From Malacoplasma iowae (GTDB lineage: Bacteria; Bacillota_I; Bacilli_A; Mycoplasmatales; Mycoplasmoidaceae), in the NCBI RefSeq assembly GCF_900660615.1, contig NZ_LR215023.1:868001-932000 (forward strand): a DNA stretch of 64,000 nt, read 5' to 3'. Each line of letters opens with the position of its first letter. Within the stretch, counting starts at the first letter, position 1. Position numbers and translations under genes: made by a program. The notes below the pieces were generated by a model that made no database searches, had not been told where the DNA came from, and saw nothing but the letters and a program-made list of their open reading frames with translations. This document shows, in pieces, positions 1 to 64,000 of the stretch.

Positions 1-77
1 AGTGTAGAACTTGTAGCCAATAGTCCAGCACCTAATAGTGAAAATAATTTAGATTTGTTTAACTTTTTAATCCTCAT
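1..77 (-). CDS. Secreted or surface protein, N-terminal fragment
   Basis: Only the first 25 codons lie in the window; the gene runs off the left edge. The start ATG (75-77) follows a GAGG ribosome-binding site about 7 bases upstream. The visible peptide begins with a basic stretch (MRIKKLNKSK) followed by a hydrophobic run (LFSLLGAGLLATS), which is a signal peptide or membrane anchor. It lies 27 bases downstream of the HIT gene on the same strand, so the two are probably co-transcribed. Whether it is a lipoprotein cannot be seen because any lipobox would be further left. Function not assignable. Confidence 0.6.
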   Translation of the reverse strand, partial: MRIKKLNKSKLFSLLGAGLLATSST

Positions 78-104
78 CGTTATACCTCAACAAAACCCAA
101 AATA

Positions 105-548
105 CTATTTAATTGTATATTTAGATTTAGCAATTTTTTCAAAAACTAAATCAATATCTTCAAGATATCTTTTTGATTTATCAATAGCATTTTCTAAAAT
201 AAAACCTTCATTCTTTGCATATTTTGGAATAATGTGCAAATGAAAATGTTTAACAACTTGTCCTGCAATATCTTTTTCATTGCTTAAATAATTAATCCCT
301 CATGGGTTTAATTTACTATTATTAAGTTTTTTAACAATTTGTTTAGTTAACAACATTACTGCAACTAAATATTCATCATCACATGAACTAAAATCTTGAT
401 AGTGTTCTTTTGGAATAACTAAAATATGTCCATCACTTACTGGATCTATATCCATAAAAGCTAAAGCTTTTTGATTCTCAGCAATTAATTTAGAAGGAAT
501 TTCTCCATTAATAATCTTACAAAATATGCAATCTTTGTTGTGAACCAT
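105..548 (-). CDS. HIT-family nucleotide hydrolase
   Basis: A 147-aa histidine-triad protein, the usual length for the Hint branch. The N-terminus MVHNKDCIFCKIINGEIPS is the classic HIT opening, IDPVSDGHILVIPK forms the central strand region, and the active-site triad HFHLHIIP appears after one TGA-encoded Trp at 300-302; reading TGA as stop would remove the catalytic motif. HIT proteins hydrolyse purine nucleoside phosphoramidates or similar adenylated substrates in the cytosol. It starts an operon-like pair with the secreted protein gene below 77. In many mycoplasmas a HIT gene sits next to surface lipoprotein genes, which is consistent here. Confident in family, not in physiological substrate. 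Confidence 0.93.
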
Positions 549-679
549 TACAATACCTTAATTTTTTTATTAATTTATTATAGTTTATTAATATGCCTAT
601 ATCAAAATAAATTCAAGTTTTTTTGCAAAACATTTTTACTTCAATTGTTTTTTATATTCAAAACTTTTCTATTTTTATA

Positions 680-685
680 TATAAT
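680..685 (+). promoter_or_regulatory. -10 box of the SRP RNA promoter
   Basis: TATAAT lies 6 bases before the G at 692, where the pairing 5' end of the SRP RNA begins. The block TATAATAATAAAG is nearly the same as the one in front of the RNA candidate at 38546 (TATAATAATAATG). No convincing -35 box was seen. Confidence 0.65.
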
Positions 686-690
686 AATAA

Positions 691-770
691 AGACATCACA
701 ACATTAGTGGCGAATCGTGTCAGGCCAGAAATGGAGCAGCACTAAGTTTTAACTTTTGTGTGTGGTGTCT
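691..770 (+). ncRNA. ffs: Signal recognition particle RNA (4.5S/scRNA)
   Basis: The 80-base transcript has ends that pair (GACATCAC at 692-699 with GTGGTGTC at 762-769) and the SRP domain IV core GUCAGGCCAGAAAUGGAGCAGC at about 719-740, with the hallmark GUCAGG, asymmetric loop and GGAGCAGC. It is the short, Alu-less form usual in Mollicutes. It binds Ffh for co-translational targeting of membrane proteins. It is one of few plus-strand genes here, with its own promoter and terminator. Confidence 0.92.
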
Positions 771-789
771 ATTTTTATTTACTTAACAA

Positions 790-818
790 AAGGATGCAAA
801 TCTAAGCATCCTTTTTTA
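790..818 (+). terminator. Rho-independent terminator of SRP RNA
   Basis: Stem AAGGATGC/GCATCCTT (790-797 with 806-813) followed by a T-run. It abuts the recR stop codon at 819 on the other strand, so the two convergent genes share this end. Confidence 0.8.
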
Positions 819-1424
819 TTATTCCATTTTTGTTTTATTTTTAATCGAAAACTTTAACGATTCTCAATCTATATAATCAATTGATGCATTTAATGGAATA
901 CCCAAAGCTAATCTATAAAACTCAATATTAAAGTTTTTTTCTTTTAAATAGTTTTTAATGTATTTTGCTGTTAATTCACCATTAGTTGTCATATTGGTGG
1001 CAATTAAAATTTCATTAATATTGAAATTATTAATAGTTTGTTCTAATTGGTCAAGTTTCATATTTTTTATAGAATCTTTGTTTTTATAATCAAGTTCATT
1101 TTTTAAAATAAAATATGTTCCATAAAAAGATTCAGATGATTCAATTTTATATAAATCATCAATAGAGCTCACAATACATAGTTTGTGATTATGTCTATCA
1201 CTGTTTTTACAAATATCACAACTAAAACTATTTACAACCATATTATTACAATACTGACAAAATTTAATTCTTGTTTTTGCTTCAATTATTCTATTAACAA
1301 GTTCATTAAAATATTCTTTATCACTATTGATTAAATGATTAGCAATTTTATTTGCACTTTTAGTTGAAACTGTTGGTAGAGATTTTAATGCATCTATTAA
1401 ATATTCATACTCTTTAACTTTCAT
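819..1424 (-). CDS. recR: Recombination mediator protein RecR
   Basis: A 201-aa protein of normal RecR length once the TGA (861-863) near the C-terminus is read as Trp. It has the helix-hairpin-helix segment LPTVSTKSANKIANHLI near residues 16-32, the four-cysteine zinc site CQYC...CDIC, and the start of a Toprim fold (LCIVSSIDDLYKIE). RecR works with RecO to load RecA onto gapped DNA. It is third in the dnaX-ybaB-recR series, an arrangement conserved in Firmicutes, and starts 2 bases after the ybaB stop, suggesting translational coupling. Confidence 0.95.
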
Positions 1425-1426
1425 AA

Positions 1427-1720
1427 TTAAAATGGAAGACCAGGAATAGAAATGTTTGTTATTTTGTCTTTTTCCTTACTAACATTTTCAATAGCTTCAT
1501 TGATTGCTTCACAAACCATTTCTTCTAACATGTTTTTGTCTTCTGGATCAACAAGTTGTTTATCAATATCTATTGATATAATTTGTAAACTACCTTTAAG
1601 TTTTACATTTATATATTTTTTGTAATTAAATTCAAATTCTTTTTCATCAAATTCTTTAAGTTTTTTTTCCATACTTGCTTGAAGTTTTTTAGCTTCAGCC
1701 ATCATTTTTTGAATGTTCAT
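1427..1720 (-). CDS. ybaB: YbaB/EbfC-family nucleoid-associated protein
   Basis: A 97-aa protein beginning MNIQKMMAEAKKLQASMEKK, the amphipathic N-terminal helix characteristic of this family, and ending with the typical glycine/proline tail (IPGLPF). Family members form dimers that bind DNA. Position between dnaX and recR is the standard neighbourhood. No TGA codons. Gap to dnaX stop is 3 bases. Confidence 0.92.
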   Translation of the reverse strand: MNIQKMMAEAKKLQASMEKKLKEFDEKEFEFNYKKYINVKLKGSLQIISIDIDKQLVDPEDKNMLEEMVCEAINEAIENVSKEKDKITNISIPGLPF

Positions 1721-1723
1721 ATA

Positions 1724-4267
1724 TTACTCCTCTTCTATCTCATCACCTAATATACTAATTGCTAAATCTTTCATAGTAGTATTAGATTTATTGGCTTTAT
1801 CAATTAAATCATTAATTTCTACATCATTTAATTTCTTTTTGTTTTTTAAATGTTGTTTATATTTTTCTGTTAGTTCAGTTGCAGTTTCTGTTGTCATTCC
1901 TATAACTTTATAAATTTTGCCAAATGTATTTTTTAGATAAACTAAAAATTTAGGGTTTGTTGAAACTACATTTAAGTTTTTAGCACTAACTTCATTTTCA
2001 AATAATAATATCATTCCATTGTTTGATGCTAATAAAATATTTTTAGCTTCTTTAAAATATACATCATCAGCATTTATAGTTACAGATTTTTTTATTTTTT
2101 CTAAAACTTGTGATGCATTTGTTTTATTATCATTGTTTTTGTTGTCTGCAATTTGGAAAAATAATTTTTCTCTATCTAAACCACTACTTAATTTTTTTAA
2201 TTTTTTTTCTAGTTCTAAATCAAGTTCATCTTTAGTGTCTGATTTTGGATTTTCTTTAATATTTTTGCTTTCTATTTGATTATCTTTGTTATTTTCAATT
2301 ACTTGTTTTTTTTCTTGTTTGTTTATTGAATTTATTTCATTAGATTTATTATTAGTTTTTTGATCAATTAAATAATCATTATTACTATTATCATTAAAAT
2401 CTAATGTAAACAAATTTGGTTCTGATGGTTTTGAATCATCATTATTTTTTTTAGTTTTTTTAGATTGTTTATTATCTGTTGGTTTATCGTTGAAATTGTT
2501 TTTTAATTCTAATTCAGTTATTTTTTCTGCATCAACAATTGTTTCAGGTTTAATTTTAGTTTGTGCATCAAAATTATGTTTAACTTGTGATAATTTATAT
2601 TTATTTGTCTTAAATGATTTGTTAATCAATGCATCTAAAATTGTAATCTTTTTGTTGTCTTTTATTTTTTCAATTTCATTTTCAGTTTCTGGCAATGTAT
2701 TTACTAGATTATAATCATCTAGTTTATTTGACTTTTTGTTTACTGATTCTTTTTGTTGTTTTGTTTCTTGGATTTTTACAACACTAGTTTTAGTGTTTTC
2801 TTTGTTTTCTAATTCAAGTTTATTATCTTTTTTTGTTTCAGTTTTATTTACTTGTTCTTGTTTTTCTTTTTTAATTTCTTTTTTTTCAGATTCAACTATA
2901 GGTTTTTTAATTTCTGTTTCTGCTTTAATTTCTTTTTTTTCTGTTTTTAAAATAGTTTGGTTATCATTAACAGATGTTTTTTCTTGTTCTATGTTATTTT
3001 TATTTCCAATAACTTTTTTATTAAAAACATCTTCCAAAGCTACTTGTTTAAATTGAACTTCTTTATTATTTATTGTTTGAGTTTCAACAATATTACTTTT
3101 GTTTTCAACTTGTTTTCTTAGTTGATCCATATTATTTTTATTTTCATTTAAATTCGTTTTAACATCATTGACACTAATGAAATTATCAAAATCAAATATT
3201 TTAGATGCAGAAAGTGAAGTTAATTCAAAATAAAATTTTTGATCTGAAGCATATTTCATCTTGTATAAAGCATCTTGTCATAATTCAATAAACTTAACTA
3301 AGAATTTTGGTTGAATATTAATAAAATCAACATTAACTTTAGACAATACTTTTATAAGTTTTTCATTTTTTGTTTTTTCATATATTAATTTATCAAATAA
3401 AATTTCAATTATATCTTTTGCTAATTGGAAAAAGTTAACACCTTTTGATTCATAGTTATCAATACTATTTAATATTTTTTCATATTGAGAATTAACAATA
3501 TTTTTTATAAGTTCAATTCTTTCTTCTAAATCTACAAGTCCAAACACTTCATTCACATCTTTTGAAGTGATATTTGAATTAGTATAAATATCTAATTGAT
3601 TTAAAAAAGTTAAAGCATCTCTTGCGCTACCATCTGCTAATACAGTAAGTTTTTTTAATGATTCATCATCTATTTTAATATTTTCATTTTCACAAGTTTT
3701 TTTAATAGTTGTTATGATTTCAAAATTATTTAATTTTGATAAATTAAGTCTTTGACATCTTGATAGTATAGTTAAAGGAAATTTATGTGGTTCTGTAGTT
3801 GCAAAAATAAACACTAAATGTTTTGGAGGTTCTTCCAATGTTTTTAAAAAAGCATTTCAAGCTCCTGTTGTTAGCATATGAGCTTCATCGATTATATAAA
3901 CTTTTTTAAATAAATCTGCTGGTAAGTAAGAAATATTTTCAATTATTGATCTAACTTCATTTACACCATTATTACTTGCTGCATCCATTTCAACAACATC
4001 CATTGTTTGATTCATATCTATTAATTTACAACTTGGACAATTGTTGCAGCAATCACCAGCTTGAGAATTAGTACAATTAATTGCTTTTGCAAAAATTTTT
4101 GCAATAGATGTTTTACCTATACCTCTTGGACCAGATAATATATAAGCATGTCCAACCTTATTTGCCATTACTGTATTTTTTAGTGTTTGAATGACAAAAG
4201 ATTGTCCCTCAACATCACAAAATGATTTAGGACGATATTTACGGTAAAAAGCAACACTCATTGACAT
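1724..4267 (-). CDS. dnaX: DNA polymerase III gamma/tau subunit
   Basis: An 847-aa clamp-loader subunit spread over three stretches joined by TGA-Trp codons near 3854-3856 and 3275-3277, all in one frame. Domains: AAA+ with Walker A GPRGIGKT (residues 46-53), a zinc-binding cluster CTNSQAGDCCNNCPSC, Walker B IIDEAH, and the sensor region IFATTEPHK. After residue about 340 comes a roughly 300-residue tract very rich in Lys, Glu and Asn with short KKE/TETKK-like repeats, then a folded C-terminal region. It is therefore much longer than a gamma-type subunit. Start chosen at the ATG 6 bases after AAGGAG. First gene of dnaX-ybaB-recR. Confidence 0.95.
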
Positions 4268-4351
4268 AGTTTTCTCCTTAAAAACAATCCTTTTTATTAT
4301 AGATTTAAATGAAATAAATTGATGAACAACTTAAAAATAATAAAAAAAAAT

Positions 4352-4377
4352 ATTGATACCATAAAAATTGTATCAAT
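4352..4377. repeat. Target-site duplication of IS copy 1, left
   Basis: A 26-bp sequence repeated exactly at 5539-5564. It is itself palindromic (ATTGATAC...GTATCAAT), i.e. the stem-loop of a terminator. On the minus strand the undisturbed site would read fur stop, hairpin, T-run, so it is the original fur terminator. Confidence 0.93.
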
Positions 4378-5538
4378 GCTCGACTGACATGTGAAGTGCA
4401 ACACTCGAAAAAGAGTGTGCACTTCATTTGTTTTGTTTGTAAGTGTTCACTAATAAAAAGATAATGAATATTAGGAGTGCTTATGAAAACTTATAAACAT
4501 TTAACAAAAGAAGAAAGATGCTTAATTTATTTTCTTTGAAATAAAGAAAAATATTCTATGAATAAGATTGCAAAAATCTTAAATAAAAACAAATCAACAA
4601 TATCAAGAGAGTTGAAGAGAAACACATCTTCAGCAGGAATTTATTATTCATCATCTGCTCACAAAAAATACATTAGAAGAAAATCAAATTGTCATATGTT
4701 TTTTATGTTGAAGTACAAAAACTTCACAGATCTTTTTATTCAAAAATTTAATCCTAAATCTCATGGTGTAGAAGCTACAATTTTTTGAATAAAAGAAAAC
4801 TATCCATTAGTTAAAGTTCCAAGTGCTAGGCAAGTATTTAGATGAATCAATAGCAAGATTTGAAAGATACAAAGAAGAGATTGTTTAAGAAGAAAATATG
4901 TTAAAGAAAAAAGAAGAAAAATAGGTATATTTTCTAAAATTTATGGAAAATACTGCATTCCTTATAGTCTAAGACCAGAAAAGATAAACAATAGAAAAGA
5001 ATTTGGACATTGAGAAGCTGATCTAATAGTTAGTAAAAGGCAAAGTGGTTATTACCACTTATTAACATTAGTAGAAAGAAAAACAAGGTTGGCAATTATT
5101 AGAAAAATAAAAGGGAAAAACGCTAGATCAATGATGGCTAAAATGTATACCATTATTCGAGATGAAAAACTCCCAATAAAAAGCATCACTGTTGATAATG
5201 GGTTAGAGTTTCAAATGATGGGAATAACTGCAAAACAATTCAACTTTAAAGTTTATTATTGCCAACCTTATTCTTCATTCCAAAGAGGGTCCAAGGAGAA
5301 CATAAATGGGATAGTTAGAAGATGATATAAAAAAGGAACTGACTTCAGTTTAGTAAGTGAAGATAAAATAAAAACTCTTGAATGAAAAGTAAACAACATC
5401 CCAAGAAAAATGTTTGGTTATAAAACAGCTTACCAAATGTATCAAGAAAATATTTAAAACAAAAAACTCTCAACTTATATTTCAAAGTCGAGAGTTTAAT
5501 GTAACATTGAAGTGTTGCACTTCACATGTCAGTTAGGG
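4378..5538 (+). mobile_element. IS30-family insertion sequence (IS1630-like), copy 1
   Basis: An 1161-bp element with inverted ends sharing TGACATGTGAAGTGCAACAC (left at 4385, right ending at 5531, complement), a single transposase gene, and a 26-bp target duplication. Outermost bases are GCTCGAC on the transposase-5' side and ...GTTAGGG on the other. Just inside the left end a hairpin (4393-4424) forms from the repeat itself, and inside the right end AAACTCTC/GAGAGTTT pairs. Two other copies at 20585 and 37187 are nearly the same length. Long, variable, palindromic target duplications are the known signature of IS1630 from Mycoplasma fermentans. Confidence 0.93.
4483..5457 (+). CDS. IS30-family transposase, copy 1
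   Basis: A 324-aa intact transposase when TGA is read as Trp. N-terminal helix-turn-helix MNKIAKILNKNKSTISRELKR is the IS30 signature; the DDE catalytic residues fall in HWEADLI, TVDNGLEF and QRGSKENINGIVRR. Start ATG follows AGGAG. Compared with copies 2 and 3 it carries several substitutions (for example K instead of N in the QRGS-EN motif, Tyr instead of Asp near GRI...KI-GKYC), so it represents an older or separate insertion. Confidence 0.94.
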
Positions 5539-5564
5539 ATTGATACCATAAAAATTGTATCAAT
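5539..5564. repeat. Target-site duplication of IS copy 1, right
   Basis: Exact copy of 4352-4377. It remains immediately downstream of fur, so a hairpin still follows the fur stop codon, though the T-run that made it a terminator is now on the other side of the element. Confidence 0.93.
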
Positions 5565-5573
5565 ATAATTTAA

Positions 5574-5999
5574 TTAATCATCTTTAGGTTTTGCAAGTAT
5601 TTCAATTTTAATGTTATGAAAATCCAAATTGTGTTTATTTAATATTTCAATTAGTTCTTTTTTAACAGATTCTGGCATTTTTTCTTTAATGTTCTTTTTT
5701 TGTTCAATACAATTGATGTGAATATGTAAATTATTTTTATCAACTATTTCATATAGTTGGTTTTTAGATTCATAATTAGCATAAATATCAACTAATCCTT
5801 CTTTTATAAGAAGATCAATTGTATTGTAAACGCTTGCTGTATTAATGGTTTTATTTCTAGATTTAATATGATTAACAATATCTTGAATTGAATGACTATG
5901 AAAATCATCATTTAAACAATTTAAAATTTCCATACGACTTTTTGTTAATCTATATTGCTGATCATTTAATTTTTTAATATATTTATCATTATGTGACAT
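5574..5999 (-). CDS. Fur-family metal-responsive repressor
   Basis: A 141-aa protein with the Fur winged helix (QQYRLTKSRMEILNCL; TINTASVYNTIDLLIKEGLV) and a metal-binding hinge LHIHINC. The usual CxxC structural-zinc pairs are absent: only one cysteine follows the His motif (CIEQKKN). It could be Fur, PerR or Zur-like; the sequence alone does not decide which. It is 3 bases downstream of nfo and co-transcribed, suggesting a link between metal or oxidative stress sensing and base-damage repair. Length is normal for the family. Confidence 0.88.
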   Translation of the reverse strand: MSHNDKYIKKLNDQQYRLTKSRMEILNCLNDDFHSHSIQDIVNHIKSRNKTINTASVYNTIDLLIKEGLVDIYANYESKNQLYEIVDKNNLHIHINCIEQKKNIKEKMPESVKKELIEILNKHNLDFHNIKIEILAKPKDD

Positions 6000-6002
6000 A
6001 AT

Positions 6003-6869
6003 CTAATCCACTAAAGTAAATTTTTTATTAATCAAATTTTGTATTTCTGTTTTATATATTGGTTTATCATTACGATATGGTGTCTCTAAAATTTTTGGAA
6101 CATGAGCTATTCTCTCATTATGGACTCAACTTACAAGAACATCAAAACCAATTTTTCCATACCCAATGTTTTCATGTCTATCTTTTCTTGCACCACGATC
6201 ATTTTTAGAATCATTTAAATGAATTACTTTTAAATAATCTAATCCGATTATTTTATCAAATTCATCTAATATTTTATCTGGATCTGATATATCATATCCA
6301 GCTTCATGAATATGACAAGTATCTAAACAAACTGCTATTCTTTTTTTATTTTCAACTAAATCAATAATATCTTTAAGTTCTTGAAACGTAATACCAACTT
6401 CAGTTCCCTTGCCAGCCATTGTTTCAATACAAATAATGACATCATTTTTAGTTTTTTCAAATGTTTTATTAATACCATCAGCTATTAATTTAATAGCTTC
6501 ATTTCGATCAAGTGTCAAACTACTTCCAGGATGTAAAACAATTTTATCTGATCCAATTTCATAAGTTCTATTAACTTCATTTATAAGTTTTTCTAAACCA
6601 AGTTTTCTTGTTTCAACTTTTGGAGAACAAAGGTTGATTAAATATGGTGCATGAACTATTAAATTAGATTTTTCAATTGTATTTTTTTCCATTAAAGCAT
6701 GTGCTTGTTTAACAACTTCTTGATCTATTTCTTTTCTGTTGAAATTTTGTGGCGGTCCTGTAAACACCATCAAACAATTTGCATTGTATTCAATTGTTTC
6801 ATTAACACTTCCAATTAAATAATCTTTTGATTTAAAACCTACATGACTTCCTAATAATATTTTTTTCAT
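6003..6869 (-). CDS. nfo: Endonuclease IV (AP endonuclease)
   Basis: A 288-aa TIM-barrel AP endonuclease, normal length after reading one TGA-Trp (6123-6125). Metal-ligand motifs are present: NLIVHAPYLINL, VLHPGS, CIETMAGKGTE, CLDTCHIHEAGYD and HLNDSKNDRGARKDRHENIGYG. It cleaves 5' to abasic sites in DNA and needs a trinuclear zinc centre. GGAG precedes the ATG by about 8 bases. Downstream partner is the Fur-family gene. Confidence 0.95.
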
Positions 6870-6990
6870 ATTCTGTTCTCCAATTCAGTAACTATTAAAT
6901 GATACTTGATAAATTTTTAATAAGTTTATATTTTTCAAAACAACTAATAACCACTAAATAAATTTAGATATAAAAATATCATTAATATAA

Positions 6991-7040
6991 AAACTATAGA
7001 AAAAATATCAACTAATTTTTAAAAAAATGATCTATAGTTT
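6991..7040 (-). terminator. Probable terminator after the PEPCK-like gene
   Basis: AAACTATAG and CTATAGTTT (6991-6999 and 7032-7040) pair across a long AT loop, with TTTTATATT following on the minus strand. The stem includes the stop codon of the PEPCK-like gene. The long loop makes this only moderately convincing. The rest of 6870-7031 holds no gene. Confidence 0.45.
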
Positions 7041-8741
7041 TTCAATTAATTTAAGTAATAGGTTTGCTGATTCTTTTAAACCTTTGTTATTGTCATTTTT
7101 AATACCAAGCTTTGTAAAAATTTGTCCAACGTAAACTTTTTTTGCAAACATTATTTCAAAGATGTTATCAATTATAGTTTCAGTTTCACTTTGTTTTTGA
7201 ACACAACCAAAAGGATTAGCAAAAAAACTTTTTGTTATACCAACTTCATTAGTTGTACCAATAGCAAATCTTTTACCATCACAAAATACATTTTTTGCTT
7301 CTTGAATTGATTCAAATTTTTGAATTCCTGTTTTATCATCATAATTGTTTGCATATAAAAACATGTCAACCGAATATTTTTTTGAAATATTTTCAAAAGT
7401 ATTTACTGGAATAATAACCCTTGCATTAAGGTTTTTATCTGCATTATAAAAAATACTTCTATCAATATTTTTAAATTGCGTTTCTTTTTCTAAATCATCA
7501 AGCCTTAAAAAAGCCCCGATTTCAGTACCTGATGCTAAAATGTTATTACCATTATTTTCAAAACTTCCCATATCATCGAAAATAACATCCATTTTCTCTA
7601 TTTTGTTTTTTCCAATAATATTAAGCATTTCTATTGTTTCACTTTTACCAGTACCAGAATCACCCATAAAAACAATGTTTTTAGGTTTTTTATTTTTTAA
7701 TTTAATTGTAATCATTGAACCATGAACTGGCAGAATCCCTTTTTGGATATTTGATAAATTGTGTAAAGTTAAAATCATTTTTTTCATATATCCAAAATAA
7801 TCATTTTGTTTTTGGTGTGATATACAACCAAAATATGTTTCTGAATTTGAATCATAATAATAAGAATTATTTAAGCTAACATCTTGCATTCCAAAAAACA
7901 AAATAAGATCAGGTTTTTTATTTGTGTATTCTTCAACTTTAGCAATTTCAAACAAGTTTGAAAGACCTATGGCATTAAATACAAAATCTCTATGAAAATA
8001 AATGAAACCTAAATTGCTATTTATTTTTATTGGATAACATAATCAATCATCAATATTTTCACTATTTTTAAATGATTCAAAAATATTAACACTTGTTTCT
8101 TTAAAACTTCCAACCCTTTTATTTGAGTTAGTTTTTAAAAACAATGGTGTTCTTAACATTAATGATGTAATAAAATTAATTTTTTGTAAAAATTCATATT
8201 CTCCATAATTTCATTTAACAAAAGAAATTACACCACAACCATTTGTACCAGCATTTAATTGACGGTAAATAACATTTGATTTACCTTGAATTTTTTCTTC
8301 AATATTTCTATAAAAAGAAAGCATTAATTTGTTGAAATTGTTGTCAACGTCAATAAAGTTCATTCCGTTTACAGAATATGATGGTTGATAAACAAATCCT
8401 ATTCTTAATTTTTCTCTATAAAAGTTATAAAGATTTTCAAATAGTTCTAAACATAAAGAATTATCTTTTGTATAGTAAGAATTAATTTGTTTGTAATCAT
8501 TAATAAGACAACTTAATAAGAAAGAAGTGTAGTTTTTAATAACAGTGTTTTTTGAAAGTTTTTTGTTTTGCACAAGATAACTAAATAATACAGGTTTAAA
8601 TTTTTTTAAATAGTTGTAATAATCATTAAGTATTATTTTAAATGCTTCACTTTTCAAAATTTCAATTTCGTTTTTTGGAAATACTCTTGAATAGTTAATT
8701 AATACTATATCTTCATATTTATAAAATTTATTTGTTTTCAT
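7032..8741 (-). CDS. PEP carboxykinase/HPr-kinase-like P-loop protein with unknown N-terminal domain
   Basis: A 569-aa protein. Roughly the first 260 residues match nothing I recognise. The C-terminal half has a kinase-type P-loop GDSGTGKSET (about residues 360-369), a preceding conserved HGS, and IFDDMG (about 388-392), followed by GTEIGAFLRLDDLEK; this combination belongs to the PEPCK-ATP/HPrK fold. It is too divergent, and too lacking in recognisable oxaloacetate-site motifs, to call a true PEP carboxykinase; a small-molecule or protein kinase is as likely. Its start overlaps the aminotransferase gene by 14 bases, implying coupled translation. Two TGA-Trp codons. Confidence 0.75.
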
Positions 8742-9984
8742 TTTTTATAACCTCATCAATGATAGTTTTTATTTTAACTGGTAAATTTTCACATTCATTC
8801 ATATTTAAACTACATATTGCAATTCTTATACCTTCTTTATATAAAACAGCAAAAATATTATTATCCATTAGTTTTTGGTGTAATAATTTATTGTTTTTTA
8901 TATATCCTGGAATAGTTAAGAAAAATCCTTGGTTATCATTTGGGTATACTTCTAAACCAACTCTATTAGCATGGTAGTTAAAAGTTTTAAATCTTTTTTC
9001 TAAAAGATCTATATATTTTTGTTTTTCTTCTAAATATAAATTAAAATTGTGATTATATAATTTAACCAATGTTTCAACAGCGCCATGATTCACACTGCCC
9101 CATAAGCTTCTACATCTTACTTTAAAGCTATTGTAAATTTGATCAACAAGTTTTTGATCTTTATTGTATATAACAACAGCACCAAGTCTCATTCCATAAA
9201 AACTCAAAGTTTTAGAATAACTAACACAAAACAACCATACAATATTTTTATTTAAATTTTTTAGTAAATTCATATATTGTTTTGTTTGGTAAACATCTTT
9301 TGCATATTCAATATATGCAACATCATTTAAAACAACTATTTTTTTATTTCTTGATAACTCATTTAAAAAATCAATAAGTTTTTTTCATTCATAGTAGTTC
9401 ATTGAATAAGATGTTGGATTATGTAATGGATCATTTAAATAAATACAAATCTTTTTGTGCTTATTAGCTGCTGCTTTAATAGCATTAATTAAGTTAGATA
9501 CATCAAACTCATTATTTTTATTAAATAAATCAAACTCATAAACTTTAATATTATTTTCTTGAGTTATTAATTTCACAGGTTCTCATTTAAGTGAAGGCAT
9601 AATAATACAATCATCATTATCAAGTAAAGTGTTTAAACCTAAAAACAATGCACCAGTTCCACCAGCTGTTGCAACAACTTTTGAATCATATAAAAAGTCA
9701 TAATTTAAAAATAAAATCTTTTTAGTGATTTCAGTAAATTCATCACCACCATCAATTTGTGGTGTGTACGATGCTTTTGTTGCATTAGAAACATCATTAT
9801 TAAAAGAATTAAAAACAGTATTAAATGAAACAATTTTTTTATTTTCATCATATAATGTGCCAACTGTTGCATCTATAACTTTTTTATTTCCATATTTTTC
9901 TCTTGCTTGTTTTGCTAAATTAAAAACTGGAAAAACATTATCTATGTATATAATCTCTTTTTTAGATTTATTAATGAAACTCAT
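8728..9984 (-). CDS. PLP-dependent aspartate/aromatic-type aminotransferase
   Basis: A 418-aa fold-type I aminotransferase. The PLP lysine is K258 in SYSKTLSFYGMRLG, with the phosphate-binding Arg eight residues on; ATAGGTGAL is the cofactor phosphate loop and NDPLHNPTSYS the substrate/cofactor Asn region. Two TGA-Trp codons join the pieces. Members exchange amino groups between aspartate or aromatic amino acids and 2-oxoacids. Most mycoplasmas have few amino-acid enzymes, so its job here is unclear. A GGAGG lies 12 bases before the ATG, an unusually long spacing. Overlaps the kinase-like gene downstream. Confidence 0.88.
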
Positions 9985-10059
9985 AATTATGTTTAGCCTC
10001 CATTTAATACAACATACAATAATTTTATTATGTAATATTGAATATTTTAAAAATAAAAA

Positions 10060-10084
10060 AACTTATAGCTATTAGCTATAAGTT
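10060..10084 (-). terminator. Terminator of topA
   Basis: AACTTATAGCT/AGCTATAAGTT hairpin followed on the minus strand by TTTTTTTATTTTT, just after the topA stop. Confidence 0.85.
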
Positions 10085-10090
10085 AATAAA

Positions 10091-12226
10091 TTAACTTTTT
10101 CTAGTTATAAGTTTAGCAATAGTTCCACCTTTTTTCATTTCTTCAAGTTTTGCTTTGTTTGGAAGTGGTTGATCTGGATTTTCTTTAATTCATTTTTCAT
10201 ATTGTTTATCACCAATGATGTAATTACATTTTGGTCATGAAGAACAACCAACGAATTTTGAGTTTCCTTTTCTTGCTTTTCTCATCAATAAATCTGAATT
10301 ACATTCAGGACATTTATAAGGTATAACTTCTGGTTTTTCCAATGGTTCAACATGTTTACATTCAGGTCATCCAGAACATCCAATAAATTTACTTCCACCT
10401 TTTCTAGCTTTTTTGATAACCAAAGGTTTGTTACATTCTGGACAGTTTCTACCAACTTTTTCATCTTCAACTTTTTGCATTGATTCATAAGCATTATCAA
10501 CTTCATTATTGAATGATGGAGCAAATTCTTGAAGTCATTTTTTTCATTCTTCTTCACCATTTGCTATTTTATCTAAATGTTCTTCCATAGTTTTTGTAAA
10601 GTCTTTATTAATTACATCTGGAAAGAATTTTTCTAATTGTTCAATAACAATTTTTCCATCTTTAGTCATTACAAAAGAACGTTTATCAAGTTCAGCATAA
10701 CCTCTATCTAGTGCCACATTTGCCATACTACTATAAGTTGAAGGTCTTCCAACTCCTGCTTTTTCTAAATCAGCAATTAGTGTTGCTTGTGTATATCTTG
10801 GTGGCGGAGTTGTTTGGTGGTCACTAACTTTTTTAGTTTCTTCGTTCAATACAGTTCCAACTTTATAATTTGATAAATCAATTAATTTATCACCATCTTT
10901 ATCTTCATAATCAACATAAACTTTTCTAAAACCGTCAAATTCACATTCTCTAGAAAAAGTATAAAATTTGTTTTTATTATTTTCCAATCAAATAGTTATT
11001 TTTTTAAATTTAGCATTAGCCATTAATGATGCAATTGTTCTACTTCAAATTAATTTATATAAAGCTAAATCATCTTTTTCAAGTTTACCTTTTAAAGAAT
11101 CTGGAGTTATAAATGGATGAATTGGTCTTATCCCTTCATGAGCATCTTGAACATTTCCACCTTGTTTAACTTTTGGTTGTTCAATATTTTGTTTACCTAA
11201 ATATTTTTCTCCATATTCTTTAACAATAAAATCTCTAGCAGTTTTTACAAAAGTTTCACTAAGTCTTGTACTATCTGTTCTAGGATATGATATTAATGCC
11301 ATTTGGTTACCATCAATATCAACACCTTCATAAAGTCTTTGAGCTACAAGTGTAGTTTTTTTAGAATTTCAATTTAATTTGTTAATAGCATCTTGTTGTA
11401 AAGTTGATGTTTTATAAACAGGTTTAGCTGATGAACTACTATATGATGGCTCTTCAATTTCTGTAATTTTATATTCTTTTGATAAGTTTTCAAAAATTAA
11501 ATTAGCACTTTCTTCATCTTTAAAATTTATTCCTGTACTAAATGATTTTTCATATATATTAACATTTTTAATATCTGAGTTAACTTCTTTTAAAATCAAT
11601 TCATTTTTATCTTTTAAAGTTACATCAATTGTTCATCAATAATCTGGTACAAATGCTGCAATTTCTTTTTCTCTATCTTCAATAAATTTCAAAGCAACAG
11701 ATTGAACTCTTCCAGCTGATTCTGCTTTTAATTTAATTTGCATTAATTTAGATAATCTAAAACCAATTAATCTATCTGTTATTCTTCTTGCAAATTGTGA
11801 TTGAACTCAATTTAGATCAATATCTCTTTTATAGTTAAAAGAATCAACTATTGCATTTTTTGTAATTTCATTAAATGTTATTCTTTTACATTTTTGTTTA
11901 TCTTTTTCATCAAGAACCTCAAAAACATGTCATGCAATTGCCTCACCTTCTCTATCAGGGTCGGTTGCAAGATATATTTCTTTAGCCTTTGAAGCAAGCT
12001 TTTTTATTTCTTTTATAATTTCTTCTTTAGGAGTTTCATTTTTTATTAAACCTTTTGGTTTAGGAATAATTCATTTTGGTTCAAAAGTGTCTTTATCAAA
12101 ACCCATACCAAAAGATGACAAATCCCTAATATGCCCAATAGTTGCAATGATTTTATACTCATTATCTAAATATTTAGTTAGAGTTTTAATTTTATTTGGT
12201 GACTCAATAATTAATAATTTGTCCAT
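10091..12226 (-). CDS. topA: DNA topoisomerase I
   Basis: A 711-aa type IA topoisomerase assembled across several TGA-Trp codons in one frame. N-terminal Toprim MDKLLIIESPNKIKTLTKYL with the acidic motif ATDPDREGEAIAWH; active-site tyrosine in ALISYPRTDSTRLS; conserved HEGIRPIHP and AGVGRPSTYS. The C-terminus carries two four-cysteine zinc ribbons (CPECNKP... and CPECNSD...), fewer than in many bacteria. It relaxes negative supercoils in the cytosol. Stands alone, with AAGGAG-like sequence before the ATG and its own terminator. Confidence 0.96.
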
Positions 12227-12465
12227 TTAATCTCCTTGTTCAACTAGATATAAAATAATCTAAAAAGTATTATATTATAAAGTTGTTTTATTTCAATAAA
12301 CTTATTTTAAAAATTAAAACAATATAAATTTTATAACCTTTCTTTAAAAATATTTAAGAAATTAATTTAATTTTATCGACATAAATTATTAACTCAAAGC
12401 TTTTAAATTATGAATATAAAAATATAAGCATGCTTTATGCATGCTTATAAAGTTGATAAATATAC
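12227..12465. other. Intergenic region with a terminator hairpin
   Basis: No gene seen. The only structure is ATAAGCATGC/GCATGCTTAT at 12424-12448, a strong stem followed by ATATTTTTATA on the minus strand, the likely terminator of the M20 amidohydrolase operon. The rest is AT-rich promoter-type sequence upstream of topA's stop-free start. Confidence 0.6.
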
Positions 12466-13659
12466 TTAATTAGAATTTAAATATTTAATTAACATATTAA
12501 CTGAAACACCCATACTTATAGCTAAAACTGAGTCGTCTCATTTAAATGTTGCTGAATGGTGGAATGGTTCTGGTTCATTTTCTTTATGAATTCCTACTTG
12601 GAAATAACATGATGGAACTTTTTGTGCATAGTATGAAAAATCTTCAACACCATATTTTGCATTTTCAAGTTCAATAACATTGTTTGAACCAATTAATTTT
12701 TTAGTTTCTTCCATAACAAATTCAGTTAATGCTTTGTCATTGTTTAAAGGAGGATATCCTTCATAGAAATACCAATCATATTCAGCACCATATATTGAAC
12801 ATGTTGATCTTACCAATTCTTTAATAGACTCAACAATTTTTCTACCAAACTCAATATCAAACACTCTAATTGAACCGCTCATTTCAGCTGATACTGGAAT
12901 TACGTTTTCACTTGAACCAGAGTGCAAAGTACCAACAGCTAATACAGCACCTTTATTTGGATTTTTAAGTCTTGAAATTAATGATTGAAAATCAACTACA
13001 AGTTTAGATGCAATAAATACTGGGTCAGCACATTTGTGAGGTTCAGAACAGTGACCACCAACTGATTTAATTGTTAATTTAAAATCAATAAATGATGAGT
13101 AAAAATCACCTTTTTTAAAATAAATTTTTCCAAAATCACCAGCTCCATATGTATGGAAACCAAAAGCATTATCAACACCTTCAAGAACTTTTCCTTCTTG
13201 CATAATTTCATAAGCACCACCAGGGTCTGGACCTTCTTCTGCTGGTTGGAATAAAATTCTAACCTTTCCTTTAAAGTCATCTTTCATTTCATTAAGAATT
13301 GCTGCAACTCCTAATAAACTAGCAGTATGACCATCATGTCCACACATGTGTGCAACTCCAGGATTTCTAGATTTATAATCTACATCTGCTAATTCAGTTA
13401 ATGATAAAGCATCAATGTCTGCTCTAAACATAACCGTTTTTCCTGGTTTATTTGAATCAATATCAAAATAAATACCAGTTTGAGATTTTTGAACAGCATA
13501 TTTTAGATCTTTAAATCCATAGCCTTCTAAAACCTCTTTGATATATTTTGTTGTATTGTATTCTTGGAAACCAAGTTCTGGGTTTTGATGAATATATCTT
13601 CTGTGCTTTATAGCATCAGGTAAATATTTGGAAACCAATCTTTGTATTTTTTCTTTCAT
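12466..13659 (-). CDS. M20-family amidohydrolase
   Basis: A 397-aa metallopeptidase of the aminoacylase/carboxypeptidase branch. Metal-binding motifs MCGHDGHTASLLG and QPAEEGPDPGGA, the dimerisation-domain boundary VGGHCSEPH, and the C-terminal EDFSYYAQKVP are all present. One TGA-Trp near the end adds the last 24 residues. Such enzymes remove acyl groups from amino acids or cleave peptides, useful to an organism living on scavenged peptides. It is 18 bases downstream of rbgA. Exact substrate not predictable. Confidence 0.92.
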
Positions 13660-13677
13660 TTTTTTTACTTTCCTTTC

Positions 13678-14508
13678 CTAATTAAAATCTATACCCATAT
13701 CTTTATTATCATCCAAAAAATTATATAAATACAAAAAACATCTGTGCATGTCATAATTTTTTTTGTCATTATAAAACTTCTTTTTTTCACAAAGTTTGCT
13801 AATAAAGAAATCAAAATCATTAGGATTTTCAAGGATTTCAAAATGTTTATTGATTAAATTATCATATTTATTATTTACATAAAAGTAAAAATTCTTAAGA
13901 ACTTCATACTGGTCTACAACATCAAAATTAACAGTTTTAATCATTGTTAAAATACAACCAACATCAAAGTTTTCTACCTTTTTGAAAAACACTCCAGGAG
14001 TATCTAATAACATAATATTGTCTGTAACTTTTGTTCACTGTTTTTTTCTTGTAACCCCTGGTTTATTTTGAACAACTAAATGTTTTTTATTCAAAATAAA
14101 ATTAATTAAAGATGATTTACCAACATTGGGTAATCCAATTACCATTCCAAATAATTGGTAATTAACATAACCTTTTTTTATTAATGAATTTATTTTTTGA
14201 AAACATTTATTTTTAATTTCATTAATAATTCTATTTCTATCATTTTTATTATGTATAGAAATAAATATTATATCTGGATACAACTTAGTATATTTTTTAA
14301 CATCAACCAAATCACTTTTAACTGCTACTGTTATCTTTATTTTGTTATTAAACAATTGGTTTAGTTCATAATTTGAAGATTGTTTAATTGCTCTAGCATC
14401 AATTACTTCAATAAAAAAATCTATGTTCTTGATTTCATCTGAAAACAATCTCATAGATTTTTGCATATGTCCTGGAAACCAATTAATTACATTATTTTTG
14501 TTTTCCAT
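13678..14508 (-). CDS. rbgA: Ribosome biogenesis GTPase RbgA (YlqF)
   Basis: A 276-aa circularly permuted GTPase: the G4 motif AVKSDLVD comes before G1 GLPNVGKSSLIN and G3 DTPGV, as in YlqF. It begins with NWFPGHMQKSMR, the RbgA signature. It matures the large ribosomal subunit. The C-terminal ANTAR-like RNA-binding helix region is present but divergent. Sits between pyrG (5 bases upstream) and the M20 gene. One TGA-Trp in the switch region and one near the N-terminus. Confidence 0.94.
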
Positions 14509-14513
14509 ATTTA

Positions 14514-16139
14514 TTATTCATTAGTTTTAGAATGCTTGCTAGCATTTATAAAACTTAAAAATAGCGGATTTGGTGATAATGTTTTAGTTGTAAATTCAGG
14601 ATGAAATTGTGTTCCGATAAAAAATTTATGGTTTGATAATTCAATTATTTCTACTAAATTATTTTCTAAGTTGATTCCACTAAAGACCATACCATGTTCT
14701 TCAAATAGATTTCTATAATCATTATTGAATTCATATCTATGTCTATGTCTTTCAATAACATTTTCTTTTTGATAACTTTCATATGCTCTTGTATTTTCAA
14801 CAATATGACAATCATAATTTCCAAGTCTCAAAGTACCACCAAGATTTTTATCTTTATATTTTCCTTCAAGAATTAAAAATATTGGATTTTCAGTACTTTC
14901 ATCCATTTCATAACTATTTGCATCATGTAAGTTTAAAACATTTCTTGCAAATTCAATACAAGCAAGTTGCATTCCTAAACAAATTCCAAATAGTGCAATA
15001 TTGTTTTCTCTTGCATATTTAATTGATAACACTTTACCTTCAATACCCCTATTACCAAAACCTCCTGGAATTAAAATTCCATCATAGTTTTTTAAAGATT
15101 CAACATTTTCACTATTTATATTTTCTGAATTAATTAAATCAATTTTAATTTCACTATTTGCATAGTATGCTGCAATTTCTAAACTACTTACAATAGATGA
15201 ATAAGCATCACTTACATCAGTATATTTACCTATAACAGCTATTTTACATTTGTAATTTTTCTTACTTTTAATTTTCATAGTGAAATTAGTTCACTCACCA
15301 AGATCACCAACATTAATAGAATTCATGCCTAGTTTATTTAATATAACATTATGAAGGTTTTGTTCTAATAAATATTCTGGTAAAAAATATATATTATCTT
15401 GGTTTGGAAGAGTAAAGATATTATTAACATTAATACCACAAGTTAGACTAATTTTTTCTTTGTTATGTTCGCTAACTTGATTTTTACTTCTAATTAATAA
15501 TAGATTTGGTGTTATTCCTAAACTCATTAATTCTTTAACAGAGTGTTGTAAAGGTTTAGTTTTTTCTTCTTTTGAAGTAAGCATTTCAATGATTGGTACT
15601 GTATGTAAAATTAATACTTGATTATCATATTTTGCTTTAAGCTGTCTGCAAGCTTCTAAGAAAGGAATTGATTCAATGTCTCCAACAGTACCACCAACTT
15701 CAACTACTAAAAAATCTGGTTTATAGTTATTAGCCATCGCTATAATTGATGCATTAATTTCATTAGTGATATGTGGAATAACTTGAATAGTTTTTCCAAG
15801 ATATTTACCATCTCTTTCGCTCATTAAAACATCAGAATAAATTTTTCCAGAAGTTATGTTTGAACCACTTGGAAGGTTAGTATTTAAAAATCTTTCATAA
15901 TTACCAATATCAAGATCTGTTTCTTTTCCATCTCATGTTACAAAAACTTCTCCATGTTGATATGGTGACATAGTCCCAGCATCAATATTTAAATAGGGAT
16001 CAAACTTCATATTTAACACATTGAAACCTATATGTTTTAAAAGCGCTCCAATGCTACTACAAGCAACACCTTTCCCAAGCGATGAAAATACACCCCCTGT
16101 AACTACAAGAATTTTTGTATTGCTATTTAATAATTCCAT
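14514..16139 (-). CDS. pyrG: CTP synthase
   Basis: A 541-aa CTP synthetase, normal length. Synthetase domain: [13 protein letters not shown] and [14 protein letters not shown]. Glutaminase domain: Cys nucleophile in [12 protein letters not shown] and the HPEF catalytic His-Glu near the end. It makes CTP from UTP, ATP and glutamine. ATG at 16137-16139 was chosen because GGGGGA lies 5 bases ahead; an ATG 12 bases and a TTG 21 bases further upstream are in frame but lack a ribosome site. Two TGA-Trp codons. First gene of pyrG-rbgA-M20. Confidence 0.96.
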
Positions 16140-16302
16140 AATTTCCCCCATTTCAATCAATTTTAAAGTATGTACCCCATACTAAACTTTATTATTTTAT
16201 CAAAAAAGAACTAGTTATTATCAATATTATAATTAAAAATAATTAATAAAATTTTTGATTTATTAATTTCTTAAATAAGCTATAAAATAACGAAAATAAT
16301 AA

Positions 16303-16353
16303 AAAATCACATTATAGATATAAATATAATTTACACCTAAATAATGTGATTTT
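16303..16353 (-). terminator. Terminator of the VWA/MoxR operon
   Basis: A 13-bp perfect stem AAAATCACATTAT/ATAATGTGATTTT with a 25-base loop and T-rich minus-strand tail, just beyond the VWA gene stop at 16363. Confidence 0.75.
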
Positions 16354-16362
16354 ATAAACTAA

Positions 16363-17769
16363 TTAAATATCCAATGGAGCTGGATTATCTGTTGGTTGGT
16401 CAACATTTTGTTCTTCTTGTTTAAGTTCTTCATCAGACTTAGCAACAAAATCCCAATCCTTAATTTTCTTAATGAAACCAAATGCTTTAATTGATTCTAG
16501 ATTATTTTTGCTTGCAACATTTGCTTCAGCAATATCATTAATTATTTCTTCTTCATCTTCATCAATATTTAAACCATTGAAATTATATTTATAAGCTCAA
16601 TTTGTTGTAAACATAGTTTCCAATGTTGATTTATTATCTTGATTATTGATTTTTAAAGAATGGAAATGATGATCTCTTTCTTTAAGTTTTTTAATTTTTT
16701 CAAGAGTTTCTCTATTTGGGTTTTTAAACAAGAAATCTGAAATAATTAATATATTTGCCTTTCTGTGTTTTTTGTTTCCCAATACTTTATATATTTCATC
16801 AATTGCAACTGAGATGTCACTACCACCATAAAAAGATTTTTTAAATACATCTCTTGTTGATTTAAGTTTATTTTTTGAATCTGAAAGATCAACTGATCTA
16901 GCTTTTGTTGAAAATGTTAATAAAATAACATTAACCTTTAATTCTTCTAAAATATTAACTATTACCATAGCAATAGCTTTAGAGAAAATTTCTTTTAATC
17001 CTCTCATAGAACCACTTGTATCAACACATAAAACAAGTGGACCTCTATCTTTGATATCTTTTTCAAAGATATCAATTTCTTCAATAATTTCTCTTTCAAT
17101 CCCTCATAGTTGATATGAAAGTAGTTTCTTTTCTACAAAGTTTTTATAGAAAACTAATTCCAAATCTGGATCATCAAGTTGTGCAATTTCTGTTGGTAAT
17201 AATCCACTTAGGTTATCACTTTGATGTAATGAGAAAACTTCTTGTGGAATATCTTCTAAAAATAAATCACGTTCTGTTTGTGTTATAAATAAATTTCTTT
17301 CAACAAAAGTACCTCAAGATTGAATTGCTTTTCTTATGTTTTCATCATCTTTAATAATTTCAAAGTAATTATTAAATGCTTTATAAACTAAAGATTCTCT
17401 TTCTTCAATATCAATGTTGTCCCACATAAAATGCATGTCATAATCTTGCTTTTCTGGAACATCTTGTAATATTTCAATTGGAGATGCAATTGCAATTCTT
17501 TCTTCTGATGGAACTGTAAATAAAGTTTCATCATTTTGTAAGTCTTCTTCTGTTAATCTTTTAGATTCAAAATATTTAATTATTGGAAAAAGTTCTAATG
17601 CATTTTCTTTTTTCTTTTTTACTGAATTAATTAGATCTTTTCTGAATGTTTCAAACTCTTTACGATTTGGTTTACTACCGCTACCATTTACAAATTCATA
17701 TAACTTATTAACTGTTGTTTCACTATTAGTTAATAAGTCTACTATCATATCTTTTAAATTTAATTCCAT
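16363..17769 (-). CDS. VWA-domain protein, ViaA-like partner of MoxR ATPase
   Basis: A 468-aa protein, close to E. coli ViaA in length and layout. The C-terminal von Willebrand A domain has an intact MIDAS: DTSGS at residues 250-254, the following Thr region FYGGSDI and the strand ANILIISDF. The N-terminal half is a helical region with DLFLEDIPQEVF and LWGIEREI segments of the kind seen in ViaA. The last about 60 residues are acidic and disordered. It lies 27 bases after the MoxR gene, the same order as ravA-viaA. Two TGA-Trp codons. Probable cytosolic adaptor for the AAA+ partner; role in mycoplasmas unknown. Confidence 0.85.
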
Positions 17770-17796
17770 GGGTTATTAACTTTAAATTTTTAAAAG

Positions 17797-19521
17797 CTAT
17801 TGTAAATCAAGTGCTGGTAAGATTTTTTGTTTATCTTTTGTAGTAAATCCGTAGTTGATCAATTTAACATATACAAACATATCTTTTATTTTATCAACAA
17901 TATCTTCTAACACTAAGATAGAGTTGTTGATAGCTTCTTGTAAGAATCCTAAACTTTTGTTTTCAACAAATAGGTTAGATGCTTTCATATCAGCAAATTT
18001 TTTGTTTCTTAATGTTTTTAATGTTTTAACATCACTATTAATTCTATTAATTAAAGCTGTTGCAGTATTTTTGATATCTTTAATGAATTCAACTGTAGGT
18101 CTAATCAATCTGTAATGATCAACTTCTTTTTCTTCAAAGTTAGTGTAAATTTTTATTTTTTCACCATTTTCATCATTATCTTTATATAAATAGAAGTTTG
18201 TACCATCATATTTTAATAATGCTTTTCTTGATGGGGCTACACTAGTTTTAAATTCATCAGCTGTACAATAATTTAACATTCAATCCATAACTTCAAAGTT
18301 TTCGTTTTTAGGAATGTTATCAATATCTTCTTTTTTAAAGAAGAATTTGTTTTTATCTGCATCCATAAAATAATAGTAAACATCATCTTTGTTTCTATAT
18401 GATTTAATGATTACATCTGTTTTAACTTCATGAATAGCAATATTATCAATTATTGTTTCTCTAATTTTGTTGAAAGATTCTACAGCATAAGAATATCTTC
18501 CATCAATACCATATTCAATACTTGAAGCACAATCATTGATCATTTTCTTAATTTCTGGAATTTGAGTTGGGTTATTTCAAATAACATTTTCTAAAATAAA
18601 ACAATCAGTGATATCAACATATAATCTACCGTTAATAAATGCAGCAACTCTTAAAAGATTACCAATTTTTTTTCATTTACGGTCAGAAACATAAATTAAG
18701 TCAAAGTCATTAGCTTCTGGATTTCTTTCTAATTCTTTTTTATTGAACTCAACAATTTTCTTTCTTAGTAAAGAAATGAAAGCTCTAATGTTTTTTGGTA
18801 TTTCAACATATTCAGCATTCTTAGCAATTTTTTGAACAAGACTTAGATCAAATTTTTCATCATCTGTAATGTTTTGTTTATCAAGTAAGTTAGCTGTGTT
18901 AGTGAATAGTTCAATAAATTTTTCTTCATTTTGAATTGGTTTCATATCAACTCTAATAATGAAACGGTCTCATAAGGCTTCAAGACCTTTATTTCTTTCA
19001 GGTAACTCGTTTGAAGCTGCAATTAATAATGCTAATGGAACTCTTGTAGGTTTACCATCATTGATGAAAATTTTTTCGTTAATAATCATCAATAGTGCGT
19101 TTTGAATAGATGAACTTGCTTTTCAAATTTCATCTAAGAACCCAATATTACAGTCTGGTAAGTATCCATCGATTTTTCTAACATATTTACCTTGTTTAAG
19201 TTCTGTAATATCAATTGGACCAAAAATTTCATCAGGAGTTGAATATCTATTCATCAATACTTCAAATGAACTTGCTTTTTTAAAAATACTTTCAACTTTT
19301 CTTGACACTAATGATTTAGCAATACCTGGAGGACCTAACATAAAAATAGACTCACCAGCTAGTGCACATAAAAATGAAAGTTTTAGAATTTCTTCTCTTT
19401 CAACTAAATCTGCTGCAATTTTATTAACAACATTTTTTGCTGCGTTTCTAATTCATTCTGCTTCTTGTTTAACTTTTTCGTATAATTCTGAATTCATACT
19501 TAAATTTTTATTGTTTTCCAT
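17797..19521 (-). CDS. MoxR-family AAA+ ATPase, RavA-like
   Basis: A 574-aa ATPase joined from several pieces by TGA-Trp codons. Walker A GPPGIAKS (63-70), Walker B GFLDEIWKAS (about 128-137) with the DEIWK form typical of RavA, sensor-1 AASNELPERN, and arginine-finger region LWDRFIIRV. After about residue 300 come a winged-helix/helical region and a long extension (about 270 residues) where RavA carries its triple-helical and LARA segments. Start ATG has GGAG 8 bases upstream. Middle gene of three; product would form hexameric rings. Confidence 0.88.
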
Positions 19522-19546
19522 AATAATTCTCCATATACCTATTTAA

Positions 19547-20377
19547 TTAATTTTTAGATTGTCCTAAATGTGTTCAAATTTTTTCTAATTGGTCATCTAC
19601 ATATTTTTTTGTAGCAGCATCAGTGTCTTTTCTTGGTTGAGCCAAATTAGTAATGTTTTTAAAATTGGCATCAATAAAGATTGAGTTTTCTTTGTCAGTT
19701 GCAAATACATGATTTTTTTCAAAGATTTGAATTTCTTGCATCATTGGCTGTAGCTCATCAAAATTCTCTAACATGAAAATATTTACTAAGTCTGTTAACT
19801 TTAACATGGTTGATCTTGTCATATCAATCGCATCATCAGCAACAGGAATCCCATTATCTCTCATGTCTCTAAGTTTTGCATATAATTTTTTAACTTTGTC
19901 TAATTCATCTTTATATGCTTTTTCAAGACTTGCTGGTGATATCATATCAGAGTCAGTGTTTCTTAGTTTATCTTTAATATTTGCTTGTAGGTCGTTTCAA
20001 GAAATTGCAAATATATTTGGATTTATAATTACTTGGTTTTGAGCTTTTTGATTTTCGTCTCTTACAAATTCTTTATAGTCATAAACATTTTTAGCAATTA
20101 TTTTATATAAGTAACCATACTTTTTGTGATTACCTTTTCTTAATGCCATAATAATTGATTTACGATATAAATCAATTTCAGCTTTTGTTGGAGCATCAAG
20201 AGTTTTGTTCATGAATTTGTAAATAACTCCTACAACTTCATCACTCTTATCAATAATTCTTATATACAAAGCAAGGTTTCTTTTAAAATCCTCACTATCA
20301 TATTCGTAATCTAAAGATTTATTTTCTGTGTTTTGTTCATTTGTAAGATCTTTTTCTTTTAGTTCTTTGTCTGCCAT
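19547..20377 (-). CDS. Unrecognised helical protein, first gene of the MoxR-VWA operon
   Basis: A 276-aa protein with one TGA-Trp (19994-19996). It is highly charged, predicted largely helical, with a heptad-like stretch (SLEKAYKDELDKVKKLYAKL) in the middle and no membrane segment or signal peptide. An N-terminal 25-residue tail rich in Lys, Glu and Asn looks disordered; the C-terminal motif DTDAATKKYVDDQLEK is reminiscent of tail-fibre/collar repeats but occurs once only. No family recognised. It precedes the ATPase gene by 25 bases and shares its promoter, so it is probably a third component or adaptor. Confidence 0.75.
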
Positions 20378-20556
20378 AAAAAATCCTATTGATTACCTTT
20401 CTTTCAAACAACTATTCTAATTATAGTATAAAAATTAATAAAAATAAATATTACATGCTATAATAAAATTTTATCACGGACTAATGCTTTACTATTATAA
20501 AAGCTACTGAGTAGTGTTTTTATTGATTATTATAAAAATATGTTTGTAAATAAAAA
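20378..20556. promoter_or_regulatory. Upstream region of the MoxR operon
   Basis: No gene. A minus-strand -10 box TATAAT (20420-20425) lies 43 bases before the first start codon. No clear -35 and no operator seen. Confidence 0.5.
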
Positions 20557-20584
20557 ATATAACAACCATGATTAGTTGTTATAT
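20557..20584. repeat. Target-site duplication of IS copy 2, left
   Basis: A 28-bp palindromic sequence (ATATAACAAC...GTTGTTATAT) repeated exactly at 21747-21774. Rejoined on the minus strand it gives grpE stop, hairpin, then TTTTTTATTT, i.e. the grpE terminator. Confidence 0.93.
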
Positions 20585-21746
20585 CCCTAACTGACATGTG
20601 AAGTGCAACACTTCAATGTTACATTAAACTCTCGACTTTGAAATATAAGTTGAGAGTTTTTTTGTTTTAAATATTTTCTTGATACATTTGGTAAGCTGTT
20701 TTATAACCAAACATTTTTCTTGGGATGTTGTTTACTTTTCATTCAAGAGTTTTTATTTTATCTTCACTTACTAAACTGAAGTCAGTTCCTTTTTTATATC
20801 ATCTTCTAACTATCCCATTTATGTTCTCGTTGGACCCTCTTTGGAATGAAGAATAAGGTTGGCAATAATAAACTTTAAAGTTGAATTGTTTTGCAGTTAT
20901 TCCCATCATTTGAAACTCTAACCCATTATCAACAGTGATGCTTTTTATTGGGAGTTTTTCATCTCGAATAATGGTATACATTTTAGCCATCATTGATCTA
21001 GCGTTCTTCCCTTTTATTTTTCTAATAATTGCCAACCTTGTTTTTCTTTCCACTAATGTCAATAAGTGGTAATAACCACTTTGCCTTTTACTAACTATTA
21101 GATCAGCTTCTCAATGTCCAAATTCTTTTCTATTGTTTATCTTTTCTGGTCTTAGACTATAAGGAATGCAGTATTTTCCATCAATTTTAGAAAATATACC
21201 TATTTTTCTTCTTTTTCCTTTAACATATTTTCTTCTTAAACAATCTCTTCTTTGTATCTTTCAAATCTTGCTATTGATTCATCTAAATACTTGCCTAGCA
21301 CTTGGAACTTTAACTAACGGATAGTTTTCTTTTATTCAAAAAATTGTAGCTTCTACACCATGAGATTTAGGATTAAATTTTTGAATAAAAAGATCTGTGA
21401 AGTTTTTGTACTTCAACATAAAAAACATATGACAATTTGATTTTCTTCTAATGTATTTTTTGTGAGCAGTTGATGAATAATAAATCCCTGTTGAAGATGT
21501 GTTTCTTTTTAATTCTCTTGATATTGTTGATTTGTTTTTATTTAAGATTTTTGCAATCTTATTCATAGAATATTTTTCTTTATTTCAAAGAAAATAAATT
21601 AAGCATCTTTCTTCTTTTGTTAAATGTTTATAAGTTTTCATAAGCACTCCTAATATTCATTATCTTTTTATTAGTGAACACTTACAAACAAAACAAATGA
21701 AGTGCACACTCTTTTTTGAGTGTTGCACTTCACATGTCAATCGAGC
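20585..21746 (-). mobile_element. IS30-family insertion sequence (IS1630-like), copy 2
   Basis: A 1162-bp element with the same inverted ends as copy 1, inserted in the terminator of the dnaJ-grpE operon. Transposase on the minus strand. The outward-facing hairpin near 20628-20662 (AAACTCTC/GAGAGTTT followed by seven Ts) would stop plus-strand transcription entering the element. Almost identical to copy 3. Confidence 0.94.
20667..21641 (-). CDS. IS30-family transposase, copy 2
   Basis: Intact 324-aa transposase with TGA-Trp codons. HTH STISRELKRNTSSTG and DDE motifs HWEADLIV, DNGLEF, QRGSNENINGIVRR. Differs from copy 1 at a handful of residues and from copy 3 by almost none, which suggests that copies 2 and 3 arose recently from one another. 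Confidence 0.94.
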
Positions 21747-21774
21747 ATATAACAACCATGATTAGTTGTTATAT
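21747..21774. repeat. Target-site duplication of IS copy 2, right
   Basis: Exact 28-bp repeat of 20557-20584, keeping a hairpin directly downstream of grpE. Confidence 0.93.
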
Positions 21775-21793
21775 TAATCTTTATTATTCTTTA

Positions 21794-22501
21794 TTATTTT
21801 GAAACTTGTACTACAGCATGCTTCACAACTCTATCATGAAGTTTATAACCTTTTTTAATAACTTTAGTTACAAGATTAGGTTTTGTTCCTTTAACTTCAA
21901 CAGTTTCAAAAGGGTCCATAGTGTTTGGGTCAAATTCATCATTTACATTAATTTGAATTTCTTTAACTCCATTATCTGAAAGATAATTTTTAAACATACT
22001 ACTAAACATTGCAAAACCTTTTAAATAGTTTTGAATTTCAGGATTATTAGGTGAGTTGTTAACTGCTAATTCAAAATTGTTAATGATGTCTATTAAATCA
22101 ACAATTTTGTCTTTTAAAGCATACTTTTTAATTTCAAAAACTTCTTTTTCAAATTTTATTTGATATTCTTTAATTTTTTCATCAAGTCTTAATTGTGCTT
22201 CTTTAGCTTTGTCGTTTACTTTAATTACAAGAGTTTTATTAAGATCTTGAATTTGGTTTTCCAAGTTTTTAATTGATTGCTTTTTTGTTTCAAGTTCTTT
22301 CTTTAGATTTGTTATTTCTATTTGTAGTTCATTTACTTTATCATTTTTAATATCTTTTATACTTAAATCTTTTTTAATGCTTAAATCTTTTTTAATTTCA
22401 TGATTTGGATTGTTTTGTTGATTTGTTTCAGTATTTGTCGATTGTTCTGTTTTTTTTGTAAAATTTTTGTCTTTACCAAAATCTTTTTGTTTATTTTCCA
22501 T
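21794..22501 (-). CDS. grpE: Nucleotide exchange factor GrpE
   Basis: A 235-aa GrpE. The N-terminal 60 residues are polar and contain a short tandem repeat (KKDLSI twice), followed by the long GrpE coiled coil and the C-terminal beta domain ending with KKGYKLHDRVVKHAVVQVSK, the family signature. It releases ADP from DnaK. It follows dnaJ by 2 bases, an uncommon order; no dnaK or hrcA lies nearby. Confidence 0.94.
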   Translation of the reverse strand: MENKQKDFGKDKNFTKKTEQSTNTETNQQNNPNHEIKKDLSIKKDLSIKDIKNDKVNELQIEITNLKKELETKKQSIKNLENQIQDLNKTLVIKVNDKAKEAQLRLDEKIKEYQIKFEKEVFEIKKYALKDKIVDLIDIINNFELAVNNSPNNPEIQNYLKGFAMFSSMFKNYLSDNGVKEIQINVNDEFDPNTMDPFETVEVKGTKPNLVTKVIKKGYKLHDRVVKHAVVQVSK

Positions 22502-22503
22502 AA

Positions 22504-23667
22504 TTACTTAATCTCCTTTTTAGCCTCATTTAAATATTTTTTTATTTCATCATTTGTTCTTTCAGCAAACTTAGATAATTCTTTTAATTCTGATTGGCTA
22601 TATTTTTTAGGACTTGTTAATTCTATAACCGCAAATAAATCACCATTACTTCCAAATCTCTTATTTGATTTAAAACCATGACCTGAAATTGTAATAATAT
22701 CATTATTTTTAGTACCAGCTTTTATTTTGATGGTTTTAATTCCATGAGGTGTTGGAACATCAATTTCTCCACCAACTATAGCTTGAACTGGGTCAACTTT
22801 TGCTATTACATAAATATTATTATTTTTTCTTTCAAATATTTTTGATGGAGTTACTTCTATATTAATAAATAGATCACCTTTTTTACCATTTATTAAATTC
22901 CCTTGTCCACTTACAACAAGTGTTTCACCTGAATTTACTCCACTTGGAATTTCAACATTTAAAGTTACTTTTTCTTTTTTATATTTTTGGCCTTTACAAT
23001 CATGACATTTTTTAATTACAATTTTACCTTCACCATGACAATCTGGACAAACTGATTGTGATTGAACTATACCAAGCATAGTTCTTTTCCTTGTGAATAC
23101 AAACCCTTGTCCCTTACAAGTTTCACATGTTTTTACAGAATCTGGTTCATTTGTATTTCCAGTACCATGACAAGTTTTACAATCAACATTTATTTGGTAA
23201 TCAATTTTTTTACTAGTACCAAGAACTGACTCTACAAAGGTAATGCTTACATTTAATAATAAATTAGCGCTAACGCTTTCTTGGGATTGTTTTCTTCCAA
23301 ATCCACCAAAGCCACCAAATCCGCTAAAGGCATTGAATATATCCTCAAACCCGTTAGTATATCCATCTTCATCGCCCATACCACCACCAAAGAATTGGTT
23401 AAATATATCAAATGGATCAAAACCTTGTGAATGGAAACCTTGAGAATTTAATCCATCATGGCCAAATCGATCATATGTTGCTTTTTTGTTTGGGTCACTC
23501 AAAACTTCATAGGCTTCGTTAACTTCTTTAAATTTTTCTTCAGCGTCAGCGGCCTTATTTCTATCTGGGTGATATTCCATAGCTTTTTTTCTAAAAGCTC
23601 TTTTAATATCAGATTCACTTGCGTTTTTACTTATTCCCAATACTTCATAATAATCCCTTTTAGACAT
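22504..23667 (-). CDS. dnaJ: Chaperone protein DnaJ
   Basis: A full type I J-protein of 387 aa: J-domain with HPD in [10 protein letters not shown], Gly/Phe-rich linker (about 75-125), four CxxCxGxG zinc repeats ([32 protein letters not shown]; the last lacks the final Gly) and the C-terminal substrate domains. No TGA codon. It stimulates DnaK ATPase and delivers clients. Upstream lies a CIRCE-like operator, so HrcA heat-shock control is expected. First gene of dnaJ-grpE. Confidence 0.97.
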
Positions 23668-23718
23668 ACTGAATACCCCATTTATTTATGTATAACTATA
23701 TATATTATAAATTATATA

Positions 23719-23745
23719 TTATCACACTAATATCGAAAGTGCTAA
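23719..23745 (-). promoter_or_regulatory. CIRCE-like HrcA operator of dnaJ-grpE
   Basis: TTATCACAC-N9-AAGTGCTAA, matching the CIRCE consensus TTAGCACTC-N9-GAGTGCTAA at 7 of 9 and 8 of 9 positions with the exact 9-base spacer. It sits just upstream of -10-like TATAAT boxes (23704-23709 or 23711-23716), about 50 bases before the dnaJ start. Confidence 0.85.
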
Positions 23746-23790
23746 ACAAGATTAATATTGTAATGTGCAAATAATAAAAAAATAAAACCC

Positions 23791-24519
23791 TTATTGAAGG
23801 ATTTTATTAATTAGTGTTGTAATCTCATCATCTTTTATTTTTTCGCCCCTTAAAGTGTTATACATATATCCAAATATAGATTTGGCTAACTCTTTATAAT
23901 CATAATTAGGAATACTTGGAAAATAATATTTATATATTAATGTTAATATGTTGTAACAAAAATTTAAAAGTGATGGTTCTTTTGATGCTAAATCATCAAT
24001 AATCTTTTTTGTGTTTGCATATAATTCAATTTGTTCAAACAAACTTGTTTCAATTGGATTTATATTAAATGTTTCTCCAATGTTTTGATTATGATATCTA
24101 AAATTTTTATCTATACCAAAACAAATAAACATTTCAAAAATAGAATTTTTGTCTTCATTAGAAACAGTTTTTGAAATTAATATATCTTCAAAAAAATCAA
24201 TTTCATTGTCTTTTAAATCACTATTATATCTTTCAAAAAATAATCATAAAGCTGAGGGATTTATTTTTTTGTTTTCAAAAACTTTATTCAATAGTTGTTT
24301 TCTATCTAAATTTTCAACATCGTATAAACCACTAAAATAACTTTTATCTGCTTTTGTTTGCAGCAATAAGTCTTCAAGGATTGTTTGTTTATCTAATGGA
24401 ATATATGGTGCTTCAAGTTCATCTTCAATTAAAAAAATAGCATCATCATATTTTTTTTCTTCTAATAATTTTTCTGCTTTAGCAATTATTTCATCATAGT
24501 ATTTTTCAATATCTGACAT
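23791..24519 (-). CDS. DUF3196-type mollicute protein
   Basis: A 242-aa protein beginning MSDIEKYYDEIIAKAEKLLEEKKYDDAI, with repeated helical hairpins resembling a TPR. I recognise it as the DUF3196 family, which is confined to Mollicutes and has no known activity. One TGA-Trp (24241-24243). Cytosolic: no membrane segment. It follows the DUF402 gene by 3 bases, so they are co-transcribed. TPR-like folds usually bind proteins; this is inference only. Confidence 0.78.
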
Positions 24520-24522
24520 ATA

Positions 24523-25071
24523 TTATTCCTGTTGTTCAATTTTTATATATTCATTTATTAAATCAATATTTATTTTTTCAAAAATACTTTTTCTGAAGCT
24601 CTCATCCTGAAAAAGTTTTAATCTTTTTTCAATTTGACTTAATATTTGTTTTTCATAACGGTATGCAACTTTATTTTCATCATACTCATCAAGATCTAAG
24701 ATTTTGTATTCATCCAATACATTGTTTTTCATTTTAATATCAACATCAAAATCATAGTACTTAATAGCTTCTTCTTCATGAATGAAAGGAGAAGCAAAAT
24801 TAACATAATAATTTAATGTATCATTTGGTGTTAATGTTGCTATTATGTTATATCACTTATCATAAAAAAAGAACCAAAATGAAGGTTTAAGATTTTTAGA
24901 GTGAAAGTTTCTAGATGAATTTTTTTCATTTGTTATGACTCTAGAATTATATAAAGATACACATATGTATTCATCAGTCATAGCAACAACTTTAGGGAAT
25001 TCTCATACTCTATATAATCAACCATTTCTTTTATAAGCATGAACCATTATTTTTTTTCTAACACTTATCAT
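24523..25071 (-). CDS. DUF402-family nucleotide phosphatase-like protein
   Basis: A 182-aa protein with the DUF402 core: NYYVNFASPF, IKYYDFDVDIK and LDLDEYDENK, the acidic motifs that bind metal and phosphate in this beta-barrel family. Start ATG at 25069-25071 restores the usual length (about 175-185); two TGA-Trp codons in the N-terminal part hide it otherwise. Characterised relatives hydrolyse nucleoside di- and triphosphates. Lies between tRNA-His and DUF3196 on the minus strand. Confidence 0.85.
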
Positions 25072-25162
25072 AATAAACCACTCTCTTAATTATTGATGTA
25101 AATATCTTAATATTAAAACAAAATATAATAACTGAAAAGATATTTAACAATAAATTAAAAAT

Positions 25163-25184
25163 GAAATTAGTAAAAACTAATTTC
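25163..25184 (-). terminator. Terminator after tRNA-His
   Basis: GAAATTAG/CTAATTTC hairpin followed by ATTTTTAATTTATT on the minus strand, 17 bases past the tRNA 3' end. Confidence 0.75.
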
Positions 25185-25200
25185 ATCATGTTTTTATAAA

Positions 25201-25278
25201 TGGGGCGACCAACGGGACTTGAACCCGCGAATGCCTGAGTCACAGTCAGGTGTGTTAGCCGACTTCACCATAGTCGCC
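25201..25278 (-). tRNA. tRNA-His (GTG)
   Basis: Cloverleaf with acceptor GCGACTA/TGGTCGC, anticodon GTG at 25241-25243 in stem CCTGACT/ACTCAGG, T-loop GGGTTCAAGTCCC and an encoded CCA. The extra G at position -1 (25278) faces C73, the identity element of histidine tRNA, supporting the assignment. Confidence 0.97.
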
Positions 25279-25339
25279 ATATAAACAAATACTTATTTAT
25301 TATAATACATAAGTACTTGTTTACTTTAAATAAATATTA

Positions 25340-28300
25340 TTATTTTACTTCTTTAACTTTTTTAAAGTTTTTGTAGAACTGCTTTGTTGAAAATACTGTA
25401 TTTTTTTTCTTTTCTTTTTTAATAATATGAAGTGCTAATCAAATTGCAAATAAAACAATTGCAGCAACTACTATTATAACCATTCAGAAAGCTATTATAT
25501 CGTTAACACTTATAAATCCTCTTAAATTTAAACTAGCAACTCTATAAGTATTAAGTTGAGGATAATATAAAGTATAGTTAGCTGTAACAGTTCCTGTTTC
25601 ATCGTCTGGTACTAAATCAATGTTTTTAACTACAAATTGAGAAATATTATTTTCTTGTTTAGTAGTATTTTCATTAGTTGATATAGTTGAATTTTTAATA
25701 TTTTTTGTTGGTGTTTCAATATATGAACCATTAGTTAATTTAAGTAAATTAGTTTTTTCTTGGAATTCAAGATAACCTATACCATCTTGTTTAGAATAAC
25801 TATTTACATAATTTGAAGGTAATATACCACTAAGTTTATTTACACCAAGATCTGCTTGTGTAGTTGAAGCATTAGTAAATGTTTGGTTACTACCAATATC
25901 ATTTTTTCATTCGAAAACAGCTAATGATGCACCTAATTCAAACTCAATAGGTTCAAACAATTTAGCAGATTTTGAATTGTTTTTTAAAGCATTAACTCAT
26001 TCATTAGTAAGTGTTAAATGAGATCCATCACTTAATAAAATGTTAGTTTGTGTATTAGGTGATAATTTCACAACCATATGAACTTTATTTGGTGTAGATT
26101 TAGCTTCATCAATTTTTCATTCAAGTTTTGATGTATCAACTCATGGATTTTTTGTTTTTATAAATTTAGACATTTCATTTCCAAATTCATTTTTAATTTC
26201 ATCAACACTTTTAGACACTGATCAAGAATTAGCTAATTTTTCATCAACTTCAAAGAATGGATTAGTAGTTGTTTCAGTTTCACTAAACATTCCAAATTTG
26301 TCAGCCAACGATAAGAAACCTGAACCATTTTCTATATTAGGTCTACCATAATCAGTACTACTAAAGCTAACAGAAAGATGTGAATCTAAAACTTTATCTG
26401 GAACATTAGCATCTTTTTTATAAGTTAAAGTACCATTTAAATTACCATTAACAACATCTTGGATTCATTCAGCAGATCCATTTTGGTGTGATGGTGTTCA
26501 TGTTCATTGACTTACTTTTTGTAAATAACCACTAGACAAAGAAAGCGAATCAATTAAATCAGCTGTTGTTAAATCTAAAATTGATTTTTGAGTTTTTAAA
26601 GATTGTAATTTTCAAACATCAGCACTAATTTGTTTATAATCATCAAGTTTTTTACTTGTCTTAAAATCAGCACTACCTCTAATGTTTGAATTACCTATAG
26701 AAGTACTACCTTCATTTTTCTTAATTGTATACTCAATAGTTATAAGTCCTTTATTAATGTCTTCTTTCACATTAATTTGTTTAGAAGTATCTTTTTTACC
26801 CTCTTCAGTTCCATTTTCATTTATTTTGTAAATATTAATATCTGATTCAGTTATTCCAACACCATTTCCTTGATGAATAAAATTATCAAGAATTTGTTTA
26901 GCTGTAAAATCTGTCGCATATTGAGTTGATAACAATTCTTGTTGTTTATCATATTTAGATTTATCAATAGATGGTATTGTTATAAGTTGGAAAATCATAT
27001 CATTATATTTTCTAAAACCATCTAATTTATAAGCTGGTAAAAGTCTTGTATAAAAAGAATTATCAGATCATCAATTTTTAATACTCAACTTAAATCTAAA
27101 TTCTATAAATCCATTAATGTTGTCAACATTGAAATGGATAGATTGTGTTGCATCTGCATAAGGTTCACCATTTAATTGAACTAATTCAGCATTATAATTT
27201 TTAGCATCTATATTTGTAATAGATAGTAATTTTTTCACATCTTCATTATTTAAATCACCAGCTAATTTTTCATTATATTTAAGGTTAGTTGCTTGTTCTT
27301 TAAAATCTTTGATTTCTGGTTTTATAACATCAATTAAATTAGTTTCACCACTAGAGTTTTGAATACCTTTTAAACCTTTAAGGTTTTTGTCTTTGGAAAG
27401 CAATAGATTGGCGTTTGAACTTGTGTTGTCAGTTGTATAAAAGATAGCTAATTTTGAGTTTTTAGCGCTTTCATTATTAGAAATTATCATTGGTGTAGTA
27501 ATATTTGATTTTAATGAACACTTATTCAAACCATCATTACTTGTAAAATAAACATCACCATTTAATTGATCGTAATCTATATATTCAATTTGTTTCCCAC
27601 CAACTTGCACTTCAGAATTATTAGTTATATTTTTGTTTCTATATTCAAATTTTACTAATTTACTATTTGTTCCAATAATTGGTAGAATAAGATTTTTATC
27701 TCCATTAGTACCAGAGTTTAATACTCCTATATTTCAAACAATATTAGAAATGTTAACACCGTTTGAATTATAAAAATTTCCTGATTGTGTTCCAATTAAA
27801 GAAAATGAATTATTAATTAAGTTCATTTGAATTTTTGTTGGATTAGTGTTGTTATCAACTGTAGTTAAAGCATAAACACCTTTTTCAACTTCAACAATAC
27901 TTTTTAAAACATTATTACTTATGTTTGAAATAAGTGTATCATCAATTGCAACATTACTAATTGATAAGTTTCTTGAGTTTAAAACACTTACATTTCCACT
28001 AACGCCATTTGCTTTTTGCCCACTAAGTGAAGCATTATCATTAACAATAAAAACAGTTCCATTTTCATCCATAAAAGCTTTATTTGCTGAAATATCTAAA
28101 CCATTTTTATTTGTTATGAAATAATTTTTGTATTTTTCTGTTTCTGGAACATTTGAATTTCTATTTGGAAAATAAGGTGTTCCATCTTCTAAATTCAATT
28201 GAAAATAAAACGAAGATATACCATTAATCTCGCTACTAAGTTTCCCAACAACACCCACTATATTATCGTTGTTGCTATAAGTTATATTCATTTCTGAAAT

Positions 28301-28633
28301 TGTTGCACCAGTTAAACTATTGTTTGTAAAAAATGCACTGTTAGCTACATCATAACTTCAAACTAAATCTCCTAAAAATGAACTTAAATAAATTGTATTA
28401 TTGTCTTTTGTTAAAAAACCATTTTTAGTAGCTTGTTTTACATCAGTTTTGCTGTTAGACAAAATAGGATTTGTTTGTTCTATTTCAGTTCTAGTTTTTC
28501 TACTATTATTTAAATTTACACTTGCTAAAGTATTTTTATGACCAACGTTGTTGTAAATACCAGTAGCAACTACTGAAATACCTAATAAAGAAGCAGAAAT
28601 TGGCAAAATTCACTTTTTAATAAATTTTTTCAT
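25340..28633 (-). CDS. Large anchored surface protein
   Basis: A 1097-aa protein in one frame with many TGA-Trp codons. N-terminus MKKFIKKWILPISASLLG is a signal anchor without an obvious lipobox; the C-terminus has one strong membrane helix (AFWMVIIVVAAIVLFAIWLAL) and a basic cytosolic tail, so most of it faces outward. The first half is rich in short beta-type segments (Asn, Ser, Thr); the second half includes repeats such as GNLNGTLTYKKD that resemble the Lipoprotein_17 domain of mycoplasma surface proteins. AGGAGG precedes the ATG. Second gene of a pair with the interrupted homologue upstream. Likely host-contact or immune-variable; not proven. Confidence 0.8.
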
Positions 28634-28645
28634 ATTCATCCCCTC

Positions 28646-31600
28646 CTATTTAGAATTATTTTTTTCAACGTATTTAACAACTTCGTCATGTCTTTTTTCT
28701 TTTAACATTTCAAGTCTTTTTTGATTGTTGTTTTTTAATTTATTTAGATATTCAATGTCATGTGAATTTGTAACAGTTTTTCTTAAATTACGTTTAATTA
28801 CCTTTGTGTAAACTAAGAAAACAACACCTGCAGCAATAATACCTAAACCTGCAATAACTGGAACTCAAATTGCATAAGGTGATAAAGGAATTTTAAATCC
28901 TGTTAGTTCAATTCTTTTATAAACCTGTCCACCTTCTGGAACAACTTGTTCTTGAGAATTTACTGCACTATTTAAAACTTGACTACTATTTAGAACATGG
29001 CTTCTACTATTTCCAGATGTAGCATAAATTGTAACAACTAAAGTACCAGCTGATCTATTTGGACTTAATACTATATTATTAACATCATAATAAGATGCTG
29101 AGAATAAATCTTGAACTACTGTTTCTTTAGTAATGTCATCAGCAAACATTTCTTTATTAATGTTTTCATATCTAACATTTTCTAAATTAATTTTTACTTC
29201 TTTAGCTGAAGTATCAATTTCTACAGAATTACCATGATAATCTGTTGGTTTATTTCAAGTAAAATCTTGAACTGCTGTATTTATTGCAACACTAGTTTTA
29301 AATGGGTATTGTAATAATTCAGATTTAGAAAAATCGTTTATATTTTGTTGAGTTCAAACAAATGCTTCTGTACCAATAAATAATTGAGAAACTGAATTAG
29401 GTTTGATTTCAATTTTTAAAGGTAATGAATTACTTGTTATTTTTGAATTATTTTCATCCAAAGAAATGTTCAATTGATCAAAAGATAAATAAGGTACTGA
29501 TATCAATGAAGCTAATGTAGTATTTAAAACATTTTTATTTGATGTAACTGCATCATTGTATTCATCTCAAATTTGTTGAGATGTTAATAATCCATTATAT
29601 GAATTAACAGTAACATTCTTGAAATCATTACCAACAGCTTTAAACCCATCTATTTTTTTATTTTCTAAAATTTTTCTTTTATTTGAAGGTAAAAATTGAT
29701 TTTTTGAAAGCAATGAAACTGTTAAACTTCCATCAATATCATTTGGAGTAACTTCAAAATCTCACTCAGTTGGTGAAGTTGGAAATTTGTGGCCTAAAAC
29801 CACTAGTTTGTCAAATATATCTTAAAGTGTCACTTGTGAAGGATATTGATTTAAGAATCCATTTTCTTTTAAAGTGGCATCATCATTTACTGCTACTTCA
29901 TAACCCTTAGAACTTAAGAAACCATCATAAGTAAATGTTTTAGTATAATAACTAGAATCAAATCCAGTTGGTAAATATTTTGAAATATCAACAGTAACTT
30001 TTAAAGTACCATTTTCATCATCAACAACTTTTTGGACATCTGATTCTTGAAGTTTAATGTTATTACCATTTTTATCTTTCATATTGATAACAACAAAATC
30101 ATTAATAATTTCAAGATTAGTTATATCACTTGGATATTTAATAGATTTAAATTCATTAATTTTGTCGTACTTAATATTATTAACACTATCATTTGTTTTT
30201 TCGGTTACTAAATGGAATATACCTTCTTTTTTATACATTCCATCAACAATAGTTTTAATATTGAATGATGCAAAATCATTAGATACATCTGTTCATCATT
30301 TTTGATATTTAACTTCATAATTTACAGTAAGAATACCATTTTTATCATCACTTTCAGTTGTTGATGATACATATCAAGCTCCCTTATTAGGGTTTCCTGA
30401 AATTTTTAACAATCTATTTAATTCATCTGTACTTACAGAACTTGGAGCTGCATTTTTATAAAAATCTTGACTTTTAATTTCTGCATTTATATCATTGTAA
30501 TTTCTATAAGGTAAATTAACTTGATTATTAAAATTGTTGTCCTTAAAATAATATCCTACTGTTTTTGTTACATCATTTTTGTCATAAATAATTATTGGAG
30601 ATTCTGTTATTTTAGTTTTAGAAAAAACAGGACTAAAAGTTTTTACATTACTAATTGGTTTAGATTCTCCATCACCAGCAATAATTGTATAATATTTCAA
30701 ATCTGATTCAGAAAGATCTGTATAACCAACAGATGCATTACTTGAACTTCAAATGTTTGATGTAATAACTCTTTGAGTAACATCATCATAGTAAAAAGAA
30801 GATACGTCTTGATCTAATTTTTTAGATTTATCTTGCATATCTAAAAATTTATTTATAGATATTGTTTTATTAGATGAATTGTAATCAAATTTATAAACTG
30901 CATTACATCTACCTGCAATAACAAAGACAGATGAACTTATATTTGCATCATTATTGTTAGCATAAAAACCATATTTTGGTACAGCATTTAAATCTTTTGA
31001 AACATCTGAAAATAAAGCCATACCATAATTTGTATTAATTGAAACAGGTTGTCCGTTTGCGTTTATAATAGGTTTTAAATTGTCATCCACTACAACTACT
31101 TTTTGTTTAAAACCATCTTTATGCTTATCTGCTGTTGGTTCTTCCCCTGTTGGAGCTGTAAGTAAAACAAAGTTAGCATTAGAACCTTTTTTACCTTCAA
31201 CAAGTGCTGTTAAGATTCAATCATTTGCTCTTATTTTTCCATCTTGTACACCAAGAGCATGTGAACCTATACCACTAAAAGAACTTATCCCATATGTACT
31301 ATTAATTGTAATTTTAGATGTAACTTCACTATATCCAGCTTTTTTAATTTTAAGTGTTGGAAAGTCATTATTAGTATTCATTTGTCCATCAACAGTTGCA
31401 ATAATGTCATTGTTTGAATTTTTATATAATACAGTAACACCATCAGCAACTTTAGTAGAGTTGCTTAATGGATCAACAACATTATTGGCATTTCTAATTG
31501 GACTAAAAACTAATCCTGTTGATGCATCAACTGCAAAAACAAGTCCATTTTTATAAGCATTGTCTGTAGTATCTGAAGTTAAAATAACAATTAAATTGCT

Positions 31601-32020
31601 TTCTTCTAGATATTTTCAAGAAACAATTTTTACTGATTTAGTATCAACACCTGGATATTGAGCATTATAAAAAGAATTAAAATCAGAATTAGTGTCCAAA
31701 TTCAATCTTCATATTTCAACCCCTTCATAAGCTGTCATTATCAATTGTCTTTGATCATTAGAATATCCAATATATCCACTTTCAGTTGAAATCGGTGCAG
31801 AATATTTATTATCTGCAATTGGAATGTAATCAAATTGATTATTAGTAGCTTGTGTTTCAGCAGAGTTTAATTTTTGTTTAGCAACAAAATTGTTTTTTGT
31901 ATTATTAACGATTTTATTACCATGTGATGAAACTACATTACCAACAATAAAACCTAAACTTCCAAGAGCAACTGATACTCCAAGAATGTTTGAATAAGTT
32001 TTCTTTTTAAATTTTGGCAT
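28646..32020 (-). pseudogene. Large surface protein interrupted by an in-frame TAA
   Basis: The frame from 32020 to 28646 encodes 1124 codons of one surface protein: signal anchor (NILGVSVALGSLGFIVG), a long beta-rich ectodomain, Lipoprotein_17-like repeats (DDENGTLKVTVD; PNDIDGSLTVSLL), and near the C-terminus one membrane helix (VPVIAGLGIIAAGVVFLVY) with a basic tail. A genuine TAA at 29822-29824 splits it: a 732-aa product would lack the anchor. Sequence on both sides stays in the same frame with domain-like protein, so a point mutation, or a sequencing error, is the simplest explanation. The stop at 28646-28648 overlaps the ribosome site of the next gene, so both belong to one operon. Confidence 0.8.
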
Positions 32021-32114
32021 AATTCCCCCTTTTAAAAATAATCTTAAAACTAGAAGTTTAAAATTATTTTTATAAATATAAGTATTTAAAATTCACTTAT
32101 TATCTTTCAATTAT

Positions 32115-32120
32115 ATTATA
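32115..32120 (-). promoter_or_regulatory. Candidate -10 box for the surface-protein operon
   Basis: TATAAT on the minus strand, about 95 bases upstream of the start at 32020. No clear -35. The long leader may contain control elements, but none was recognised. Confidence 0.4.
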
Positions 32121-32239
32121 TAAAAATAAAATATTCTATTATTAATAAAGAACGACCTTTTTTATATTTTTTATAAATGTTTAAAAAAGCAAAAAAATAG
32201 ATTTAGTAGTTTATATAAAAAATAATAAAGACAATAAAA

Positions 32240-32266
32240 TCAGTAAGTATTTAATAATACCCACTG
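32240..32266 (-). terminator. Probable terminator
   Basis: TCAGT--GTATT/AATAC--ACTGA imperfect hairpin followed by TTTTATT on the minus strand, 40 bases after the small gene at 32306. The remainder of 32121-32305 shows no gene. Confidence 0.55.
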
Positions 32267-32305
32267 ACTTAATAAAATTAAGTTTAATAAAATATATAAG
32301 TTAAA

Positions 32306-32620
32306 TTACATTAATGTAATAATAAATTTAAAATTTATTCATATTTTTTCTAAAAAGCATTCAAGATAGTAAACATTTCAAGGCGTAAGATATTCAATTA
32401 AAGCACTTGGATCAAACTCTTCTTTTTTGTTGCATATTTCTTTTAAGCTATTTGTATACCTGAATCAAAGACTTTTAAATCCTTGCTTGTTTATTACATA
32501 CCTTGGTTCTAATAATTGATATCAAAATGCCATAGAAACAATTAACTGATTACCTTTATATTTAAATTTTTCAATTTCTACTTCGTTTTTTTTACTTATT
32601 TTAGTTACATATACTTTCAT
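32306..32620 (-). CDS. Small unrecognised protein
   Basis: A 104-aa frame hidden by five TGA-Trp codons. Starts MKVYVTKISKKNEVEIEKF, rich in Lys, Tyr, Phe and Trp, no signal peptide or clear membrane helix. Codon use and the terminator just downstream support it being real, but the ribosome site is weak (AAGTGG). No family recognised. It lies between the J-domain gene and the surface operon on the same strand. Confidence 0.55.
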
Positions 32621-32704
32621 GCATTTAACCACTTTAAATTTTTATTTCGATTATATAAATAATAACATTTATTAATAAGATTTTTAAAGCATTGAAGACA
32701 CAAA

Positions 32705-33880
32705 TTATTCAAACGATGATTTTAATGTTTCATAAGCTTTATTTATAATTGCCATTTTTTCATTTGAATCTTGTTCTTTATAAATATCAGGATGGTATTT
32801 TTTTGCCATCTTTTTATAAGCGTTTTTAATTTCATCAATAGTTGGGTTTTTTGATGAAATATTTAAAATTGATGCAGATTCTTCAAATGTCATGTGTTTT
32901 AAATTATTCAAAGAAGTTTTTTTAAATTCTTCATCATTGCTTTTTGTTTTTTGTTCTTGTTGTTTGTTTTCTTGATTATAGTTGTTTGTTTGGCTGTTGC
33001 TGTTTTTTTGTTGGTGGTTATTGTTGAATGTTTGGTTTTTAAATCTGTTGTTATAGTTGTCGTATATATATGTATAGTATTTATTTATTTCAGCCAAAAC
33101 AGCATTATATATAGTATCTGATATATAGTTATATATATTATTAATATCAATTTTTTTATTAAAAAAAGCAACTAAAGGATTTGATAAAAACTTTAGTTTT
33201 TTCATAATTTGGGGAACAAAACTAACATTTAAATTTTTAATAACATTGATAACCAAATTCATTTTGGAATCTCTTGCATCAAAACAACCAAAATACATAA
33301 AGTGTTTTTCATTATAAAAATATAATGCATTGGCATATTTTGGAGAATTATCATAAGATTTATAATCCATTCTTTTCACACCAAAATATTTAAAAGATTC
33401 AAACTTATAATTACTATTAGATATTTTAATTTCTTTTAAAATTTGAAAAAAAACAAATGAAGTAATTCAAAGTTCAATATTATAAGTGAACTTATTTTTA
33501 TAAAGATTTAATATTGTAAATAGCGCACTAAAATCAATTAAATTGTTATTGCTTCATTCTATTAATTTTGAAGATAGTTCATTAGGACCGTTTTGGTAAT
33601 TTTCATTAATCAATAAATTTATTTCATGATGGATTTTGCTATCTTGAGTTGGAACAAGAATTTCATTAACTAAAAAATTATCAATATCTACACTATTGTA
33701 TGTTTTTTTGTTTTTCTTTAGTGGAATTCATTTTTCAAAATTTTTCTTTAATGTTATCAAAAATTTTAATTGGAATTTTCCACCCTCTTCTTTAGAAGTT
33801 ATTTTTCTGTTAAGGTAATAAAACAAAAAAACACCGACACCCAATCCTAAAAGTATTAAAAAGATTATTATAAAAACCAT
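32705..33880 (-). CDS. Membrane-anchored J-domain protein
   Basis: A 391-aa protein. The first 20 residues (MVFIIIFLILLGLGVGVFLF) form one membrane helix; the middle has no recognised domain, then a Gln/Asn-rich linker (about 255-300), and the C-terminus is a J-domain with the HPD motif in KKYHPDIYKEQDSNEK. The J-domain at the C-terminal end and a membrane anchor at the N-terminus suggests recruitment of DnaK to the membrane, with the J-domain in the cytosol. Similar anchored J-proteins occur in the terminal organelle of M. pneumoniae relatives (e.g. TopJ), but no acidic-proline domain is seen here. Confidence 0.85.
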
Positions 33881-34004
33881 ACTAATTCCACACTACGTAA
33901 ATATATAAATATAAATTTAATTAATTTTAATAATAGTGATAATAAACATCCATAAATAAAATAACTACAATATATTATAACAATAAATATTTAATAGATA
34001 AAAA

Positions 34005-34042
34005 ACTAGGACTTTAAAACCTAGTGTTGTTTTTGTCCTAGT
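34005..34042 (-). terminator. Terminator of the gmk-rlmN-prpC operon
   Basis: ACTAGGAC/GTCCTAGT stem with a T-rich minus-strand tail (TTTTTTATC), starting 8 bases past the prpC stop. No kinase gene follows before it. Confidence 0.8.
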
Positions 34043-34049
34043 CCATAAT

Positions 34050-34820
34050 TTAACTTTCTTTTAATAAACCAAAATAAGAAAAAGAAATGTTATCATTAGA
34101 TCCATTTGTTATTGCATTACTAACTAATTCATCTGTTATAACTTCTTTATTTGTATCATCACTAATTATGTCAAACAAATTGTTTAGCTGGCAAAAATTA
34201 TAAAAACCATCTGATGCTAAAAAAATAAAATTGTTAGATTTTAATGGAATGCTTAAATAATCATATTTTTGTGCCATTTCTGTAGAAGCTGAAATTGAAT
34301 TAGTAATACTATGTAAGTGCTTTTTATATTTCATTATTTCATCATGAGTTAAATTTAAATTTAACAAATGATTTAATAAATTGTGATCTTCTGTTAGTTG
34401 TGTTGCTTCTTTTTTATCAATTAAATAAGCTCTTGAATCACCAATTCAAAATACATGAACTTCTTTTTTAATAATTAAAGCCAAAACTAATGTTGTAGCC
34501 ATATTCATATGTCTACCATTATCTTTAATGTGTTCTTTCATAATCATTTTGGCTCTTACTATATTTTTTTCAAATCATTTTTTAACATCAATAGAAATAT
34601 ATTCAAGCGACAAAAAACTTTTAGAAAAAACTTTAGATACTATTTCAGATGCTTTGTCACTTCCCTCATAACTTCCAACACCATCTGAAACAATTAATAA
34701 AGAATCAAGTACTGAATTAGTGCCAGATCAAGCATAATCCTCATTTGTTTTTCTAATAAAGCCAGTATCAGATTTATTAAAAATAATTCTTTTTTCATTC
34801 AAACTTTTTGCTATTTTCAT
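34050..34820 (-). CDS. prpC: PP2C-family protein phosphatase
   Basis: A 256-aa Ser/Thr phosphatase. Metal-binding aspartates occur in NKSDTGFIRKTNED, SDGVGSYEGSDKAS, IGDSRAYLI and ASDGFYNF, with the closing NDNISF. Three TGA-Trp codons. It starts 4 bases after rlmN, as in Bacillus, where prpC is followed by the kinase prkC; here a terminator and a J-protein follow instead. It would reverse Ser/Thr phosphorylation, for example of HPr or cytoskeletal proteins. Confidence 0.93.
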
Positions 34821-34824
34821 AAAC

Positions 34825-35892
34825 CTATAACACTCCAAGTCTTTTACTTCTTAATTGACCACAAGCAGCATCAATTGATGAGCCTTTTTCTTGTCTAATA
34901 GTACAAGTAATACCACTATTTTTTAATATATCATAAAACTCTTTGCATTTCTCGCTTCTAGCATATGAATTCTCAAACACTGGATTATAAGGAATTAAGT
35001 TAATGTATACCAACCTATTTTTAAACATTTCTATAAGTTCATAAGCATGTTCTTTTTTATCATTTAAATCCTTGATCATGATGTATTCAATTGTTATTCT
35101 TCTATTTGTTTTGTTCAAATAATAATCAATTGCTTCTAATAATTTTTCAATATTAAATGCTGCATTAATTGGCATTATTTTATTTCTGATTTCATTATTA
35201 GAAGCATGTAATGAAATTGCTAAATTAACTTGATTATTTAAATCTGCTCATTCTTTAATTCTGTGAACTAACCCACATGTAGAAACTGTAATTTTTCTAC
35301 CACCAATTCCTAGTCCTTTTTGTTCTTTAATAACTTTCATAAATTGAACTAAATTATTAAAGTTATCAAATGGTTCTCCAATCCCCATTACAACCATATG
35401 GGATAAATTTTCGCCTTTTGTTTTATACAAATATTGTTTAGCTAATAAGAATTGTTTAATAAACTCACCAGTACTTATATTTCTTACTTTTTTAAGCAAA
35501 CCTGAGGCACAAAATTTACACCCCATATTACAACCAACTTGTGAAGTCACACAAACACTATATCCATAATCAAAAGACATTAACACAACTTCAATAAGAT
35601 TATTATCATGAAGTTCTAGTAAAAATTTTACAGTCCCATCCTTATCCTCTTGAATTGTGTTTATTTTAATTTCATCAAAAAAATAATTTTGTTTCAAAAA
35701 AGAAATTGCTTGTTTAGATAGGTTTGTCATTTTGTCAAAATCATCAATGTCTTTTTTGTAAATTCAATCATAAATTTGATCACCAACATATGACTTAAAG
35801 CCACTAGCTACTAAATTGTCTTTAAGTTCTTGTAATGTTAATGAATATATAGAAACAAGATTATCATTTTTTATATTAGTATTAACATTCAT
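34825..35892 (-). CDS. rlmN: 23S rRNA/tRNA adenine-C2 methyltransferase RlmN
   Basis: A 355-aa radical-SAM enzyme with the cluster motif CNMGCKFCASG, GIGEPFDN for SAM binding, and ISLHASNNEIRNKIMPIN. The C-terminal catalytic cysteine occurs in IDAACGQLR. It methylates A2503 of 23S rRNA and A37 of tRNAs. The ATG overlaps the gmk stop by one base (TAATG), so they are translationally coupled. Confidence 0.96.
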
Positions 35893-36482
35893 TATTTTTC
35901 CTTATTAACTCTATAGATGTCACCTAAAATAATTTTTTTCATTTCAATAGCTGCTCTTGTAGCATCATCATTTAAAACAACATGATCATAATCTTTTGTC
36001 ATTTTAATTTCTTCTTTTGCTCTTTTGATTCTCATTCTAATTTTTTTTCTGTCTTCAGTGTCTCTTTTCTTTAATCTTCTTTTTAATTCTTTGATTGAAG
36101 GTGGAATTATAAAAATTGATACAAAGTCTTCTCTTTTAATTTTTTTAATTACATCAGTTGCACCTTTAACTTCTATCTCTAAAATAACATTTTTACCTTT
36201 TTCTATTTGTTCATAAACTTTTTTAAGAGGAGTACCATATTTGTTTTTAGCAAATTCTGCTCACTCTAATAATTCATTGTTTTCAATAGCTTTTGTAAAT
36301 TCTTCGTCAGAGACAAAAAAATAGTCAACTCCATTCATTTCACCTTCTCTTGGTTCACGAGTTGTCATTGAAACACTATAAGATAAATTTAATTCAGTAT
36401 CATTAATAAATTGATCAATTATTGTTTTTTTTCCAACGCCACTTGGGCCACTAATTATTATTATTAATCCTTTTTTATTCAC
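35892..36482 (-). CDS. gmk: Guanylate kinase
   Basis: A 196-aa nucleotide kinase with P-loop [26 protein letters not shown] for GMP binding, and TPLKKVYE. The GTG start at 36480-36482 was chosen because GGAG lies 5 bases upstream and the length then matches the family (about 190-205); the frame continues upstream to an ATG at 36605 but that would overlap the divergent def gene. Converts GMP to GDP. One TGA-Trp. Confidence 0.93.
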
Positions 36483-36546
36483 AAAAGCTCCATTATTTGT
36501 TTTAATATTATTAATTGTATAAGAAACTTTATCTAAGGTATATAAA

Positions 36547-37113
36547 ATGTTTAAAAAAATAACTCCAAAATCAGAATGATTAGTATTTGATGATAATCCC
36601 ATCATGAAGCAAAAAGTCGAAGAAGTACGTTTACCTTTAAACGAAGAAGATAAAGATGTTATTTCGAAAATGATAAGTTATATAGATGCTTCATATGATG
36701 GAGAATTTAATAAATATAAAATAAGACCTGGAATTGGGATAGCTGCCATTCAACTTGGTTATCCAAAACAAATAATCTATATTCATTTAGATCAAGATGA
36801 AACAGAACATAAATATTTATTAGCTAATCCAAAAATAATCAAACAATCTTTAAATAAAGCATTTCTTCCATCTGGAGAGGGTTGTTTATCTGTAGACAGA
36901 GATGTTAAAGGATTATCAATAAGAAATGAAATTGTAGTTGTTGAAGCAATAGATTTATTTACAAATGAAAATATCACAATCAGAGCAACTGGATTATTAT
37001 CAATGTGTTTACAACATGAGATTGATCATAACAATAACATTTTTTATTATGACAGAATAAACAAAGAAAAACCTTTTTATAAAGATAAAAATTGAAAAGA
37101 AGTTGATAGATAG
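36547..37113 (+). CDS. def: Peptide deformylase
   Basis: A 188-aa metalloenzyme with all three motifs: [15 protein letters not shown] and QHEIDH. The ATG at 36547 ([22 protein letters not shown]) gives the usual N-terminus; an ATG 19 codons later is internal. AAGG lies just upstream. It removes formyl groups from nascent proteins. Divergent from gmk with 64 bases between the two starts. Its terminator is the site of IS copy 3. Confidence 0.96.
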
Positions 37114-37141
37114 TTTTTAACAAATTAGTACACTAATTACC

Positions 37142-37186
37142 AAGCAATTTTAGTTTTACTATTATTATAGTCAAAACCAATTGCTT
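37142..37186. repeat. Target-site duplication of IS copy 3, left
   Basis: A 45-bp sequence repeated exactly at 38349-38393. It forms AAGCAATT/AATTGCTT with a long imperfect inner stem. On the right, GG and TTTTATTTT follow, so the original sequence was the def terminator. Confidence 0.93.
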
Positions 37187-38348
37187 CCCTAACTGACATG
37201 TGAAGTGCAACACTTCAATGTTACATTAAACTCTCGACTTTGAAATATAAGTTGAGAGTTTTTTTGTTTTAAATATTTTCTTGATACATTTGGTAAGCTG
37301 TTTTATAACCAAACATTTTTCTTGGGATGTTGTTTACTTTTCATTCAAGAGTTTTTATTTTATCTTCACTTACTAAACTGAAGTCAGTTCCTTTTTTATA
37401 TCATCTTCTAACTATCCCATTTATGTTCTCGTTGGACCCTCTTTGGAATGAAGAATAAGGTTGGCAATAATAAACTTTAAAGTTGAATTGTTTTGCAGTT
37501 ATTCCCATCATTTGAAACTCTAACCCATTATCAACAGTGATGCTTTTTATTGGGAGTTTTTCATCTCGAATAATGGTATACATTTTAGCCATCATTGATC
37601 TAGCGTTCTTCCCTTTTATTTTTCTAATAATTGCCAACCTTGTTTTTCTTTCCACTAATGTCAATAAGTGGTAATAACCACTTTGCCTTTTACTAACTAT
37701 TAGATCAGCTTCTCAATGTCCAAATTCTTTTCTATTGTTTATCTTTTCTGGTCTTAGACTATAAGGAATGCAGTATTTTCCATCAATTTTAGAAAATATA
37801 CCTATTTTTCTTCTTTTTCCTTTAACATATTTTCTTCTTAAACAATCTCTTCTTTGTATCTTTCAAATCTTGCTATTGATTCATCTAAATACTTGCCTAG
37901 CACTTGGAACTTTAACTAACGGATAGTTTTCTTTTATTCAAAAAATTGTAGCTTCTACACCATGAGATTTAGGATTAAATTTTTGAATAAAAAGATCTGT
38001 GAAGTTTTTGTACTTCAACATAAAAAACATATGACAATTTGATTTTCTTCTAATGTATTTTTTGTGAGCAGTTGATGAATAATAAATCCCTGTTGAAGAT
38101 GTGTTTCTTTTTAATTCTCTTGATATTGTTGATTTGTTTTTATTTAAGATTTTTGCAATCTTATTCATAGAATATTTTTCTTTATTTCAAAGAAAATAAA
38201 TTAAGCATCTTTCTTCTTTTGTTAAATCTTTATAAGTTTTCATAAGCACTCCTAATATTCATTATCTTTTTATTAGTGAACACTTACAAACAAAACAAAT
38301 GAAGTGCACACTCTTTTTTGAGTGTTGCACTTCACATGTCAATCGAGC
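37187..38348 (-). mobile_element. IS30-family insertion sequence (IS1630-like), copy 3
   Basis: A 1162-bp element nearly identical to copy 2, with the same inverted ends, inserted in the terminator downstream of def. The 45-bp target duplication is the longest of the three. The transposase points toward def. The element ends carry their own hairpins. Confidence 0.94.
37269..38243 (-). CDS. IS30-family transposase, copy 3
   Basis: Intact 324-aa transposase. Same HTH and DDE motifs as copy 2 (HWEADLIV, DNGLEF, QRGSNENINGIVRR). One visible change from copy 2 is near the N-terminus (Asp for His in YKHLTKEE). No frameshifts, so it is potentially active. Confidence 0.94.
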
Positions 38349-38393
38349 AAGCAATTTTAGTTTTACTATTATTATAGTCAAAACCAATTGCTT
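38349..38393. repeat. Target-site duplication of IS copy 3, right
   Basis: Exact 45-bp repeat of 37142-37186; together with GGTTTTATTTT it still forms a complete plus-strand terminator. Confidence 0.93.
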
Positions 38394-38533
38394 GGTTTTA
38401 TTTTCTAAAAAATAACAAGCAAAACACTTGTTTAGTTACTATAGAAAAATTATTACCAAAAATATAAAAATAGAAAAAAAATAAATATTTTAACTTTTTT
38501 TATAAAAAAGCAACAAAAATCAAAAAAATGAAA

Positions 38534-38539
38534 TATAAT
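38534..38539 (+). promoter_or_regulatory. -10 box of the plus-strand RNA candidate
   Basis: TATAAT, 6 bases before the G at 38546 that begins the closing stem. The block TATAATAATAATG is nearly the same as the SRP RNA promoter. No clear -35. Confidence 0.6.
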
Positions 38540-38545
38540 AATAAT

Positions 38546-38745
38546 GTTTCATGTAGGTCTTATTTGTTAAATTTTACAAACATTTTGTTTGTAAAAATGA
38601 AATGACATATTTTATATAACTTATTATTATATTAAAATTATTTTTTTCATATCTTACAACCATAGGCCATCTCCCTTTCACTTATTTATCTATCTATAAA
38701 TACATGAAACGAATAAAAAGAGAACTCATCACTCTCTTTTTTTTA
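38546..38745 (+). ncRNA. Candidate structured small RNA, plus strand
   Basis: About 200 bases with no open reading frame of note. The ends pair perfectly (GTTTCATGTA at 38546-38555 with TACATGAAAC at 38701-38710), GGUCU just inside pairs with AGGCC (38664-38668), and TTTTACAAAC/GTTTGTAAAA (38573-38597) makes an inner hairpin. A SRP-like promoter lies upstream and an AAAGAGA/TCTCTTT terminator with an eight-T run follows. I cannot match it to RNase P RNA, tmRNA or 6S RNA with confidence. Function unknown. Confidence 0.55.
38717..38745 (+). terminator. Terminator of the plus-strand RNA candidate
   Basis: AAAGAGA/TCTCTTT stem with a 9-base loop and a run of Ts. Confidence 0.75.
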
Positions 38746-38755
38746 TTTTACTTAC

Positions 38756-38794
38756 AACCCATAACAAAAATTAATTGTTATGGGTTTTTATTTT
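38756..38794 (+). terminator. Second plus-strand terminator
   Basis: AACCCATAACA/TGTTATGGGTT, 11-bp perfect stem followed by TTTATTTTTG. Only 10 bases after the first terminator, so this locus is doubly insulated, typical of a highly transcribed RNA gene. Confidence 0.75.
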
Positions 38795-38903
38795 TGTTCT
38801 GTAACAAATTAAATTAATAAAACTAAATATTGAAAAAAACAAATTCTATAAAAGATTTAATTTATATTTTTATTTATTAAATTAATTAAACATAAAATAA
38901 AAA

Positions 38904-38928
38904 AAACTTCCCGATCAAGAGGAAGTTT
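38904..38928 (-). terminator. Terminator of the minus-strand RNA candidate
   Basis: AAACTTCC/GGAAGTTT followed on the minus strand by TTTTTTTTATTTTATG. Confidence 0.75.
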
Positions 38929-39039
38929 ATAGATAAGGCCATTGCGCAAATTAAATAGTGTTATTTATATTCCGCCACACTCTGGGATAGTTAATATATA
39001 GTGATCAGAAATATATTAACTAATATCGGTATCTTATAA
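38904..39039 (-). ncRNA. Candidate structured small RNA, minus strand
   Basis: On the minus strand, UUAUAAGAUA (39030-39039) pairs with UAUCUAUAA (38927-38935) to close about 110 bases containing AGTTAATATAT/ATATATTAACT, AGUGU/ACACU and the palindrome UUGCGCAA, with GC-rich CCCAGAGUGUGGCGG standing out from the AT-rich surroundings. It ends in AAACTTCC/GGAAGTTT plus eight Ts. No coding potential. The promoter is not obvious. Possibly a 6S-like or otherwise undescribed RNA; also possible that only one of the two convergent candidates is real. Confidence 0.5.
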
Positions 39040-39201
39040 GACATTAATATTTTAACAAAAAAACCAAAAAATAAAAACTATTTTTATTAAAATATTAAAT
39101 TTAAATCAAAAAACAATTAATTCATTACATATATTTTTAAATAGTTTAAAAATACAAATATAAAAAATAATTATTAGAAAAGATATTGAATTAAATAATT
39201 G
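39040..39201. other. AT-rich intergenic region
   Basis: No gene, repeat or clear signal seen between the RNA candidate and the stop of the next gene; it should contain the minus-strand RNA promoter. Confidence 0.4.
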
Positions 39202-39636
39202 TTATTCATAAAAATTTGGTACTTTAGTTGTTTTACAAATTCTATATGTTCCATTAATGTATTTTTTAAAAAACATTATGGGTTTTTCATAGTTTGTAAA
39301 TAAAACCATCTCAAGATCGTTTATTTCACTAAAATAAAATCTAGACATTTTTAAAAGACTTTCATTTTCTTGGCTATATTTTTTAGTATCAACTAAAAGT
39401 CATACATTTTCTAAAATATGGTTTGAAGATTTAATATAACAAATTACATCTGCTTTGATTGGTCTAGAATTGCAATATAAAGTTTTATTAACATCAATGT
39501 CAACATAACTTACTTTTTTAGATTTTAAAAAATCAATTGCTTTACTAAGTGATTTTTTATCTTCACTTTTCTTTATTAGTTGGTTTATATCACCTCTGGC
39601 ATTTTTTTCAAGTTTACCATTTCTCACTATAATCAC
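39202..39636 (-). CDS. Unrecognised protein coupled to trxB
   Basis: A frame of up to 144 aa beginning directly after the trxB stop. No ATG: either GTG at 39634-39636 or, more likely, GTG at 39625-39627, which has GGTGAT 4 bases ahead. One TGA-Trp (39397-39399). The product is mixed alpha/beta, basic in the first third, with ADVICYIKSSNHILENVW in the middle; no signal, membrane segment or recognised domain. Coupling to trxB suggests a redox or DNA-related role but nothing in the sequence shows it. Confidence 0.6.
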
Positions 39637-40593
39637 CTATTCAAATTTTTCTTCAATAAATTTTTTAGCAGATAAAGCAGCTATTGTCCCATCAGAAATA
39701 GCAGTTGATATTTGTCTAATATTTTTTGATAAAATATCACCAGCACAAAATAAACCTTCTACATTTGTTTGCATATTTTCATCAACAATAATGAATCCAT
39801 TTTCATTTTTAACATCTAGCTTACCTAAAAAATTGTTAACAGGTATAAAACCAATAAAAGGAAAAATACATTCAACTTCTTTAATTGATTCTTCGTTTGT
39901 TAAAACATTTTTAATTTTTATTGAATTAATTTTTTTTCCATCACCTATAAATTCAAGTGGAACAGTATCTAAAATCAACTCAATTTTTTTATTATTTTTA
40001 ACTTTTAAAACAACAGATTCATCAGCTCTAAAGCCTTGTCTTCTATGAATTAAATAAACCTTCCCAACAATATCAGCTAAAAATAAAGATTCTTCAAGAG
40101 CTGTATTTCCACCACCTATCACAGCAACAGTTTTGTTTTTATATAAAGCAGCATCACAAACAGCACAATATGAAACTCCTCTTCCATAATATTTATTTTC
40201 ACCTTCTACACCAAGTTTTTTTTCACTCATTCCACTTGCAATAATTACAGCTTTTGCATACCTTACCATATTATCACTAGTTGTTATGTGAAAAATATCA
40301 TTAACTTTAAATATGTTGATAACTTCACCATAAATAAATTTAGATCCAAGGCTTGTAGCTTGTTTAAAAAAATTCATAGCTAAATCTGGGCCATTAATTT
40401 GTTCAAAACCAGGATAGTTTTCAACAAAACCAGTTTTAACAACTTTACCACCCGGAGTATCTTTTTCAATAAATGCTGTTTTTAAATTTGCTCTTTGTCC
40501 ATAAATTGCAGCGGTTAAACCAGCAGGTCCACTTCCAATTATAATAAGATCATAAAAATGCGGATTGTTAATATAGTTAGTATCAACTCTCAT
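39637..40593 (-). CDS. trxB: Thioredoxin reductase
   Basis: A 318-aa flavoprotein: FAD motif IIGSGPAGLTAAIYGQRA, redox-active CAVC in VSYCAVCDAAL (the usual form is CATC), NADPH motif IGGGNTALEES, and the C-terminal FAD motif GLFCAGDI. It passes electrons from NADPH to thioredoxin, the main thiol system in mycoplasmas. AAGGAG ribosome site overlaps the lgt stop, so hprK-lgt-trxB is one operon, an order also seen in Firmicutes. No TGA codons in the gene. Confidence 0.95.
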   Translation of the reverse strand: MRVDTNYINNPHFYDLIIIGSGPAGLTAAIYGQRANLKTAFIEKDTPGGKVVKTGFVENYPGFEQINGPDLAMNFFKQATSLGSKFIYGEVINIFKVNDIFHITTSDNMVRYAKAVIIASGMSEKKLGVEGENKYYGRGVSYCAVCDAALYKNKTVAVIGGGNTALEESLFLADIVGKVYLIHRRQGFRADESVVLKVKNNKKIELILDTVPLEFIGDGKKINSIKIKNVLTNEESIKEVECIFPFIGFIPVNNFLGKLDVKNENGFIIVDENMQTNVEGLFCAGDILSKNIRQISTAISDGTIAALSAKKFIEEKFE

Positions 40594-40606
40594 AAATTCT
40601 CCTTAA

Positions 40607-41695
40607 TTAATGATTGTTATAAAATAACATTTCTTCTTCACTTCTAGTGAAAGCAGGTGGTTTTAAATAGCCATAAGTTTTAGGTTTTTTTATTTCTTTT
40701 TTATTATTTGAGTTTGATAAATTATTTGTTCTAATTGATTTTCAATTATTAAAATTTAAATAGTATTTAGTTTTCACTCACAGCATAAACAAAACTTTTG
40801 TTTTTCTATTTTTAGCAATAACTAAATGATTTAAAACTAACAATGTAATTCCAAAAACTATAAATAAAACAGAAGTTACAATTGATGTTACAAAACCAAA
40901 CTTACTATCTCTAAATGGTTCCATAATAAGTCTTATAATTCCATAGAAAATGAAATATGAAATACCTATATCACCAGCTTTTCTAAATTTTATGAATTCA
41001 AATCCAAAATATAAAATTAAAAAAACTCAAAAATTTGAAAAAGACTCATATAAAAACAATGGTTGACGGAAAGAACCATCAATAAACATATTATAATAAA
41101 CTCCTGGCATTACTGTTTTTAATCAAGCAAAACTAACTTCTGGATTTGTAACAATAGAACCATAAACTTCTTGATTAAAAAAATTACCTCAACGACCAAT
41201 AATTTGGCCTACAAGAATACATGGAATAATAGCATCTGCATAAACTCACATTGATACTTGTCTTACATATGTATTGTTATTAAAACTTGTTTTTACATTA
41301 TATTTAGGTTTTCTTAATATATATGGGAATCAAATACAAGCAGCCAAGACAGTAAACATTACCCCACCTTGAATTGCAAGTCCACCACCTTGAAAATCCC
41401 AATAATCAACAAAGAAGTTACTACCCGGTTGAACTTGTGCGTCACCGATTATAAAACTTCATAGCCTAGCACCAAGAATAGAAACTGGAACACCTATAAA
41501 AATAAAATAAAAGAAAGGATCATATGGAACTTTATATCATTTAGCTAATTTAACACAAGCTAAAATAATAGCCAAAACAAATCCTATAAAAATAAAAATA
41601 CCATACCATCTAACCTCTAAGGTTCCAAGTTTAAATGCCACTGGATCTAAAGCATTTAAAACTGATGATGTAATATTAGATAAGTTTCAATCCAT
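40607..41695 (-). CDS. lgt: Prolipoprotein diacylglyceryl transferase
   Basis: A 362-aa membrane protein with about seven membrane helices. The signature GRWGNFFNQEVYG and QGGGLAIQGGV are present, with LYESFSNFWVF in the region of the conserved Tyr-Glu. Many TGA-Trp codons conceal it. A 70-residue polar C-terminal extension is longer than in most bacteria. It transfers diacylglycerol to lipobox cysteines, needed for the many mycoplasma lipoproteins. Between hprK and trxB. Confidence 0.95.
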
Positions 41696-41740
41696 ATGTG
41701 TCCTCCTTTTAAAATTTATAGGTATAAGATAAATATATCA

Positions 41741-42640
41741 TTATTTATTTGATTTTGACTTTTCATCAAAATCTTTAAAGGAAATATATCCTGATTCTAT
41801 AAGTTTAAAATTAGCAACTATAACTTCAATTAAATCAGAAATCTTTTTACCACTAGTAACAGGTATTAAATAATATGGTAGTTTTATACCTAGTATTTCT
41901 TTATATTGTAAATCAGCTCCAAGTCTTTCAATGTTATGAACATTATGTTTAAATTCAACAAGCTCAATAACTATATTAATTTCTGAATTTGGTTTCACTT
42001 TTTCTATACCAAACAATCTTTCAACATTGATTATTCCAAGTCCTCTAACTTCCATAAACCCTTTAGAAAACTTTGGAGGAGAACCGATTAACTTGTGGAA
42101 GACTTTACGACAATCAACTGCATCATCTGAAATAAACATATGTCCTTTTTTGATTAACTCAGTAGTTGTTTCAGATTTACCAACACCAGAATTACCAATA
42201 ATTAAAACACCTTTACCATATATTTCCATTAAGTTACCATGAAGTGTAACTATTTCGCTTAAAGCTTCAGCTAAAAATATATTTATAAGAGTATTGATTT
42301 CAGATGATGATGAATTTGTAGCCATAACTGTAACATTATATTTTTTAGATAATTCAATTAAAATTGGAAATGGTTTAAATGATCTTGATAAAACAATTAG
42401 AGATGGTTTTAGTTTTAAAATTCTCTCTAATTTTTCAGTTACTATATTTGTATCATATTGCTCTAAATAATTAAATTCTTCTTTCCCTCACAATACTATA
42501 GCTTTTATATCTGTGTGAGAAAAAAAACCAGCAAATTCTAAACCAGTTCTTGTAACCCTTTGTGAAACAATAGGTTTTAATTCTCCTTCATTAACAATAG
42601 GGTAATCAAATTTATCTTTAATGTCTTTTCAAGTTATCAT
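41741..42640 (-). CDS. hprK: HPr kinase/phosphorylase
   Basis: A 299-aa protein with Walker A GNSGVGKSE (149-157), the conserved LHG just before it (His134), ISDDAVD and the HPrK signature MEVRGLGIINV. Two TGA-Trp codons in the N-terminal domain. It phosphorylates HPr on Ser46 and so links sugar uptake to regulation, matching the PTS gene in this window. Start ATG is 12 bases downstream of the preceding gene's stop. First of hprK-lgt-trxB. Confidence 0.96.
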
Positions 42641-42652
42641 ATTTTTCTCCAG

Positions 42653-43312
42653 TTAAACAGCAAATAACAACCCTATAGGAAGTGATAATAAAATAATCGG
42701 AAAAATTCTAGAGCTATCTGAAGATATAGAATAATTAATAACTCCAAGAAGTAAAAGTAATCCAATAACTGCAATTCCTATTAATAATAAATCAATTAAA
42801 ATTACGCCAACAATTTTTAATACTTTCATATTAATTTTTCCAAATGAAGCATTAATTGTTCTGTCTTCATTTTCTAGAATTTTTTTAATTCTAGAGTATG
42901 TAGGGTATCTTGCTTCTCTGAAAAAAGTTTTTATTCTAATGCTTAGTTTTTCTTTTTTTTCTTTTGTTTGTTTTTTGTTAATTTCTTCTAATTCTTTTTG
43001 TTCTTCTGAAACTATTTTTTCTAATTCATCGATTTTATTTTTTAAGATGCCAAATTCTTTGTTTTCTAGATAGTTTTGAAGTTCATTAATTTGGTTAGTT
43101 ATTGTTTGCTTATCATTTTTTTTGAATAGTGTTTTTTTATTTAGCTCAACCTTTAGGTCATCAATTATTTTATTTGTTTTTAAAATTATTTCTTGTTGAG
43201 CTTTTTCTTCTTGTTGTTTTTTTAGTTCAAGCCCTTCTTTAGATTTTTTTTGATTAGCAATTTCTTTTTTATTATTTGTTTTATTTTTTTTATTTATATT
43301 TACTTTTGCCAT
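42653..43312 (-). CDS. Coiled-coil membrane protein
   Basis: A 219-aa protein: about 125 residues of Lys/Glu-rich predicted coiled coil, a basic stretch RIKTFFREARYPTYSRIKK, then two membrane helices (IVGVILIDLLLIGIAVIGLLLLL and IFPIILLSLPIGLLFAV) at the C-terminus. No TGA codons and no signal peptide, so the coiled coil is cytosolic. No family recognised. Directly upstream of hprK and probably in its operon. Confidence 0.7.
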   Translation of the reverse strand: MAKVNINKKNKTNNKKEIANQKKSKEGLELKKQQEEKAQQEIILKTNKIIDDLKVELNKKTLFKKNDKQTITNQINELQNYLENKEFGILKNKIDELEKIVSEEQKELEEINKKQTKEKKEKLSIRIKTFFREARYPTYSRIKKILENEDRTINASFGKINMKVLKIVGVILIDLLLIGIAVIGLLLLLGVINYSISSDSSRIFPIILLSLPIGLLFAV

Positions 43313-43398
43313 AAACTAGCTCCAAAATATATCCATTCAATTATAAACAAAAAATAGGTTGACTTAATAACAAAAAAGTATCTATTAAATAAGCACAT

Positions 43399-43437
43399 AA
43401 AAAAAAAAAAAAAAATACTCTTTGAAAAATCAAAGAG
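43399..43437 (-). terminator. Terminator of the nusA-infB-rbfA operon
   Basis: CTCTTTGA/TCAAAGAG stem followed on the minus strand by TA and a 17-T run (43399-43415), the longest homopolymer in the window. Confidence 0.85.
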
Positions 43438-43442
43438 CTTTT

Positions 43443-44096
43443 TTATGCAATAGGACTAAAATTATTTACTCCTGCAAAAATTACCGATGACATTGGTAAC
43501 ACACAAATAAATAATAAAATTGCTATTCCTATAAATGACATGTTAACTAAGAAAAATGATTTACTTCTATGAACACTATTTATACCCACAAACCATGAAG
43601 CCAATAGATATATGTATGGTATTGGGATTAAACAGACTATTATCCCTGAAAAAATAATAGTTGTTTGATTCATCGCTAAATTAAGATCAATATATGCTCA
43701 CTTGTGAGAAGTTGATCCATTAAACTGTGTAGCTAAAAATCCCATTACAACACAAGCATATGCAAACAAAAATAAACCTATAACAATAAAAGATATTCAA
43801 GAATCTTTTACAAATTTATCATCTCTTAATTTATTATCAAAACCTTTAGCTTTTGATTTTGAAGACAATGATCTTTTAGCTAAAAAATCTTTTTCTCTTT
43901 TTTCTTTTAAAAAATCTTTTTTAGTTTTTTCAAACTTTTCAAAAAACGTATTATTTGCTTCACTTGAAACATGGTCATCTGAAATATCTGAATAATTATT
44001 TACATCTTTATTAACGGTTTCATTTTGATTATCATAATCATTATTTTGATTTGCTCTAGGAGCATTCCCAAGATTATTGTTCTTATTTTCTTTCAT
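43443..44096 (-). CDS. Membrane protein with polar N-terminal tail
   Basis: A 217-aa protein. The first about 100 residues are Asn/Asp/Lys-rich and look disordered; the rest has about four membrane helices (ISFIVIGLFLFAYACVVMG; IIFSGIIVCLIPIPYIYLLAS; FLVNMSFIGIAILLFICVL...). Its ATG follows the rbfA stop directly (TAAATG), so it is the last gene of the nusA operon, ending at the terminator. Two TGA-Trp codons. No family recognised. Confidence 0.7.
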
Positions 44097-44444
44097 TTAT
44101 TGCTCCTTAATTTTTCTAAGTATATCTTCTATTATTTCATAATTTTCCGAAGCATTATCTTTTACAAATATAAGATTTGGAACTTTTCTTAGTGTTAATT
44201 GCATAGATAACATTTTTCTAAAAAAACCAGTTGCTGAAGTTATCTTTTTTAAAACTGCATCAGTCAATTCTTTTGGATAGCAACTTATATATATTTTAGC
44301 AATACTTTTATCATTTGTTAATCTTACATCGACAATAGTTGCCTTTTTAATTAAATCATCATAAATTTCTCTTACAATTGTTTCATTTATGATTTCTTTA
44401 ATTTGTGATTCTAATCTCTCAATTTTTATCGTTTTACTATTCAT
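44097..44444 (-). CDS. rbfA: Ribosome-binding factor A
   Basis: A 115-aa protein with the RbfA pattern: RLESQIKEIINETI, VDVRLTNDKSIAKIYIS, LRKVPNLIFVKD. It helps 30S subunit maturation. It starts inside the infB gene (8-base overlap) and directly precedes the membrane-protein gene. No TGA. Confidence 0.92.
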   Translation of the reverse strand: MNSKTIKIERLESQIKEIINETIVREIYDDLIKKATIVDVRLTNDKSIAKIYISCYPKELTDAVLKKITSATGFFRKMLSMQLTLRKVPNLIFVKDNASENYEIIEDILRKIKEQ

Positions 44445-46281
44445 GAGTTTTTTCTACCATTTTATATATTGTAACAATATCGCCAACTTCAAATGAATTA
44501 AAATCATCAACAGTAAAACCACACTCTTTACCAGCACTTGCTGATGATATAGATTCTTTACCATGTTTTAAAGAAGATATTTTTTTATTTTCTACAATTA
44601 CTTCTTTATTTCTAATAAGTCTAACTAAACCATTTCTTATTATTTCCCCGCTTATAACCCTACAACCAGCAATCGTTCCAATTGATGAGTGAGTTCAAAG
44701 TTGTTTAATTTCAACTTGTCCAACTTCAACTTCTTCAAATATTGGATCAAGTGTACCTTTTAACATTTTTTCAACATCATTTTTTACTTCATAAATAATA
44801 TTAAATACTTTAATTTCAACATCCATTGAATTAGCAAATTCAATAACTTGTGAATTTGGTTTCATGTTAAAAGAAAATAATTTAGCTTTAGCTGTTTTTG
44901 CTAAATTCACATCTGATTCAGATATAGCTCCAACTGATGATCTTATAATATTTATTTTTGCTCCTTCAACTTCAATGTCACTTAATGTTGCTTTTAAAGC
45001 TTCCACTGAACCTTGAACATCTGCTTTCAAGATTACATTTAGTTCTTTAATTTCTGATGAATCTTCTTTCTTTAAAGAAGTTAGTTGATTTAAAGCTGCA
45101 AGTTTTCTTTTTGTAGTGTTTGCTGAAATCTTAGATGCTAAATCTTTAATTAATTTTTCATCTTTTGTAACAATTCATTTATCACCAGCATTTGGAGCAC
45201 CATTTAAACCACTAATTTTAACTGGCATAGATGGACCAGCTTCTTTCAATTCTCTGTTATGAGAATCTAGCATTTTTCTAATTTTTCCTCAGTATTCACC
45301 AACAAGGATATAATCACCAACTTGTAAAGTACCACTTTGAACTAAAATATTTGCTACAGGACCTAATCCTTTATCAACATAAGCTTCTATTGTTACACCA
45401 TTAGCAAGACGTTTTTTATTAGCTTTTAAATCCATCATTTCAGAAGTTAAAATAATTGCTTCTAATAATTCATCAATACCTTGATTATTAAGTGCTGAAC
45501 CTTTTACAACAATAGAATTTCCGCCTCATTCCTCACACATAACGCCTTTATCAGCTAATTGAGATAAAACCTTTTCAACATTAGGATTTGGTTTATCCAT
45601 TTTGTTAATAAAAACAATGATTGGAACTTTAGCATATTTCGCATGGTCTATTGCTTCTTCTGTTTGTGGTTTTAAACCATCATCTGCTGCAACAACTAAA
45701 ATAACTATATCAGTTAAATCAGCACCTCTTGCTCTCATTGATGAAAAAGCTTCATGACCTGGAGTATCAAAAAATGTAATTACATTATTTTTTCAATTAA
45801 CTTGATATGCACCAATATTTTGTGTAATACCACCAGCTTCATTTGATGCAACATTAGTTTTTCTAATTGTATCTAAAAGTGTTGTTTTACCATGGTCAAC
45901 ATGACCCATAATAGTTATTATAGGGGGTCTTTTTTCAAGATCTTTTTCATCATCTTTAATAACTATTTGTTCAAAGAAATTATCTTCATTAATTTGAATT
46001 TCTTTTCTAAAGTCATATCCTAATTCAAGACAAATTTCCCCCATTTGTTCTTCAGTTAAAATTGTGTTTAAATTACAAGCCACACCTTTAAGAAATAAAT
46101 ATTTAATAATTTCTGATGATGGTTTGTTTAGTTTAGAAGCAAATTCACTAATTGAAAGCGGTTCAACATAAACAAACACTCCATCTTGTATTCCTGTTTC
46201 AACCTTTTTAAATTGTGATTTTAAGTCAAAACTTTTTCTATTATCTTTTTTGTTATTTTTGTTATTACCGTTCTTTTTCAT
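44437..46281 (-). CDS. infB: Translation initiation factor IF-2
   Basis: A 614-aa IF-2 (the short, mycoplasma-type form). G domain: [21 protein letters not shown], followed by domains with [20 protein letters not shown] and [15 protein letters not shown]-terminal extension is only about 115 residues. Many TGA-Trp codons. Binds fMet-tRNA and the ribosome in a GTP-dependent way. Preceded by ylxR (11 bases). Confidence 0.97.
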
Positions 46282-46292
46282 GCTTTACCTCA

Positions 46293-46565
46293 CTATTTGA
46301 ATAATTCTTTTAAAATATCAAGTTCATCATCATTAATTAAAACCTTAAATTTTTTATTAACTATTTTAACAATGTTCTCAATTTGTATTTCTTTCAATTT
46401 ATCAATATGAAAGTAAATAGATTTACCTTTATATTTGTTTTTTAAATCAACATAAACTTTGTTAGATGATTTTACATATGTGATTTTGATTAACTCATTT
46501 TTGTCAAAAGTCTTTTTTAATAAAACACATTTTCTAAAAACTTGTTTATCATTTTTTTTATTCAT
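46293..46565 (-). CDS. ylxR: YlxR-family RNA-binding protein
   Basis: A 90-aa protein with RKCVLLKKTFDKNELIKITY and VDLKNKYKGKSIYFHID, the YlxR pattern. In other Gram-positive relatives it modulates RNase P. Located in the classic nusA-ylxR-infB order; start overlaps the nusA stop by one base. Confidence 0.9.
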   Translation of the reverse strand: MNKKNDKQVFRKCVLLKKTFDKNELIKITYVKSSNKVYVDLKNKYKGKSIYFHIDKLKEIQIENIVKIVNKKFKVLINDDELDILKELFK

Positions 46566-48292
46566 TAGTCTAGATCATCATAATCTAAGTCATCAATATC
46601 AATTGTTTCAGCTGAATCATCATAATCATCTTCTGAAACATCAAATTCATCAAAGATGTTAACTTTTTCTTTTTTTGGTTTTTTAGAACTTTTTACATTG
46701 TGTTTTACAATATCATCTTTTTCTTTTGTATTAGGTTCATCAAAAAAATCATCTATACTTTCAGAAGAATTGTTGTACGTTTTTACTTCTTTTTCTTCTT
46801 CTTTTTCTTCTTGAATTATTTCAGCTTCTGATTTAGTTTCTTCTGTTGAAGAATTTTCTTCAGTTGATTCTGATTCTTTATAATCATTTTCATTAACAAA
46901 TGATTTTTCATTATCAATATCTTTTTTGCTGATGAATACAACTTCATCTTCATCATCTAATTCAACTTTTTTCTTTTTCTTTTTAGAAATATCATTTGAA
47001 TTAAGAAGTTTTTCTACATCCTCATCAGTTAAAGAATCAATTATACTATTAGATGAATTTCAATTATCATCATAGTTTGAATTACCAAGATCATCTGAAG
47101 AGTAGATATTATTGTTATTAAGTTTATTTCTTTGATTTCATTTATTGTTGTTATTGTTTCCAACATTAACTCTTCTTGAATTTCTTTGCGGCAATAAAGA
47201 AGACACATCTTCATAATCAATTTTGTCTTCAATTGCAACAGCCTGTGTAACTATATCAATATTTCATTTAGTTAACATAGAAAGCAATTTAACATTTACA
47301 CCCATCTTACCAATCATTTTTGCTAAATCTTCATCATCTTTACAAACTATAGTTACATATTTAACATCTGGATCATCTTCATCATCAGTTATTTCTAAAC
47401 CTATAATTTGTTCAGGGCTTGTAGCATTTATTAATAATTGCTTTGGATTTTCATCATATAAAAATACATCAATTTTTTCATTATTTAATTCTTTTGAAAT
47501 ATTTTTAATTCTTTCACCTTTATTACCAACACAAGTACCAATTGCATCTATATTAGGGTTATTAGTTTTAATAGCAACTTTTGCTTTATTACCAGGAACT
47601 CTGGCAATAGCTTTTATCTCTATTGTTCCATCATCAATTTCTGGAACATGAGTTTTTAATAGGAATTCTAATAATTTGTTATCTGTTCTAGAAAGAACAA
47701 TAGGTCAACCTTTAGATTCTTCTTTAACATTTTTGATAAGAAAAGCATATTTTCTACCAGCTTTTATGTCTTCATTAGGAATTTGTTCAGAAGGTGGCAA
47801 AACCCCCATAATTGAATCTTCCATTTTTACTTCAACATATTTTTTTTCTACTTTATCAACTTCTCTAGAAACAACTTTACCAACATCATCTTTGAACTTT
47901 TCAAATATTTTAACATTTGTTATTTCGTTCATTTTTTGTTGAAAAATACTTAAAACATGAGTTGCTACTCTTCTTTCAAATTTATCAATATTGATTCTAA
48001 GTTTATAAATGTCATTTAAATTAATTTTAGGATTTTCTTTTCTTGCTTCTTCTAAAGTTATTTCAATATCATCATCAATATCATCTTCACTTTTATCAAC
48101 AACAGTTTTTAACTCATATAATTCTAAAAGCCCTTTTGAATCATCAACAATAACTTCAACATTAGAGTCTGGAAATTCTTTTAAATAAGCTTTTTCTAAA
48201 GCATATTTAAAAACTTCAATAACTCTATCTTTTTCAATAGATTTACTTTTAGCTACATCATCTACAAGTGTAAAAATTTTTGACATGTTCAT
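46565..48292 (-). CDS. nusA: Transcription termination/antitermination factor NusA
   Basis: A 575-aa NusA. N-terminal RNAP-binding domain (residues 1-130), S1 domain, and two KH domains (IGTCVGNKGERIKNISKEL; MIGKMGVNVKLLSMLT). From about residue 375 onward it has a 200-residue acidic, low-complexity tail rich in Asp, Glu, Ser and Asn with a KKKKKK patch. Start ATG chosen at 48290-48292, 7 bases after AGGAGA. Bigger than the usual 350-500 residues; in M. pneumoniae an extended NusA physically links RNA polymerase and the leading ribosome. One TGA-Trp after the S1 start. No rimP precedes it. Confidence 0.95.
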
Positions 48293-48314
48293 TTTATTTT
48301 CTCCTAATAAAAAC

Positions 48315-48345
48315 AATAAGTAATAGGTATTCCCTATTACTTATT
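48315..48345 (-). terminator. Terminator of the lipoprotein gene
   Basis: AATAAGTAATAGG/CCTATTACTTATT 13-bp stem with GTTTTTATT on the minus-strand side, between the lipoprotein stop and the nusA start. Confidence 0.85.
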
Positions 48346-48427
48346 GCAGTAACTACATTAAAATAATACAACAAAAGTTAAAAAATAGTTATTTAATTTG
48401 CAATATAAAGATTCTAAAATTCTTAAT

Positions 48428-50296
48428 TTATTCATTAAACTCTTTTGGTGGTTGGTTTGGAATCCAACCAGTTAAGCTTTGATAGTGATTTTTAAAATCT
48501 ATTGTTAAAAATCATTTATATCAATTTGATTCTAAAGTTGTAGACTCAAAATTTTTAATAATTTCTGATTTTGCTTTGTCTTTATTTTCTTCATAATAAA
48601 TTTTTCAATCTCTATAAAGAAGATATTGTTCTAATAAATAATCTTTGTATAAATAGCCATACAAAGGGTCACTTGCTCCAGGTTTGTGTGATCAATCTTC
48701 ATATTTGTAACCAACAACACTTTCAAACAAATGAGGAAAAATTGACATTTCAAAATATATTTCTTTGAATAAATCAAATTGTCTAATATATTTATTTGCT
48801 AAATAAATTTTAAACATATTTGAATCTTTTGCTTTTAATCAATATTCTTTTTCAATTAAATCTAGTTTATAAATCAATTCTTCTTCAGTAAGCATAGAAA
48901 ATTTATTTTTTAATTTATCACCAAGAAAAACTAATCCATTAATTTTTTCATCATCTTTATAAGCATTCAATATTTCTATACTTTTATTTATTTTCATATC
49001 ATTGTTAAATAATGAATTATTAAAGACATTAATAAATTTAGATTCTTCTGAAAAAATATAATTTTCTATAAAGAAATTGCTTTTATAAGCATTAAATTCA
49101 ACAGCATAACATATTTTATTGAATATATTTTTTAACATTTCATTTTTTTGTTCATTACTTAAGTTATTTTCACTTGTGCCTTCAATTTTATAGATTAATT
49201 CTTTAATATATTGATCTATTGCAAACTGCCCCTTTTGTTTAACTTCTTCAGGTAAATAATTATTAATTTTGGATTCATCAAATCTTTTATCTGCTTTCTT
49301 ATCTCAATCACCAATTTTATTTACAACAAAATCACCTTTCAATTTTATTTGTGATTTGTCATAAGAATCATCAAAAATTGGTTTTGTTAAAATAACTCAA
49401 TTATATCAATATGAATTTGTAGTTAAAGGACTTATTCCATATCAATTTAAACAATCAACAATTAAACTTATTTCTTTATATGTTCTATATAAAATAACAA
49501 TTTTATCATCATCATAAATATTATTGTTTTTCATTGAAGCCAAAGATTCTAGATGCTTACCATAAGATATATTAAAATTTTTTTCATATAAATATGGAAA
49601 AATAGCTATTTCTTTTTTGTATTTATAAATAATATCTAAAAAACCAAAAGTATTAAAAAATTGAGATATTTTTTGGTAGTTTTGTTGGGGAATATCTTTT
49701 GTTTTGATTCATACATTTTCTAATTTAGAAACAACATCACCAATTCCTTTTTCGTTTAAAGATTCTGTATATCTTGCCTCAGCTATTGTTCTTTCTTTTG
49801 TTATATTCATTATTTGGTTTCAATTAGAGGTAGAAAATCTTTGATCTAAAATATTTTTATTAAATTCGTTTAAAGCTTCTTCAAATGTTAATTCATCATT
49901 TAAAACTTTTGTAGATAAACTTTTAATAAGTTTAACTCTTTGGTTTCAAACAGTATTAATTAGCGAAATAGTTTTTTCATAATTTTGATAAACTTCTTGT
50001 TTACTCATTTGATTTAATTCATTTTTAAATTCCATTAAATCTTTTTTGAAATAATTAATTTCATCTTGATTTGGAATATTTTTTTCACCAAAGAAAATTT
50101 TCTCTTGTTCACTATAATTTTTAAAGTTTATAGGATTATTATTTTCAATATCATTATTAGAACCATTTTCAGGTTTAGATGGGATTTGTTGGTTATTGTT
50201 TGTTGTTGAATGATTTGAACAAGATAACAAACTTGTTGATATTGCAATTAATGGTACAAATGAAAATAACAACAAAAATGTTTTTTTATATCGCAT
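48428..50296 (-). CDS. Lipoprotein
   Basis: A 622-aa lipoprotein. Signal peptide MRYKKTFLLLFSFVPLIAISTSLLSC with the lipid-attachment Cys at position 26 (SLLSC). After a short Asn/Ser linker the rest is mainly helical with many aromatic residues; about fifteen Trp codons (mostly TGA). It has no C-terminal membrane helix, so it is surface-exposed by its lipid anchor. No family recognised. Single gene with its own terminator. Confidence 0.85.
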
Positions 50297-50421
50297 AAAC
50301 TTTAACTCTCCATGTTATACAAACTTAACAATAAATGCTAATGTGATTTTATTTTATGTCTGATACAAAACACTGTCAATTTAACAAATAAAAATACATT
50401 TAAACCTAACCTATTATTAAA

Positions 50422-50455
50422 ATGCAGATATAACCAAAATAGGATATATCTGCAT
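50422..50455 (-). terminator. Terminator of the CIRCE-controlled gene
   Basis: ATGCAGATATA/TATATCTGCAT 11-bp stem followed on the minus strand by TTTTAATAA, 11 bases after the small gene's stop. Confidence 0.8.
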
Positions 50456-50465
50456 ATATATTAAA

Positions 50466-50825
50466 TTAGATTAAAAAGAATGGGTGGAAAATAGATTTAA
50501 GGATATCTTCATTTAATAATTTGTTTATTGATTTGTCACTATTTTTGTTTACAAAATCAATATATTCTTCTTTTGTAACATCTTTATCATTTATTTTAAA
50601 TACTTCTTCAACTTTACCGTTGATTGATTTATATGAATGAGAGCATTCTCAATTGTTTTTAGAAAATTCTATATCTTTGATTTCTTCAGATATATTTTTC
50701 AATTCTGTTTTTAATTGATTGATAGTTTTAATTAGTTCATCATTTAAATCATTAGAAGTAACAAGATTAACAAGTTGTGCTTGCAACTTCCTTTCTTTAA
50801 TTTTTAACTCATTGATTTTATTCAT
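50466..50825 (-). CDS. Small CIRCE-controlled protein of unknown function
   Basis: A 119-aa gene (MNKINELKIKERKLQAQ...) with one TGA-Trp in the middle that hides it from standard-code scanning. The first about 60 residues form a charged heptad-like helix; the second half is mixed, ending DILKSIFHPFFLI. It has a perfect AAGGAGG ribosome site 7 bases before the ATG, a strong promoter and CIRCE operator upstream, and a terminator downstream, so it is its own transcription unit. No signal peptide or membrane helix. No family recognised. Expected to be repressed by HrcA and induced by heat. Confidence 0.82.
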
Positions 50826-50847
50826 TTTAATACCTCCTTGTACAAAT

Positions 50848-50888
50848 ACTATAACACTATTTTAGCACTTTGTAAATGAGAGTGCTAA
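50848..50888 (-). promoter_or_regulatory. CIRCE operator and sigma-A promoter of the small gene
   Basis: The CIRCE (50862-50888) is TTAGCACTT-N9-GAGTGCTAA, 8 of 9 and 9 of 9 positions matching. It overlaps the -35 box TTTACA (50871-50876), which is 17 bases from the -10 box TATAGT (50848-50853); the ribosome site follows. HrcA binding here would block RNA polymerase directly. This is the best CIRCE match in the window. Confidence 0.93.
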
Positions 50889-50920
50889 AAATATACAAAA
50901 TATTTATACAAGTGGTTTAA

Positions 50921-53900
50921 TTAATTTGCTATTGTTTTCTTTAAGTTTGTTTTCTTGAAAAGAATAATAATGATAAAGAAATTAGAAAGTAATATTATAA
51001 ACAACGATAAAGCACCATAAATATAAGGTAATCAATTAATAACTGAAGATATAAATATATTAGATAAGCTATAAACTGCATATTGTAATGTAAAAATAAT
51101 TACTATTAACAATATTAATCCGATAAGTAAAGATAAAGCAAGAATTGGTATATATGAAAATAATATACTATTAATATTTTCTTTATTTGAATAACCTAAT
51201 GTTTTTAATATAGAAATCATTGTTTTAATTTCGCTCATCATAATAGATGTCATAACTAAAATCATAATGACAACGATTGGAACAAAGATTGATATTCCCA
51301 ATGCTTGAACTGTTTTTATGCTTTGGAATAAATTGACATACACTTGTTGTGTTGTTAAATAACTATCAACATTTGTTAAAACTATATTTATTGGACTATT
51401 AGTAAATAAAGAAATTAAATAACTTGCAAGATCTGTTCTATCAAAATATTTATTTAATATCTCATTTTCTAATTTTTTTCTATCTTCTGGTAATACCAAT
51501 TCTGGGTTTTCACTAATAATGTTATTTAAAACTAATGATTTACCAGAATAGTCATTATTACCATGATATGTTTGTTTTAGAAATTCTGCTAATGTTATGT
51601 TATCAACTTTGCTTATCATTGGTCATAAACCAAATAAACTATAAAAGTTAATATTGTTTCTTAAAAAGAAAGTATTGCTATCATCAGTAATTACTGCATT
51701 AAATGGAATTTTATTTTGCTCTTCTAAATTATTAGCATAATATTTTACAACACTTTTTTTGTTATTATCATAACCATAATGTGATATTACTTTTCCACCA
51801 GTAAGATCATTATCGCTTTCGTTTTGTTTAGTTAAATTTGTTAATTTATTAGCAAGATTTTGACTTACATAAAATTCTTCACCAAAAGAGATAGATGATA
51901 TACCAACAACTTTTAATTTATATTGATGATTAAGTTGCTTGTTTGCAACTTTTTCAGAATATCTAAAATAAGAATTTAAAACATCAACAGTGACTGTATC
52001 ACCAACTTTTAAATTATATTTATATGCTGCACCATTATTTATTATTAAAGCATCTTCATCATTTAATAATTCAAATATCTCTTTACTATCATTATTTTTT
52101 AATTGGATGTATTTTGATCCAGGTTTAATACCAATTAAATTTATTGATTTAACCTTTGAATTATTTGCTAAGAAATTTGGTTTTGCTTCAACAATAGTTA
52201 GTGTTTCAGTGTTTTCATCATATGGAATTATTCCATAAGATAATTTAACATCTTTTGAACTTAATTCTTCATCACCATAAACTTTACCAATAAAATTCAA
52301 AAATTCTTGTTTGAATCCAATTTTTTCTGGAACTATTGTATCGCTAATGACCGCTTTAGAATTAACACTATATAAATTTGTTTGATCGTCATAAATTATA
52401 AATTTGTATTTTTCCAAATCAGCTCTTATAAATTTATTTTTAGAATCATAAATTGATTTTAAGAAAAATTGGTCTTGAGTTTCAGCTCTAGATATAATTT
52501 CTGGAGGTAAAGATGATTTAACAAACTCTCATACATTCAATCCAACTTGTGGAATTTCAATATCAAATAATCACTTACTAAATACAGCATTCATCAAAAA
52601 TGTTGGATCATATTGTAAAGCTAAATTTGCATTATATGATGGTAACATAATGTTTGCATAATATAACGGTCTATTTTTCTCATCAAGTTTTTGATTTCCA
52701 GTTACTGGATCAAATACTTTTAATTGTTCAATTTTATATGGATAACTATATTTTGAAACATTAGTATAAGTTTTACCATTAAGGGTTCCATCATATATTG
52801 GATAAATACCATTATCAACATCAGTAAATCCTAAATTAGAATATTTTTCTAATTTATATAAACCACCTTGTTCTGTTGGTGTATTTAAATAAAAACTATA
52901 TGCATATTTTTTATTTAAAGATGTTAATTGTGTTGATTGTGTGAATTTTTCTGGAACACTAAATGCTATTGAAATTAATGACAAACCAGTTGAACACAAT
53001 ATTGTATAAAACACAAGTCTTCATACATTACACAATGATAAACTTAATCTAAATTTAAATAGGGGACCAACTTTTATAATATTATTTTTTAATAAAGATA
53101 AAGCTTTACTTACTTTTATTTCTGTTGTTTGAGCAATTAATTCATTAATTGGTTTTCTAAAAGTAATTTTTAATATTAAATAAGTAAATATGAAAAATAT
53201 TGCAAAGATAATAAGACAACCAGCAAAGAAACCTATAATACTAAAAGGTAAAAATGTTGTATTAATAAACCAGAATGGAGAAACAACTGAAAAAAATACA
53301 CTTTGTAAAAAGAAAGCTATTATATAACCTATTGTTCCAGATAGTATAGAAACAACTAAACCAAAAAAACTAACAGCTAAACATATTTTAAAATTACTAA
53401 AACCGTTTGCTTTAATGATAGCAAGTTGAACTTGGTTTTTTGTAATATAGGATTTTATTAATAAATAAGCCAAATACAATCCTAATGCTATAAGAATTAC
53501 AATAATAGTTAAAGCAACAATAGTTACATAAAAAGAAATTGATTTTGGCAATGATATTCTAAATGACAAAATACTTTGACTGGATTTAAAATCACTTGAA
53601 TCTACAACTAACTTTTCACTTGAACTTTGGTTAAATATTGCTTTATATTGATTATTAAAATTATCGATACTTATTTTTTTAGTATCAATCTGTGTGGAAT
53701 AATAATCATTTTGAAATATTGTTGGGACTGTTGATAATATTGTTCTATAACCTTGATCATTAACATATATAAGCATTTCGTTATTTGCATTTATAATTAA
53801 GTTTTCTAACGAATATGAAGGATATGCCATTTCTGGAGATAAACCAGAACCAATGATTATAAATTTATATGTGTTAATCTCAATCATGTATTTTGAATCA

Positions 53901-55684
53901 ATTGTTGCTATTCATTTTTTAAAATCAACACTAAAATTTTTAATATTAGATAATTCAACATTATCTCAAGCATCTTTCAACTGATTTCATTTATTAACTC
54001 ATTGTTCTCATTGTTCAATTGGTAAATAATCTTTATTTAATGCTTTTAAATATTTGTCTGGGACAATAACAGCATTGGCATATATGTTTTCTATAAATAA
54101 ATTAGTTTCTAATTTAACTTGAGAAATTCCAAATAAATAATTAAATTTTAATTTAATTCCTTGTTGGTTAGTAGTAACAAATTTTGATAATTCATATTCT
54201 GGTTGGTAAACAGCAAATATATATTTGTAATCACCATAATTTATAGCTTCATTATTATTAAAATTATTTATTATCTTTTCGATTTTTCTTCCAACAACAG
54301 GATCAATTGAATTTAAGTTATTTCGAGAATTTAACATTAGTTGAAGTAAGTTAAACATGAATTTGTTTTTTGAAACAAAATATTCAGTAGGTTTAGTTAA
54401 ATTATCGACAACGTCAAGATATTTTGTACTATCAACTAATTTGCTACCACCAGTATAAACAATTTTATTAACTGAGTTGTTTTCTTTATTTGCAACTATG
54501 TAGTTAAATGATGTTGATTGTTCACTTGTTGAAAAAGATTTTTCATTACTGTAATTAATATTATTTTCTTTTGCAAATTTATCAAAATAATCTTCAACAC
54601 GATTTTTAAATATAGATAATATATATTCTTCTCTTTGGTCAACTAAACTTTCAAGAATTAATTTTTTATAAGTATTGTATTTTTGACCATTTACAATTCC
54701 GTCTCAATATCCCTCAATTGCCAAAATAGTAGTTTTAATTCATTCGTTTTTTAATAAAAAATTTCCATGTAAAATATCATTTTTTTCTTGTGGAGTAAAA
54801 ACTGTTTCCAACATTAATAATTGAAGATTTGATAAAGAAGTTAAATCTAAATTAAAAGTATAAAAAGGATTCTCTTCAACTTTAGTGTTTTTATATAAAA
54901 CATCATACAAATCAGCATCTTTTGAAACTGCTAATAAATTTGGATCAACATTAGTTGGTTTTAAATAAACGTTTGGCGAACTTATATTAATTGCTAAAGT
55001 AGTTGCTGAATTTGTATCAAACTCATTGAAATTAGCTCTACTTGCTCTATATGTTGTTTCTAGCAATTGGAAATTATCTTCAATTTTTTTAGTTGATGGA
55101 TTATAGTTTCCAATTATTTTATTGTTTCCAAATTCATCTTTACCAAAAATTAAATTCTCAGGAAAAAATATTTGATGCCCACCTTGATTACTCATTTTTC
55201 AACCAAGTGCATTTCATTCACTATAATTGGAAGTTGAAATATTTTTTAAAGTATATAAAACATCACCATATTCATCTTTACTTTGTTCACCAGGAGTTGC
55301 TCTAATAATCCCATTTTTTCTAGATCATGGATTAGTATTAACAGTTGGAGAAGAAAAGTCAGAAGGTTTGTATGGAAAGATAATATTAGATTCTTTTTCT
55401 TTATAAACAAAATTTGAAACAGTTATGTAGTTATTAATAGGTTTTAAATTATTAAAGTCATTGGTGACATATGTTGGTTTTCTTAAATCATATTTCTTTT
55501 CAATAAAACTATTTGAACTATTACCATATCTATTCAAATTTAATATTGAATCATTAGTATTTTTATTTAAATAAAGTAAGCTAAATGAACTAAATATTAT
55601 ACATATAGCAATAAATACTAATGAAATAATCAAAAACAAAGAATTCTTAAAAGATTTTAAGACCTGCTTAATTAACTGTTTCAT
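50921..55684 (-). CDS. Giant FtsX-type ABC permease
   Basis: A 1587-aa protein read across many TGA-Trp codons in one frame. It has an N-terminal membrane helix (SLFLIISLVFIAICIIFSSFSLLYL), a large extracytoplasmic domain of about 650 residues, an FtsX core of about four helices (residues about 710-890), a second large outer domain and a second FtsX core with three helices at the C-terminus. That is the MacB/FtsX permease duplicated, similar in size to the MG468-type proteins of mycoplasmas. No ATP-binding subunit gene lies next to it. It probably handles lipoprotein or lipid/peptide traffic across the single membrane. Confidence 0.88.
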
Positions 55685-55762
55685 AATTACCTTTATTTTT
55701 TTGTTGTGTTTTTTTAATTATTTATTATATTATAAAAAAACTTTATAAGTAATAAAAAAAAT

Positions 55763-55781
55763 AAAAGACAATTAGTCTTTT
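55763..55781 (-). terminator. Terminator of the ABC exporter operon
   Basis: AAAAGAC/GTCTTTT hairpin followed by ATTTTTTTTATT on the minus strand, overlapping the stop codon of the second exporter gene. Confidence 0.8.
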
Positions 55782-57723
55782 ATTCTTCTATTATTCCCTT
55801 TTTAAATTGTGAATTATATAGGTTAGCATAGAAACCATTTTTAATTTTTAATAGTTCTTTATGATTTCCTTTTTCAATTATTTTTCCATCATTCACAACA
55901 AGAATTTGATTAGCATTTTTAATTGTGCTTAATCTATGTGCAATCACAAATGAAGTTCTACCCTTCATAAGTTTTAACATTGCATTTTGGATTAATAATT
56001 CTGTTCTTGTATCAACAGAAGATGTAGCTTCATCTAATATTAAAATATTAGATTTTGAAATTACAGCTCTTGCTATTGCAAGTAATTGTCTTTGACCTTG
56101 AGATAAATCTTTGCCATCTGAAGATAAAACTGTATCATATCCATTTTCAAGTTGTCTAATGAAAAGATCAGCATCAGCTATTTTTGCAGCTTCTTCAACT
56201 TCTTGATCTGTTGCATCTAATCTTCCATATCTAATGTTTTCTCTTATTGTGTCATTAAATAAGAAAGTATCTTGTAAAACTATTGATATATTATCCCTTC
56301 AAGATTTTTCTGTTATTTCATTGATTTCTTTACCATCAATTAAAATTTGACCAGAATTATAATTATAAAATTTAGTTAATAAATTTATAATTGTTGTTTT
56401 ACCAGCACCTGTTGGACCAACAATTGCTATAACTTCACCTGGTTTTGCATTAATGTTAGCATCAATTAAATTTAATTTTTCTTCAGTATATCCAAAGTTA
56501 ACATTTTTAAATTCAACATGACCTTTAACTTCTTTTAATTCAATTGCATTTTTATTAACTTCTGGTTCTTTAAGTTCAATTATATTAAATACTCTTTCAG
56601 CACCAGCTAGACCTGCTTGAACAACATTTAATGTACTTAATAATTGTTGAATAGGGTTAAGTACATTTCTAAGAAGCAATGTATATGTTGATATAAAAGC
56701 AATATCTGCCATACCGAATGGAGGTGCAAAGTTACCACCAATTCCACCAATGTTGATGTTGTTTAAATTGAAAGCAACAGCAATACCTGTTACAGCTAGT
56801 AACAATACATTTGTAATAAATGAGAATCAAGAAAACATAAAACCAGAATATGTTTGAGAAATAACTGCACTTTTAACTAAAGCATTGTTATATTTTGAAA
56901 ATTCTTTTGAAACTTCATTTTCACGGTTCATTAAATTAGTAACTCTTTGACCAGAAATCATTTCTTCAATATAACCGTTTAGATCCCCAAGTTTTTCTTG
57001 TTGAATTACAAATTGTGGTTGTGCTTTTTTGATGAAAATATAACATAAAGATAACATTAAAGGAAGAAGTAAAATAGTAATTAATGTGATATATGAACTT
57101 AATATAAACATTAATATAATAGTTAAAACAATTTGAAATAAAGATTGAATAAATTGGCTTAATGATTGAGTTAATCCTTGACTCACATTATCAATATCAT
57201 TACTCATCCTACTCATCAAATCACCACTTGGATGAGAATCAAAATATGAGATAGGCATTTTTTGTAATTTTTCAAATACTTCTTTTCTTAACTTAGCACT
57301 TGTCTTTTGAGAAATTTTAACCATTAAAACATTTTGAATTGATTGTGATAGTAAAAATGCTAAATAACAAATAAACATGTTAACACATGCAGCAACAAAA
57401 GACATTACATCTTCTCTTGGGAATCCCCAAGTTAAAAATTCAATAAAAGGTGTTCTATCATTAAAAACGATAGTTGGTCCTGCACCATTACTAGTTTTTA
57501 CTTCTTTAATTGAAAAGAAATATTGAATCATTTGACCAAATAATAAAGATGCTAAAACATACAAAGCAACACCTATTAAAGAGAAAACTAAAGTTCAAAC
57601 TAAAATAGATTTATTCTCTTTTATTTGTTTAAAAATTTTTATTGTTGTTTTTTTGAAATTTTTAGGAGTAGCAGCAGATAAAGCACCACGTCCCATCATA
57701 CCTGAATTAGATGCTTTAGACAT
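55780..57723 (-). CDS. ABC exporter half-transporter B (canonical NBD)
   Basis: A 647-aa fused TM-NBD protein with six membrane helices. NBD motifs: Walker A GPTGAGKTT, signature LSQGQ, Walker B ILILDEATSSVD with the catalytic Glu, and H-loop VIAHRLS. The N-terminus begins with about 35 polar residues (GGMMGRGALSAATPKN-type). Its start lies 8 bases inside the preceding gene, so both are made together. Partner of the exporter half at 57716. Likely exports drugs, lipids or peptides; substrate unknown. Confidence 0.93.
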
Positions 57724-59539
57724 TTTTTTGCTCCTCCTTATTCATTTGAGATGCCACAATTTCTTTATATAGGCTACATTTTTTTACAAGATCATTGTGC
57801 TTTCCGTACCCAACAATTTTACCAGCATCTAAAACCATAATATTGTCTGCATCTTTAATAGAGTTAACTTTTTGAGCAACAATAATAGTTGTAGTGCCTT
57901 TCATTTTTGTTTTAATATTGTTTCTTAATGTAACATCAGTAATAGCATCAAGTGCACTTGTTGAATCATCAAGAATTAAAATTTTTGGTTCCCTAATTAA
58001 TGCTCTTGCTATTGATAATCTTTGTTTTTGTCCACCTGATAGGTTTTTAGCTCTTTGTTCTACTTTATGATTTAAATTATCTTCAAATTTATAAATAAAA
58101 GGTTTAGCACAAGCAATATCAATTGCTTTATCTATATCTTCATCTGTTGCATCTTCTTTACCAAAAAGTAAATTAGATTTAATTGTTCCTGAAAATAAAA
58201 TATTTTCTTGTAATACTTGAGCTACTTTATTATTTAAATCAATTGTATTAATTTCATTAACATTTTTGTTATCAACTAAAACTTCTCCTTTGTATGGAAC
58301 AAAAGTTCTAGACAATAAACTAACAAGAGTTGATTTACCACTTCCAGTTGGACCAATTATTCCAAGCGTTTCACCTTCTTTTAATTTAAATGAAATATTT
58401 GATAAAACATCTTCAGAATCTTTTCCATATTTAAAACTTACATTATTAAATTCAACACTTGATCCTTCAATTAATAAACCTTCAGATATTTTTTGAATAT
58501 CTGGTACCTCTACTAAAATTTCATTAATTCTTTTTGCTGAAATTTTACTTCTTATATAAATTACAACAACCATTACTGACATCATTAGCCCACCAGTAAC
58601 ATATCCTAAATATTGTGAAAAGACTGTAATTTGTGAACTTAGTTCTATAATGTCTGTTTGACTTATGTTATAAAAACTTCTAGCTAATATAGACATAATG
58701 ATAAGAGAAATGTTTGTTACAAACATAATTAAAGGAATCATAATGTTCATTCTTACAAATGCTTTTGTACTATTTAAACATCATTCATTATTTATTAAAT
58801 TAAATTTAGAATCTTGTTTTTCTTCAAGATTAAATGATTTAATAACTCTAACACCTAAAATATTTTCTCTAGATTCTTTATTAATAGCATCTAACAATTT
58901 TTGGTTTTTTATAAATAATGGAACTGTAAGTCATGAAAAAACTGCAATTATTATTAACATTAGTGGAATCATGATACCCAATGTTATTGATAAATTAAGA
59001 TTTGTTAATAAACAGAAAATCAATCCACCAATAAATAAGAATGGAGCTCTAATCATAATTCTTAACATAATAAGCATTATGTTTTGTACTTGAGTAACAT
59101 CATTTGTAAGTCTAGTTACAAGACTTGAAGTAGAGAATTTTGAGATATTACTCAAAGATAATTTTTGAATTTTTTCAAATAAATGTTGCCTAGTAACTTT
59201 AGCAAGTTCTACAGAAACTTTTGAAGCAAGATATGATGAAGACAAACCAAATCCAATTCCTAATATAGAAAAGCCTGTCATCATACCTAAAGATACTGCA
59301 AGAGATTCTTGAAGTGAACTTGTTTTTATATACCAATCTTTATAAATAATAACAACCTTTAAAAGACTTTGATATTGTGGTGAGTTTTGACTTATTCCAT
59401 TAGCTACAACTACAGTTATTAAAGTTGCAAGCAAACTTGGAACAATTAAATCTGTTATAACTTGTAAAAATGTTAGTAAAGCCGCCACAAAAGAAAGAGA
59501 CTTATATTTTTTGTTTAATAGTCCAAATAACTTAAACAT
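57716..59539 (-). CDS. ABC exporter half-transporter A (degenerate NBD)
   Basis: A 607-aa fused TM-NBD protein with six membrane helices. Walker A GPTGSGKST and signature LSGGQKQR are normal, but Walker B is ILILDDSTSALD (Asp in place of the catalytic Glu) and the H-loop is IIVAQKVN (Gln in place of His). Those substitutions mark the non-catalytic half of heterodimeric exporters such as LmrCD and BmrCD. Overlaps gene B by 8 bases; resembles the MG014/MG015 pair. Confidence 0.93.
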
Positions 59540-59659
59540 AAAATACCTCCAAAAGCAATAATCAAAATGACTAACATTATAAAAACTAAATACAATTATA
59601 CTCCTATTAAGATTTTTATTATAAAAAAATTAATAATGATAATTTTTATTTAGTTTCTT

Positions 59660-60211
59660 TTATTTTTTATTCTTTTCTTTATTTTCTTTAAATTCTTTGT
59701 TTTTTTCTTTAGTTTCTTTTTTAGTAACTTCCTCAGAACTATTTATTTCTTTGTTTTCATTTTTATCCATTTTTTCTAATTCTTTTTTCTCTTCTTGTTT
59801 TTGTTTGTATAAATCCTCAAGCATTTTTTGAGTTTCATCTCCTCCATTAACAAGAATTTTAATTTTGTTTTTAAGTGTTAATGATTTAGAAACTGGAGAA
59901 CCTATACATCAATTTGCTAGAATTAATAATTCTGGTGTATTTACATCATTAATTTCCAAAATTATTCTTTTTATTTTTTTAACAATAAAAAAGTTGACTA
60001 AATAAGAAGAGGCTAAAAATAAAATTAAAATTGATATTCCAACAATCATAAATGGATTAATTTCATTTGAGTTTTTATTAATTGAAATACCAAAAATTCC
60101 AATTCCCAATCCCACAATAGCTAATAATATATTAGCTGTTCAACATATTATTATTAATGAAAGCAATTTATTAATTTTTTTATAATGATTTATTTTAGTT
60201 ACATCTATCAT
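59660..60211 (-). CDS. Membrane protein with charged tail
   Basis: A 183-aa protein with two membrane helices (KLLSLIIICWTANILLAIVGLGIGIFG and PFMIVGISILILFLASSYLVNFF), a middle segment, and a C-terminal tail of about 50 residues that is almost entirely Lys and Glu. Two TGA-Trp codons. No family recognised; may be specific to mycoplasmas. Downstream of the phosphatase gene by 16 bases, so probably in its operon. Confidence 0.7.
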
Positions 60212-60227
60212 GTTTATTACCCTTTTA

Positions 60228-60677
60228 TTATTTTAAAATTGTACTTAAAAAATTATCTATTGCTTCATTTAACAAAGAATATGTTAATTCGAAATTATTT
60301 GTATATCAAGGATCAGGAATTTCATCATATTTTTGTAATTTAAGATAATCAGTTATCTTAAAAAGTTTTTCTTTAGGAACTCCAAAACTAATTAAATCTT
60401 GATAATTTGAATTATCCATTGCAAATACATAATCTGATTCATTAACAAGATTTGATGTTATTTTTTTACTAACAAATGGTTTATTATTAATATTATTTTT
60501 TTGTAAAATATTAGCTGTTTTTTGATGCATATATTCACCATCATGGTAACCAGATGTTCCAGCACTATCAACAGTAATATTGTTATTTTTGTATTTATTA
60601 ACAATCAAATCTTTACAAATAAATTCTGCCACTGGACTTCTACATATATTACCTAAACAAACAAAAGTTATTTTCAC
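60228..60677 (-). CDS. Low-molecular-weight protein tyrosine phosphatase
   Basis: A 149-aa LMW-PTP/arsenate-reductase fold. P-loop CLGNICRSP near the N-terminus, and the catalytic general acid in IPDPW near the C-terminus (after the TGA-Trp). GTG at 60675-60677 is preferred because AAGGTG lies 5-8 bases upstream; a GTG three codons earlier is also possible. Removes phosphate from tyrosine (or phosphoarginine). Stands between the ptsG cluster and the membrane protein. Confidence 0.92.
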
Positions 60678-60735
60678 AATATTCACCTTATAGTAACATT
60701 ACATATATTATAATTTTAAATTTATTATAAATAAA

Positions 60736-60765
60736 AAAATACCCTTATTACTATAAGGGTATTTT
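60736..60765 (-). terminator. Terminator of the ptsG operon
   Basis: AAAATACCCTTAT/ATAAGGGTATTTT 13-bp perfect stem with a T-rich minus-strand tail, 12 bases past the companion gene's stop. Confidence 0.9.
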
Positions 60766-60777
60766 ACAAAAATTGAA

Positions 60778-61749
60778 CTAGATGTTTGCTTGAGGTTGTT
60801 CTTCAACAACACCCATAAATTCTTTATTTAATTTAACACTTAATTTAGCAACAAATGTGATTTCAATTGCAATTACTAATACAGTACCAAGTAATATTGA
60901 CATACTACCACTAGAATAATGTGATTCTAAAGAACCAGTATATGATAAGTTATTTCCATTATTTGTTTGTGCAGCTACCATTTTCATCATTTCTGCAGCT
61001 TGTTTTGTTGGATCTCCACCTGTTAATTTGCTAGCATCAATAGCTAGTGAGTAGAAATTAGAAATACTTAAATGTGGATCATTACTTGTAGCTATTAATT
61101 GAACTGATATTTGAGTTTTTACAATTTTTAATGTTTCAGTTGTTGTAGTTGAATCTGTGCTAGCTACAACAGAAACAGCGCCACCACCAGTACTAGATTG
61201 AACCTTTTCAGTTTCAACTACTTTTGTTATCATTGCTTGTCAGCTACCAGCTCCTAATGGTGAAGCTAACATTGTAATTAAGAATACATATATAACAAGA
61301 ACAAATGGTAATCCAAGATTTCAAACTGTTAGTGATTTAGAATTTGCAAAAGTAAATTTATTTACTTTAAAAATAATAAATGTTACACAAGAATAAATTA
61401 AAGCTATACCAACAATTACAATTGTAGCAATTCCAAAAGCACTTAATCTTCAATTTAAATTAGATGTGTACGTATATGTATATGTATAAACACCATTATT
61501 ATCATTACTTGATGAAGCTGAACCATTAAGCATGTTAGATTGAGTTCCATTTGTGTTACTAATTAATTCACTAAATGCATACATTGATCCAGTTTTATTA
61601 TTTGCAAATATTCCATTAAGATCTGGCTTTAATAGTGCTGCTGCTGTTACAAGTATTGCAGCAATATATAATAATCCCATTGCAACTAAACCAATTATGT
61701 TTAATGTTAATCTAGACATTTTACGATTACTATTAAAAGTATTACTCAT
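60778..61749 (-). CDS. Membrane protein co-transcribed with ptsG
   Basis: A 323-aa protein with four membrane helices (NIIGLVAMGLLYIAAILVTAAALL; FGIATIVIVGIALIYSCVTFIIF; LGLPFVLVIYVFLITMLAS; ILLGTVLVIAIEITFVA), two Ser/Asn/Gly-rich outer loops (one containing the run YTYTYTYT) and a short acidic tail. The loops lie between helices 1-2 and 3-4. Starts 15 bases after the ptsG stop and ends at the operon terminator. No family recognised. Two TGA-Trp codons. Confidence 0.78.
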
Positions 61750-61764
61750 AATTTTACCTATAGA

Positions 61765-64000
61765 TTAGTTAGATTTTGCTTTTACTGGACCTATTTCAAA
61801 TAAAGGTTCACCTTTAGTTACGTTTCCAGATTTTTTCAAAATCTTAACTTCTCTTCCTTTCAATGATTCATCTAAAACAATAATTGGAGTAACTATTGAT
61901 TTTGCATAGTCTTTTAATTGGTTTAATTTAACATTTGCAATAACATTATCAACTTTTATTGCATCTCCAGTTTTAACTTTTGGTGTGAATGGGTTAACAT
62001 CCTTCCCATCCTTATCTTTTAAGTTAATTGAATCAATACCAATGTGGATTAGAATTTGTGTTCCTTTTTTAGATTCAAAAGTATAAGCATGGCCAGTTTC
62101 AAATACTAATGACATTGTTCCATTAATTGGTGCAACAAATGTAGATGCACTTGGGATAATAGCAACACCTGTTCCCATCATTTGTTGTGCAAATGTATCA
62201 TCTGGAACTTCTTCTAATGGAACAACTTTTCCACTAACTGGAGCCTTAACTATAATTTTTTCATCACTTTTTTCTTCTTGTGTTGATTGTGATGTTAATG
62301 ATTTAACTGGTTCATTATCACCATATTTTAAGAATTCATCTTTAAGTGATGGGTTTTGTTCAATTTCATAAATCATTTCATTTATTTCATTTTTAATTCT
62401 GTCAGCTTTAGCTCCATATACAGCATAAACAGATTGTTTAGATGGTTTTATAACTCCACTAGCTCCTAATTCAGAAGTTAATTTATTACCATCAACAATG
62501 TCTTGGTTAGCAACTTGAATTCTTAATTTAGTAATACATGCATCAACATTTTTAATGTTGTCAAATCCACCATAAGCTTTAACAACTTGAATAGCTAGGG
62601 CTCTATTTTCAGTAACATTTAAATTACCTGAAGTTTGTGCTTGTGTTGCAGATTCACCAGTTTTTGATTTTCAATCTGCTTTAGTAAATAGTTTAGTGTT
62701 TTCTCCACGTCCTGGAGTAGCAATATCGAACTTCTTGATTGCTCATAAGAAGAAGAAGAAATATATAGGTAAATAGATTACACCAAACACTAATGATCAT
62801 CATGCATTTGAACCATATTGAATTTGGATACCACCATAAATTACTCAGTCAATAATACCACCTGAGAAAGTCATACCAATATGTGGTGCAACTGATGGGA
62901 AGATTAATCCGATTCAGTTCATTAGACCAAATGCTAGAGCACACATAAATGCATGGAATCCTCAGAATAATCATGGAGCTAAGAATAAGAATGTAAATTC
63001 AAGTGGTTCAGTAATACCAGTTAAGAATGCAGTAAATCCAGCTGAAGCTACAATTGATAGAGACATTTTTCTATTTTCTTTAGGACATGCCATAACCATA
63101 GCAGCTGCAGCGGCTGGTAAACCAAACATCATGAACACATATTTACCTTGTAAGTATTGACCAATGTTTACACCAGAAGCACCACTAGCTTGGCCAATGC
63201 CTGGAATCCCAGAAACAGCTGATAAATCAGAGAATGTAATTGTGTGAGTTCCAGCAATTGCATTCATCATTCCAGTTGTTCCATTATTAATAATATTAAC
63301 TGTTTTACCAACTAAATAAGAGTTAGCAAAGAATCATAAGTTTTGATCCCCTGCAACTGAATTAGCACCAGTATATCCAAATGATTGTGCAATTTCAAGT
63401 CAAGTTGATTGAGAACTATTTAATCCTAATTTTAATCCTCCAGAAGTCATTGCCATTTCTGTTAGGTTTAAACTACCCCCAACTTGTGTATATCATAGCG
63501 GTGAATAGAATGCGTGGTGTAAACCAAATGGAACTAATGATCTTTCAATGTATCCAAAAATAAATGAGTTAAACCCAAATAAGTTACCACCTAAAACTTG
63601 CCCAAGATAGTTAAAAGCAGTACCAATTAATGGTCATAGAATTAATACTAAGAATGCTATTGGAATCATTAATGCAAAAGTAATAATAGGAATAAATCTA
63701 ACTCCATTGAAGAATCCTAATACTTTTGGTAATTCTATATTTTTAAATTTATTGTATAAAAATGAAACTGTGAATCCAACTATAAATCCACCAAATACAG
63801 AAGTAACTAATTGATTTATACCTAACACATTTCCAAACAATGATGCAGGTAAACCATAATCTTTAATACCAAGTGACCCTGGTCCATAAAATAAAATGTT
63901 GTAACCAACTACAGCGCCAGATGCATCTGTAACAGCTGTACCAGATGAAATTACAGCGGATTGTAAACCAGAAAAGACTAGAAAACCTACAAGCGCACTC
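61765..64000 (-). CDS. ptsG: PTS glucose-type EIICBA transporter, 5' end missing
   Basis: About 745 codons are present; the start lies beyond the right edge. Order: EIIC with several membrane helices and the signature [19 protein letters not shown] with phospho-Cys in VDACITKLR, then EIIA with phospho-His in ILIHIGIDS (and VETGHA-type motif FETGHAYTF). It imports and phosphorylates a glucose-type sugar using HPr, which ties to hprK here. It could take glucose, maltose or N-acetylglucosamine; the sequence does not settle which. Many TGA-Trp codons. Confidence 0.93.

Follow-up and report, generated by a model that had tools for sequence, protein, structure and literature searches.

Mollicutes possess few transcription factors, the most conserved of which is HrcA according to a survey of their regulators (PMC5138195), where functional CIRCE operators are said to carry no more than two mismatches. 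In M. gallisepticum, clpB, dnaK, lon and dnaJ are members of the HrcA regulon, and heat raises the CIRCE genes (PMC4245973), while the regulon of M. pneumoniae includes groEL/ES, pepA and pip in addition (PMC7737663). Known HrcA targets in Mollicutes are thus nearly all chaperones and proteases, as the original prediction for the locus described here had assumed. The same holds in the other genera of the family, where all 23 near-perfect CIRCE loci inspected (L030-L040 and L047-L058, sampled from the full set of such sites at one per genome, each target being recognised from the beginning of its translated ORF) front dnaK, clpB, dnaJ or lon. For M. penetrans and M. iowae, no paper on the HrcA regulon was found in a literature search confined to papers outside subscription, and neither species is mentioned in the main text of the regulator survey (PMC5138195).

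The window analysed here, a stretch of 64,000 nucleotides from Malacoplasma iowae whose source contig comprises 1,278,574 bases at 25.1% GC, carries on its minus strand an ORF of 119 amino acids (50825-50466) preceded by TTAGCACTCTCATTTACAAAGTGCTAA (50888-50862, minus), a CIRCE with a 9-base spacer that matches 17 of 18 arm positions and so has one mismatch. Operator sequence, spacing and placement over the promoter are those of the Mollicutes HrcA/CIRCE regulon (PMC4245973 and PMC5138195), the presence of HrcA in the genome and conservation across species being further points of likeness, whereas the target belongs to an unnamed protein family and has a better operator than the chaperone genes of the genomes concerned. 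Two CIRCE-like sites with up to three mismatches occur in the window, this one and that of dnaJ at 23719, against approximately 0.01 expected. The promoter scan returned TTTACA-17-TATAGT with an extended -10 TG, the -35 hexamer (50876-50871) lying inside the CIRCE and the -10 hexamer (50853-50848) nine bases downstream of it; the near-perfect operator over the -35 box was therefore described correctly. Promoter-like sites in this AT-rich stretch are no more frequent than in shuffled sequences (five, compared with a mean of 8.8), and the promoter assignment accordingly relies on position and on similar hexamers in the Malacoplasma genomes G009 and G001. The predicted ribosome-binding site is likewise present, AAGGAGG (50839-50833) being followed 7 bases further on by the ATG (50825-50823). 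Just past the stop codon lies a hairpin (50455-50422) that folds much more stably than shuffled sequences (z -6.6), but it has only a short T-tract and does not appear in the strict terminator scan, so that the gene's own terminator, predicted from the outset, is plausible rather than textbook. The ORF does contain one in-frame TGA, read as Trp59 in code 4, but annotation in code 4 overlooks nothing on account of this ordinary tryptophan, and the emphasis earlier placed on it is trivial; no TGA occurs in the matched frame of the homologues in G002, G003, G006 and G007.

HrcA is encoded in the same genome (PF01628 above cut-off, G000:740882-741553), although GroEL (PF00118) is undetected there. 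When sites with three mismatches or fewer are ranked across the 1.28-Mb genome, the best CIRCE is that of the 119-aa gene with one mismatch, followed by clpB with two and by dnaJ and dnaK with three each. The degenerate dnaJ site (23719-23745), assigned to the same regulon, precedes dnaJ (22504-23667, minus), with grpE directly downstream (21797-23745 in all, minus). At dnaK, one arm of the CIRCE is degenerate throughout the genus, with three mismatches (L079, at G000:C1:980236-980262, L080, L083, L085, L070, L073 and L077), and because the limit of two mismatches is exceeded, dnaK may no longer be under HrcA control in Malacoplasma. By the same rule, the 119-aa gene and clpB would be the two responsive genes of their genome, and in G002, where the homologue of the 119-aa gene is the sole gene with a CIRCE of fewer than three mismatches, it would be the only one. 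A fifth site in the M. iowae genome, also with three mismatches (L003:1501-1527; G000:C1:418781-418807), lies about 60 bp ahead of an FtsX-like permease ORF resembling the window protein at 50921-55684; the reversed-pattern control also gives one site, and this one may be due to chance.

The gene is not the orphan it was first taken for, belonging instead to a small family at the level of the genus, to which a single, more distant homologue can be added. Homologues were found in seven of ten Malacoplasma genomes with E 2.3e-8 or better; the profile search returned the genus members at E <1e-40 with a profile that itself includes them, and an alignment-based contig scan found five loci, where a one-protein scan had found nothing. 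Six of the seven holders (the window, G009, G001, G002, G006 and G007) have a CIRCE matching 17 or 18 of 18 arm positions at the gene, in each case the strongest in the genome and in G001 a perfect one. The same CIRCE-gene pair, sought in relatives, is thus kept in five other species, with differing gene neighbourhoods. Between lineages, 16-18 of the 18 arm positions are kept, against 3-6 of the 9 spacer positions and 11-19 of the 40 bases upstream. The flanking genes are an FtsX-like permease and a lipoprotein in the window and in G009 (which also has transposase remnants), a GNAT-like and a DegV-like ORF in G001, and a divergent membrane-protein gene in G002, G006 and G007. The coding sequence is under purifying selection as well: dN is 0.15 and dS 1.11 between the window gene and G009 (dN/dS about 0.14), and of the 12 differences that separate G006 from G007, 11 fall at third codon positions, with one non-synonymous change in 179 codons.

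These comparisons bear on the simplest alternative, that an AT-rich ORF happens to lie beside a fortuitous inverted repeat. Promoter-like hexamers are indeed common in the stretch, and sites with three mismatches do arise by chance at the scale of a genome, as the single hit of the reversed-pattern control illustrates. A 17/18 match where 0.01 sites are expected even at 15/18, an operator-gene pair conserved in six species and an ORF under purifying selection nevertheless refute coincidence, which we regard as extremely improbable. Since gene and site recur together in five relatives, there is every likelihood that the 119-aa gene is genuine and encodes a heat-shock protein not studied before, the candidate status originally proposed being the best reading of the sequence comparisons, and its control by HrcA is very likely on sequence grounds. 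Counting against the main reading are the G003 homologue, which has no CIRCE, the distant homologue in G264, which also lacks one, and the draft genomes G004, G005 and G008, in which the gene was not detected.

Taken as a whole, the locus is best read as encoding an HrcA-repressed, small cytoplasmic stress protein specific to the Malacoplasma lineage, probably an accessory chaperone, to which we assign a probability of roughly 0.52. HrcA would occupy 50862-50888 at normal temperature and so block the -35 region; under heat or misfolding stress, HrcA would become inactive and the 119-aa gene would be released, as would clpB and, to a lesser extent, dnaK and dnaJ. The 119-aa product, predicted as a coiled-coil hairpin with a small beta-hairpin/helix unit, would then bind unfolded chains or assist DnaK or ClpB. 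A role in proteostasis is held with moderate confidence because the genes that CIRCE marks elsewhere in the family serve proteostasis; the accessory-chaperone function itself, based on regulon and architecture, has about even odds. The regulatory device is known, and to judge from the libraries and papers searched, the target family is unnamed and unstudied, though the protein may have been listed earlier as a 'hypothetical protein with CIRCE', for example in supplementary tables or subscription papers. If the reading is true, near-minimal cells have a new heat-shock protein family, HrcA control can be tested in species without GroEL, and Malacoplasma gains a stress gene that can be assayed directly.

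Neither sequence nor fold connects the protein with a chaperone, which also weighs against the main reading. Searches of Pfam, NCBIfam, PHROGs and PDB sequences gave scattered sub-threshold matches at most, Foldseek runs with two models gave no match with E <0.2, and a second structural aligner with the same number of models gave generic helical hairpins only; the absence of a recognisable family, remarked on from the start, was thus borne out, and no catalytic family emerged from the family searches. The AlphaFold2 model of the window protein (mean pLDDT 76.5, pTM 0.46, confidence low past residue 97) has helices at residues 3-22 and 29-56, strands at 61-68, 71-78 and 81-83 and a further helix from 85, and these elements recur in a second AlphaFold prediction, made for the member in G006. 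The structure prediction that had been called for thus shows a helical hairpin followed by a beta-hairpin and a helix, but no fold match that could be used. Residues invariant in the genus belong either to the helical hairpin or to the motif C-x(7)-NG-x(8)-N-x(3)-V-x(4)-Y.

Several described proteins resemble this architecture in part. GrpE is also small, with a charged helical first half and membership of a CIRCE regulon, but the protein has no PF01025 match, and a separate grpE is present in all seven genomes with a gene of the 119-aa type, so replacement of GrpE was rejected. A small heat-shock protein of the HSP20 kind was rejected as well, with no alpha-crystallin profile match and, rather than a beta-sandwich, only three short strands in the model. 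Prefoldin shares the succession of helix, beta-hairpin and helix with part of the model, and its coiled-coil hairpin can be superposed on the model (2zdi_C, Z 8.2, rmsd 1.8 over 60 residues), a match limited to the generic N-terminal hairpin and tied with many unrelated chains. Foldases of the SurA_N or PrsA type have a look-alike motif, NG..V[ST]..EY, at a strand-turn-helix, but the best SurA_N_2 match (E 0.066) is far under the cut-off and the protein has no signal peptide; this likeness was dropped as evidence because SMC proteins carry the same motif. Hsp33, a redox-controlled holdase, recalls the Cys-x-Cys and His-rich tails of four other Malacoplasma members, whereas the window protein lacks such a tail and contains a single cysteine, and neither a profile match to Hsp33 nor its CxC...CxxC zinc site was found.

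In Bacillus, GroEL plays the part of an HrcA partner that tunes the activity of the repressor. The 119-aa protein could conceivably do the same, stabilising or inactivating HrcA and for that reason needing the tightest operator, an idea that fits the strength of its CIRCE within the regulon of six genomes. GroEL (PF00118) is undetected in the genome of the window as well as in G001, G007 and G009, and each of these four holds a gene of this type, but G002, G003 and G006 have both, and the association (4/4 versus 3/6) is not significant, comes from several incomplete genomes and involves too few of them to mean much. HrcA of Campylobacter can moreover be an intrinsic thermosensor (PMC8533110), so that a partner need not exist. 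A feedback role of this kind is accordingly judged improbable. Only slightly less doubtful is a broader proposal in which the Malacoplasma HrcA regulon has been re-centred on a new lineage-specific chaperone as its main target, instead of dnaK or groEL, with this protein also setting HrcA activity where GroEL was lost and Cys/His tails adding metal or redox control in some species.

The company of the gene in the regulon suggests another function, that of an adaptor or regulator which delivers substrates to Lon or ClpB, both ATP-dependent stress machines, without being a chaperone itself. Both clpB and lon belong to the CIRCE regulon in the genus, small co-regulated adaptors are common in bacterial proteolysis, and the C-terminal ends are hydrophobic (FFLI, IFLI, EFFF or KFFF) in five of the seven genus members. 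A strict Lon adaptor is weakened by G001, 93% complete and with a perfect CIRCE on the gene, in which Lon was not detected; the structural match to a ClpB/Hsp104-like protein is a generic helical hairpin only, and related genera hold CIRCE-bearing Lon and ClpB without any gene of the 119-aa type. We consider an adaptor unlikely, to much the same degree as a repressor partner. Searches through the order and class gave one clear homologue, in G264 (L019), with no CIRCE within 1.5 kb of it. Weaker matches to a seryl-tRNA synthetase (L020), a glutamyl-tRNA synthetase-like protein (L021), a pseudouridine-synthase-like protein (L025) and a lipoprotein without Pfam family in G600 were set aside as coiled-coil or motif look-alikes.

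A stress-induced role outside proteostasis, such as an envelope, metal-handling or host-surface function, would be in keeping with the Cys/His-rich C-terminal stretches of the homologues in G002, G003, G006 and G007, absent from the window protein, and with the divergent membrane-protein gene that adjoins the homologue in G002, G006 and G007. The window's own species has neither the tail nor the membrane-protein neighbour, however, its protein sequence has no apparent signal peptide or transmembrane stretch, and all other CIRCE targets examined are proteostasis genes, which makes such a role a little less probable still than an adaptor and leaves the accessory chaperone as the preferred reading. 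The tails, with Cys-x-Cys and His-rich stretches (L009:1465-1998, L010:1321-1860 and L008:1222-1842), are possibly metal-binding.

Some features of the surroundings deserve mention in their own right. Downstream of the 119-aa gene, the window encodes a lipoprotein-like ORF of 622 amino acids (48428-50296, minus) that has no Pfam match and is conserved in G009. The FtsX-like permease gene is full length in the window, while in G009 transposase-like ORFs (L006:499-1406) stand directly before a short remnant of it, the CIRCE and the 119-aa gene having outlived the rearrangement. In G003, a perfect palindrome, TGTAACAT-A-ATGTTACA (L008:1842-1890), occupies the space between promoter and start codon of the homologue and is possibly a different operator.
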